A stretch of DNA of 64,000 nucleotides from Phymorhynchus buccinoides (lineage: Eukaryota; Mollusca; Gastropoda; Neogastropoda; Raphitomidae): assembly GCA_017654935.2 (NCBI GenBank), contig CM065700.1, forward strand, positions 50,684,427 to 50,748,426, read 5' to 3'. Under the pieces are notes generated by a model that saw only the letters and a program-made list of their open reading frames with translations, was not told where the DNA came from and did no database searches. Each line of letters starts with the position of its first letter. The stretch's first letter is position 1. Below are positions 1 through 64,000 of the stretch, piece by piece. The position numbers and the translations under genes were made by a program.

Positions 1-1050
1 CTCAGGCCTTGTGGCCATCATGGGTGAAATACCTGTCTTCTTCTGTGATCTCAGGCCTTGTGGCCATCATGGGTGAAATACCTGTCTTCTTCTGTGATCT
101 CAGGCCTTGTGGCCATCATGGGTGAAATACCTATGTCTTCTTCTGTGATCTCAGGCCTTGTGGCCATCATGGGTGAAATACCTGTCTTCTTCTGTGATCT
201 CAGGCCTTGTGGCCATCATGGGTGAAATACCTGTCTTCTTCTGTGATCTCAGGCCTTGTGGCCATCATGGGTGAAATACCTATGTCTTCTTCTGTGATCT
301 CAGGTCTTGTGGCCATCATGGGTGAAATACCTATGTCTTCTTCTGTGATCTCAGGCCTTGTGGCCATCATGGGTGAAATACCTATGTCTTCTTCTGTGAT
401 CTCAGGCCTTGTGGCCATCATGGGTGAAATACCTATGTCTTCTTCTGTGATCTCAGGCCTTGTGGCCATCATGGGTGAAATACCTATGTCTTCTTCTGTG
501 ATCTCAGGCCTTGTGGCCATCATGGGTGAAATACCTATGTCTTCTTCTGTGATCTCAGGCCTTGTGGCCATCATGGGTGAAATACCTATGTCTTCTTCTG
601 TGATCTCAGGCCTTGTGGCCATCATGGGTGAAATACCTATGTCTTCTTCTGTGATCTCAGGCCTTGTGGCCATCATGGGTGAAATACCTGTCTTCTTCTG
701 TGATCTCAGGCCTTGTGGCTATCATCGGTGAAATACATGTCTTCTTCTGTGATCTCAGGCCTTGTGGCCATCATCGGTGAAATACCTGTCTTCTTCTGTG
801 ATCTCAGGCCTTGTGGCCATCATCGGTGCAATACCTATGTCTTCTTCTGTGATCTCAGGCCTTGTGGCCATCATCGGTGAAATACCTGTCTTCTTCTTCT
901 GTGATCTCAGGCCTTGTGGCCATCATGCATGGGTGAAATACCTATGTCTTCTTCTGTGATCTCAGGCCTTGTGGCCATCATCGGTGAAATACCTGTCTTT
1001 TTCTACTTCTTCTGTGATCTCAGGCCTTGTGGCCATCATGGGTGAAATAC
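1..1050. repeat. 49/51-bp minisatellite, about 21 copies
   Basis: Units begin CTCAGGCCTTGTGGCCATCA and recur every 49 bp, or every 51 bp where the unit has CTATGTC instead of CTGTC. The 51-bp form dominates from about 250 to 690, so that part reads open on both strands. Copies from about 720 carry ATCATCGG instead of ATCATGGG. The array is cut by the window start. Each unit ends on the plus strand in a pyrimidine tract followed by CTCAG, which looks like a 3' splice site. Confidence 0.97.
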
Positions 1051-2077
1051 GTGTGTGGTCTTCATCACTCAGATAGTCTTCTGTCATATGAGCGCAGATG
1101 CGTCATGCTGCCGTTAGGTGCCTAATAAAGAAATTGGCCCAGCGTGTTCGTCTTCGGCTGGAGAAAATATTTGTAAGAGTTTTTAGAACAAAAGCAGAAG
1201 AATGGACAAGTGAGATAGTAGACGACAGTACGCCAAGGGAAAAGGCAGAGACAAAGAAAGTGACAGATCAGAGGCAGTTACAATACAGAACTTCCAGAAG
1301 GTGGGGGAACCCTTTGTACAAAAGACCCTCGGTATCCCCACTATACGGTGGATGTATGTGATGGTCAGTTTCCTGGGCTCCTCACTGTCATCAGCCAACG
1401 CATTCCTGAATGTCTAAAGAAAGGAGAAAAATGTTGAACAGAGCTTCAGGAAAAGAGAAGGACAATGGATAGAGAACGGTAAAAAAAGGAAAAGGCAGAG
1501 TCCGTGTTTCTGCCAAGTGCTTTGTATACCCAATGGAATGTCCCGTGTGTGCTTCCCCCTCAGTAACACAAAACAGACTTCCAGGGCCGGAGCAGGACTG
1601 CCTGCTCTCGTGTTGATAGGGCAGGCGTGGCTGATGCATCTCCGGGTCCCACTAGTACCTTCGAGTGTTTATGTTTCCATTATAGGACAGTGAGAAAAGG
1701 AAAAGGCAGAGTTCAAAACTCGGCCGTGCTTCGGGCCAGAAGTGAGGACGTCAAACAACATGTACGTCAAGGAAAACAATGGATTAGAGGAAATTGCTTG
1801 CACAGAACTTCCAGAAGGTGGGAAAACTGTTTGCACTGAAAGAACCCTAAGGGCGTGTGCTCATATTATTATTTATACGCGGAAACCCATGTGCATAAGT
1901 ATCCCATCCGCAAGACAAAGAAAAAAGACAGACAGACAGACAGAAAGAAGCGGAGGGGATATGCTGATGGGTTTTGGCGTGTATTTACACTTTGTTTTTT
2001 GTGTGTGTGTGGGGGGGGGGGGGGGGGGGGGGGGGGTTGCGGATGGGTGCAAAGATGGAATTGATGCGTATTTTCTG
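1051..2077. other. Inter-array DNA with a dispersed element
   Basis: No supported gene. Positions about 1068-1235 are clearly similar to 60038-60215 (shared TGTCATATGAGC, GATGCGTCATGCTG, GGCTGGAGAAAAT, GTAAGAGTTT), and the first part also resembles 15168-15215. Inside the region the phrase CAGAACTTCCAGAAGGTGGG recurs near 1287 and 1803, and GGAAAAGGCAGAG recurs near 1240, 1490 and 1698, so it holds old internal duplications. A (TG)n tract runs into about 26 G at 2011-2036. Confidence 0.6.
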
Positions 2078-3123
2078 CACCCAGCCCTGTGTCTCCCTGT
2101 GGAACAGACAGGACGAAGTTCATGACACACGGTGAACACAGGGAGGAGGAGTGAGGCAGTGGACAATGTCATGGCACACTATACACCCAGCCCTGTGTCT
2201 CCCTGTGGAACAGACAGGACGAAGTTCATGACACACGGTGAACACAGGGAGGAGGAGTGAGGCAGTGGACAATGTCATGGCACACTATACACCCAGCCCT
2301 GTGTCTCCCTGTGGAACAGACAGGACGAAGTTCATGACACACGGTGAACACAGGGAGGAGGAGTGAGGCAGTGGACAATGTCGTGGCACAGATACACCCA
2401 GCCCTGTGTCTCCCTGTGGAACAGACAGGACGAAGTTCATGACACACGGTGAACACGGAAGGAGGAGTGAGGCAGTGGACAATGTCGTGGCACAGATACA
2501 CCCAGCCCTGTGTCTCCCTGTGGAACAGACAGGACGAAGTTCATGACACACGGTGAACACGGAAGGAGGAGTGAGGCAGTGGACAATGTCGTGGCACAGA
2601 TACACCCAGCCCTGTGTCTCCCTGTGGAACAGACAGGACGAAGTTCATGACACACGGTGAACACGGAAGGAGGAGTGAGGCAGTGGACCATGTCGTGGCA
2701 CAGATACACCCAGCCCTGTGTCTCCCTGTGGAACAGACAGGACGAAGTTCATGACACACGGTGAACACGGAAGGAGGAGTGAGGCAGTGGACCATGTCGT
2801 GGCACAGATACACCCAGCCCTGTGTCTCCCTGTGGAACAGACAGGACGAAGTTCATGACACACGGTGAACACGGAAGGAGGAGTGAGGCAGTGGACCATG
2901 TCGTGGCACAGATACACCCAGCCCTGTGTCTCCCTGTGGAACAGACAGGACGAAGTTCATGACACACGGTGAACACGGAAGGAGGAGTGAGGCAGTGGAC
3001 AATGTCGTGGCACAGATACACCCAGCCCTGTGTCTCCCTGTGGAACAGACAGGACGAAGTTCATGACACACGGTGAACACGGAAGGAGGAGTGAGGCAGT
3101 GGACCATGTCGTGGCACAGACAC
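2078..3123. repeat. 104-106-bp minisatellite, about 10 copies
   Basis: The unit starts CACCCAGCCCTGTGTCTCCC. The first copies are 106 bp, with CACACTATACACC at the join; later copies are 104 bp, with CACAGATACACC and GAACACGGAAGG. On the minus strand every unit contains CTGTCTGTTCCACAG, a good 3' splice-site look-alike. Copies near 2690-2900 share a CCATGTCG variant, showing local homogenisation. Confidence 0.97.
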
Positions 3124-3294
3124 ACAGAGATAGTGTGCACTCTCTCCATCAGCCAACGGAGTTATCTTCACTACATAAGTCCATGGGGCTGTTGGAACGT
3201 TTTGTATATCTTTGATAATTATGGTTTTGTTGTCAATGTATCAAAATATTTGTTTGATTTGGGGCAGGGGAAGGGGTGCTATGATTCTTAAATT

Positions 3295-3429
<135 letters not shown>

Positions 3430-3431
3430 AA

Positions 3432-3472
3432 GTTAAAGTCAAAAATACTTTATTATCTCGCTAATACAAAAT
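3432..3472 (-). mobile_element. Retroelement 3'-end fragment
   Basis: Read on the minus strand this short stretch has GAGATAATAAAGTA followed by a T-rich, GACTTT-containing tail. The LINE at 11949-13960 ends in GAGATAATAAAAATGATTT. The shared GATAATAAA before a short-repeat tail suggests a very short retroposed 3' end. It is too short for certainty. Confidence 0.35.
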
Positions 3473-3473
3473 G

Positions 3474-3677
3474 AGAGTGGACAGAATGGACAGATTGGAC
3501 AGAATGGACAGAGTGGACAGAATGGACAGAGTGGACAGAGTGGACAGAATGGACAGAGTGGACAGAATGGACAGAGTGGACAGAATGGACAGAGTGGACA
3601 GAATGGATGGACAGAGTGGACAGAATGGACCGAGTGGACAGAATGGACAGAGTGGGCAGAGTGAACAGATTGGACAG
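3474..3677. repeat. 9-bp repeat (GGACAGAAT/GGACAGAGT)
   Basis: About 22 copies of GGACAGARTx, alternating AAT and AGT into a partial 18-bp pattern. No stop codon arises in several frames, which explains the open reading here. It starts directly after the retroelement tail at 3432-3472. Confidence 0.95.
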
Positions 3678-4090
3678 CCAATCATGCTTCACCAAAAGTT
3701 GGACATATTTGAATTGGATGCAAGCATCCTTCCCAGCACACTGAGAACCGTCCTCTGTCCCCCACCATTTCTTTCCTCGCGCTATTTTGTCCTTCGCTCA
3801 AATAAATAAAAAATAATGTAGTCCCGTTCCTATAGAACTGGGACTACACAAATGGTAGCAGTTCTCATTTACATGGAACAAAATTAAACATAGTACTTTG
3901 AACTTTGAGGGGAAAAATATAATATAATGCAAATCATGTCTGCGCGCATGTGTGTGTGCGCGTGTGCATTGTTATATTTGTGCACATGTATGAGTTCATG
4001 CTTGTCCTTGTGTGTGTGAGATTATGTAAGGAGTGTGTACAAACTTTCATAAACAAAACCGCAATGTAAATAATGTCATTGAACTTTACT
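3678..4090. other. Inter-array DNA, no gene seen
   Basis: A low-complexity A/T-rich stretch with scattered TG. It holds a short perfect-looking hairpin at 3818-3847 (GTAGTCCCGTTC pairing with GAACTGGGACTAC around a 5-base loop). No coding frame is credible. Confidence 0.5.
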
Positions 4091-4435
4091 TGTCATCAGT
4101 GCTTGGGTTACACTAATCCACTGTGTTCTGATTCCACACCAAGATGAACACACATGGGACAGCCTAGTTGTCATCAGTGCTATACTGCTTGGGCTATACT
4201 AATCCATACTGCTTGGGTTACACTAATCCACTGTGTTCTGATTCCACACCAGGGTGAACACACATGGGACAGCCTAGTTGTCATCAGTGCTATACTGCTT
4301 GGGTTACACTAATCCACTGTGTTCTGATTCCACACCAAGATGAACACACATGGGACAGCCTAGTTGTCATCAGTGCTATACTGCTTGGGTTACACTAATC
4401 CACTGTGTTCTGATTCCACACCAGGTTAACATTGT
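4091..4435. repeat. 86-bp repeat, 4 copies
   Basis: GCTTGGGTTACACTAATCCA recurs at about 4101, 4211, 4297 and 4383; the last two spacings are 86 bp and the first is longer through a partial extra copy. Each unit contains ACACATGGGACAGCCTAGTT, which is the core of the 39-bp array that follows. Confidence 0.9.
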
Positions 4436-5712
4436 CTACACACATGGGACATCGTGGTACAGCCTAGTTGCTGTCTACACACAGAGGACATCGTGGTACA
4501 GCCTAGTTGCTGTCTACACACAGGGGACATCGTGGTACAGCCTAGTTGCTGTCTACACACAGAGGACATCGTGGTACAGCCTAGTTGCTGTCTACACACA
4601 GAGGACATCGTGGTACAGCCTAGTTGCTGTCTACACACAGAGGACATCGTGGTACAGCCTAGTTGCTGTCTACACACAGAGGACATCGTGGTACAGCCTA
4701 GTTGCTGTCTACACACAGGGGACATCGTGGTACAGCCTAGTTGCTGTCTACACACAGAGGACATCGTGGTACAGCCTAGTTGCTGTCTACACACAGGGGA
4801 CATCGTGGTACAGCCTAGTTGCTGTCTACACACAGGGGACATCGTGGTACAGCCTAGTTGCTGTCTACACACAGGGGACATCGTGGTACAGCCTAGTTGC
4901 TGTCTACACACAGGGGACATGGTGGTACAGCCTAGTTGCTGTCTACACACAGGGGACATGGTGGTACAGCCTAGTTGCTGTCTACACACAGAGGACATCG
5001 TGGTACAGCCTAGTTGCTGTCTACACACAGGGGACATCGTGGTACAGCCTAGTTGCTGTCTACACACAGAGGACATCGTGGTACAGCCTAGTTGCTGTCT
5101 ACACACAGGGGACATCGTGGTACAGCCTAGTTGCTGTCTACACACAGGGGACATGGTGGTACAGCCTAGTTGCTGTCTACACACAGGGGACATCGTGGTA
5201 CAGCCTAGTTGCTGTCTACACACAGGGGACATGGTGGTACAGCCTAGTTGCTGTCTACACACAGGGGACATGGTGGTACAGCCTAGTTGCTGTCTACACA
5301 CAGAGGACATCGTGGTACAGCCTAGTTGCTGTCTACACACAGGGGACATCGTGGTACAGCCTAGTTGCTGTCTACACACAGGGGACATGGTGGTACAGCC
5401 TAGTTGCTGTCTACACACAGAGGACATCGTGGTACAGCCTAGTTGCTGTCTACACACAGGGGACATGGTGGTACAGCCTAGTTGCTGTCTACACACAGAG
5501 GACATCGTGGTACAGCCTAGTTGCTGTCTACACACAGGGGACATGGTACAGCCTAGTTGCTGTCTACACACAGAGGACATCGTGGTACAGCCTAGTTGCT
5601 GTCTACACACAGGGGACATGGTACAGCCTAGTTGCTGTCTACACACAGAGGACATCGTGGTACAGCCTAGTTGCTGTCTACACACAGGGGACATGGTACA
5701 GCCTAGTTGTTT
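4436..5712. repeat. 39-bp minisatellite, about 33 copies
   Basis: The unit reads GGACATCGTGGTACAGCCTA followed by GTTGCTGTCTACACACAG. Since 39 is divisible by 3 and the unit lacks stops, it stays open in several frames on both strands with a 13-residue repeat. Variants are GAGGACATCG, GGGGACATCG, GGGGACATGG and a 36-bp form near the right end. The unit is an expanded version of part of the 86-bp repeat to its left. Confidence 0.97.
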
Positions 5713-6140
5713 CTTCTTTCCTTTAAAGACTTTCACATTGAAACTAAGAGGGGTGTTTGTCTTTGGGAACATTCACCAATGCCAGCTGTCCTCTTTTGAC
5801 CAAGAAAGTAGGGATGTACCCTGGGCAAGGCAGCTCGACAAACAAATTCTAGCCCAGCCGTTCAAAATAGCAGTTGCCTCCTCCGCTATCTGGCAGGCTT
5901 AGTGGGAACTAGAGTGTTAAGACGCTAGATCACCAGCCGCGTGGCACACTGTCTGACCCCGTGACCTCGACCTTGACCATTCAACAAACAACAAGGACTC
6001 AAGAAGCGTGAAGTGGCCTTACTTTATTAGACGAGACACAACAAAACAACCAAATAGTTCGGCGGATTCGCCTGGGTCAACATAAACCAAAACACTGCAA
6101 AAACAGCAAACATGAAAGATAGCAAAAGAACAAAACACTA
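5713..6140. other. Inter-array DNA, no gene seen
   Basis: Apparently unique sequence. It contains a GTGACCTCGACCTTGACC phrase near 5960, resembling the dispersed element copied at 8630 and 8780. No open frame looks like protein. Confidence 0.45.
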
Positions 6141-6240
6141 CTTCCCTCTAATAATAATAATAATAAATGAATAATATTTATATGGCGCAATATCCTGATA
6201 AATACAGCTCAAAGCGCCTTACAATAACAAATTACAATCA
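6141..6240 (-). mobile_element. LINE/SINE-type 3' tail (GCGC..ATATAAAT class)
   Basis: (TAA)n followed by ATTTATATGGCGCAA and CTCAAAGCGCCTTACA. This is the reverse complement of the GCGCTATATAAAT plus (ATT)n tail that ends the two LINE copies at 54.1 and 57.0 kb. It is inferred to be the 3' end of a retroelement inserted in minus orientation. Confidence 0.55.
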
Positions 6241-6835
<595 letters not shown>

Positions 6836-8610
6836 TTGACGTAGTGGTCAGCCAGTCAGTAACAAACAGACATCACTGAAAACAGTGTGTTAACGCAGTG
6901 ATCAGCCAGTCAGTAACAAACAGACATCACTGAAAACAGTGTGTTGACGTAGTGGTCAGCCAGTCAGCAACAAACAGACATCACTGAAAACAGTGTGTTA
7001 ACGCAGTGGTCAGCCAGTCAGTAACAAACAGACATCACTGAAAACAGTGTGTTGACGTAGTGGTCAGCCAGTCAGTAACAAACAGACATCACTGAAAACA
7101 GTGTGTTAACGTAGTGGTCAGCCAGTCAGTAACAAACAGACATCACTGAAAACAGTGTGTTAACGTAGTGGTCAGCCAGTCAGTAACAAACAGACATCAC
7201 TGAAAACAGAGTGTTGACGTAGTGGTCAGCCAGTCAGTAACAAACAGACATCACTGAAAACAGTGTGTTAACGTAGTGGTCAGCCAGTCAGTAACAAACA
7301 GACATCACTGAAAACAGTGTGTTAACGTAGTGGTCAGCCAGTCAGCAACAAACAGACATCACTGAAAACAGTGTGTTGACGTAGTGGTCAGCCAGTCAGT
7401 AACAAACAGACATCACTGAAAACAGTGTGTTAACGTAGTGGTCAGCCAGTCAGTAACAAACAGACATCACTGAAAACAGTGTGTTGACGTAGTGGTCAGC
7501 CAGTCAGCAACAAACAGACATCACTGAAAACAGTGTGTTAACGCAGTGGTCAGCCAGTCAGTAACAAACAGACAGCACTGAAAACAGAGTGTTAACGTAG
7601 TGGTCAGCCAGTCAGTAACAAACAGACATCACTGAAAACAGTGTGTTAACGTAGTGGTCAGCCAGTCAGTAACAAACAGACATCACTGAAAACAGTGTGT
7701 TAACGTAGTGGTCAGCCAGTCAGTAACAAACAGACAGCACTGAAAACAGAGTGTTGACGTAGTGGTCAGCCAGTCAGTAACAAACAGACATAACTGAAAA
7801 CAGTGTGTTAACGTAGTGGTCAGCCAGTCAGTAACAAACAGACAGCACTGAAAACAGAGTGTTTACGTAGTGGTCAGCCAGTCAGTAACAGACAGACATC
7901 ACTGAAAACAGAGTGTTAACGTAGTGGTCAGCCAGTCAGTAACAGACAGACATCACTGAAAACAGAGTGTTGACGTAGTGGTCAGCCAGTCAGTAACAAA
8001 CAGACATAACTGAAAACAGTGTGTTAACGTAGTGGTCAGCCAGTCAGTAACAAACAGACAGCACTGAAAACAGTGTTTACGTAGTGGTCAGCCAGTCAGT
8101 AACAGACAGACATCACTGAAAACAGAGTGTTAACGTAGTGGTCAGCCAGTCAGTAACAAACAGACATCACTGAAAACAGTGTGTCAACGTAGTCAGTGGT
8201 CAGCCAGTCAGTAACAAACAGACATCACTGAAAACAGCGTTAACGTAGTGGTCAGCCAGCCAGGAACAGGCAGACAGCACTGAAAACAGAGTGTTAACGT
8301 AGTGGTCAGCCAGTCAGTAACAAACAGACATCACAAACAGAGTGTTAACGTAGTGGTCAGCCAGTCAGTAACAAACAGACATCACAAACAGAGTGTTAAC
8401 GTAGTGGTCAGCCAGTCAGTAACAAACAGACAGCACTGAAAACAGTGTGTCAACGTAGTCAGTGGTCAGCCAGTCAGTAACAAACAGACAGCACTGAAAA
8501 CAGAGTGTTAACGTAGTGGTCAGCCAGTCAGTAACAAACAGACATCACAAACAGAGTGTTAACGTAGTGGTCAGCCAGTCAGTAACAAACAGACATCACT
8601 GAAAACGCAT
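6836..8610. repeat. 54-bp minisatellite, about 33 copies
   Basis: The unit reads GTAGTGGTCAGCCAGTCAGT, then AACAAACAGACATCACTG, then AAAACAGTGTGTTAAC. Variants are GTTGAC or GTTAAC at the join, GACAGCACTG, and shortened units with CATCACAAACAG near 8330-8560. Single diverged counterparts (CGGTCGGCCAGCCAGCC, ACAGCACTGAAAACG) lie in the dispersed element at 8781-8965. Confidence 0.97.
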
Positions 8611-8965
8611 CAACCAGCAGCGCAGCACATTTTCTGCTCCAGTGACCTTGACCTTTGATTAACGACCTTCATTCAACTTGGCCTGTAATTTACATCCTAG
8701 ATATTTATGCGCATGCAAAGCTTGATCCTCCTCGGTCCTTCCCTTCAAACGTTATCGTGTTAACAACCTCCAAATTGGCGCGTTTTCTGCTCCAGTGACC
8801 TTGACCTTTAACCAAGAACCGTCATTTTCGAAATAGGCTACATGTCCTAGCTACCTTTGCGCGTGCAAAGCTTGAGCCTGCTGTGCCCCGTTCCAAAGTG
8901 ATCACAGGAACGTAATCAGTCGGTCGGCCAGCCAGCCACAAACGGGACACAGCACTGAAAACGAT
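8611..8965 (+). mobile_element. Dispersed element, two tandem copies
   Basis: Two related copies start at about 8632 and 8781, each with TTTTCTGCTCCAGTGACCTT followed by GACCTTT. Each then has a divergent middle, GCGCATGCAAAGCTTGA or GCGTGCAAAGCTTGA, and (second copy) an end matching one 54-bp unit. The motif AAGGTCAAGGTCA on the minus strand matches nuclear-receptor half-sites in form, but it is part of the repeat, so function should not be assumed. Confidence 0.55.
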
Positions 8966-9011
8966 ACCAGCTTCGCTTAGCGGCTGACAAACAACAGACT
9001 GGTGTTCACGG

Positions 9012-9596
9012 TGCCTTTAAAGGGGCACCCTGACGGATGAGTTTTTGCGAGAAACACGTCCAGATCACCAGAAAGACAGCCTTTTCAAGGATCGGAACAC
9101 TCCATTACTCTGGTTTCTTAGAAATTAAACCGTCAAAACGGAGATTCCTCCTTGGCGGAGATGCCGGAGAGAGTAGCCATTTGGGATGGGATGGGTGGAG
9201 GCCACTCATTGTGGTTAAAGCGTTTTCTTTTCTTTTTTTGTAGCGCAATAAAATAAAAAGAAAGAAGAGCTATTTCGTTTGTTGTGAGCAAAACTCCTTT
9301 AAATAAACTGTACAAAATAAAAAAAAAAAAAAAAAAGGCTTGTATTGCGAAAAGTTCGTGAACGATTTGGTCTAAACGCAGGCGGCCATTAGAAAAGAGA
9401 CGGCATACGCCTTCTCTTTGGGTGAAAGAATTTGACTTCCAGCACCTCCGCCAAGGAGAAATCGCCGATTTGACGGCTTGATTTCTGGGAAACCAGAGAA
9501 AAGCGAGTGTTGCAATCTCTGTAAAGGGTGTTTTCCTGGTGATCTCGACGAGTTTGTTGCAAAAACCAATCCGTCAGGGTGCCGCTTTAACATGGA
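9012..9596. mobile_element. Inverted-repeat element flanked by TTAA
   Basis: The left arm (about 9016-9180) and the reverse complement of the right arm (about 9430-9590) align through GGCACCCTGACGGAT, AGATCACCAG, CAGAAAT/GAAATTAAA, CCGTCAAA and TCTCCTTGGCGGAG. Both ends abut TTAA (TTTAAAGGGG; GCTTTAACATGG). Long terminal inverted repeats plus TTAA suggest a non-autonomous piggyBac-like element. The middle has a poly(A) run at 9320 and no transposase. Confidence 0.55.
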
Positions 9597-9925
9597 CAAG
9601 CCCAAATCGGGAGCATCTCAATGGCGTCTATTTTAACTACCCCTATACTCAATTGCGCCCGTTGTAGTCATCAAATCCGCCCGCTGATTAAGATTAAGAT
9701 TAAAATTATAGCCCCGTCGACAACTAAGGCCATGTCAGTGCCTTCACCACGTTAAATCTTATCACGTATTAATGCGCCTGTTAAATATTTTTATAAATGC
9801 TCTTGAGAAAACTATAGGCCTATATATTGGATGTGTTGCATACATTCAGACGCTCGTTTTAGAAGATAGAGCTAACATTCCTTTAAAAGAATTCAGATAA
9901 CAGAAATTAAACGCCTGTTCTAGTT
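9597..9925. other. Spacer downstream of the tetraspan gene
   Basis: Unique-looking A/T-rich sequence with no supported gene. It lies just past the predicted 3' end of the minus-strand gene. Confidence 0.4.
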
Positions 9926-9931
9926 TTTATT
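9926..9931 (-). promoter_or_regulatory. Candidate poly(A) signal AATAAA
   Basis: TTTATT on the plus strand gives AATAAA on the minus strand, about 134 nt past the stop codon of the tetraspan gene. Position and strand fit a short 3' UTR. A hexamer alone is weak evidence. Confidence 0.4.
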
Positions 9932-10064
9932 TGATAGCCCTCTGAAGCGTAACTTCTAAGAGGCGTCATGCAAAAACCAGGCAGAACGGATGTAGGCCTA
10001 CTTCCCCGGATTGCGGCAATTGAGGACTGTTCCAACAGACGCAACAGTGCGGTAATCGGCCACA

Positions 10065-10303
10065 TCAGGGCTCCTGAACCTCCTTCGGTTTGGCTTCAGC
10101 GCGGTTCTGGCTGCAGCGGTAGCAGCGGATTTGGGCGGTGGAGATGGCGGCCAGGATCAAAGCCATCGTGCCGAAGACCACCACGTGCAGGGAGACCATC
10201 ATCAGGAGCACAGCCAGCTCCACGTCCAGAGCCAGGGACGACCCGCAAGGGAGGTAGGGCCATATGCCGGCCAGGCACAGGCGATAGGCCACAAACAGCA
10301 CCA
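10065..10303 (-). CDS. Tetraspan membrane protein, exon 3 (last)
   Basis: This exon encodes residues 185-263 and the TGA stop of a 263-residue protein. The 3' splice site is a pyrimidine tract ending CTGTTTCAG at 10304-10310. The first two exon bases (TG) complete a codon begun by the A of exon 2 (ATG, Met185), so the phase fits. It encodes most of a third hydrophobic segment (about 177-200), a short loop with a cysteine, a fourth segment (about 208-238) rich in V, L and M, then a cytosolic tail with a CYRC pair and a charged end (AEAKPKEVQEP). Codon use is GC-rich, unlike the surrounding repeats. I do not recognise the family: four membrane segments with a large first extracellular loop recall claudin/clarin-type tetraspans, but no claudin W-GLW-C-C signature is visible. 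The acceptor's intronic side begins the 47-bp array. Confidence 0.75.
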
Positions 10304-11948
10304 CTGAAACAGAGGAAAGTGTATGGAAGGTGAACGGCGTCAAAACAACACTGAAACAGAGGAAGGTGTATGGAAGGTGAACGGCGTCAAAACAACACTG
10401 AAACAGAGGAAGGTGTATGGAAGGTGAACAGCGTCAAAACAACACTGAAACAGAGGAAAGTGTATGGAAGGTGAACGGCGTCAAAACAACACTGAAACAA
10501 AGGAAAGTGTATGGAAGGTGAACAGCGTCAAAACAACACTGAAACAGAGGAAAGTGTATGGAAGGTGAACAGCGTCAAAACAACACAGGAACAGAGGAAA
10601 GTGTATGGAAGGTGAACAGCGTCAAAACAACACTGAAACAGAGGAAAGTGTATGGAAGGTGAACAGCGTCAAAACAACACAGGAACAGAGGAAAGTGTAT
10701 GGAAGGTGAACAGCGTCAAAACAACACTGAAACAGAGGAAAGTGTATGGAAGGCGAACGGCGTCAAAACAACACTGAAACAGAGGAAAGTGTATGGAAGG
10801 TGAACGGCGTCAAAACAACTCTGAAACAGAGGAAAGTGTATGGAAGGTGAACGGCGTCAAAACAACTCTGAAACAGAGGAAAGTGTATGGAAGGTGAACG
10901 GCGTCAAAACAACACTGAAACAGAGGAAAGTGTATGGAAGGTGAACAGCGTCAAAACAACACAGGAACACAGTAAAGTGTATGGAAGGTGAACGGCGTCA
11001 AAACAACTCTGAAACAGAGGAAAGTGTATGGAAGGTGAACAGCGTCAAAACAACACTGAAACAGAGGAAAGTGTATGGAAGGTGAACGGCGTCAAAACAA
11101 CACTGAAACAGAGGAAAGTGTATGGAAGGTGAACAGCGTCAAAACAACACTGAAACAGAGGAAAGTGTATGGAAGGTGAACAGCGTCAAAACAACACTGA
11201 AACAGAGGAAAGTGTATGGAAGGTGAACAGCGTCAAAACAACACTGAAACAGAGGAAAGTGTATGGAAGGCGAACAGCGTCAAAACAACACTGAAACAGA
11301 GTAAAGTGTATGGAAGGTGAACGGCGTCATAACAACACATGAACACAGTAAAGTGTATGGAAGGTGAACGGCGTCATAACAACACAGGAACACAGTAAAG
11401 TGTATGGGAGTTGAACGGCATCAAAACAACACTGAAACAGAGTAAAGTGTATGGAAGGTGAACAGCGTCAAAACAACACAGGAACACAGTAAAGTGTATG
11501 GAAGGTGAACGGCGTCATAAACAACACGTCAAAACAACACAGGAACACAGTAAAGTGTAAGGTGTATGGAAGGTGAACGGCGTCAAAACAACACAGGAAC
11601 ACAGGAAAGTGTATGGGAGTTGAACGGCATCAAAACAACACTGAAACAGAGGAAGGTGTATGGAAGGTGAACAGCGTCAAAACAACTCTGAAACAGAGTC
11701 AAGTGTATGGAAGGTGAACAGCGTCAAAACAACTCTGAAACAGTCAAGTGTATGGAAGGTGAACGGCGTCAAAACAACTCTGAAACAGAGTCAAGTGTAT
11801 GTAAGGTGAACAGCGTCAAAACAACACTGAAACAGAGGAAAGTGTATGGAAGGTGAACGGCGTCAAAACAACTCTGAAACAGAGGAAAGTGTATGGAAGG
11901 TGAACAGCGTCAAAACAACGCTGAAACAGAGGAAAGTGTATGGAAGGT
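10304..11948. repeat. 47-bp minisatellite, exon-proximal block, about 35 copies
   Basis: The unit contains CACTGAAACAGAGGAAAGTG, then TATGGAAGGTGAACGGCGTC, then AAAACAA. It starts exactly at the exon 3 boundary; on the minus strand most units read CACTTTCCTCTGTTTCAG then TG, identical to the real 3' splice site of exon 3. A minority read CACAGGAACA and have lost the CAG. The block is intronic in the tetraspan gene and is ended by a LINE insertion. Confidence 0.97.
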
Positions 11949-13679
11949 AAATCAGTTTTAAATGAGAAGAAAGTAGCCTTTCAAACAGGAGATAAAAGAG
12001 AAAGAAAAGTGGTTCAATCTAAACTTAGAGGGGAGTTAAGGAAGGGGCAGAGGGAGTATAAGGATAAAGTAGAACAGCAGTTTCAGACAGGCAGAATCTT
12101 AGATGCATGGGATGGGCTTCGAACTCTAACCGGCCAATCAAAAAAACGAACAGCAAATTGCCAAATGACCAGAGAAGAACAGAAGGATTTTTCTAATGAG
12201 CTAAATGACTTTTATTGTCGGTTTGAAAGAAATGATCTAGAGGGAGATCTAAACGGGGTAACATCACAGTTAAGAGAAAAAATTATCAATGCAAATGAAG
12301 ATCATGAATTTGAGGTTCAAGAAAGAGATGTTCAGTCCATATTTCAGAAACTAAATGTGAGGAAAGCTGTGGGACCAGATAATGTGTGTGGAAGATTGTT
12401 GAAAGCATGCTGTTCTCAATTGTGTGGTGTGTTTTGCTCTCTATTTAACTGGTCTTTACGCGATTGTGTTGTACCATGTATCTGGAAAAATTCTACAGTT
12501 ACTCCTGTCCCTAAGAAAAAGAACCCTGCCACACTGAACGATTACCGCCCTGTTGCCTTAACGTCTATTGCCATGAAATGTTTTGAAAAGATCGTCCTTC
12601 ATCGCCTTCTTTCTTTCACTAACCTACTCCTTGACCCCTTTCAGTTTGCCTACAAACGGTGTAGAGGAACAGACGATGCCTTACTGACCCTTCTTCACAA
12701 TGCCTTTCTTCACTTAAATACCCCCAACTCTTTTGTTCGTATTTTATTCATCGATTTCTCCTCTGCCTTCAATACAATACAGCCCCATTTACTGGCCCAG
12801 AAACTACTAGACCTGAATGTTAACCCCAAGCTCATTCTCTGGATAACCAATTTCCTACGCAATAGAACTCAGTCTGTCCGCTTTCAATCTGCAATCTCCT
12901 CAGAACGTTCGACTTCTACAGGTGCCCCCCAAGGAACAGTTTTGTCCCCAGTTCTTTTTACATTGTACACAAACGACTGTAGAGGCACTGAAGAAACACC
13001 TGTCATTAAATACTCAGATGATTCTGCCATCGAAGATTTGTCAAACTCTGATTCTGTGTACTTCAGTGAAGTCAAAAGGTTTTGTTCATGGTGCAAAGAT
13101 AATTATCTGGATTTAAATGTTGTTAAAACAAAAGAACTGCTTGTAGATTTTCGTAGAAACCCAGTGCCAGTGCCACATTTGGAAATTGATGGTGAAACGG
13201 TTGAAAGAATTGATGAGTACAAATACCTAGGCACAGTTTTAGACAAGAAACTTACTTTTGATAAACACATTGAGCATATACATAAGAAGAGTCAGTCCAG
13301 GATCTTTTGTTTACAGAGGCTAAGGAATATTGGTGTCTGTTCAGATATTCTTCAAACCTACTACCGATGTTGCATTGAATCTGTTCTTACTGTGTCATTT
13401 ATCTGTTGGTATGGAAGCTTGAGTGTAAAAAGTAAGCGTGTGTTGAGTGATATGGTGAATGTGTGTAGTAAAGTTGTGGGTGCAAGGCAGAGTGGTATGC
13501 AAGAGTTGTATGACAGACAAGTAGTCAAGAAAGCCAGGAAAATTCTTAATGATAACAGTCATGTTCTGGCAAAATACTATGAAGTATTACCATCGGGCCG
13601 TCGATACAGAACTCTAAAACTGAAAATAAGAGCACAGAAAACTTTCTTACCAAGATCAATTCATCTGTTGAACTCTTAA
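11949..13679 (+). CDS. Reverse transcriptase domain of LINE, ORF uninterrupted
   Basis: An open frame of about 576 codons without stop or frameshift. Counting from the satellite-derived ATG at 11940, which is not a true start, the RT landmarks come in order: NDYRPVALTS (about 199-208), FAYKRCRGTDDA (about 237), FIDFSSAFNT (about 270), TGAPQGTVLSP (about 326) and the catalytic YSDD (about 357, where many relatives have FADD). A thumb and C-terminal part with LPSGRRYR (about 549) and FLPRSIHLLN follow. This order and wording match the Rex1/CR1 group of the Jockey superfamily from general knowledge; no search was run. The intact frame suggests a recent insertion. It lacks the endonuclease and so is dead on arrival. 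Confidence 0.93.
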   Translation, partial: KSVLNEKKVAFQTGDKRERKVVQSKLRGELRKGQREYKDKVEQQFQTGRILDAWDGLRTLTGQSKKRTANCQMTREEQKDFSNELNDFYCRFERNDLEGDLNGVTSQLREKIINANEDHEFEVQERDVQSIFQKLNVRKAVGPDNVCGRLLKACCSQLCGVFCSLFNWSLRDCVVPCIWKNSTVTPVPKKKNPATLNDYRPVALTSIAMKCFEKIVLHRLLSFTNLLLDPFQFAYKRCRGTDDALLTLLHNAFLHLNTPNSFVRILFIDFSSAFNTIQPHLLAQKLLDLNVNPKLILWITNFLRNRTQSVRFQSAISSERSTSTGAPQGTVLSPVLFTLYTNDCRGTEETPVIKYSDDSAIEDLSNSDSVYFSEVKRFCSWCKDNYLDLNVVKTKELLVDFRRNPVPVPHLEIDGETVERIDEYKYLGTVLDKKLTFDKHIEHIHKKSQSRIFCLQRLRNIGVCSDILQTYYRCCIESVLTVSFICWYGSLSVKSKRVLSDMVNVCSKVVGARQSGMQELYDRQVVKKARKILNDNSHVLAKYYEVLPSGRRYRTLKLKIRAQKTFLPRSIHLLNS

Positions 13680-13960
13680 TGCACTGCATTGAGTGATTGT
13701 TTTGCTGAGCAGCCTGTCCATCTCCTTGGGATTGAATTTGTATTCGTATTCGTCCAGTTTGTTAACTACAATATTGCAGTGTTATTAGTTATTAGTTTAT
13801 ATTCTTTAATTGTTGATAAATGTGTTGTGGTTTTTGTTGTTGTTGATAAATGTGTTTATTGTTGCTGTTTTTCTTATGTGCACCTGGCTGCAATTTCTCA
13901 GTTATGAGATAATAAAAATGATTTGATTTGATTTGATTTGATTTGATTTGATTTGATTTG
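11949..13960 (+). mobile_element. 5'-truncated non-LTR retrotransposon (Rex1/CR1-like)
   Basis: A LINE inserted into the 47-bp array. The left junction falls in TATGGAAGGT, the right junction after a (GATTT)n tail at about 13919-13960, and the array resumes at ACGTCAAAAC. The endonuclease region and ORF1 are absent. A roughly 240-bp 3' UTR ends GAGATAATAAAAATG before the tail. No clear target-site duplication can be called because the target is itself repetitive. It is antisense to the host gene and sits in its intron 2. Confidence 0.92.
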
Positions 13961-14680
13961 ACGTCAAAACAACACAGGAACTGAGTAAAGTGTATGGGAG
14001 TTGAATGACGTCAAAACAACACAGGAACTGAGTAAAGTGTATGGAAGGTGAACAGCGTCAAAACAACTCTGAAACAGAGGAAAGTGTATGGGGGTTGAAT
14101 GACGTCAAAACAACACAGGAACTGAGTAAAGTGTATGGAAGGTGAACAGCGTCAAAACAACACTGAAACAGAGGAAAGTGTATGGGGGTGAAACGTCAAA
14201 ACAACACAGGAACTGAGTAAAGTGTATGGAAGGTGAACGGCGTCAAAACAACACTGAAACAGAGGAAAGTGTATGGGGGTTGAATGACGTCAAAACAACA
14301 CAGGAACTGAGTAAAGTGTATGGGAGTTGAATGACGTCAAAACAACACAGGAACTGAGTAAAGTGTATGGGAGTTGAATGACGTCAAAACAACACAGGAA
14401 CTGAGTCAAGTGTATGGGGGTTGAATGACGTCAAAACAACACAGGAACTGAGTAAAGTGTATGGGAGTTGAATGACGTCAAAACAACACAGGAACTGAGT
14501 AAAGTGTATGGGAGTTGAATGACGTCAAAACAACACAGGAACTGAGTAAAGTGTATGGGAGTTGAATGACGTCAAAACAACACAGGAACTGAGTAAAGTG
14601 TATGGGAGTTGAATGACGTCAAAACAACACAGGAACTGAGTAAAGTGTATGGGAGTTGAATGACGTCAAAACAACATTGG
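13961..14680. repeat. 47-bp minisatellite, distal block, about 15 copies
   Basis: The period is again 47 bp, but the unit is a different subfamily: ACACAGGAACTGAGTAAAGT, GTATGGGAGTTGAATGAC, GTCAAAAC. A few copies of the proximal type (CTGAAACAGAGG) occur at about 14058-14260, near the LINE. The LINE therefore separates two largely distinct variant populations of one array. Confidence 0.96.
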
Positions 14681-15485
14681 AAAAAAAAATGTACGTGAGC
14701 AGCCAAGTTGGGAATCTTTGAAAGTTCATTGTGTTGGTAATTCCAAATTGTTTTAAAAAATGTCTTCTTTCACGACACAAACAGATTACTTCTTTAATGA
14801 CTGTTTCGTCCGCTCCTGTGGACTTCCTCTGAGTGAATGACTGGATTAAAGCATCTCACACGATGCCCAAAAGATGCAAAGAGGACGGGGTCTAACATGT
14901 GAGGGGGATTATGCCACATGGGGTTTAAATGTCACTGAGAGGCAGACATTTCGTGTTGAGGGTGTGCACCCCGGTAAACGATGTGTACTCCAGTGAAAGG
15001 TGTGTGGTTGTATCACCCAAAGGACCCAAAGGACGCAAGGAGGACGGGGGCTAAGATGTGAGGGGGTGGGGAGGTGCAGGGCGTAACGGGCAAAGGACAT
15101 ATCTGCCAATTGGCGATGCCCTTGTTATTTATAAGTTGTTTTTTGCCAATTGACCAGTTTCTAAAAACTGTCACTCGAGCGCGGATGTGTCACGTTGCTG
15201 TTATGTGCCCAAGTTTGCCCGCCCGGGGACTTCATCTGCCACTCGGCGATCCACTTGTTGATTCTGTTATGTTTTTCATTATTTTTCTTTGAGGAAAATA
15301 TTCCTAAACTGATTCTAACCCTATTCCTTACCCGAGTGTAGGCAAAATTTGCATGAAAATCACATAGGGGATTTAGGGGCCGGTTCTAGGATTTAACCTT
15401 AAAATGTATGGGAGCTAAATGGCGCCAAGACAGCACTGAAACAAGGGAAAGAGTGGGAAAGGGCTACTGAATGTCCGTGGGTGGG
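14681..15485. other. Intron 2 spacer with diverged repeat fragments
   Basis: No gene. The segments near 14865-14920 and 15020-15065 share AGGACGGGG/AGGACGGGGGCTAA and ATGTGAGGGGG, an old duplication. Positions about 15168-15215 (GCGGATGTGTCACGTTGCTG) resemble the dispersed element at 1085 and 60060. Positions 15403-15452 are one diverged 47-bp unit (GTATGGGAGCTAAATGGCG, CACTGAAACAAGGGAAAG). Confidence 0.6.
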
Positions 15486-15488
15486 AGA

Positions 15489-18400
15489 GGAGGTAACCAC
15501 AGCAATGAGGCAACCATGCAGGCTGTGCAAGGAGGTAACCACAGCAAGGGGATAACCACAGGCTGTGCAATGAGGTAACCACACAGACTGTGCAAGGAGG
15601 TAACCACACAGGCTGTGCAATGAGGTAACCACACAGGCTGTGCAATGAGGTAACCACACAGGCTGTGAAAGGAGGTACACATACAGGCTGTGAAAGGAGG
15701 TAACCACACAGGCTGTGCAAGGAGGTAACCACGCAGGCTGTGCAAGGAGGTAACCATACAGGCTGTGCAAGGAGGTAACCACACAGGCTGTGCAATGAGG
15801 TAACCACAGCAAGGGGATAACCACACAGGCTGTGCAATGAGGTATCCACAGCAAGGGGGCATTCACAGGTTGTGCAAGGAGGTAACCACACAGGCTGTGC
15901 AATGAGGTAACCACAGCAAGGGGATAACCATACAGGCTGTACAATGAGGTAACCACAGCAAGGGGGTATTCACAGGCTGTGCGAGGTAACCACAGCAAGG
16001 AGGTAACCACACAGGCTGTGCAAGAAGGTAACAATACAGGCTGTGTAAGGAGGTAACCATACAGGCTGTGTAAGGAGGTAACCATACAGGCTGTGCAAGG
16101 ATGTAACCATACAGGCTGTGCAAGGAGGTAATCATACAGGCTGTGTAAGGAGGTAACCATACAGGCTATGCAATGAGGTAACCATACAGGCTGTGTAAGG
16201 AGGTAACCATACAGGCTGTGCAAGGAGGTAACCATACAGGCTGTGCAAGAAGGTAACCATACAGGCTGTGCAAGGAGGTAACCATACAGGCTGTGTGAGG
16301 AGGTAACCACACAGGCTGTGCAAGGATGTAACCACACAGGCTGTGCAATGGGGTAACCACAGCAAGGGGATAACCACACAGGCTGTGCAAGGAGGTAACC
16401 ATACAGGCTGTGTAAGGAGGTAACCATATAGGCTGTGCAAGGAGGTAACCATACAGGCTGTGCAAGGAGGTAACCACAGCAAGGAGGTAACCACACAGGC
16501 TGTGCAAGGAGGTAACCACAGCAAGGGGATAACCACACAGGCTATGCAATGAGGTAACCACACAGGCTGTGTAAGGAGGTAACCACACACAGGCTGTGCA
16601 AGGAGGTAACCACACAGGCTGTGCAAGGAGGTAACCACACAGGCTGTGCAAGGAGGTAACCACAAGGGCTGTGCAAGGAGGTAACCATACAGGCTGTGTA
16701 AGGATGTAACCATACAGGCTGTGTAAGGAGGTAATCATACAGGCTGTGCAAGGAAGTAACCATACAGGCTGTGCAAGGAGGTAACCACAGCAAGGAGGTA
16801 ACCACACAGGCTGTGCAATGAGGTAACCATACAGGCTGTGCAAGGAGGTAACCATACAGGCTGTGCAAGGAGGTAACCATACAGGCTGTGCAAGGAGGTA
16901 ACCACACAGGCTGTGCAAGGAGGTAACCACACAGGCTGTGCAAGGAGGTAACCATACAGGCTGTGCAAGGAGGTAACCATACAGGCTGTGCAAGGAGGTA
17001 ACCACACAGGCTGTGTAAGGAGGTAACCACACAGGCTGTGCAAGGAGGTAACCACACAGGCTGTGCAAGGAGGTAACCATACAGGCTGTGCAAGGAGGTA
17101 ACCATACAGGCTGTGCAAGGAGGTAACCATACAGGCTGTGCAAGGAGGTAACCACACAGGCTGTGCAAGGAGGTAACCACACAGGCTGTGCAATGAGGTA
17201 ACCACACAGGCTGTGCAAGGAGGTAACCACACAGGCTGTGCAAGGAGGTAACCACACAGGCTGTGCAAGGAGGTAACCACACAGGCTGTGCAATGAGGTA
17301 ACCACACAGGCTGTGCAAGGAGGTAACCACACAGGCTGTGCAAGGAGGTAACCACACAGGCTGTGCAAGGAGGTAACCACACAGGCTGTGCAAGGAGGTA
17401 ACCACACAGGCTGTGCAAGGAGGTAACCACACAGGCTGTGCAAGGAGGTAACCACACAGGCTGTGCAAGGAGGTAACCACACAGGCTGTGCAAGGAGGTA
17501 ACCACACAGGCTGTGCAAGGAGGTAACCACACAGGCTGTGCAAGGAGGTAACCACACAGGCTGTGCAAGGAGGTAACCACACAGGCTGTGCAAGGAGGTA
17601 ACCACACAGGCTGTGCAAGGAGGTAACCATACAGGCTGTGCAAGGAGGTAACCACACAGGCTGTGTAAGGAGGTAACCACACAGGCTGTGTAAGGAGGTA
17701 ACCACACAGGCTGTGCAAGGAGGTAACCACACAGGCTGTGTAAGGAGGTAACCACACAGGCTGTGCAAGGAGGTAACCACACAGGCTGTGCAAGGAGGTA
17801 ACCACACAGGCTGTGTAAGGAGGTAACCACACAGGCTGTGCAAGGAGGTAACCACACAGGCTGTGTAAGGAGGTAACCACACAGGCTGTGTAAGGAGGTA
17901 ACCACACAGGCTGTGCAAGGAGGTAACCACACAGGCTGTGTAAGGAGGTAACCACACAGGCTGTGCAAGGAGGTAACCACACAGGCTGTGCAAGGAGGTA
18001 ACCACACAGGCTGTGTAAGGAGGTAACCACACAGGCTGTGCAAGGAGGTAACCATACAGGCTGTGCAATGAGGTAACCATACAGGCTGTGCAAGGAGGTA
18101 ACCACACAGGCTGTGTAAGGAGGTAACCACACAGGCTGTGCAAGGAGGTAACCACACAGGCTGTGTAAGGAGGTAACCACACAGGCTTTGCAAGGAGGTA
18201 ACCACACAGGCTGTGCAAGGAGGTAACCACACAGGCTGTGCAAGGAGGTAACCACACAGGCTGTGTAAGGAGGTAACCACACAGGCTGTGCAAGGAGGTA
18301 ACCACACAGGCTGTGTAAGGAGGTAACCACACAGGCTAACCATACAGGCTGTGTGTAAGGAGGTAACCACACAGGCTGTGCAAGGAGGTAACCATACAGG

Positions 18401-19925
18401 CTGTGTGTAAGGAGGTAACCACACAGGCTGTGCAAGGAGGTAACCATACAGGCTGTGTGTAAGGAGGTAACCACACAGGCTGTGCAAGGAGGTAACCACA
18501 CAGGCTGTGCAAGGAGGTAACCACACAGGCTGTGCAAGGAGGTAACCACACAGGCTGTGAAAGGAGGTAACCACACAGGCTGTGCAAGGAGGTAACCATA
18601 CAGGCTGTGCAAGGAGGTAACCATACAGGCTGTGCAAGGAGGTAACCACACAGGCTGTGCAAGGAGGTAACCACACAGGCTGTGCAAGGAGGTAACCACA
18701 CAGGCTGTGCAAGGAGGTAACCACACAGGCTGTGCAAGGAGGTAACCACACAGGCTGTGCAAGGAGGTAACCACACAGGCTGTGCAAGGAGGTAACCACA
18801 CAGGCTGTGCAAGGAGGTAACCACACAGGCTGTGCAAGGAGGTAACCACACAGGCTGTGCAAGGAGGTAACCACACAGGCTGTGCAAGGAGGTAACCATA
18901 CAGGCTGTGCAAGGAGGTAACCATACAGGCTGTGCAAGGAGGTAACCATACAGGCTGTGCAAGGAGGTAACCACACAGGCTGTGCAAGGAGGTAACCACA
19001 CAGGCTGTGCAAGGAGGTAACCATACAGGCTGTGCAAGGAGGTAACCACACAGGCTGTGCAAGGAGGTAACCACACAGGCTGTGCAAGGAGGTAACCACA
19101 CAGGCTGTGCAAGGAGGTAACCATACAGGCTGTGCAAGGAGGTAACCATACAGGCTGTGCAAGGAGGTAACCACACAGGCTGTGCAAGGAGGTAACCACA
19201 CAGGCTGTGCAAGGAGGTAACCACACAGGCTGTGCAAGGAGGTAACCACACAGGCTGTGCAAGGAGGTAACCACACAGGCTGTGCAATGAGGTAACCACA
19301 CAGGCTGTGCAATGAGGTAACCACACAGGCTGTGCAATGAGGTAACCATACAGGCTGTGCAAGGAGGTAACCACGCAGGCTGTGCAAGGAGGTAACCATA
19401 CAGGCTGTGCAAGGAGGTAACCACGCAGGCTGTGCAAGGAGGTAACCATACAGGCTTCGCAAGGAGGTAACCACACAGGCTGTGCAATGAGGTAACCACA
19501 CAGGCTGTGCAATGAGGTAACCACACAGGCTGTGCAAGGAGGTAACCACACAGGCTGTGCAAGGAGGTAACCACACAGGCTGTGCAAGGAGGTAACCATA
19601 CAGGCTGTGCAATGAGGTAACCATACAGGCTGTGCAATGAGGTAACCATACAGGCTGTGCAAGGAGGTAACCACACAGGCTGTGCAAGGAGGTAACCACA
19701 CAGGCTGTGCAATGAGGTAACCATACAGGCTGTGCAAGGAGGTAACCACACAGGCTGTGCAAGGAGGTAACCATACAGGCTGTGCAATGAGGTAACCATA
19801 CAGGCTGTGCAATGAGGTAACCATACAGGCTGTGCAAGGAGGTAACCACACAGGCTGTGCAAGGAGGTAACCATACAGGCTTCGCAAGGAGGTAGCCACA
19901 CAGGCTGTGCAATGAGGTAACCACA
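15489..19925. repeat. 25-bp satellite, about 177 copies
   Basis: The unit is AAGGAGGTAACCACACAGGC plus TGTGC. Positions 15489-16800 are heterogeneous, with composite units containing CAGCAAGGGGATAACC; 16800-19300 are nearly uniform apart from CACACAGG/CATACAGG; the right end has more CAATGAGG and a few GCTTCGC. All three minus-strand frames stay open (a 25-residue repeat), giving spurious frames of over 1,000 codons. On the minus strand, the sense of the host gene, every unit contains TTACCTCCTTGCACAG, a 3' splice-site look-alike. Confidence 0.98.
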
Positions 19926-20160
19926 CAGACAAGTCAGACAAACAAGACAGACAAGACATGCAGACAGACAGACAAACGAGACAGACAAGACATGCAGACA
20001 GACAGACAAACGAGACAGACAAGACATGCAGACAGACAGACAAACAAGACATTCAGACAGACAGACAAACGAGACAGACAAGACATGCAGACAGACAGAC
20101 AAACGAGACAGACAAGACATGCAGACAGACAGACAAACGAGACAGACAAGACATGCAGAG
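19926..20160. repeat. 34-bp repeat, about 7 copies
   Basis: The unit is GACAAGACATGCAGACAGAC plus AGACAAACGAGACA, with one shortened, variant copy near 20040. The array ends about seven bases from the donor site of exon 2 of the tetraspan gene, so it occupies the very start of intron 2. Confidence 0.95.
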
Positions 20161-20166
20161 GCTTAC

Positions 20167-20313
20167 TGTGGCATAAGGTGAAACCCAGAGCCTTTGTCAT
20201 CCAGTAACACCTGCAGCGTTGGCAGCGGTCCCGGGCCACTAGACAGAGAGAGACCAGGAAGCCTGCCAACAGCCCGAACGCCGTGAACAGCACAGCCACT
20301 GTCACGGACCGCA
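20167..20313 (-). CDS. Tetraspan membrane protein, exon 2
   Basis: A 147-nt exon: two bases completing codon 136, 48 codons, and one base of codon 185. The acceptor is GATGTTGCAG before TGCGG; the donor is CACA before GTAAGC at 20161-20166. It encodes the second membrane segment (about 137-161: VAVLFTAFGLLAGFLVSLCL), a short basic cytosolic turn with clustered cysteines (RDRCQRCRC, possible palmitoylation), and the start of the third segment (from about 177). Entry and exit phases agree with exons 1 and 3, which is the strongest support for the model. The flanking sequence is repeat on both sides: the 34-bp array on the intron 2 side and a (CAT/CGT)n tract followed by the 57-bp array on the intron 1 side. 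Confidence 0.75.
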
Positions 20314-20315
20314 CT

Positions 20316-20535
20316 GCAACATCGGCATCAACATCGTCGTCATCAAGACCATCATCATCGTCGTCATCAACATCGTCATTATACAGTGCATAGAACCTTC
20401 CTTATAAGACCTCCCATTACAAGACTCCCTCCCATATAAGACGTACTTCTCTGAGATATTGCCCTTCTTTGTAAGCATTACAATTACCTCCCTTATAAGA
20501 CCTCATTTTGGATGATTTTTTAAGGTCTCATACGC
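20316..20535. other. Intron 1 spacer next to exon 2
   Basis: A trinucleotide-rich CATCGT tract (20327-20380), then three diverged copies of a CCTTATAAGACCTCC-like phrase (about 20398, 20440, 20490). No gene. Confidence 0.5.
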
Positions 20536-20539
20536 CACT

Positions 20540-23500
20540 GTATCATTATTCATCACCATCATCAACAACAGTGTTAATCTGTTATTATCACCATCGTCAT
20601 AATCATTCATCACCATCATCAACAACAGTGTTAATCTGTTATTATCACCATCGTCATAATCATTCATTACCATCATCAACAACAGTGTTAATCTGTTATT
20701 ATCACCATCGTCATAATCATTCATCACCATCATCAACAACAGTGTTAATCTGTTATTATCACCATCGTCATAATCATTCATCACCATCATCAACAACAGT
20801 GTTAATCTGTTATTATCACCATCGTCATAATCATTCATTCACCATCATTATCACCATCGTCAACAACAGTGTTAATCTGTTATTATCACCATCGTCATAA
20901 TCATTCATCACCATCATCAACAACAGTGTTAATCTGTTGTCATAATCATTCATCACCATCATCAACAACAGTGTTAATCTGTTATTATCACCATCGTCAT
21001 AATCATTCATCACCATCATCAACAACAGTGTTAATCTGTTATTATCACCATCGTCATAATCATTCATCACCATCATCAACAACAGTGTTAATCTGTTATT
21101 ATCACCATCGTCATAATCATTCATCACCATCATCAACAACAGTGTTAATCTGTTAATTATCACCATCGTCATAATCATTCATTACCATCATCAACAACAG
21201 TGTTAATCTGTTATTATCACCATCGTCATAATCATTCATCACCATCATCAACAACAGTGTTAATCTGTTATTATCACCATCGTCATAATCATTCATCACC
21301 ATCATCAACAACAGTGTTAATCTGTTATTATCACCATCGTCATAATCATTCATCACCATCATCAACAACAGTGTTAATCTGTTATTATCACCATCGTCAT
21401 AATCATTCATCACCATCATCAACAACAGTGTTAATCTGTTATTATCACCATCGTCATAATCATTCATCACCATCATCAACAACAGTGTTAATCTGTTATT
21501 ATCACCATCGTCATAATCATTCATCACCATCATCAACAACAGTGTTAATCTGTTATTATCACCATCGTCATAATCATTCATCACCATCATCAACAACAGT
21601 GTTAATCTGTTATTATCACCATCGTCATAATCATTCATCACCATCATCAACAACAGTGTTAATCTGTTATTATCACCATCGTCATAATCATTCATCACCA
21701 TCATCGTCAACAACAGTGTTAATCTGTTATTATCACCATCGTCATAATCATTCATCACCATCATCAACAACAGTGTTAATCTGTTATTATCACCATCGTC
21801 ATAATCATTCATCACCATCATCAACAACAGTGTTAATCTGTTATTATCACCATCGTCATAATCATTCATCACCATCATCAACAACAGTGTTAATCTGTTA
21901 TTATCACCATCGTCATAATCATTCATCACCATCATCGTCAACAACAGTGTTAATCTGTTATTATCACCATCGTCATAATCATTCATCACCATCATCAACA
22001 ACAGTGTTAATCTGTTATTATCACCATCGTCATAATCATTCATCACCATCATCAACAACAGTGTTAATCTGTTATTATCACCATCGTCATAATCATTCAT
22101 CACCATCATCAACAACAGTGTTAATCTGTTATTATCACCATCGTCATAATCATTCATTACCATCGTCAACAACAGTGTTAATCTGTTATTATCACCATCG
22201 TCATAATCATTCATCACCATCATCGTCAACAACAGTGTTAATCTGTTATTATCACCATCGTCATAATCATTCATTACCATCGTCAACAACAGTGTTAATC
22301 TGTTATTATCACCATCGTCATAATCATTCATCACCATCATCAACAACAGTGTTAATCTGTTATTATCACCATCGTCATAATCATTCATCACCATCATCAA
22401 CAACAGTGTTAATCTGTTATTATCACCATCGTCATAATCATTCATCACCATCATCAACAACAGTGTTAATCTGTTATTATCACCATCGTCATAATCATTC
22501 ATCACCATCATCAACAACAGTGTTAATCTGTTATTATCACCATCGTCATAATCATTCATCACCATCATCAACAACAGTGTTAATCTGTTATTATCACCAT
22601 CGTCATAATCATTCATCACCATCATCAACAACAGTGTTAATCTGTTAATCACCATCGTCATAATCATTCATCACCATCATCAACAACAGTGTTAATCTGT
22701 TATTATCACCATCGTCATAATCATTCATCACCATCATCAACAACAGTGTTAATCTGTTATTATCACCATCGTCATAATCATTCATCACCATCATCAACAA
22801 CAGTGTTAATCTGTTATTATCACCATCGTCATAATCATTCATCACCATCATCAACAACAGTGTTAATCTGTTATTATCACCATCGTCATAATCATTCATC
22901 ACCATCATCAACAACAGTGTTAATCTGTTATTATCACCATCGTCATAATCATTCATCACCATCATCAACAACAGTGTTAATCTGTTATTATCACCATCGT
23001 CATAATCATTCATTCATCACCATCATCAACAACAGTGTTAATCTGTTATTATCACCATCGTCATAATCATTCATCACCATCATCAACAACAGTGTTAATC
23101 TGTTATTATCACCATCGTCATAATCATTCATCACCATCATCAACAACAGTGTTAATCTGTTATTATCACCATCGTCATAATCATTCATCACCATCATCAA
23201 CAACAGTGTTAATCTGTTATTATCACCATCGTCATAATCATTCATCACCATCATCAACAACAGTGTTAATCTGTTATTATCACCATCGTCATAATCATTC
23301 ATCACCATCATCAACAACAGTGTTAATCTGTTATTATCACCATCGTCATAATCATTCATTACCATCATCAACAACAGTGTTAATCTGTTTTTATCACCAT
23401 CGTCATAATCATTCATCACCATCATCAACAACAGTGTTAATCTGTTATTATCACCATCGTCATAATCATTCATCACCATCATCAACAACAGTGTTAATCT

Positions 23501-24013
23501 GTTGTTATCACCATCGTCATAATCATTCATCACCATCATCAACAACAGTGTTAATCTGTTATTATCACCATCGTCATAATCATTCATCACCATCATCAAC
23601 AACAGTGTTAATCTGTTATTATCACCATCGTCATAATCATTCATCACCATCATCAACAACAGTGTTAATCTGTTTTTATCACCATCGTCATAATCATTCA
23701 TCACCATCATCAACAACAGTGTTAATCTGTTATTATCACCATCGTCATAATCATTCATCACCATCATCAACAACAGTGTTAATCTGTTATTATCACCATC
23801 GTCATAATCATTCATCACCATCATCAACAACAGTGTTAATCTGTTATTATCACCATCGTCATAATCATTCATCACCATCATCAACAACAGTGTTAATCTG
23901 TTATTATCACCATCGTCATAATCATTCATTACCATCATCAACAACAGTGTTAATCTGTTATTATCACCATCGTCATAATCATTCATTACCATCATCGTCA
24001 ACAACAACAACAT
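20540..24013. repeat. 57-bp satellite, about 61 copies
   Basis: The unit reads TTCATCACCATCATCAACAA, CAGTGTTAATCTGTTATTAT, then CACCATCGTCATAATCA. It is 19 codons long and lacks stops in one frame on each strand, so both strands give long artefactual frames. Units are highly uniform; occasional changes are CATCATCGTCAAC (plus 3 bp), CATTACC, TGTTTTTATC and a few short deletions that reset the frame. It lies in intron 1. Confidence 0.98.
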
Positions 24014-24164
24014 AAAATTATTATTATAATTTAATTATTCATCATCAACATCACTTTCATCACCAAAGATCATCACCATACATGTATAGGCGAAGACGGG
24101 GCAAAAAGCCCATGGGCGGGTAAGAAGCCCATGCCAATTATCTCATGAAATGAAGAAAATTGCA
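24014..24164. other. Short spacer in intron 1
   Basis: Non-repetitive A/T-rich bases and a GGGGCAAAAAGCCCATGGGC phrase. No gene. Confidence 0.4.
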
Positions 24165-25055
24165 GTCAAATTTGCCCTTTCGTCCTAACGTGGAATGTCC
24201 CATTGGGCCTAACGTGGCAAAACTCCCCTTCGGCCTAACGTGGAATGTACCTTTCGTCCTAACGTGGAATGTCCCATTGGGCCTAACGTGGCAAAACTCC
24301 CCTTCGGCCTAACGTGGAATGTACCTTTCGTCCTAACGTGGAATGTCCCATTGGGCCTAACGTGGCAAAACTCCCCTTCGGCCTAACGTGGAATGTACCT
24401 TTCGTCCTAACGTGGAATGTCCCATTGGGCCTAACGTGGCAAAACTCCCCTTCGGCCTAACGTGGAATGTACCTTTCGTCCTAACGTGGAATGTCCCATT
24501 GGCAAAACTCCCCTTCGGCCTAACGTGGAATGTACCTTTCGTCCTAACGTGGAATGTCCCATTGGGCCTAACGTGGCAAAACTCCCCTTCGTCCTAACGT
24601 GGAATGTCCCATTGGGCCTAACGTGGAAAAACTCCCATTCGGCCTAACGTGGAATGTACCTTTCGTCCTAACGTGGAATGTCTCATTGGGCCTAACGTGG
24701 AAAAACTCCCATTCGGCCTAACGTGGAATGTACCTTTCGTCCTAACGTGGAATGTCCCATTGGGCCTAACGTGGAAAAACTCCCATTCGGCCTAATGTGG
24801 AATGTAGCTTTCGTCCTAACGTGGAATGTCCCATTGGGCCTAACGTGGAAAAACTCCCATTCGGCCTAACGTGGAATGTACCTTTCGTCCTAACGTGGAA
24901 TGTCCCATTGGGCCTAACGTGGAAAATTCCCCTTCGGCCTAACGTGGAATGTACCTTTCGTCCTAACGTGGAATGTCCCATTGGGCCTAACGTGGAAAAT
25001 TCCTGTTAGGCTTAACGTGGAATATGCATTCCGTCCTAACGTGGAATGTCCCCTT
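24165..25055. repeat. 74-bp higher-order repeat of a 25-bp motif
   Basis: About 12 copies. Each 74-bp unit holds three related submonomers that share CCTAACGTGG and start CGTCCTAACG, GGGCCTAACG or CGGCCTAACG. Left copies have GGCAAAACTCCCC, right ones GGAAAAACTCCCA, then GGAAAATTCC. The array lies in intron 1, upstream in plus coordinates of inverted copies at 25110-25220. Confidence 0.95.
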
Positions 25056-25109
25056 GGCCAAAACAATACCTGCCAATGTTTAAAATGATGGGACTCCTAA
25101 AAAGCCCCA

Positions 25110-25220
25110 TCATCTGACGTTAGGGCGGACAGGAGTTACCCACGTTAGGCCCGACCGTACTTTCCACGTTAGGACAAAACGTTTTTTCCACGTTAGGACA
25201 ACGTGTACATTCTACGTTAG
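25110..25220. repeat. Inverted copies of the CCTAACGTGG motif
   Basis: Here the motif appears as its reverse complement (CCCACGTTAGGC, CCACGTTAGGAC twice, CTACGTTAG). Together with the direct array at 24165-25055 it forms a large imperfect inverted repeat within intron 1 of the tetraspan gene. Confidence 0.85.
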
Positions 25221-25465
25221 TACGCATTCCGGGGGGGGGGGGCAATGCTAAACAATGACAACAGCAATCTTAATCAAACATGATATCAGATGAAAGTGGC
25301 ATTATTTTTATGGATCTGACAGAAGCAGACTTTTGAGATAGAGGGCCGTAAACATGAGGGGAGCTAAATTACATCTTATCTTTACATCTTATCTTATCTT
25401 ATCTTATCTTTGCCGCAAAGTGCACAAGGTATGAAATACGGTTTGTTTTTTAAAAAAATAACAAC
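25221..25465. other. Intron 1 spacer next to exon 1
   Basis: Contains a G10 run near 25230, unique sequence, and a (CTTAT)n tract at about 25376-25411 just before the exon 1 donor. No gene. Confidence 0.5.
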
Positions 25466-25471
25466 ACTTAC

Positions 25472-25877
25472 AAATCCATCGCTCAGTGAGGGAAAGTTCT
25501 TCCACAGTGGATGAGTTGGCAGGAGACACGGACTCATTGGAAATCTCTTCCACAATGGATGAGTTACAAGAAACGTTAGCAGTAGACACCGACGCATTTG
25601 AAATCTGTTCCACACAGGACGAATTAGAAGAAGAGCTGGCAGCAGCAGACAGCAAGGCATCGGTGCTGTCTTCTGGGCACCAGGTGGGCCTAGAGGAAAA
25701 CGGACACATGGACCTGGCCCACAGACAGCAGAGGAGGAAGTAGAAGCCTAGTTCTGCCAGCAGGAACACCACCATGCCCACCGTGAACGCTCTCCTGCAG
25801 CCTGTCTGGGACGCCACGTGCGCGGGGCAAGCCTTTGCACGGTCGCAGATGTTGCCTTTCGCATTTGGAGCGACCAT
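25472..25877 (-). CDS. Tetraspan membrane protein, exon 1 (start)
   Basis: This exon encodes residues 1-135 plus the first base of codon 136. The ATG at 25877 sits in a strong context (AAG before ATGG). The donor is TGGATTT before GTAAGT at 25466-25471. The N-terminus (about 1-30) has five cysteines or basic residues facing, by inference, the cytosol. Membrane segment 1 is about 31-53 (FTVGMVVFLLAELGFYFLL). The large extracellular loop (54-135) has cysteines at 58, 67, 88 and 104 and six N-glycosylation sequons (N85, N94, N101, N105, N114, N121) in a Ser/Thr-rich stalk made of tandem 16-20-residue repeats (NSSCVEQISNASV, NSSIVEEISNESV, NSSTVEELS). No cleavable signal peptide is evident. Family unknown; topology matches claudin-like tetraspans. 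Upstream exons cannot be excluded. Confidence 0.72.
25488..25640. repeat. Coding tandem repeat in tetraspan exon 1
   Basis: Three diverged copies of a phrase containing TCTTCCACAGTGGATGAGTT (25496) recur near 25546 (TCTTCCACAATGGATGAGTT) and 25606 (TGTTCCACACAGGACGAATT), spaced about 48-60 bp, all multiples of 3. They encode the glycosylated stalk. Confidence 0.8.
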
Positions 25878-26893
25878 CTTGATGCTTTTCCTTTCTTTAT
25901 ATCCTCTAATTTCCCTTGTAGTTCTTCTGGTGGATGGATGGATGGTTCCGTCTGTCTTTGCTCTGGCAGACCTGTTGGATTTCAGAGCTGACCAAAGGTT
26001 GTGTCAAGTCGCGAAGCTTTCCTTTCACTCCTTTCACCCAGTAACCCGTTCTGTTCAGTGGAGCAGTTGAGTGTGGAAAAGGCAGATTTCAAACTCCGAG
26101 TTTCAAATCGCCCCCCCCCCCTATCTCCACCCTCCCCCTTGTTTCCCTCCACCCCGCCCCATTCAAGCTTCCTGGTGATTGACTCGATTCAAAGTCCGCG
26201 ATTAGGTCACCAGCAAGCTGGTTGTGTGGTTACCTACAACCAAAGACGCTCACACAAAGATTGGTCACAGCCTGACCGCTAATACACTTCTCACAGTAGT
26301 GGTGTGAGTGAAGCCAAATGACACCTGTCACTCCCCCTAGCTACTGGACCTAGGCACGATAAAGGGTGAATGGTAGCTGTTTGATGTCCTGCTGAACCTG
26401 CCACTCTTCTGTGTACTTAGGCATGCTAAAGAGCGAGTGGTATAACAGCTTATGAAACATGGCTTTAAGACGGGAGCCAAGTGACCTGTCTTTGGGTAAG
26501 CTCTAAGTGCTTTCTTTAACTCGGCCTGTGACTGTAGTTGACGACTCCCATGTGTTCTTACATCACTCTGACGTAACAGACCCTCCCCTCTCGACTCCAT
26601 TGTTCGTCTCTCGAGAAGCCAGTGTGTGTAGCAACAAGATGGCAGGGCCATATAACCCGTACTCACAGTCAGTGATGAAAGTGTAATATCTGTATTTTAA
26701 AAATTTCGGGATTTTCCTGGTGTTGCACTGCCTCCAGACATTGCCTCCAGGGTCGCTCCCACCATCTTTATATCTACTAATGTCCCATATGTGTCTGTTC
26801 TAGACTGGAGGACGTTAAACAGATTTCCTTCCCTGATGAAAGTCAAAGGAGATAACGCGATTTTCGACCATTGAGTTAATACTTATTGTGCCC
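25878..26893. other. Region upstream of tetraspan exon 1
   Basis: It may hold the 5' UTR and promoter of the minus-strand gene; I see no decisive promoter motif. A TATAAAG on the minus strand (about 25897-25903) is too close to the ATG to be a normal TATA box. The phrase GGAAAAGGCAGATTTCAAACTC near 26076 matches one near 1698. A C10 run lies at 26110. No other gene is supported. Confidence 0.45.
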
Positions 26894-26894
26894 G

Positions 26895-26938
<44 letters not shown>
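26895..26938. repeat. Poly(C) tract, about 44 bases
   Basis: CCCGCC followed by an almost unbroken run of C. Its length in an assembly should be treated with caution. The complementary strand is G-quadruplex-forming in principle. Confidence 0.95.
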
Positions 26939-26941
<3 letters not shown>

Positions 26942-27065
26942 AAAAACCAAAACAAAAAACAAAAAGAACTTAAATTACTGTTTTACTACACCAACTGTGA
27001 TACTTTTATTAATGTCCATCAATTTCTTTGAAACAACCAGTGTGTTTGTAATATAATGTTATTCC

Positions 27066-30000
27066 ACTATGGTTCACAGGGTTGATAGAGCTTGCCTTTG
27101 GTAAATGACACCACACTATGGTTCACAGGGTTGATAGAGCTTGCCTTTGGTAAATGACACCACACTATGGTTCACAGGGTTGATAGAGCTTGCCTTTGGT
27201 AAATGACACCACACTATGGTTCACAGGGTTGGTATGACTTGCCTTTGGTAAATGACACCACACTATGGTTCACAGGGTTGATAGAGCTTGCCTTTAGTAA
27301 ATGACACCACACTATGGTTCACAGGGTTGATAGAGCTTGCCTTTGGTAAATGACACCACACTATGGTTCACAGGGTTGGTATGACTTGCCTTTGGTAAAT
27401 GACACCACACTATGGTTCACAGGGTTGATAGAGCTTGCCTTTGGTAAATGACACCACACTATGGTTCACAGGGTTGATATGGCTTGCCTTTGGTAAATGA
27501 CACCACACTATGGTTCACAGGGTTGATAGAGCTTGCCTTTGGTAAATGACACCACACTATGGTTCACAGGGTTGATAGAGCTTGCCTTTGGTAAATGACA
27601 CACTATGGTTCACAGGGTTGGTATGGCTTGCCTTTGGTAAATGACACACTATGGTTCACAGGGTTGATAGAGCTTGCCTTTGGTAAATGACACCCCACTA
27701 TGGTTCACAGGGTTGGTATGGCTTGCCTTTGGTAAATGACACACTATGGTTCACAGGGTTGGTAGGGATTGCCTTTGGTAAATGACACCACACTATGGTT
27801 CACAGGGTTGGCATGGCTTGCCTTTGGTAAATGACACCACACTATGGTTCACAGGGTTGATAGAGCTTGCCTTTGGTAAAAGACACCACACTATGGTTCA
27901 TAGGGTTGATAGAGCTTGCCTTTGGTAAATGACACCACACTATGGTTCACAGGGTTGATATGGCTTGCCTTTGGTAAATGACACACTATGGTTCACAGGG
28001 GTTGGTATGACTTGCCTTTGGTAAATGACACCACACTATGGTTCACAGGGTTGATATGGCTTGCCTTTGGTAAATGACACCACACTATGGTTCACAGGGT
28101 TGGTATGGCTTGCCTTTGGTAAATGACACCACACTATGGTTCACAGGGTTGATAGAGCTTGCCTTTGGTAAATGACACACTATGGTTCACAGGGTTGGTA
28201 GGGATTGCCTTTGGTAAATGACACCACACTATGGTTCACAGGGTTGGTATGACTTGCCTTTGGTGAATGACACCACACTATGGTTCACAGGGTTGATAGA
28301 GCTTGCCTTTGGTAAATGACACCACACTATGGTTCACAGGGTTGGCATGGCTTGCCTTTGGTAAATGATACCACACTATTGTTCACATGAGTTGTTGGGG
28401 CTTGCCTTTGGTAAATGACACCACACTATGGTTCACAGGGTTGATAGAGCTTGCCTTTGGTAAATGACACCACACTATGGTTCACAGGGTTGATAGAGCT
28501 TGCCTTTGGTAAATGACACCACACTATGGTTCACAGGGTTGGTATGACTTGCCTTTGGTAAATGACACACTATGGTTCACAGGGTTGGTAGGGCTTGCCT
28601 TTGGTAAATGACACCACACTATGGTTCACAGGGTTGATAGAGCTTGCCTTTGGTAAATGACACCACACTATGGTTCACAGGGTTGATAGAGCTTGCCTTT
28701 GGTAAATGACACCACACTATGGTTCACAGGGTTGATAGAGCTTGCCTTTGGTAAATGACACACTATGGTTCACAGGGTTGGTATGACTTGCCTTTGGTAA
28801 ATGACACACTATGGTTCACAGGGTTGATATGGCTTGCCTTTGGTAAATGACACACTATGGTTCACAGGGTTGGTATGGCTTGCCTTTGGTAAATGACACC
28901 ACACTATGGTTCACAGGGTTGGTATGACTTGCCTTTGGTAAATGACACACTATGGTTCACAGGGTTGGTATGGCTTGCCTTTGGTAAATGACACCACACT
29001 ATGGTTCACAGGGTTGATAGAGCTTGCCTTTGGTAAATGACACACTATGGTTCACAGGGTTGGTAGGGCTTGCCTTTGGTAAATGACACCACACTATGGT
29101 TCACAGGGTTGGTATGACTTGCCTTTGGTGAATGACACCACACTATGGTTCACAGGGTTGATAGAGCTTGCCTTTGGTAAATGACACCACACTATGGTTC
29201 ACAGGGTTGGCATGGCTTGCCTTTGGTAAATGACCACACTATGGTTCACATGAGTTGTTGGGGCTTGCCTTTGGTAAATGACACCACACTATGGTTCACA
29301 GGGTTGATATGAGCTTGCCTTTGGTAAATGACACCACACTATGGTTCACAGGGTTGATAGAGCTTGCCTTTGGTAAATGACACCACACTATGGTTCACAG
29401 GGTTGGTATGACTTGCCTTTGGTAAATGACACCACACTATGGTTCACAGGGTTGGTATGGCTTGCCTTTGGTAAATGACACCACACTATGGTTCACAGGG
29501 TTGATAGAGCTTGCCTTTGGTAAATGACACCACACTATGGTTCACAGGGTTGATAGAGCTTGCCTTTGGTAAATGACATCACACTATGGTTCACAGGGTT
29601 GATAGAGCTTGCCTTTGGTAAATGACACCACACTATGGTTCACAGGGTTGGTATGACTTGCCTTTGGTAAATGACACCACACTATGGTTCACAGGGTTGA
29701 TAGAGCTTGCCTTTGGTAAATGACACCACACTATGGTTCACAGGGTTGGTATGGCTTGCCTTTGGTAAATGACACCACACTATGGTTCACAGGGTTGATA
29801 GAGCTTGCCTTTGGTAAATGACACACTATGGTTCACAGGGTTGATATGGCTTGCCTTTGGTAAATGACACCACACTATGGTTCACAGGGTTGGTATGACT
29901 TGCCTTTGGTAAATGACACACTATGGTTCACAGGGTTGGTATGACTTGCCTTTGGTAAATGACACACTATGGTTCACAGGGTTGATATGGCTTGCCTTTG

Positions 30001-30592
30001 GTAAATGACACACTATGGTTCACAGGGTTGGTATGGCTTGCCTTTGGTAAATGACACCACACTATGGTTCACAGGGTTGGTATGACTTGCCTTTGGTAAA
30101 TGACACACTATGGTTCACAGGGTTGGTATGGCTTGCCTTTGGTAAATGACACCACACTATGGTTCACAGGGTTGGTATGGCTTGCCTTTGGTAAATCACA
30201 CCACACTATGGTTCACAGGGTTGATAGAGCTTGCCTTTGGTAAATGACACACTATGGTTCACAGGGTTGATAGAGCTTGCCTTTGGTAAATGACACCACA
30301 CTATGGTTCACAGGGTTGATAGAGCTTGCCTTTGGTAAATGACACCACATTATGGTTCACAGGGTTGGTATGGCTTGCCTTTGGTAAATGACACCACACT
30401 ATGGTTCACAGGAGTTGTTGGGGCTTGCCTTTGGTAAATGACACGCTATGATTCACAGGGTTGATATGGCTTGCCTTTAGTAAATGACACTACACTATGG
30501 TTCACAGGAGTTGTTGGGGATTGCCTTTGGTAAATGACACACTATGATTCACAAGATTGGTATGGCTTGCCTTTGGTAAATGACACCACGGG
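27066..30592. repeat. 49-bp satellite, about 72 copies
   Basis: The unit reads ACTATGGTTCACAGGGTTGA, TAGAGCTTGCCTTTGGTAAA, TGACACCAC. Main variants: GGTATGACTT or GATATGGCTT in place of GATAGAGCTT, and a 46-bp form lacking three bases in GACACCACAC. Diverged units (AGGAGTTGTTGGGG) lie near 28385, 29250 and at the right end. Blocks of variant order recur (for instance around 28190-28400 and 29040-29280), suggesting multi-unit duplications of roughly 0.9 kb. Confidence 0.97.
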
Positions 30593-31155
<563 letters not shown>

Positions 31156-31248
31156 TATGCCTAGCCCTTGTTCCCATTGCGGTGTACCCCTGTCTTTACA
31201 GACCCTGGAGTAGAAAAGCGGAATCCTGGAACAGACTGTGTGTTGATA

Positions 31249-31441
31249 CTGAACTAGACGACACTGTCAAGGTACAACGGTTACGTGTGGTTTCGCTACG
31301 TATAATATACATCTGAACTAGACGACACTGTCAAGGTACAACGGTTACGTGTGGTTTCGCTACGTATAATATACATCTGAACTAGACGACACTGTCAAGG
31401 TACAACTGTTACGTGTGGTTTCGCTACGTATAATATACATT
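31249..31441. repeat. 64-bp repeat, 3 copies
   Basis: CTGAACTAGACGACACTGTC begins units at 31249, 31313 and 31377. They are nearly identical (ACAACGG or ACAACTG in the middle), so the triplication is young. Confidence 0.95.
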
Positions 31442-31781
31442 GTCCATTACGTCCATAGATATGGAGAGACGGATGTGGAAACTCCTCTCTACTCTTTGTT
31501 TGTCAGTCCCACGACAATGGGGTTAGTCTTCGTATTGTAAGCCCGAACTTATCCATGCCTCAGTGGCTTCGAATGAAATCCAGCCCCAACACTTTAGTTA
31601 CAACACGACAGATATCCATCCAATCCCCAGCCAGCCGATGACACACTGTAGGCCTAATTAACCACTGTCATCCCCACTCCCCCCCTCCCATCCACCATCA
31701 CCACCCCATCACCTTTTAGTCATGGTGGTGTGAGTCGACAACTTTTCCCCCTTCAACCAAAGTTGTATGTTTTGACACCCA
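31442..31781. other. Spacer, no gene seen
   Basis: Unique sequence, C/T-rich near 31670-31700. No feature supported. Confidence 0.4.
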
Positions 31782-32203
31782 GGGAGAAAGGTGGCAGAGT
31801 GGTGACTTTCGCTTGCCAAATGTAATGCGTGACTGCAACGTGAATGACCCGGGTTCGATTCCCGGCCTCGCCCTTTCTTTCTAGTTTGACAGAAAAATCG
31901 AGCTGATGGATGGGGACTTAAAGCTAGTCTGACCAGTGCGCTTTACGCACGTAAAAATCCCACAGCAGTTGAAAGTCGGTAAGAGCAGGAAGAAATCCCG
32001 CTGCCTGGTATGGCCAAATTGATAGCTATAGGTTTTCCAAATGTGCCCACACACCCTCTTCACTCTGTGCCCTCCACCCCCCATCCCCAATTTTTATTTT
32101 ATTTTTTAAATTGGGTAGGCGCTGCACTTGCGGCGACGCTCTCCAGGGGAGAGCAGCCCGAATTTCAGATAAGTCTCTGTGACTAGAATATACCAAATAC
32201 CCC
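31782..32203 (+). mobile_element. tRNA-derived SINE, copy 1
   Basis: The head has pol III-like box A (TGGCAGAGTGGTGAC, about 31792) and a perfect box B (GGTTCGATTCC, 31852-31862), ending CCTCGCCC as a tRNA-like 3' end would. A body shared with copy 2 at 62781 follows (GCACGTAAAAATCCCAC, GAAATCCCGCTGCCTGG, TGGCCAAATTGATA), then T-rich sequence, AATTGGGTAGGCGCTG and the tail (GGGGAGAGCAGCCC, AAGTCTCTGTGACTAG). The tail continues into the 63-bp array. Confidence 0.85.
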
Positions 32204-32580
32204 CTCTCCAGGGGAGAGCAGCCCGAATTTCAGATAAGTCTGTGAGTAGAATATACCAAATACCCCCTTTCCATGGGAGAGCAGCCCGAATTTCAGATAA
32301 GTCTGTGACTAGAATATACCAAATACCCCCTCTCCAGGGGAGAGCAGCCCGAATTTCAGATAAGTCTGTGAGTAGAATATACCAAATACCCCCTTTCCAT
32401 GGGAGAGCAGCCCGAATTTCAGATAAGTCTGTGACTAGAATATACCAAATACCCCCTCTCCAGGGGAGAGCAGCCCGAATTTCAGATAAGTCTGTGACTA
32501 GAATATACCAAATACCCCCTCTCCAGGGGAGAGCAGCCCGAATTTCAGATATGTCTCTGTGACTAGAATATACCAATAAC
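32139..32580. repeat. 63-bp minisatellite derived from the SINE tail, about 7 copies
   Basis: The unit reads CTCTCCAGGGGAGAGCAGCC, CGAATTTCAGATAAGTCTGT, GACTAGAATATACCAAATAC, CCC. The first copy, still 65 bp with CTCTGTGAC, is the genuine SINE end. Units alternate CTCTCCAGGGG/CTTTCCATGGG and GACTAG/GAGTAG in the middle, giving a 126-bp dimeric order. Confidence 0.95.
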
Positions 32581-32917
32581 CCCTCCATGTGTACTTCTTC
32601 TTTTTTTCTCTCCGAATCCCAACTCACAGCCACACCCTGGTTTGTCAAGTCACAGAATCAGAAACCAGCGGTCCAAGGGGAGGAATCTGTGTTGGGCCGT
32701 CAGGAGGCACCCACCAGAGGAGACACTGCAGCTGAGTCACTCGCAGCTCCGTGGCAAAATAATCAGTGTTTTGCTTCTTTTTCCCTCTCCCTCTTTCTTC
32801 TCTCCTCCGGCTTTCCTCAATTATTTCCGAGTCATGTCCGTTGTCCTTTTCCGTATCATATTTTTACCTGTCCCCACCCCTGATTATTTGGGGGGGTTTT
32901 CCCATTGCCCGAGTCAC
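32581..32917. other. Left flank of the 84-bp array
   Basis: Positions 32655-32730 (GAAACCAGCGGTCC, AAGGGGAGG, GGGCCGTC, GAGACACTGCA) resemble 33475-33552 on the other side of the array, so the array is bracketed by direct copies of one sequence. No gene; the plus-strand open frame through here is an accident of the repeat. Confidence 0.6.
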
Positions 32918-33475
32918 CCTGTGGCACTGCTCTCATGCCGCTCATTCCCAGTCCCTACCCAGGACCCCACCCCGGAGTGTCCTGAAACCGGCGGTCAATG
33001 CCCGAGTCACCCTGTGGCACTCCTCTCATTCCCAGTCCCTACCCAGGACCCCACCCCGGAGTGTCCTGAAACCGGCGGTCAATGCCCGAGTCACCCTGTG
33101 GCACTCCTCTCATTCCCAGTCCCTACCCAGGACCCCACCCCGGAGTGTCCTGAAACCGGCGGTCAATGCCCGAGTCACCCTGTGGCACTCCTCTCATTCC
33201 CAGTCCCTACCCAGGACCCCACCCCGGAGTGTCCTGAAACCGGCGGTCAATGCCCGAGTCACCCTGTGGCACTCCTCTCATTCCCAGTCCCTACCCAGGA
33301 CCCCACCCCGGAGTGTCCTGAAACCGGCGGTCACGGTGTGGCACTCCTCTCATTCCCAGTCCCTACCCAGGACCCCACCCCGAGTGTCCTGAAACCGGCG
33401 GTCACGGTGTGGCACTCCTCTCATTCCCAGTCCCTACCCAGGACCACACCCCGGATTGTCCGGCCGCTGACCCTG
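32918..33475. repeat. 84-bp minisatellite, about 6.5 copies
   Basis: The unit reads CCCGAGTCACCCTGTGGCAC, TCCTCTCATTCCCAGTCCCT, ACCCAGGACCCCACCCCGGA, GTGTCCTGAAACCGGCGGTC, AATG. The first copy has an insertion (GCTCTCATGCCG) and the last two lose CGAGTCACC. Confidence 0.95.
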
Positions 33476-33960
33476 AAACTGGCGGTCCGTCACTCCAAGG
33501 GGAGCCATCAATGTAAGGCCGTCCACAGGCAACCACCAGTGGAGACACTGCACTGCTGCCGGGTTACTTCGGTGGACTTCAGACTTCAGACACTTTATTT
33601 TACAAGAATAAGAATTTAGGCTGGAGTTCAGTGGAGCCTGTTCTGATCCGACATACGCAGGACACCACCTACTAAACCCCCTACTGACGACAATAAATTG
33701 CTTAGTCGCGGAGCCAGCGGGAGTGAGTGAAGTCCTCCTCCGAGGGCACCACCACTTACCCGTATTAAAGCGTTGATTGTGGTCATGTACCACCAAGAAG
33801 AAGAAGAAAGACGTGTCCAGTGGATCCTGCCTGTCAGGTTCTTTGGTTGATGACATAACCCTAGGCTGATCCTACCCCTATCCATTTCGAGAGAATGGCA
33901 GAATGTGTCCAAATTAAAAAACTTAGCCTTCTTGTGTTTATTTTTCTACACATTGGAAAG
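33476..33960. other. Right flank of the 84-bp array and a retroelement tail
   Basis: Positions 33475-33552 repeat the left flank. Positions about 33583-33625 (GACTTCAGACTTCAGACACTTTATTTTAC is split here by a 7-bp repeat) resemble 62142-62175 (AACTTTATTTTCCAAGGATA) and look like a minus-oriented retroelement 3' end. The remainder is unique with no gene. Confidence 0.5.
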
Positions 33961-34114
33961 GCAGTGGCTATTCTCCCTCTAGTGGTAAAATAGAACTTGG
34001 GCTATTTTCCCTCACATGGTTTTGTAGCACAGAGTCGATCCGATTTCGCCAAGCATTGCTGACGTAAATTCCGGCTGAAGTAGGCTAAATTTAGAGTAGT
34101 AATTCAGCTCTGTG

Positions 34115-35172
34115 CCAATGTGTCGTTGTGTCCACATGTCGTTGTGCCTGTAATGACGTGTCGTTGTGTCTACATCTCTTTGTGTCCACGTGTCGTTGTG
34201 TCTACATGTCTCTGTGTCCACGTGTCATTGTGCCTCTAATGACGTGTCATTGTGTCTACACGTCTCTGTGTCCACGTGTCGTTGTGCCTCTAATGATGTG
34301 TCGTTGTGTCTACATGTCTCTGTGTCCACGTGTCATTGTGACTGTAATGACATGTCGTTGTGTCTACATGTCCACGTGTCATTGTGCCTGTAATGACGTG
34401 TCGTTGTGTCTACATGTATTTGTGTCCACGTGTCATTGTGTCTACATGTCTGTGTCCATGTGTCGTTGTGCCTGTAATGACGTGTCATTGTGCCTGTAAT
34501 GACGTGTCATTGTGTCTACATGTCTGTGTCCATGTGTCGTTGTGCCTGTAATGACGTGTCGTTGTGCCTGTAATGACGTGTCATTGTGTCTACATGTCTG
34601 TGTCCATGTGTCATTGTGCCTGTAATGACGTGTCATTGTGCCTGTACATGTGTCATTGTGTCTACATGTCGTGTCCACGTGTCATTGTGTCTACATGTCT
34701 GTGTCCACGTGTCGTGCCTGTAATGACGTGTCATTGTGTCTACATGTCTGTGTCCACGTGTCGTGCCTGTAATGACGTGTCATTGTGTCTACATGTCTGT
34801 GTCCATGTGTCGTTGTGCCTGTAATGACGCGTCGTTGTGCCTGTAATGACGTGTCATTGTGTCTACATGTCCACGTGTCGTTGTGCCTGTAATGACATGT
34901 CGTTGCGCCTGTAATGATGTGTCGTTGTGCCTGTAATGACGTGTCATTGTGTCTACATGTCTTTGTGCCTGTAATGACGTGTCATTGTGCCTGTAATGAT
35001 GTGTCATTGTGTCTACATGTCTTTGTGCCTGTAATGATGTCATTGTGTCTGCATGTCTTTGTGTCTACATGTCATTGTGCCTGTAATGACATGTCATTGT
35101 GCCTGTAATGACGTGTCGTTGTGTCTACATGTCTTTGTGTCCATGTGTCGTTGTGCCTGTAATGACGTGTCG
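34115..35172. repeat. Irregular array of CGTGTCNTTGTG-type units
   Basis: Phrases TGTGTCTACATGTCT, GTGTCCACGTGTCATTGTG and CCTGTAATGACGTGTC recur in changing order with effective periods from about 25 to 75 bp. Many stops are avoided by chance, giving short open frames on both strands. The array is contained between the inverted repeats at 33960 and 35322. Confidence 0.9.
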
Positions 35173-35194
35173 ATGCATCAGAGTCAATCAATCA

Positions 35195-35250
35195 ATCAAT
35201 CATCATTTATTGTCCCCATTTTAAAACAAGGAAATTTGTCTTTCCTGAAA
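35195..35250 (-). mobile_element. Retroelement 3'-end fragment
   Basis: Minus-strand reading: AAATTTCCTTGTTTTAAAAT, GGGGACAATAAATGATG, then (ATTG)n. An AATAAA followed by a short tandem tail is the signature of a retroposed 3' end. It lies inside the TIR element. Confidence 0.4.
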
Positions 35251-35322
35251 ATAACCCGAGTTCTATTTTCCCTCTCATAGCCCAAGTTCTATTTTCCCAC
35301 TAGAGGGAGAATAGTCATTGCC

Positions 35323-35584
35323 TATGGGAAAACGTACATGTGTCCCACAAATACAAATCGTTGTCTGGAGGGTGGAGATATCATGAATATAGTTTTTCTA
35401 TCAAGTATAACATGACTCGGCATGTGTGAGAAAGGAGAGCAGAGAAAGGCTTTCTTGAAAGAAATGCGGAATCCCGGTGCTAATCTGCATGCAAACCCAC
35501 TACTTTAATTAAACCACGCCCTGTGTTGCATATTCATGATCCTGTCTGCTGATAGGTCTGATTGTTGAGAGGACACAGAAACTG
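35323..35584. other. Spacer, no gene seen
   Basis: Unique sequence between the TIR element and the 62-bp array. Confidence 0.4.
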
Positions 35585-36080
35585 GATAGTCCTACTACTC
35601 AGACCGATAACTAGGCACCGATAGTATTCTTTCTCTCTAAGCTTGTGATAGTCCTACTACTCAGACCGATAACTAGGCACCGATAGTATTCTTTCTCTCT
35701 AAGCTTGTGATAGTCCTACTACTCAGACTGATAACTAGGCACTGATAGTATTCTTTCTCTCTAAGCTTGTGATAGTCCTACTACTCAGACCGATAACTTG
35801 GCACTGATTGTATTCTTTCTCTCTAAGCTTGTGATAGTCCTACTACTCAGACTGATAACTTGGCACTGATTGCATTCTTTCTCTCTAAGCTTGTGATAGT
35901 CCTACTACTCAGACTGATAACTTGGCACTGATAGTATTCTTTCTTTCTAAGCTTGTGATAGTCCTACTACTCAGACCGATAACTAGGCACTGATAGTATT
36001 CTTTCTTTCTAAGCTTGCGATAGTCCTACTACTCAGACCGATAACTTGGCACTGATAGTATTCTTTCTTTCTAAGCTAGT
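35585..36080. repeat. 62-bp minisatellite, 8 copies
   Basis: The unit reads GATAGTCCTACTACTCAGAC, CGATAACTAGGCACCGATAG, TATTCTTTCTCTCTAAGCTT, GT. Variants change from ACTAGGCACC to ACTTGGCACT along the array, and TTTCTCTCT changes to TTTCTTTCT in the last copies. Confidence 0.96.
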
Positions 36081-36183
36081 GTCTTTCTAGGCCTTCTGCC
36101 TGATCAAAGGTAGACTTGTTTCAAGGTTATAACCACCACTTTCTGGTTCTTCTTCATTGCGCCATCTTCAATGAGCAACTTTG

Positions 36184-36369
36184 GATGCGGATTTGACCGC
36201 CAGGGGGCAGTCAAACCGGTAGGGGCTTATCGCGTGATTTTCTTAGTTGGGTGTAGTGAGAGAGGGAGAAGGAAGGACTCGTCTCCCTCTCTCACTACGC
36301 CCAACTAAGAACATCACGCGATAAGCCCCTACCGGTTTGACTGCCTCCTGGTGGTCAAATCCGCGTCAT
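36184..36369. repeat. Long near-perfect hairpin (86-bp arms)
   Basis: The left arm 36184-36269 and right arm 36282-36369 are reverse complements with about five mismatches, separated by a 12-base loop (AGGAAGGACTCG). Shared core: GCGGATTTGACC, GGCAGTCAAACCGGTAGGGG, CTTATCGCGTGAT, TCTTAGTTGGG, GTAGTGAGAGAGGGAGA. It may be a foldback MITE or, if transcribed, a long dsRNA/small-RNA precursor. Confidence 0.9.
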
Positions 36370-36371
<2 letters not shown>

Positions 36372-36411
<40 letters not shown>

Positions 36412-36432
36412 GTGCGTGTGTGTGTGTGTGTG
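36372..36432. repeat. (TG)n microsatellite
   Basis: TG dinucleotides with two TGCG interruptions, starting directly at the right end of the hairpin. Confidence 0.95.
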
Positions 36433-36977
36433 CATTTGAACGAGTTTATGCTTGTGCACGCGTGTGTGAGAATGAGTGTTTACAAGTGTTCATAAAATAA
36501 TAGCACCACACTTTAATAACACATCATCTGATTTTAATTTTCATATTTCGATGCTTGATTAATACAAAGTGTTTTGAAGAGGCAACAGCATGAAAGATTT
36601 AAACAAGCACACACACACACACACATGGATGTACCCATATGCACACATATTTTTATGTAAGTGCGCACACACACACGCACGCATTCACACACACACACAG
36701 ATGACCAAATAGGCCTAAAAATATCCGAAACTAAAATTAACACATAGCCCATTTCCGTAAAGAATCTTGATCAAAGGTTATAAAATATTTGTGCATTTTT
36801 CTTCTTCACAAATAAAAAGAATGACTAAAAATGAAACATACTGTCTGACCAGCACATCACAAAGCATACTGCCAGTAGGCTAAAGATGGTGCGTAGAATG
36901 TGTATGCACATGTGTGTGCTGTGTGTGCTGTGTGTGCATGCATTTATCAGCAGCTTCTTTTGTTTGAACACACACAT

Positions 36978-37013
<36 letters not shown>

Positions 37014-37206
37014 CACAACACAACACAACACAACACACCACAACACAACACACCACACACCAAAGGAACAATCAATCAGCCTGAGAAAATAAACAACTAA
37101 ACCTCATGGATTACAAAATTCGTCTTAAAAATAAAAGCAGATAAAATCTCACACGATTATAGGTTTGCAGATCCTTGCATTTTGTTGTTGTTTCTCTCCT
37201 TAGTTG
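36433..37206. other. Spacer with (CA)n and (ACAAC)n tracts
   Basis: A/T-rich sequence with CA tracts at about 36608-36624, 36665-36700 and 36966-37012, the last passing into ACAAC repeats to 37056. No gene is supported; minus-strand Val-Cys frames are artefacts. Confidence 0.6.
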
Positions 37207-37604
37207 CCAATACAATGACAATCCAATGACAATACAGTGACAATACAGACTGCATTATACACCATAGAGCTAATAATCCAATGACAATCCAATGACAATC
37301 CAATGACAATACAGACTGCATTATACACCATAGAGCTAATAATCCAATGACAATACAATGACAATCCAATGACAATACAGACTGCATTATACACCATAGA
37401 GCTAATAATACAATGACAATCCAGTGACAATACAATGACAATACAGACTGCATTATACACCATAGAGCTAATAATACAATGACAATCCAGTGACAATACA
37501 ATGACAATACAGACTGCATTATACACCATAGAGCTAATAATCCAATGACAATCCAGTGACAATACAATGACAATACAGACTGCATTATACACCATAGAGC
37601 TAAT
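37207..37604. repeat. 66-bp units, left shoulder of the 11-bp block
   Basis: CAGACTGCATTATACACCAT recurs every 66 bp (37246, 37312, 37378 and so on). Each unit is a 44-bp core (CAGACTGCATTATACACCAT, AGAGCTAATAATCCAATGAC, plus AATA) with two extra 11-bp steps of the CAATCCAATGA type. 66 is six times 11. Confidence 0.93.
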
Positions 37605-40600
37605 AATACAATGACAATACAATGACAATACAATGACAATACAATGACAATACAATGACAATACAATGACAATACAATGACAATACAATGACAATACAAC
37701 GACAATACAACGACAATACAACGACAATACAACGACAATACAACGACAATACAATGACAATACAATGACAATACAATGACAATACAACGACAATACAACG
37801 ACAATACAATGACAATACAATGACAATACAACGACAATACAACGACAACACAATGACAATACAATGACAACACAATGACAACACAACGACAATACAACGA
37901 CAATACAATGACAATACAATGACAATACAATGACAATACAATGACAATACAACGACAACACAATGACAATACAACGACAATACAACGACAATACAACGAC
38001 AATACAACGACAACACAATGACAATACAACGACAATACAACGACAACACAACGACAATACAACGACAATACAACGACAACACAATGACAATACAACGACA
38101 ACACAACGACAATACAACGACAATACAATGACAATACAACGACAATACAATGACAATACAATGACAATACAATGACAATACAACGACAACACAATGACAA
38201 TACAATGACAATACAATGACAATACAATGACAATACAACGACAATACAATGACAATACAATGACAATACAATGACAATACAACGACAACACAACGACAAT
38301 ACAACGACAATACAACGACAATACAATGACAATACAATGACAATACAACGACAATACAATGACAATACAACGACAATACAACGACAATACAATGACAATA
38401 CAACGACAATACAACGACAATACAACGACAATACAACGACAATACAACGACAATACAACGACAATACAATGACAATACAACGACAATACAACGACAATAC
38501 AACGACAATACAATGACAATACAATGACAATACAACGACAATACAACGACAATACAACGACAATACAACGACAATACAACGACAATACAATGAAATACAA
38601 TGACAATACAACGACAATACAACGACAATACAACGACAATACAACGACAATACAACGACAATACAATGACAATACAATGACAATACAATGACAATACAAT
38701 GACAATACAACGACAATACAACGACAATACAACGACAATACAACGACAATACAACGACAATGCAACGACAATGCAACGACAATGCAACGACAATACAACG
38801 ACAATACAACGACAATACAATGACAATACAATGACAATACAATGACAATACAATGACAATACAATGACAATACAATGACAATACAATGACAATACAATGA
38901 CAATACAATGACAATACAATACAATGACAATGACAATACAATGGCAATACAATGGCAATACAATGGCAATACAATGACAATACAATGACAATACAATGAC
39001 AATACAATGACAACACAATGACAATACAATGACAACACAATGACAATACAATGACAATACAACGACAATACAACGACAATACAATGACAATACAATGACA
39101 ATACAATGACAATACAATGACAATACAACGACAATACAATGACAATACAATGACAATACAATGACAATACAATGACAATACAATGACAATACAATGACAA
39201 TACAATGACAATACAATGACAATACAATGACAATACAATGACAATACAATGACAACACAACGACAACACAACGACAATACAACGACAATACAATGACAAT
39301 ACAACGACAATACAACGACAATACAACGACAATACAACGACAATACAATGACAATACAATGACAATACAATGACAATACAACGACAATACAACGACAATA
39401 CAACGACAATACAACGACAATACAACGACAATACAATGACAATACAATGACAATACAATGACAATACAATGACAATACAATGACAATACAACGACAACAC
39501 AACGACAACACAACGACAACACAACGACAACACAACGACAATACAACGACAATACAACGACAATACAACGACAATACAATGACAATACAATGACAATACA
39601 ATGACAATACAATGACAAGACAATGACAATACAATGACAATACAATGACAATACAACGACAATACAATGACAACACAATGACAACACAATGACAACACAA
39701 TGACAATACAACGACAATACAATGACAATACAATGACAATGACAATGACAATACAATGACAATACAATGACAATACAATGACAATACAATGACAATACAA
39801 TGACAATACAATGACAATACAATACAATACAATGACAACACAATGACAACACAATGACAACACAATGACAATACAATGACAATACAACGACAACACAATG
39901 ACAATACAACGACAATACAATGACAATACAATGACAATACAACGACAATACAACGACAATACAACGACAATACAATGACAATACAATGACAACACAATGA
40001 CAATACAATGACAACACAACGACAATACAACGACAATACAACGACAACACAACGACAATCCAATGACAATACAACGACAATACAATGACAATACAACGAC
40101 AATACAATGACAATACAATGACAATACAACGACAATACAACGACAATACAACGACAATACAACGACAATACAACGACAATACAACGACAATACAACGACA
40201 ATACAATGACAATACAATGACAATACAATGACAATACAATGACAATACAACGACAATACAATGACAATACAATGACAATACAATGACAATACAATGACAA
40301 TACAATGACAATACAACGACAATACAACGACAATACAACGACAATACAATGACAATACAATGACAATACAACGACAATACAACGACAACACAATGACAAT
40401 ACAATGACAATACAACGACAATACAACGACAATACAATGACAATACAACGACAATACAACGACAATACAATGACAATACAATGACAATACAATGACAATA
40501 CAATGACAACACAATGACAATACAACGACAATACAACGACAATACAACGACAATACAATGACAATACAATGACAACACAACGACAATACAACGACAATAC

Positions 40601-43600
40601 AACGACAATACAATGACAACACAATGACAATACAACGACAATACAACGACAATACAACGACAATACAATGACAATACAATGACAATACAATGACAATACA
40701 ATGACAACACAACGACAACACAACGACAATACAACGACAATACAACGACAATACAACGACAACACAATGACAACACAACGACAATACAACGACAATACAA
40801 CGACAATACAACGACAATACAACGACAATACAACGACAATACAATGACAATACAATGACAATACAATGACAATACAATGACAATACAATGACAATACAAT
40901 GACAATACAATGACAATACAATGACAATACAATGACAATACAATGACAATACAATGACAATACAATGACAATACAATGACAATACAATGACAATACAATG
41001 ACAATACAATGACAATACAATGACAATACAACGACAATACAATGACAATACAACGACAATACAATGACAATACAATGACAATACAATGACAATACAATGA
41101 CAATACAATGACAATACAATGACAATACAACGACAATACAATGACAATACAATGACAATACAATGACAATACAATGACAATACAACGACAATACAACGAC
41201 AATACAATGACAATACAACGACAATACAACGACAATACAATGACAAGACAATGACAATACAACGACAACACAACGACAACACAACGACAACACAACGACA
41301 ATACAACGACAATACAACGACAATACAATGACAATACAATGACAATACAACGACAATACAACGACAATACAACGACAATACAATGACAATACAACGACAA
41401 TACAATGACAATACAATGACAATACAACGACAATACAACGACAATACAACGACAATACAACGACAATACAATGACAATACAACGACAATACAATGACAAT
41501 ACAACGACAATACAACGACAATACAACGACAACACAATGACAATACAACGACAATACAACGACAATACAATGACAATACAACGACAATACAACGACAATA
41601 CAACGACAACACAATGACAATACAACGACAATACAACGACAATACAATGACAATGACAATACAATGACAATACAACGACAATACAACGACAATACAATGA
41701 CAATACAACGACAACACAACGACAATACAATGACAATGACAATACAATGACAATACAACGACAATACAATGACAATACAACGACAATACAACGACAATAC
41801 AATGACAACACAACGACAACACAACGACAACACAACGACAATACAATGACAATGACAATACAATGACAATACAATGACAATACGACAATACAATGACAAC
41901 ACAATGACAACACAATGACAATACAATGACAATACAACGACAACACAACGACAACACAACGACAATACAACGACAATACAATGACAATACAATGACAATA
42001 CAACGACAATACAACGACAACACAATGACAACACAATGACAATACAATGACAATACAATGACAATACAATGACAATACAATGACAACACAACGACAATAC
42101 AACGACAATACAACGACAATACAACGACAACACAATGACAACACAATGACAATACAATGACAACACAACGACAATACAACGACAATACAACGACAATACA
42201 ACGACAATACAACGACAATACAATGACAACACAACGACAACACAATGACAACACAATGACAATACAATGACAACACAATGACAATACAATGACAATACAA
42301 TGACAATACAATGACAATACAATGACAATACAACGACAATACAACGACAATACAACGACAATACAACGACAATACAATGACAATACAATGACAATACAAT
42401 GACAATACAATGACAATACAACGACAATACAATGACAATACAATGACAATACAATGACAATACAATGACAATACAACGACAATACAATACACAATACAAT
42501 GACAATACAATGACAATACAACGACAATACAATGACAATACAATGACAATACAACGACAATACAACGACAATACAATGACAATACAACGACAATACAACG
42601 ACAATACAACGACAATACAACGACAATACAACGACAATACAACGACAATACAATGACAATACAATGACAATACAATGACAATACAATGACAATACAACGA
42701 CAATACAATGACAATACAATGACAATACAACGACAATACAATACAACGACAATACAATGACAATACAACGACAATACAATGACAATACAACGACAATACA
42801 ATGACAATACAATGACAATACAATGACAATACAACGACAATACAACGACAATACAACGACAATACAACGACAACACAACGACAATACAACGACAATACAA
42901 CGACAATACAATGACAATACAATGACAATACAATGACAATACAATGACAACACAATGACAATACAACGACAATACAACGACAATACAACGACAATACAAC
43001 GACAATACAATGACAATACAATGACAATACAACGACAATACAACGACAATACAACGACAATACAACGACAATACAACGACAATACAACGACAATACAATG
43101 ACAATACAACGACAATACAACGACAATACAACGACAATACAATGACAATACAATGACAATACAATGACAATACAATGACAATACAATGACAATACAATGA
43201 CAATACAACGACAATACAACGACAATACAACGACAATACAACGACAATACAACGACAATACAACGACAATACAACGACAATACAATGACAATACAACGAC
43301 AATACAATGACAATACAATGACAATACAACGACAATACAATGACAATACAATGACAATACAATGACAATACAATGACAATACAATGACAATACAATGACA
43401 ATACAACGACAATACAATGACAATACAATGACAATACAATGACAATACAACGACAATACAACGACAATACAACGACAATACAACGACAATACAACGACAA
43501 TACAACGACAATACAACGACAATACAACGACAATACAATGACAATACAATGACAATACAATGACAATACAATGACAATACAATGACAATACAATGACAAT

Positions 43601-45650
43601 ACAACGACAATACAACGACAATACAACGACAATACAACGACAATACAATGACAACACAATGACAACACAATGACAACACAATGACAACACAATGACAACA
43701 CAATGACAACACAATGACAACACAATGACAACACAATGACAATACAATGACAATACAATGACAACACAATGACAACACAATGACAACACAATGACAACAC
43801 AATGACAACACAATGACAATACAATGACAACACAATGACAACACAATGACAATACAATGACAACACAATGACAACACAATGACAACACAATGACAACACA
43901 ATGACAACACAATGACAATACAATGACAATACAATGACAATACAATGACAATACAATGACAACACAATGACAACACAATGACAATACAATGACAATACAA
44001 TGACAACACAATGACAACACAATGACAATACAATGACAACACAATGACAACACAATGACAACACAATGACAATACAATGACAACACAATGACAATACAAT
44101 GACAACACAATGACAATACAATGACAACACAATGACAATACAATGACAATACAATGACAATACAATGACAATACAATGACAATACAATGACAATACAATG
44201 ACAATACAACGACAATACAATGACAATACAACGACAATACAACGACAATACAATGACAATACAATGACAATACAATGACAACACAATGACAATACAATGA
44301 CAATACAACGACAATACAATGACAATACAACGACAATACAACGACAATACAATGACAATACAATGACAATACAATGACAATACAATGACAATACAATGAC
44401 AATCCAATGACAATACAATGACAATACAATGACAATACAACGACAATACAACGACAATACAATGACAATACAATGACAATACAATGACAATACAACGACA
44501 ATACAATGACAATACAATGACAATACAATGACAATACAACGACAATACAACGACAATACAATGACAATACAATGACAATACAATGACAATACAATGACAA
44601 CACAATGACAACACAATGACAATACAATGACAATACAATGACAATACAATGACAATACAATGACAATACAATGACAACACAATGACAACACAATGACAAC
44701 ACAATGACAACACAATGACAATACAAGACAACACAATGACAACACAATGACAACACAATGACAATACAATGACAATACAACGACAATACAATGACAATAC
44801 AATGACAATACAATGACAATACAACGACAATACAACGACAATACAATGACAATACAATGACAATACAATGACAATACAACGACAATACAACGACAATACA
44901 ACGACAATACAACGACAATACAACGACAATACAACGACAATACAATGACAATACAATGACAATACAATGACAATACAATGACAATACAATGACAATACAA
45001 TGACAATACAATGACAATACAATGACAATACAATGACAATACAATGCCAATACAATGACAATACAATGACAATACAATGACAATACAATGACAATACAAT
45101 GACAATACAATGACAATACAATGACAATACAATGACAATACAATGACAATACAATGACAATACAATGACAATACAATGACAATACAATGACAATACAATG
45201 ACAATACAATGACAATACAACGACAATACAATGACAATACAATGACAATACAACGACAATACAATGACAATACAATGACAATACAATGACAATACAATGA
45301 CAATACAATGACAATACAATGACAATACAATGACAATACAATGACAATACAATGACAATACAATGACAATACAATGACAATACAATGACAATACAACGAC
45401 AATACAACGACAATACAACGACAATACAATGACAATACAATGACAATACAACGACAATACAACGACAATACAACGACAATACAATGACAATACAATGACA
45501 ATACAATGACAATACAATGACAATACAATGACAATACAATGACAATACAATGACAATACAATGACAATACAATGACAATACAATGACAATACAATGACAA
45601 TACAATGACAATACAATGACAATACAATGACAATACAATACAATGACAAT
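37605..45650. repeat. 11-bp satellite, about 730 copies
   Basis: The unit is ACAATACAATG with two common alternatives, ACAATACAACG and ACAACACAATG. The 33-nt triple lacks stops on the minus strand in all three frames, which explains overlapping open frames of 2,700-2,800 codons (an 11-residue Cys/Val/Ile/Leu repeat); these are artefacts. Rare imperfections (ACAATGACAATGAC, ACAATACAATACAATG, GGCAATAC near 38940) shift the register. Variant types cluster: 43650-44160 is dominated by ACACAATG and lacks ACG. Confidence 0.98.
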
Positions 45651-47395
45651 ACAATGACAATACAGACTGCATTATACACCATACAGCTAATAATACAATG
45701 ACAATACAGACTGCATTATACACCATACAGCTAATAATACAATGACAATACAGACTGCATTATACACCATAGAGCTAATAATACAATGACAATACAGACT
45801 GCATTATACACCATACAGCTAATAATACAATGACAATACAGACTGCATTATACACCATACAGCTAATAATACAATGACAATACAGACTGCATTATACACC
45901 ATACAGCTAATAATCCAATGACAATACAGACTGCATTATACACCATAGAGCTAATAATACAATGACAATACAGACTGCATTATACACCATAGAGCTAATA
46001 ATACAATGACAATACAGACTGCATTATACACCATACAGCTAATAATACAATGACAATACAGACTGCATTATACACCATACAGCTAATAATCCAATGACAA
46101 TACAGACTGCATTATACACCATACAGCTAATAATACAATGACAATACAGACTGCATTATACACCATACAGCTAATAATACAATGACAATACAGACTGCAT
46201 TATACACCATACAGCTAATAATCCAATGACAATACAGACTGCATTATACACCATAGAGCTAATAATACAATGACAATACAGACTGCATTATACACCATAC
46301 AGCTAATAATCCAATGACAATACAGACATTATACACCATACAGCTAATAATCCAATGACAATAGACATTATACACCATACAGCTAATAATCCAATGACAA
46401 TACAGACATTATACACCATACAGCTAATAATCCAATGACAATACAGACATTATACACCATACAGCTAATAATCCAATGACAATACAGACTGCATTATACA
46501 CCATACAGCTAATAATACAATGACAATACAGACTGCATTATACACCATAGAGCTAATAATACAATGACAATACAGACTGCATTATACACCATACAGCTAA
46601 TAATCCAATGACAATACAGACTGCATTATACACCATACAGCTAATAATCCAATGACAATACAGACTGCATTATACACCATAGAGCTAATAATACAATGAC
46701 AATACAGACTGCATTATACACCATACAGCTAATAATACAATGACAATACAGACTGCATTATACACCATACAGCTAATAATCCAATGACAATACAGACATT
46801 ATACACCATACAGCTAATAATCCAATGACAATACAGACATTATACACCATACAGCTAATAATCCAATGACAATACAGACATTATACACCATACAGCTAAT
46901 AATCCAATGACAATACAGACTGCATTATACACCATACAGCTAATAATACAATGACAATACAGACTGCATTATACACCATACAGCTAATAATACAATGACA
47001 ATACAGACTGCATTATACACCATACAGCTAATAATACAATGACAATACAGACTGCATTATACACCATACAGCTAATAATACAATGACAATACAGACTGCA
47101 TTATACACCATACAGCTAATAATACAATGACAATACAGACTGCATTATACACCATACAGCTAATAATACAATGACAATACAGACTGCATTATACACCATA
47201 CAGCTAATAATCCAATGACAATACAGACTGCATTATACACCATAGAGCTAATAATACAATGACAATACAGACTGCATTATACACCATAGAGCTAATAATA
47301 CAATGACAATACAGACTGCATTATACACCATAGAGCTAATAATACAATGACAATACAGACTGCATTATACACCATAGAGCTAATAATACAAAGTA
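45651..47395. repeat. 44-bp minisatellite, right shoulder, about 39 copies
   Basis: The unit is CAGACTGCATTATACACCAT, ACAGCTAATAATACAATGAC, AATA. Variants: AGAGC/ACAGC, AATCCAATG/AATACAATG, and a 41-bp or shorter form with CAGACATTATACACC near 46320-46470 and 46790-46910. Its last 11 bases equal the 11-bp satellite unit. Confidence 0.96.
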
Positions 47396-48003
47396 AAAAA
47401 ACAACGGGGTTGGATACATCATCAACAGTTCTGAGTGTGCAAATACTTGTGTACACTTTCTCAGGAGTAATGCGTTAATCAGCAGCTTCTTTGGGTAAAA
47501 CAAAAATCACTAAACACACACACACACACAGAGACAGGCAGACAGACAGACACACACACACACACACACACACACTGTCTCTCTCACACCCTCCCTCTCT
47601 CACAAACACATATATATGTGACACACACACTGTCTCTCTCTTTACCAAACATACACAATTTATATCTACATGAACACTTCTGGTCATACTATTTGCATAA
47701 ACTCTGCACAAAAAAGGGTGGGATAATCAGCTATGCACACATTAACGAGCATGCGCGCACTCACATTTTACCTCTCTAATGTTCTTGCAAAAGCAATTCT
47801 CCAGTGCACACACACAGATATTTAATGAACATTTGTGGCCATCAAAATAAAGTTCATGGAAACAAACTGTGCTTCAAAAAGGTGGGTACTTGCACATGTA
47901 TGCGCTTACACACACACACGCACGCACACACGCAGACACACACACACACAGACACACACACACACACGCACGCACAGAGACACACACACACACACACACA
48001 CAG

Positions 48004-48035
<32 letters not shown>

Positions 48036-48160
48036 CAGGGATACTTCATCAGCATTGTTCTTTGATGAGGGAGGCCACAGTCCACACACAGACTCCACCA
48101 GAAACCACCAGGCCACACCTGGAAACAGGCAACAATGGAGCAAACATTAACACAGTGATC
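47396..48160. other. Spacer with (CA)n-rich tracts
   Basis: CA and CAGA tracts at about 47514-47575 and 47910-48032, otherwise unique sequence. No gene is supported. Confidence 0.6.
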
Positions 48161-48313
<153 letters not shown>

Positions 48314-48344
48314 GAGAAAGACAAGGCAAGGCAAGGCAAGTTTT

Positions 48345-49495
48345 TTTAATTGATAGGCCAACAGCCCCAATCAACGGCGAGTGAGACATTTGACATTGCA
48401 ACAACTTTGACCAAGCATATGCACAACATAATGAAACACAAATTCTTGTACTTAGAGAAAAAAATATGAAGCACATATTTTGCATATGAAGCATATCGAG
48501 GGTTGTCTGCCAGAGTAGCGTATATCGCGTTTCAGTAGTTTGGAAAAAAATGGAAATGAAAGTTTGAAGCTTAAGTACATCAATAAACGAAACCTTTGTA
48601 GCGCGGAAAGAGTTTAGGCGTTTACTTTGATATCTTCCCCATTAGCAAGAGAAAGAAATGTAACAACACAATGTTTAGTTTTATCACAATAATTAATCAA
48701 AGTAGGTAGGGGTAGCGCTATAACAAAAAGGCCGGGGGCATTCAATCCACAAGGCGCTCTAAACACCCAGCCTATCACGAGTATAGTCATATGTCTCAGT
48801 TCAGTCTGACGCAACACGGGACAGAGACCGGCGAGACTCATTTACATACTGGAGTATCCTCACGTGCTCTGCTCTGGCCGTACCAGTGGTGGTGAACATC
48901 AAAGTGACCCTTTTGTTATATGCCGACATACACTGAGTGAGCAATGCGTACAGGGTTGACAATCACGTTTTCACGTAAAGCCAGACTGTGATACGTGAGT
49001 CAGTGGGAAAACAAAAAGCGTTCAGAAGGCTACCAAAGTAGTTTTCTCTTACTTTTTTTTTACAACAAACACTTTGATTTACAAGTTTGATAACAATTGA
49101 ACAGGAACATTTAGATATTCAGAGTAAAAATAAAATGTTATGAAGTAAACAAACGCCTTCCACTCCTACCCTACTCTTGGAAAAAATACAGTATTATGTA
49201 GGCCTACAACTGATAATCAATAACATTTTATTGTACGATATGGCCCTTGTGTGGATATGCGATTTAAGGGCAGGCACAAAACAAAATAATAGTTTGTAAG
49301 AAAATAAAAGGTTAGTTGGTGAATGGAGAGGTAGGGGCTAAAATAGAGGTGTGGAAGGTGCTGTATTGCTGAAAAGAGCTTTTGCCTCTTGTGATCTTTA
49401 TGAGATAATGGTAATTTGCAGAGTGGGCAGACTTACAAAAAAAAGGAATGACAGACAAAGAAACACGAGAAAAAATAACATATACACATTTCAAT
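48345..49495. other. Unique-looking spacer, no gene seen
   Basis: About 1.15 kb without obvious tandem repeats. Short open frames exist (for example 48841-48614 minus and 49351-49566 plus), but they lack recognisable protein features or splice context. Confidence 0.4.
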
Positions 49496-49672
49496 ATGTG
49501 TGTGTGTGTGCGTGTGTGTGTGTGCGTGCGTGTGTGTGTGTGTGGCTGACAGACAGAAAGAGATAGACAGAAAGAGACAAACAGACAGACAGACAAACAG
49601 AAAGAGATGGACAAACAGACAGAAAGATTCAGACAGACGGACAGAGATTGAGAGACAGACAACATCGATAGT
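49496..49672. repeat. (TG)n then (GACA)n-type tracts
   Basis: TG with CG interruptions to about 49543, then AGACAGAAAGAGA- and GACAGACAGACA-like sequence. Confidence 0.85.
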
Positions 49673-50226
<554 letters not shown>

Positions 50227-50230
<4 letters not shown>

Positions 50231-50883
50231 CCACTAGCTCACGTGACTCACAAGATGTCCCATTACAGTCTGTGGTTATATGACCCTAGTCTTTCAAATC
50301 AAACACGCACCTATGTTATATGGTCACAAGTCACTGTCTGGTCCAAGTTGGAGGCCCTTGTGACTGACTTCCTTGTGACTGAATTCCTTCCGACTGATCA
50401 AAGACATTCCTCAGTTGTCATCTGATCAGCCGGTCAGTTGTAAGACGAAAGTGTCTGCTCAGCACATGCTGAACAAGTTGAAAGCGTTATATACTACTTC
50501 AGCGAGGGCGAAATTTCAAGTTTTAGATTTTTGTTGGTAAGCTGAAGGATACATTCAGATATCTCATGATCTGGGTTGCAGGGGTTTGGTCAGTTCTTGG
50601 ATGGTAGCAATAATAACTCACAATTTACAAGTCATATCGCCTAAAACATTTGATAGCATGAAAATATACCCCTTTTAGAGTGTTTCTATGAAAAAAAAAG
50701 AAAAACTCATTTTTGTCGATATATCATGATCTGGCAGGTAACCCTCGATATATAATACAGCACTAACACTAAAGGGGCAACCCACTTGTACAACTGCAGT
50801 CGTACAGCCATCCAACTCACATTTGTCAGGCATGATTCTCATGAAATACCTCTGCCTAAATCCTACTGGTTTCCTTCATTGTG
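50227..50883. other. Unique-looking spacer, no gene seen
   Basis: A short phrase CTTGTGACTGA recurs near 50357-50380. ATATCTCATGATCTGG (50560) and ATATATCATGATCTGG (50720) are related. No supported gene. Confidence 0.4.
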
Positions 50884-51292
50884 GTCTACATGAATCTGAT
50901 GAAATATCCGTGTTCCTGTGTCAGACATTTCATCAGGTGTGTGCATTGGGTCTACAGGAATCTGATGAAATATCCGTGTTCCTGTGTCAGACATTTCATC
51001 AGGTGTGTGCATTGGGTCTACTGGAATCTGATGAAATATCCGTGTTCCTGTGTCAGACATTTCATCAGGTGTGTGCATTGGGGTTTACAGGAATCTGATG
51101 AAATATCCGTGTTCCTGTGTCAGACATTTCACCAGGTGTGTGCATTGGGTCTACTGGAATCTGATGAAATATCCGTGTTCCTGTAGCAGACATTTCACCA
51201 GGTGTGTGCATTGGGTCTACTGGAATCTCATGAAATATCCGTGTTCCTGTGTCAGACATTTCATCAGGTGTGTGCATTGGGGTCTACAGGAA
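50884..51292. repeat. 66-bp minisatellite, about 6 copies
   Basis: The unit reads GTCTACAGGAATCTGATGAA, ATATCCGTGTTCCTGTGTCA, GACATTTCATCAGGTGTGTG, CATTGG. One or two copies have an extra G (GGGGTTTACAGG). 66 bp is 22 codons, so frames on both strands stay open. Confidence 0.96.
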
Positions 51293-51309
51293 TACAAAAA
51301 TAGTAGGTT

Positions 51310-52724
51310 TTCACCAGAATCATTCAGACAGTAACATTTCACTGGAATCATGCAGACAGTAACATTTCACCAGAATCATGCAGACAGTAACATCATTCAG
51401 ACAGTAACACCATGCAGACAGTAACATTTCACCAGAATCATGCAGACAGTAACATTTTACCACAATCATTCAGACAGTAACATTTCACCAGAATCATTCA
51501 GACAGTAACATTTCACCAGAATCATTCAGACAGTAACATTTCACCAGAATCATTCAGACAGTAACATTTCACCAGAATCATTCAGACTAACATAATTCAG
51601 ACAGTAACATTTCACCAGAATCATGCAGACAGTAACATAATTCAGACAGTAACATTTCACCAGAATCATTCAGACAGTAACATCTCACCAGAATCGTTCA
51701 GACAGTAACATCATTCAGACAGTAACATTTCACCAGAATCATTCAGACAGTAACATCATTCAGACAGTAACATCATTCAGACAGCAACATTTCACCAGAA
51801 TCATTCAGACAGTAACATTTCACCTGAATCATGCAGACAGTAACATTTCCCCAGAATCATTCAGACAGTAACATTTCCCCAGAATCATTCAGACAGTAAC
51901 ATCATGCAGACAGTAACATTTCACCAGAATCATTCAGACAGTAACATCATTCAGACAGTAACATTTCACCAGAATCATTCAGACAGTAACATTTCACCAG
52001 AATCATGCAGACAGTAACATTCCACCACAATCAATCAGACAGTAACATCATGCAGACAGTAACATTTCACCAGAATCATTCAGACAGTAACATTTCACCA
52101 GAATCATGCAGACAGTAACATCATGCAGACAGTAACATTTCACCAGAATCATTCAGACAGTAACATTTCACCAGAATCATGCAGACAGTAACATCATGCA
52201 GACAGTAACATCATTCAGACAGTAACACCATGCTGACAGTAACATTTCACCAGAATCATTCAGACAGTAACATTTTGCCAGAATCATTCAGACAGCAACA
52301 TTTCACCAGTATCATTCAGACAGTAACATTTCACCACAATCATTCAGACAGTAACATTTCACCAGAATCAACCAGACAGCAACATTTCACCACAATCATT
52401 CAGACAGTAACATTTCACCAGAATCATTCAGACAGTAACATAATTCAGACAGTAACATTTCACCAGAATCATGCAGACAGTAACATCATGCAGACAGTAA
52501 CATTTCACCAGAATCATTCAGACAGCAACATTTCACCAGAATCATTCAGACAGTAACATCATGCAGACAGTAACATTTCACCAGAATCATCCAGACAGCA
52601 ACATTTCAACACAATCATTCAGACAGTAACATTTCACCACAATCATTCAGACAGTAACATAATTCAGACAGTAACATCATGCAGACAGTAACATTTCACC
52701 AGAATCATTCAGACAGTAACATTT
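51310..52724. repeat. 28-bp / 17-bp mixed minisatellite, block 1
   Basis: The 28-bp unit TTCAGACAGTAACATTTCAC plus CAGAATCA mixes with short units of about 17-18 bp (CATGCAGACAGTAACAT). Variants include CCACAATCA and TCTCACC. The part from about 52040 on is duplicated at about 54940-55629 together with the LINE. Confidence 0.95.
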
Positions 52725-53669
52725 CAAGGCTCAGTACTTGGACCAGTCCTCTTCATCATGTACACTAAACCCCTGTCCGAGTTGATCACTTCTCATTCAG
52801 TTGATTCTCAGTCTTTTGCTGATGATACACAACTCCACAAGCCTGTATCCCCATCTACCATTCTTCCTTCTATATCTTCACTTGAATTCTGCATTCGCAA
52901 CATCAAATCATGGATGCTACAAAACAAACTGAAGCTGAATGACGACAAAACGGAGGCCTTGTTCATCCACTCTCCATCTAGAAAACTTCCGTACCCAAAG
53001 CCTGATTCCATCTCTGTCTGTGACACTCAAATACCTTTTTCTCCTTCTGCTAGAAATCTTGGCTTCCACATCTCTCAAGATATGAGTGTTGACTCACAAG
53101 TTCAAACTATCTGTCGGTCAGCATACTGTGAGCTGCGTCGCATTGGTACGATTCGCCATCTCCTGTCTATAGATACTACTAAAATACTAGTCTGCGCTTT
53201 TGTTCTCTCTAAACTAGATTATTGTAATTCACTCTTGTATGGCTGCCCCCAACACCTCATTGACAAGCTTCAAAAAGTCCAGAACTCTGCTGCCAGACTT
53301 GTCCTCAAGGTCTCTAAGTATCATCATGTTCAACCACTCCTGATATCCCTTCATTGGCTTTCCATCAAAGCACGTATTGACTACAAAATTTCCACTCTAT
53401 GTCATTCTTATTTCTCTGGAAATGCCCCTAGCTACATTTCTGACATGCTTTCTGTCTATACTCCATCAAGGCAATTGCGGTCATCTTCAGATTCCAAAAT
53501 TCTCTGTGTTCCTAGTACACGAACAAAAATGTTTGGTGAGCGCTCCTTTTCCTTTTCGGCCCCATCAGTTTGGAACTCCTTACCACGCGAAATCCGCCAT
53601 ATCCAGTCCTTGCAATGTTTCAAATCAGCTCTCAAGACCCACCTGTTCAAGCTACATCACAACCTTTAG
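52725..53669 (+). CDS. Reverse transcriptase C-terminal part, LINE copy 1
   Basis: An open frame of 314 codons plus stop from the insertion junction. Counting from the first ATG (52758), the catalytic box FADDTQLH is at about 20-27. A thumb region follows (SWMLQNKLKLNDDKTE at about 52), then the LINE-typical connection VQNSAARLVL, LLISLHWLSIKARIDYK and the end SALKTHLFKLHH. The wording is typical of L2/CR1-group LINEs from general knowledge. Endonuclease and the N-terminal half of RT are missing, so it is not functional. The upstream frame runs into satellite. Confidence 0.92.
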   Translation, partial: QGSVLGPVLFIMYTKPLSELITSHSVDSQSFADDTQLHKPVSPSTILPSISSLEFCIRNIKSWMLQNKLKLNDDKTEALFIHSPSRKLPYPKPDSISVCDTQIPFSPSARNLGFHISQDMSVDSQVQTICRSAYCELRRIGTIRHLLSIDTTKILVCAFVLSKLDYCNSLLYGCPQHLIDKLQKVQNSAARLVLKVSKYHHVQPLLISLHWLSIKARIDYKISTLCHSYFSGNAPSYISDMLSVYTPSRQLRSSSDSKILCVPSTRTKMFGERSFSFSAPSVWNSLPREIRHIQSLQCFKSALKTHLFKLHHNL

Positions 53670-53765
53670 GCCACATTACTTCTGGACTCTATTCTCACAC
53701 ACACACTCCCCTCCCCCCATATTAGTTTCACTGTGTGTTGACTGCAATGTGTACGTCAGCTTTGT

Positions 53766-53842
<77 letters not shown>

Positions 53843-53922
53843 GTGTGTGTGTTGATGCTTTGTTCAACTGATTGTATTTTGTATTGTGTTTTTTGGGTGG
53901 GGTGAGTGGTGGTGATGGTAAC

Positions 53923-53993
<71 letters not shown>

Positions 53994-54183
53994 CGGTACG
54001 TGCGTGTATGTGTGGGTGGGGTGTGTATGTGTATGCCTATTTGCATGTGCATGAGCGATTATTTCGTGTTGTTGTTGAATTTGTTGCTTCTTAATTTTTG
54101 TTGTTGTTAAGCGCATAGAGCTCCACATTGGTGGAGGAATGCGCTATATAAATGATTCACTATTATTATTATTATTATTATTT
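52725..54183 (+). mobile_element. 5'-truncated L2/CR1-like LINE, copy 1
   Basis: Begins inside the RT QGSVLGP motif, directly after satellite sequence ending ATTTC. It has an RT C-terminal ORF (to 53669) and a 3' UTR with (GA)n (53768-53839) and (TG)n (53924-53987). The end is a conserved tail, GCGCATAGAGCTCCACA, then GGAATGCGCTATATAAATG and (ATT)n. ATTTCA stands at both junctions and may be a 6-bp target duplication, or just the resumed satellite. Confidence 0.93.
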
Positions 54184-55629
54184 CACCAGATTCATTCAGA
54201 CAGTAACATAATTCAGACAGTAACATTTCACCAGAATCATTCAGACAGTAACATTTCACCAGAATCATTCAGACAGTAACATCATGCAGACAGTAACATT
54301 TCACCAGAATCATGCAGACAGTAACATTTCACCAGAATCAATCAGACAGTAACATCATGCAGACAGTAACATTTCACCAGAATCATTCAGACAGTAACAT
54401 TTCTCCAGAATCATTCAGACAGTAACATCATGCAGACAGTAACATTTCACCAGAATCATTCAGACAGTAACATCATGCAGACAGTAACATTTCACCAGAA
54501 TCATGCAGACAGTAACATTTCACCAGAATCATTCAGACAGTAACATCATGCAGACAGTAACATTTCACCAGAATCATTCAGACAGTAACATTTCACCAGA
54601 ATCATTCAGACAGTAACATTTCACCAGAATCATTCAGACAGTAACATTTCACCAGAATCATTCAGACAGTAACATCATTCAGACAGTAACATTTCACCAG
54701 AATCATTCAGACAGTAACATTTCACCAGAATCATTCAGACAGTAACATCATGCAGACAGTAACATTCAGACAGTAACATTTCACCAGAATCATTCAGACA
54801 GTAACATTTCACCAGAATCGTTCAGACAGTAACATCATGCAGACAGTAACATTTCACCAGAATCATTCAGACAGTAACATCATGCAGACAGTAACATTTC
54901 ACCAGAATCATGCAGACAGTAACATTTCACCAGAATCATTCAGACAGTAACATCATGCAGACAGTAACATTTCACCAGAATCATTCAGACAGTAACATTT
55001 CACCAGAATCATGCAGACAGTAACATCATGCAGACAGTAACATTTCACCAGAATCATTCAGACAGTAACATTTCACCAGAATCATGCAGACAGTAACATC
55101 ATGCAGACAGTAACATCATTCAGACAGTAACACCATGCTGACAGTAACATTTCACCAGAATCATTCAGACAGTAACATTTTGCCAGAATCATTCAGACAG
55201 CAACATTTCACCAGTATCATTCAGACAGTAACATTTCACCACAATCATTCAGACAGTAACATTTCACCAGAATCAACCAGACAGCAACATTTCACCACAA
55301 TCATTCAGACAGTAACATTTCACCAGAATCATTCAGACAGTAACATAATTCAGACAGTAACATTTCACCAGAATCATGCAGACAGTAACATCATGCAGAC
55401 AGTAACATTTCACCAGAATCATTCAGACAGCAACATTTCACCAGAATCATTCAGACAGTAACATCATGCAGACAGTAACATTTCACCAGAATCATCCAGA
55501 CAGCAACATTTCAACACAATCATTCAGACAGTAACATTTCACCACAATCATTCAGACAGTAACATAATTCAGACAGTAACATCATGCAGACAGTAACATT
55601 TCACCAGAATCATTCAGACAGTAACATTT
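54184..55629. repeat. 28-bp / 17-bp mixed minisatellite, block 2
   Basis: Same units as block 1. The left part follows LINE copy 1 and corresponds to the sequence after LINE copy 2 at 57073 on. The right part (about 54940-55629) matches 52040-52724, shifted by 2,905 bp. It is therefore the junction zone of a tandem segmental duplication. Confidence 0.95.
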
Positions 55630-56574
55630 CAAGGCTCAGTACTTGGACCAGTCCTCTTCATCATGTACACTAAACCCCTGTCCGAGTTGATCACTTCTCA
55701 TTCAGTTGATTCTCAGTCTTTTGCTGATGATACACAACTCCACAAGCCTGTATCCCCATCTACCATTCTTCCTTCTATATCTTCACTTGAATTCTGCATT
55801 CGCAACATCAAATCATGGATGCTACAAAACAAACTGAAGCTGAATGACGACAAAACGGAGGCCTTGTTCATCCACTCTCCATCTAGAAAACTTCCGTACC
55901 CAAAGCCTGATTCCATCTCTGTCTGTGACACTCAAATACCTTTTTCTCCTTCTGCTAGAAATCTTGGCTTCCACATCTCTCAAGATATGAGTGTTGACTC
56001 ACAAGTTCAAACTATCTGTCGGTCAGCATACTGTGAGCTGCGTCGCATTGGTACGATTCGCCATCTCCTGTCTATAGATACTACTAAAATACTAGTCTGC
56101 GCTTTTGTTCTCTCTAAACTAGATTATTGTAATTCACTCTTGTATGGCTGCCCCCAACACCTCATTGACAAGCTTCAAAAAGTCCAGAACTCTGCTGCCA
56201 GACTTGTCCTCAAGGTCTCTAAGTATCATCATGTTCAACCACTCCTGATATCCCTTCATTGGCTTTCCATCAAAGCACGTATTGACTACAAAATTTCCAC
56301 TCTATGTCATTCTTATTTCTCTGGAAATGCCCCTAGCTACATTTCTGACATGCTTTCTGTCTATACTCCATCAAGGCAATTGCGGTCATCTTCAGATTCC
56401 AAAATTCTCTGTGTTCCTAGTACACGAACAAAAATGTTTGGTGAGCGCTCCTTTTCCTTTTCGGCCCCATCAGTTTGGAACTCCTTACCACGCGAAATCC
56501 GCCATATCCAGTCCTTGCAATGTTTCAAATCAGCTCTCAAGACCCACCTGTTCAAGCTACATCACAACCTTTAG
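55630..56574 (+). CDS. Reverse transcriptase C-terminal part, LINE copy 2
   Basis: The predicted protein from ATG 55663 is the same 303 residues as copy 1 (FADDTQLH at 20-27, end SALKTHLFKLHHNL). The absence of any change in the translation implies a very young duplication. It is non-functional for the same reasons as copy 1. Confidence 0.92.
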   Translation, partial: QGSVLGPVLFIMYTKPLSELITSHSVDSQSFADDTQLHKPVSPSTILPSISSLEFCIRNIKSWMLQNKLKLNDDKTEALFIHSPSRKLPYPKPDSISVCDTQIPFSPSARNLGFHISQDMSVDSQVQTICRSAYCELRRIGTIRHLLSIDTTKILVCAFVLSKLDYCNSLLYGCPQHLIDKLQKVQNSAARLVLKVSKYHHVQPLLISLHWLSIKARIDYKISTLCHSYFSGNAPSYISDMLSVYTPSRQLRSSSDSKILCVPSTRTKMFGERSFSFSAPSVWNSLPREIRHIQSLQCFKSALKTHLFKLHHNL

Positions 56575-56670
56575 GCCACATTACTTCTGGACTCTATTCT
56601 CACACACACACTCCCCTCCCCCCATATTAGTTTCACTGTGTGTTGACTGCAATGTGTACGTCAGCTTTGT

Positions 56671-56738
<68 letters not shown>

Positions 56739-56819
56739 TGTGTGTGTGTTGATGCTTTGTTCAACTGATTGTATTTTGTATTGTGTTTTTTGGGTGGGGT
56801 GAGTGGTGGTGATGGTAAC

Positions 56820-56882
<63 letters not shown>

Positions 56883-57072
56883 CGGTACGTGCGTGTATGT
56901 GTGGGTGGGGTGTGTATGTGTATGCCTATTTGCATGTGCATGAGCGATTATTTCGTGTTGTTGTTGAATTTGTTGCTTCTTAATTTTTGTTGTTGTTAAG
57001 CGCATAGAGCTCCACATTGGTGGAGGAATGCGCTATATAAATGATTCACTATTATTATTATTATTATTATTT
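55630..57072 (+). mobile_element. 5'-truncated L2/CR1-like LINE, copy 2
   Basis: Apparently the same insertion as copy 1: identical left junction in the satellite, the same ORF, UTR and tail. Differences seen are mainly a shorter (GA)n, TGTGTG in place of TATGTG after it, and a shorter (TG)n; the offset falls from 2,905 bp at the ORF to 2,889 bp at the tail. It was made by duplication of the locus and not by a second insertion. Confidence 0.93.
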
Positions 57073-58018
57073 CACCAGATTCATTCAGACAGTAACATAA
57101 TTCAGACAGTAACATTTCACCAGAATCATGCAGACAGTAACATTTCACCAGAATCATTCAGACAGTAACATCATGCAGACAGTAACATTTCACCAGAATC
57201 ATGCAGACAGTAACATTTCACCAGAATCAATCAGACAGTAACATCATGCAGACAGTAACATTTCACCAGAATCATTCAGACAGTAACATTTCTCCAGAAT
57301 CATTCAGACAGTAACATCATGCAGACAGTAACATTTCACCAGAATCATTCAGACAGTAACATCATGCAGACAGTAACATTTCACCAGAATCATGCAGACA
57401 GTAACATTTCACCAGAATCATTCAGACAGTAACATCATGCAGACAGTAACATTTCACCAGAATCATTCAGACAGTAACATTTCACCAGAATCATTCAGAC
57501 AGTAACATTTCACCAGAATCATTCAGACAGTAACATTTCACCAGAATCATGCAGACAGTAACATCATGCAGACAGTAACATTTCACCAGAATCATTCAGA
57601 CAGTAACATTTCACCAGAATCATTCAGACAGTAACATCATGCAGACAGTAACATTTCACCCAAATCATGCAGACAGTAACATTTCACCAGAATCGTTCAG
57701 ACAGTAACATCATGCAGACAGTAACATTTCACCAGAATCATTCAGACAGTAACATCATGCAGACAGTAACATTTCACCAGAATCATGCAGACAGTAACAT
57801 TTCACCAGAATCATTCAGACAGTAACATCATGCAGACAGTAACATTTCACCAGAATCATTCAGACAGTAACATTTCACCAGAATCATTCAGACAGTAACA
57901 TTTCACCAGAATCATTCAGACAGTAACATTTCACCAGAATCATGCAGACAGTAACATCATGCAGACAGTAACATTTCACCAGAATCATGCAGACAGTAAC
58001 ATTCACCAGAATCATGCC
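57073..58018. repeat. 28-bp / 17-bp mixed minisatellite, block 3
   Basis: Follows LINE copy 2 and parallels block 2 from 54184, sharing rare variants such as CACCAGATTC, TTTCTCCAG and AATCGTTCAG at offsets of about 2,875-2,889 bp. It ends near 58018 with ATCATGCCTCACAG. Confidence 0.95.
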
Positions 58019-58184
58019 TCACAGACGGCGTCACACAGTCGTAGGACTTAAATTGGATGTGTGAGTCAGCCCGAGAAGAGTGTCTCCACCTCAACGCACT
58101 AACATTAACATCAACAGATGATGTAATTAATAATAATAATAATACATAGCATTTATATAGCGCCTTTCCTTAGAATTAAACTCA
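58019..58184 (-). mobile_element. Spacer and retroelement tail (GCGC..ATATAAAT class)
   Basis: (TAA)n at 58128-58142 followed by ATAGCATTTATATAGCGCC, the reverse complement of the LINE tail class seen at 54.1, 57.0 and, inverted, 6.2 kb. The 62-bp array starts right behind it. Positions 58055-58118 contain a damaged piece of the 89-bp repeat (GTTGAGGTGGAGACACTC on the minus strand). Confidence 0.5.
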
Positions 58185-58940
58185 ATTCAGTGCTAATACA
58201 CAATAACACAGCATTAACACTAATACTAACACTAACAGGTGATATAATTCAGTGCTAATACACAATAACATAGCATTAACACTGATACTAACACTAACAG
58301 GTGATATAATTCAGTGCTAATACACAATAACATAGCATTAACACTAATACTAACACTAACATGTGATATAATTCAGTGCTAATACACAATAACATAGCAT
58401 TAACACTGATACTAACACTAACAGGTGATATAATTCAGTGCTAATACACAATAACATAGCATTAACACTAATACTAACACTAACAGGTGATATAATTCAG
58501 TGCTAATACACAATAACACAGCATTAACACTGATACTAACACTAACATGTGATATAATTCAGTGCTAATACACAATAACACAGCATTAACACTGATACTA
58601 ACACTAACATGTGATATAATTCAGTGCTAATACACAATAACATAGCATTAACACTGATACTAACACTAACAGGTGAAATAATTCAGTGCTAATACACAAT
58701 AACATAGCATTAACACTGATACTAACACTAACATGTGATATAATTCAGTGCTAATACACAATAACACAGCACTAACACTGATACTAACACTAACATGTGA
58801 TATAATTCAGTGCTAATACACAATAATACAGCACTAACACTGATACTAACACTAACATGTGATATAATTCAGTGCTAATACACAATAACACAGCACTAAC
58901 ACTGATACTAACACTAACATGTGATATAATTCAGTGCTAA
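58185..58940. repeat. 62-bp minisatellite, about 12 copies
   Basis: The unit reads ATTCAGTGCTAATACACAAT, AACATAGCATTAACACTGAT, ACTAACACTAACAGGTGATA, TA. Variants: ACAGC/ATAGC, CTAATA/CTGATA, AACAGGTG/AACATGTG and, rightward, GCACTAAC for GCATTAAC. Confidence 0.96.
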
Positions 58941-58955
58941 TAGTAATACTATCAC

Positions 58956-59575
58956 TGACCACATGAGCACCCTGGCAGCAGAAGTGTCTCCAGAACTGGT
59001 ATGTAGTCACGGTGATCACCTCAACACAATAACACTAATACTACTGACCACATGAGCACCCTGGCTGCAGAAGTGTCTCCAGAACTGGTATGTAGTCACG
59101 GTGATCACCTCAACACAATAACACTAATACTACTGACCACATGAGCACCCTGGCTGCAGACGAGTGTCTCCAGAACTGGTATGTAGTCACTGTGATCACC
59201 TCAACACAATAACACTAATACTACTGACCACATGAGCACCCTGGCTGCAGACGAGTGTCTCCAGAACTGGTATGTAGTCACGGTGATCACCTCAACACAA
59301 TAACACTAATACTACTGACCACATGAGCACCCTGGCTGCAGACGAGTGTCTCCAGAACTGGTATGTAGTCACGGTAATCACCTCAACACAATAACACTAA
59401 TACTACTGACCACATGAGCACCCTGGCTGCAGAAGTGTCTCCAGAACTGGTATGTAGTCACGGTGATCACCTCAACACAATAACACTAATACTACTGACC
59501 ACATGAGCACCCTGGCTGCAGACGAGTGTCTCCAGAACTGGTATGTAGTCACTGTGATCACCTCATGGCGCTTGA
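58956..59575. repeat. 89/91-bp minisatellite carrying exon and donor sequence, about 7 copies
   Basis: The unit starts TGACCACATGAGCACCCTGG and continues CAGAAGTGTCTCCAGAACTG, GTATGTAGTCACGGTGATCA, CCTCAACACAATAACACTAA. The 91-bp form has CAGACGAGTG. On the minus strand each unit repeats the second half of candidate exon 59598-59500, its GTCAGT donor and the start of the intron. The rightmost unit passes directly into the rest of that exon. Confidence 0.93.
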
Positions 59576-59598
59576 AGGTGCTCAGAATGGCCTTGGCA
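59500..59598 (-). CDS. Candidate exon C of an unrecognised gene
   Basis: A 99-nt minus-strand candidate: acceptor CTTGTTGTTGTTGTTCAG, then T plus 32 codons plus TG, donor GTCAGT (59494-59499). The only open frame reads AKAILSTFKRHEVITVTTYQ then FWRHSSAARVLM and needs a phase-2 partner upstream, which exon B provides (TG + T gives Cys). I do not recognise the protein. Its 3' half and donor are repeated in the adjacent 89/91-bp array, and the repeats show a synonymous ATC-ACA/ATC-ACC difference and 2-bp deletions that break the frame. The continuing exon was not found. It could still be a chance open stretch. Confidence 0.38.
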
Positions 59599-59629
59599 CT
59601 GAACAACAACAACAAGAAAGATTAGGTAT

Positions 59630-59851
59630 TAGGTACTTTATAGTCACAGAGGCGTCTCTGTGAAATTCGGGTTGCTCCCACCTGGAGAGCGCGTCGCAGC
59701 CAGAGGCGCGCCACCCAATTTTTTCAAAGGTTTTTTTTTGCATGCGATTTATGTGACTGATGAGGAAGGAAAGGGGGGGGGGGAATTTTGACCAAATGAC
59801 AACTTTTTCGTTGCCACTGGGTTTAATGTATGCTAAGTGCATGGGCACACG

Positions 59852-59882
<31 letters not shown>

Positions 59883-59996
59883 TCCACGTTCAGACCGTAA
59901 GGCCTAGTGCAAAGTGAGAGGAAAAAATCCCCTGTACCCAGGTTCGAACTCGGGTTTACTTGACACGAAGTGAACACGCTACCACTGTGCCACTCT
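59630..59996 (-). mobile_element. tRNA-derived SINE, copy 3 (minus strand)
   Basis: Minus-strand box A TGGCACAGTGGTAGCG (59978-59993) and box B GAGTTCGAACC (59941-59951). The 3' part (AATTGGGTGGCGCGCC, CTCTCCAGGTGGGAGC, CCCGAATTTCACAGAG, CTCTGTGACTATA) matches the tail of SINE copies 1 and 2, although head and middle differ. It is a related family sharing the 3' module. Confidence 0.75.
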
Positions 59997-60230
59997 ACAC
60001 CACTAATCTCAATGATGATCAATATTTCATGTCTATCGCTCAGACAGTTTACTGTCATATGAGCACTGATGCGTCATGCTGTCATTATGCGCCTAACTGA
60101 GGAATAGTTAGGCCCGGCATGTCCATCTTTGGCTGGAGAAAATCTTTGTAAGAGTTTCTAGAACAAAGGCAGGAGAATGGACCGGTAAAGCAGAAAGATA
60201 GTAGATGAAGGCAGAAGAGAGAAATTGTGC
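59997..60230. mobile_element. Dispersed element, second copy
   Basis: Positions about 60038-60215 are similar to 1068-1235 in the same orientation, with scattered substitutions and small indels. The function or class is unknown, and no tRNA head or terminal repeat is visible. Confidence 0.6.
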
Positions 60231-60945
60231 TCAGGCCGAAGTCCTTACTTTACAACTGCCGCGTTCAAATGCCGCACTCAAGATTCTTCGAGTTTGAGTT
60301 GTGACTTTCGCTGATTCAGTGATCGCGTCAACTCTCATCGTGAATGTTATCACCCTCGCCCTCTTCCTTGAAACACAACCAAGCCTTTGGAAAGACTGTT
60401 TTTTGCGTGTTTCCAGTTCGTTGGGCAAGGCAGTTTCAAGAAGTTCCAATCTCGGATCTGATTGACAGTAATGACACATCTGTCGGCATCGCGAGTTCCG
60501 TTTCACTTCCTGACCCATTGCGCGTATTCTTAGTTGTACAAACATCCTTCGTTGATAGGCCACGAAACCACAAAATAAAACAAGTTTGCTTTGTTTTCTT
60601 TGCTCACTGCGCCTTAGAGGCCCTACAACAGAACGAGAATCGCTGGCTGTGGCATTGAACTCGATAGTGTGCACCAAAACAAAAATGGCGGACTGAAAAT
60701 TTGTGCTCCTGAGTGAAAATTTGTGTGATTGGACAAAGCCAGAGTCATCGGCCAATCAGAAACATTGACAGAAAGGATGCTCGGTTTCACTCAGCATTGA
60801 GAAGGATATAGACACAGCAGCCGCGACTACGCACTCGCTAAGTAAAAGTGCGTTCGTTTTTGTTTTTTTGCGTGAGTTGGGCCGCACTGTTCACGATTTT
60901 ATGCGTCTTAGGGGGGGAAATGCGGCAATCCCGCAAGACCGCGTC
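60231..60945. other. GC-richer unique region, no gene accepted
   Basis: Open on both strands for 100-170 codons, but neither product looks like a protein and no splice partners were found. It contains ATTGG (60730), CCAAT (60752) and GGATATAG (60806), a layout that could be a plus-strand promoter; this is speculative. Confidence 0.35.
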
Positions 60946-61092
60946 TAGAATGAACACTGATCCACCCACTGCCCAGGCACATGTGCTTAAGTCAAAGTCA
61001 ACATTCATTTATTATCTAGAATCAACACTGATCCACCCACTGCCCAGGCACATGTGTTTACGTCAAAGTCAACATTCATTTATTATCTTTTG
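60946..61092 (-). repeat. Two tandem copies of a retroelement-tail segment
   Basis: AACACTGATCCACCCACTGC, then CCAGGCACATGTG and GTCAAAGTCAACATTCATTT occur twice, about 67 bp apart. On the minus strand each has GATAATAAATGAATG followed by TTGACTTTGAC, the 3'-end type seen at 3432-3472. Confidence 0.7.
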
Positions 61093-61196
61093 TGGTGTCA
61101 TGACACAACAAGGGCAACGGAACACAAAATATAATAAAGCAAATTTAACCTTTTCCACTGTGTGTGCGTTGTGTTGTGTTGTGTGTTGTGTTGTGT

Positions 61197-61200
61197 TGTG

Positions 61201-61262
<62 letters not shown>
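61197..61262. repeat. (TG)n microsatellite
   Basis: A TG run preceded by TGTTG repeats (61166-61200). Confidence 0.95.
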
Positions 61263-61264
<2 letters not shown>

Positions 61265-61471
61265 ACATCTGTGTAAATCTTATGAACGTGCCTGTGTTTA
61301 TGCTCGTAGTTATTTGTCTTTATGAACACTTTAATATAAGACAATGTTTGTAATATTTTGAACAAGCCCAGCCGGCATAATATATGCAATATTGATTTTC
61401 TTCTTCTTGTTTTATTGATGCTATTACTAAAAGTAAAAAGACAAAGCTATAAATAGGGAATTAGAACTGAC

Positions 61472-61539
61472 CATGAGAAGTTGCCAGCTGCCACCACAGC
61501 TGTCGTGTCGGACAGACGTCGTATGTCAACAGTGCCACA
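61472..61539 (-). CDS. Candidate exon B of an unrecognised gene
   Basis: A 68-nt minus-strand candidate: acceptor GGATGTCACAG (weak pyrimidine tract), 22 codons plus TG, donor GTCAGT (61466-61471). Frame 0 reads CGTVDIRRLSDTTAVVAAGN then FS, with an N-glycosylation sequon created across NFS. Entry phase 0 fits exon A and exit phase 2 fits exon C. A damaged copy of its acceptor region lies near 61650-61705, where CACAG has become CACAA. Small size and the weak acceptor keep confidence low. Confidence 0.33.
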
Positions 61540-61923
61540 CTGTGACATCCATTGTGCCAACTGGAGTATTGAAAAGAATAACAACTATAGCATCATTTTC
61601 ACCGTCATCATTTTCATCATCATCATCATCATCATCACCATTACATCATCATCAGAGACATCCTATCTGTGCCATATTGTGACTTCCACTGGGCCAACTG
61701 TAATCGTGGGAATATAATTATAGCATTATCATTATCATGATCATCATTACATCATCATATTTATCACTTCACACACACACACTTGTCATGTGTTTAAAGA
61801 TAGATTGCTTGAGAGATTGCCCAGTTTATGAACATACCATAAAGGCCAAAGACAGACAGAGAGACGGACAGAGAGTCAGACAGAGACAGACAGAAAGAAA
61901 GACACAGAGAGACAGACACTCAC
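61540..61923. other. Spacer between candidate exons A and B
   Basis: Holds a (CAT)n tract (61611-61650), the damaged duplicate of the exon B acceptor, and GACA-rich sequence at 61851-61917. No other gene. Confidence 0.45.
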
Positions 61924-62013
61924 CTGTTGAGTGTTGAGGGACAGTCCTGGTTTCGTACATTTAACAAACAGCTTTTGAGGGCGCAGACAGGGAGGGTCCT
62001 TACCATCCAGACA
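61924..62013 (-). CDS. Candidate exon A of an unrecognised gene
   Basis: A 90-nt minus-strand candidate with good splice sites: acceptor TTGCTATTGGTTTCAG and donor CAACAG before GTGAGT. Frame 0 reads CLDGKDPPCLRPQKLFVKCT then KPGLSLNTQQ (30 residues, three cysteines). The composition suggests an extracellular, disulphide-bonded segment, but I do not recognise it. Upstream exons were not found before the window end. Exons A, B and C together would give about 85 residues of an incomplete protein. Confidence 0.42.
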
Positions 62014-62035
62014 CTGAAACCAATAGCAAGGCACT

Positions 62036-62038
62036 GTG

Positions 62039-62069
<31 letters not shown>

Positions 62070-62140
62070 GAGACAGAGCGAGAGAGAGACAGACAGACAG
62101 AGAGAGACAGACAGAGAGAGAGAGAGACAGACAGACAGAA
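62036..62140. repeat. (GACA)n/(GA)n tract
   Basis: GACAGACA and GAGA alternations with CGAGA interruptions. Confidence 0.9.
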
Positions 62141-62141
62141 A

Positions 62142-62190
62142 ACTTGAAAACTTAAACTTTATTTTCCAAGGATATAGATTTTAGGCAAAG
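62142..62190 (-). mobile_element. Retroelement 3'-end fragment
   Basis: ACTTTATTTTCCAAGGATAT and TTTTAGGC match 33594-33622. Read on the minus strand it is AAAATAAAGT followed by a TTTTCAAGTTTT tail, the same 3'-end class as other fragments in the window. Confidence 0.5.
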
Positions 62191-62628
62191 CCTATTCTTC
62201 CAATCTGTCCTTGATACATACATACTTAACACAAAAGACACACATGGCAAGGCATACTATTATACATACAGAGCTGAATACAAAGGTAGCAAAGCAGTTG
62301 ATATTATGAAACATAGGCTGAAATATGGAATTATCAAAGTTGCATATTTTTAATACTCGCGCGTGCATACAAGCATGCAACCATACTTACACACTTGTGC
62401 GCATGTATATAAAGGAAACATACATTATAGAACAGGGCAATATTATATACATTCATCATATGGTATGTAACAGGTAACAATCTGCATTGAATTGAGGACA
62501 ATATTTCTAACATAATTAGGCACATTGTAGGCGAACAGTTAACAAATAGAATAAAATTCATAAAATGAAAGGAATACATACTAACATCGCATACAGAGAA
62601 AGAGAGAGAGACAGAGAGAGAGAGAGAG

Positions 62629-62687
<59 letters not shown>

Positions 62688-62780
62688 CAGATAGAGAGAG
62701 AGATACAGAGAGAGAGAGAGAGACAGTCAGAGAGAGAGATACCCACGTGCAAGAACATCAAGGCACCTGAACTCAAAAAA
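62191..62780. other. Spacer with (GA)n tract, no gene seen
   Basis: A/T-rich unique sequence to about 62590, then GA-rich repeats (62594-62740) with ACAGAGA and ATACAGATAGAGA interruptions. Confidence 0.5.
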
Positions 62781-63207
62781 GGGAGAAAGGTGGCAGAGTG
62801 TCAAATGTAATGCGTGACTGCAATGTGAATGACCCGGGTTCAAATCCCGGCCTCGCCCTTTTTTTCTAGTTCAACAGGAAAATCGAACTGAACATCGAGT
62901 CCTTCGGATGTGGACATAAAGCTAGACTGACCTGTGCGCTATACGCACGTAAAAATCCCACGGCAGTTGAAAGTTGGTTTGAGCAGGGAGAAATCCCGCT
63001 GCCTGGCATGGCCAAATTGATAACTAGGTTTCCTAAGTCTGCCTCCCCCCCTCCTCACCCTGCCCCCCCCCCCCCCCCCCAATTTTTTTATTTAAATTTT
63101 TTTTTTAATTGGGTAGGCGCTGTGCTTGAGGCGACAAGCTCTCCAGGGGAGAGCAGCCCAAATTTCACAGAGATAAGTCTCTGTGACTAGAATATACCAA
63201 CTACCAT
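62781..63207 (+). mobile_element. tRNA-derived SINE, copy 2
   Basis: Begins GGGAGAAAGGTGGCAGAGTG like copy 1, but has lost about 16 bases between box A and the rest. Box B reads GGTTCAAATCC (62838-62848). The body and tail match copy 1 closely (GCACGTAAAAATCCCACGGC, GAAATCCCGCTGCCTGGC, AATTGGGTAGGCGCTG, GAGAGCAGCCCAAATTTC, AAGTCTCTGTGACTAG). Internal C-run and A/T-run variation lies at 63064-63105. The tail is single copy, unlike copy 1. Confidence 0.85.
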
Positions 63208-63502
63208 TGATTCCCTCTGCCATTCGTCTGTTCAATCAGATTGCAAATTACTAGCTTGACCTGTAAATGCGCATGTGTGTGATGTGTGTGTGTGGGTGTG
63301 CATGTGTGTATGTGTGTGACTGTGCGGGTGTGGTGGGTATGTAAGTTGGTGTGGGAGTGTTTGTGTGTACGCGCGCGATTAAATGCATACTGACTTAGAA
63401 CTATGCTTTGCTTTATTCCAGTGTATGCTTGAACGTAGCGGCTGGTTGTGTTGGATGCATGAGAAAAGTAAAGTCCGCTCTTTCTCTCATTGATTTCCCT
63501 TT
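63208..63502 (+). mobile_element. Possible LINE 3'-end relic and TG-rich spacer
   Basis: Positions about 63203-63251 can be read as LIPSAIRLFNQIANY and a stop, like the C-terminal end of Rex1/CR1-type ORFs (compare FLPRSIHLLNS in the LINE at 11.9 kb). TG-rich sequence (63268-63365) follows. The coding remnant is only about 15 residues. Confidence 0.35.
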
Positions 63503-64000
63503 TAATCATCTGATACTGCTGTAAGCTTTGACTGTATTCCTTTGTGATACTGTGATGTTCATTTCTCTTTTAATCATCTGATACTGCTGTAAGCTTTGAC
63601 TGTATTCCTTCGTGATACTGTGATGTTCATTTCTCTTTTAATCATCTGATACTGCTGTAAGCTTTGACTGTATTCCTTTGTGATACTGTGATGTTCATTT
63701 CTCTTTTAATCATCTGATACTGCTGTAAGCTTTGACTGTATTCCTTCGTGATACTGTGATGTTCATTTCTCTTTTAATCATCTGATACTGCTGTAAGCTT
63801 TGACTGTATTCCTTTGTGATACTGTGATGTTCATTTCTCTTTTAATCATCTGATACTGCTGTAAGCTTTGACTGTATTCCTTCGTGATACTGTGATGTTC
63901 ATTTCCCTTTTAATCATCTGATACTGCTGTAAGCTTTGACTGTATTCCTTTGTGATACTGTGATGTTCATTTCTCTTTTAATCATCTGATACTGCTGTAA
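63503..64000. repeat. 68-bp minisatellite, about 7 copies, open at window end
   Basis: The unit reads GTTCATTTCTCTTTTAATCA, TCTGATACTGCTGTAAGCTT, TGACTGTATTCCTTTGTGAT, ACTGTGAT. CCTTTGTG and CCTTCGTG alternate strictly, so the true period is a 136-bp dimer. It continues beyond the window. Confidence 0.96.

Follow-up and report, generated by a model that had tools for sequence, protein, structure and literature searches.

Tandem repeats that lie across exon-intron boundaries were named mirages in lancelets, where they have been described in the globin genes BflGb6 and BflGb9 and where a further case, in Adh3, is cited (PMC3087553). A mirage in PGBD5 has been added to these, together with a citation of one in troponin C (PMC3902484). 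According to the available text of the first of these papers, RT-PCR suggests that splicing at lancelet mirages is normal, and mirages were proposed to be seeds of new introns, the idea that introns may be gained by tandem duplication being credited there to Rogers (PMC3087553). In the available portion of a study of human genes, tandem repeats at exon-intron boundaries are likewise linked to possible new introns (PMC2812944). In the literature that we found, in which subscription journals are mostly not covered, mirages have been reported gene by gene and in lancelets only, and we found no report under that name from outside the cephalochordates. Note that in the available text of a paper on Conus introns simple repeats are reported, and we found no border repeats there.

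Here we describe a 47-bp tandem array next to an inferred exon in a 64,000-nt stretch of the genome of the gastropod Phymorhynchus buccinoides (hereafter the window). As far as the available descriptions of lancelet mirages go, the resemblance is close. Both are minisatellite-like repeats over an exon-intron boundary in which many, but not all, of the copies keep the splice signal, and in this genome, as in lancelets (where units range from tens of bp to ~160 bp), 5′ and 3′ boundaries can both be duplicated. There are also differences. The array contains 49 whole units, compared with the six and three repeats given for two BflGb6 haplotypes, and its border unit is identical to interior units, whereas the border units of BflGb6 are described as left out of homogenisation. 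Moreover, unlike the lancelet mirages, each unit includes just two exon bases, the array is interrupted by a retroelement, and the host is a 2.12-Gb genome of another animal. The human cases and those of Rogers, in the available accounts, concern new introns inside former exons, whereas here the repeats enlarge an existing intron. Since it is a minisatellite-like tandem array, has a unit that spans the border of an inferred exon and retains the AG in part of its copies, the 47-bp array is most plausibly a mirage on the acceptor side, and a very long one, belonging to a class that is seemingly common in this genome.

Two other kinds of splice-site repeat are relevant. The human IFI6 (6-16) minisatellite contains multiple splice donor sites and a repeat in intron 7 of factor VII is similar; like the 47-bp array these are tandem copies of a real splice site beside an exon, and they are on the donor side, comprise few copies and concern single genes. 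At NAGNAG tandem acceptors, several acceptors with a spacing of 3 nt compete for one exon. The array is not of this kind, as the AGs of its units are mostly 47 nt apart and those of CAGAG doublets 2 nt apart, and, in contrast to NAGNAG, each 47-bp unit carries branch-like sites, a tract and an AG.

Results

A candidate gene next to the array

On the minus strand of the window three exons can be joined in frame to give a protein of 263 residues with four hydrophobic membrane spans (spliced coding sequence of 792 nt including the stop codon), the two introns, of 5.2 kb (intron 1) and 9.9 kb (intron 2), both being phase-1. The coding part of exon 1 (25472-25877, with the ATG at 25877) specifies membrane span 1 and an Asn/Ser-rich loop and is followed by the donor GTAAGT at 25471. 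Exon 2 (20167-20313; 147 nt, both ends phase 1) has the donor GTAAGC and a weak acceptor, TTGCAG, at 20314 (score 3.76). The coding part of exon 3, up to the stop codon (10065-10303), is present at a single genomic locus and specifies span 4 as well as the remainder of span 3, which is restored over the exon 2/3 junction in the spliced translation. An AATAAA polyadenylation-like signal, read directly on the minus strand at 9926-9931, is situated 134 nt past the stop codon, and exon 3 is therefore probably the terminal exon. Note that exon 2 is itself flanked by repeats (window positions 20160-20380): a 34-bp CAGA/CATG array starts ~7 nt beyond its donor, and its acceptor is preceded by GATGTT-type repeats rather than by a pyrimidine tract.

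We scored codon use with a table made from 86 of the 90 exons surveyed below and compared each exon with length-matched, stop-free and repeat-free windows from the 64 kb, which overlap and so are not independent of one another. Exon 3 scored 0.574, and none of 628 matched windows was as high (maximum -0.101). Exon 2 scored 0.043, reached by one window in 2515, and exon 1 scored -0.132, above all 54 of its matched windows (maximum -0.257). A broader null that included tandem repeats, which the repeat-free null supersedes, gave 0.579 for exon 3 against a maximum of 0.184. By comparison with the surveyed exons, whose median was 0.523 and whose 5th percentile was 0.080 (in a run with tandem repeats in the null), the score of exon 3 looks typical; those of exons 1 and 2 look weak and are well under those of typical kinase or myosin exons.

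We entertained the idea that there is no gene here, that exon 3 is a chance open frame and that the array merely resembles splice sites. Two protein searches, of 5.8 billion proteins, returned no homologues, no Pfam family matched the product above the cut-off, and a search of the 2.12-Gb genome found no paralogues, the gene being a single locus and all other matches having an E value of 0.29 or worse. We nevertheless regard the absence of a gene as very improbable, given that exon 3 has a codon score above every matched window, that the phases agree over three exons, that there are four membrane spans of which the third is rebuilt across a junction, that an AATAAA follows the stop codon, and that the same arrangement occurs in undoubted gene families (see below). 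Judged by frame, phases, membrane spans and codon use, exon 3 looks like a coding exon.

Structure of the 47-bp array

The proximal part of the array occupies positions 10302-11948 of the minus strand (34 whole units plus 30 nt; 34.6 copies of period 47 according to TRF). The exon-3 acceptor reads, on that strand, CCATACACTTTCCTCTGTTTCAG and then TG, with the AG at 10305-10304 and the exon from 10303, and this AG is part of the last array unit (10302-10348), which enters exon 3 as CAG followed by TGGTGCTG. The consensus unit, also on the minus strand, is TTGTTTTGACGCCGTTCACCTTCCATACACTTTCCTCTGTTTCAGTG. Thus the central claim of the original prediction, that the array is an amplified 3′ splice site of an apparent coding exon, holds. 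So does its starting point at the border of exon 3; its end, which had been put at 11948, does not, as a distal block on the same strand at 13959-14676 contains a further 15 whole units and 14 nt behind a retroelement. The exon-abutting unit is identical at 47/47 bases to four interior units (11871, 11100, 10818 and 10489), which argues that the acceptor presumed to be used joins in the turnover of the array.

Dozens of acceptor copies had been expected upstream of the exon-3 site, and across both blocks TTTCAG is found in 29 of the 49 whole units, with 12 units having an AG six bases upstream and eight having no AG. The two blocks differ in composition. TTTCAG is present in 26 of the 34 proximal units, the other eight having TTCCTG or TTCATG in its place and no AG, and in 3/15 distal units, where 12/15 have ACTCAG shifted 6 nt upstream. 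If A denotes a unit in which TTTCAG is kept, B one with ACTCAG six bases upstream and o one with no AG, then the order from the far end towards the exon is BBBBBBBBABABABB in the distal block and AAAAAAoooAooAAAAAAAoAAAAAoAoAAAAAA in the proximal block. The G of the AG and a TGA near the start of the unit are invariant, while just two of the 47 columns vary more than the A of this AG (T in 18 of the 45 units of exactly 47 nt). That most units also share the first exon bases, as had been proposed, applies to TG only, and in 7/45 units of exactly 47 nt this TG is replaced by AG. Common ancestry of exon 3 and the unit start beyond the TG was considered and is unsupported, as 9.8% of shuffles align as well (12.4% for the isolated copy described below).

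An exact 18-mer of the unit occurs 21 times in the 2.12 Gb, always inside this locus, and the array is therefore not a chance pattern. A search of the genome with a 94-nt dimer, in which very common words are skipped, also found this locus only. We rejected a transposon-borne repeat because in these searches the unit was found at one locus and not dispersed. For context, the contigs of this genome are chromosome-sized (up to 105.8 Mb among those met) and tandem repeats span 42,257 of the 64,000 bases of the window, as counted from hand-merged TRF rows.

Insertions and an isolated copy in intron 2

The two blocks are separated by a non-LTR-type retroelement, apparently 5′-truncated, that is inserted at 11949-13958 on the plus strand, opposite to the gene (RVT_1, E 1.5e-25, on the open frame 11925-13676), and that ends in a (TGATT)n tail found by TRF at 13919-13961. 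Beyond the distal block there is a dispersed repeat copy of ~400 bp (14866-15259, minus strand), which corresponds to positions 229-622 of an 811-base query that gave 2871 first-look candidates, of which 40 were scored; among those 40, some genomic copies hold internal tandem units of their own. On the far side of this repeat, 725 bp beyond the array, lies an isolated, diverged copy of 1.3 units (15401-15462, minus strand; 48 of 62 aligned bases identical; score 34 compared with a best of 19 in 1000 shuffles). It crosses a unit-unit junction, so either the array was formerly longer or the 47-bp repeat is older than the present array. The AG of the isolated copy, at 15436, scored 12.95, which is the highest of the 209 AGs scored in intron 2 upstream of the array (exon 3, 9.42), and reading from exon 2 into this copy by eye leaves 16 codons open. 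Going by its sequence, this AG could be a relic acceptor.

Elsewhere in the window, two reverse-transcriptase-like open frames of 325 aa (52692-53666 and 55597-56571), alike in the 260 residues compared, sit ~2.9 kb apart; they belong to a larger repeated block and are flanked by arrays of like kinds, a pattern that suggests a recent block duplication.

Arrays at the borders of other exons

We surveyed 90 exons of this genome for arrays, 70 encoding kinase and 20 encoding myosin-head sequence. The sample comprises the 30 kinase matches with the best scores, taken with the limits that the search gave them (L042-L071, of which L069-L071 have equal scores and look like mutual copies), 40 further kinase matches picked down the list before their sequence was seen, with near-identical copies and internal stops excluded (L072-L111), and 20 of 68 myosin-head matches without stops, from the top of the list (L112-L131). 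Arrays were called by TRF if the unit was at least 15 bp, the copy number at least 1.9 and the position within 400 nt on each side of the match. Note that borders here are the edges of profile matches and not those of transcripts, and that the rates are rough because such edges are not exact borders and some matches perhaps have no adjacent intron.

Arrays touch or cross an exon edge in 24 of the 90 exons. By reading, the units contain the exon's own splice site together with exon sequence in 17/90, at nine acceptor borders (L060, L078, L084, L092, L104, L119, L120, L122 and L126) and ten donor borders (L068, L074, L078, L086, L090, L099, L113, L116, L126 and L130). The rate was 2/30 among the best kinase loci, 8/40 among the other kinase loci (10/70 for kinase in total) and 7/20 for myosin. 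Among the 30 best kinase loci, a TRF pass at 10 bp and 2.5 copies or more gave two arrays that overlap the match (L060 and L067), and the pass at 15 bp and 1.9 copies added L068. Left out of the 19 borders were L067 (stops; a possible pseudogene), L094, L096 (end of the coding region), L110, L118, L125, L127 and the left side of L074, where an array reaches the edge or almost does so but the unit does not clearly hold the splice site.

The closest twins of the 47-bp array, and the clearest cases, are L084 and L122. In L084, an exon of a TGF-beta-type receptor kinase, 83-bp units comprise the acceptor and 24 nt of the exon, with five copies in view; in L122, a myosin exon, units of 45-49 bp comprise the acceptor and ~13 nt of the exon, with nine copies in view. 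In the protein that best matches the L084 kinase exon (P0001, 95%), the residues before the exon start, in the protein's single frame, do not contain that start a second time, which gives a hint, but only a hint, that the L084 array is young.

With a 28-base probe, the AG was kept in 28 of 29 extra acceptor copies and the GT in 20 of 23 extra donor copies, shares that are biased upward because the copies were chosen by their likeness to the true border, and that do not include the donors of L078 and L116. These two donors were counted by reading; the 28-base probe missed both and an exon-side probe recovered both. The donor copies of L078 are shifted by two bases, and in L116 one of two further copies has no GT.

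Several loci showed further features. In L055, a 39-bp array right after the kinase match (2286-2481), seemingly in frame, is a possible coding minisatellite. L067 has a 73-bp array of kinase-like exon sequence (NSTIDLWSVGCVLAKLLTRSL; 1757-2405) with frame breaks, which would be either a small exon in repeated form or a pseudogene. The myosin exon L126 has each of its borders inside an array, the 73-bp unit of L130 contains the exon end, the donor and an AG-like site, and a two-copy 174-bp repeat in L096 (670-1021) is made up of the last codons, stop and 3′ flank of a kinase gene.

We also asked how often a 24-mer from just inside an exon edge has a further copy in the same locus, leaving out low-complexity probes. 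This was so for 10/83 edges on the acceptor side and 17/89 on the donor side, compared with 1/89 for the middle of the exon, 12/76, 15/74, 13/76 and 14/78 for four sets of intron positions, and none in shuffled loci. The edge test was also positive at L067 and L094; it found one further copy each on the donor side of L080, L097, L098, L111 and L117, and two further copies in L100 (acceptor side and exon middle), and none of these eight loci is counted in the 17. Arrays cover ~15-20% of the 200 nt of intron beside an exon and 13-16% of the last 25 nt. On the exon side, coverage is 11-12% over the first 30 nt and has dropped to 6-8% at 60-75 nt. Taken together, edge rates and coverage argue that arrays are not drawn to borders and are hardly kept off them, but are kept out of exon interiors.

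These numbers bear on the proposal, made in the original prediction, of a decoy or buffering array. Under selection, such copies would serve to bind splicing factors or to stand in for the true site. There are certainly many intact sites, and the extra copies in the survey mostly keep their AG or GT, with the upward bias noted above. On the other hand, sequence at exon edges is repeated no more often than that at intron positions, coverage falls at the border, and the acceptor columns are among the most variable in the 47-bp array. We therefore consider a decoy or buffer to be extremely improbable. Of the two ideas originally put forward, a tolerated by-product is the better one, and is in keeping with the 17 of 90 sampled exons that have their own splice sites in tandem units.

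The data also bear on the question of which came first. The 47-bp repeat might have begun as an intronic minisatellite that spread to the exon, in which case the acceptor now used did not seed the array but is one of its units, captured by the exon. In favour of this, the isolated copy at a distance of 725 bp from the array has both a unit-to-unit junction and a strong acceptor, TG is all that exon 3 and the unit share, and array coverage in this genome hardly changes along introns up to 50 nt from the border. Because only two exon bases are in the 47-bp unit, this unit alone, unlike those of L084 or L060, is no proof that growth began at the exon. However, the units of L060, L084 and L119 hold recognisable exon sequence, so growth over a border does happen, and the isolated copy may be a relic of a longer array that was broken by insertions, the dispersed repeat lying between the two. 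An origin within the intron is thus a possibility to be taken seriously, though in our judgement an unlikely one. We think it probable that local tandem duplication made a minisatellite grow over the last exon's 3′ splice site, and that the resulting array is a tolerated mirage.

Choice among the acceptor copies

We scored acceptors with a matrix built from 41 sites of this genome, which is small, is scored in-sample and includes some sites from border arrays. The presumably used exon-3 site scored 9.42, where the median of the training sites is 8.9, the TTTCAG units scored 7.4-9.9 and the AGs of B-type units 2.6-4.0. As far as such scores can tell, the used acceptor is unmarked by anything in the site itself.

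Joined to exon 2 in phase 1, all 49 upstream AGs of the two blocks run into a stop codon before exon 3. In 41 the stop comes after 3-5 codons (MLF, KLF, TLF or IPVLF, then stop), and in the other eight, which are the second AGs of CAGAG doublets, after 18-33 codons. Use of an upstream site would therefore truncate the protein early in the third membrane span. In other acceptor arrays of the survey, splicing to an upstream copy would in many cases, though not in all, run into a stop codon, and the inserted lengths show no rule of three.

It is conceivable that this is a poison-acceptor array, in which upstream copies are used at some rate and the length of the array tunes the yield of full-length protein. 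C. elegans minisatellites near alternative exons, which the available text of one paper links to splicing, provide a lead for such regulation, and both the 49/49 upstream stops and the scores of most TTTCAG units, similar to that of the used site, are as one would predict. Even so, the TGA lies within a homogeneous unit, so that one event accounts for all of the copies, 18 of the 45 units of exactly 47 nt have lost the A of their AG, and elsewhere upstream use is not always stopped and inserted lengths follow no rule of three. We consider a poison array very unlikely.

Returning to a tolerated mirage, the spliceosome would have to find the last of many similar sites. It had been suggested that the array is tolerated because scanning picks the proximal AG. 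Put in this way the idea finds no support, since two branch-like yTnAy sites precede the AG of the consensus unit. A scan that set out from such a site would settle inside each unit and give the last unit no advantage. According to the available text of PMC9225289, large flanking introns tend to favour those sites that are nearest to each other across the exon. Choice by exon definition fits better than scanning.

Discussion

We suggest the following course of events. Copies of the border would arise through slippage or unequal exchange, as in other minisatellites. Under exon definition in an intron as long as this one (9.9 kb), the winner would be the acceptor with the best pairing across the exon, ahead of copies that are followed by repeat alone, and exon 3's own enhancers and 3′-end signal would favour the last copy, with rare use of an upstream copy yielding a protein that ends early in membrane span 3. 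An array across a border would then be nearly neutral, because splicing still goes to the copy that adjoins the exon body, and such selection of the site by exon definition is likely to be why this array persists.

The sample suggests a genome-wide habit of repeated exon edges. Whether splice sites are amplified about as freely as intron sequence throughout this genome, at roughly one exon border in ten and with the extra AG or GT mostly intact, is a proposition to which we would give even chances. If it is true and the mRNAs are normal, such a genome would offer natural competition experiments between splice sites by the thousand, along with plenty of starting points from which new introns could arise.

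The choice that the spliceosome makes among identical sites is often studied with designed minigenes. Here there are ~40 competing acceptors before one exon, plus many smaller acceptor and donor cases in conserved genes whose protein sequence is known. Provided that the mRNAs are normal, it must be almost entirely the content of the flanking exon that decides which site is used. Moreover, if the sampled rate holds genome-wide, duplication of exon borders would be a common, nearly neutral class of mutation, from which alternative splicing and the gain of introns could realistically stem.
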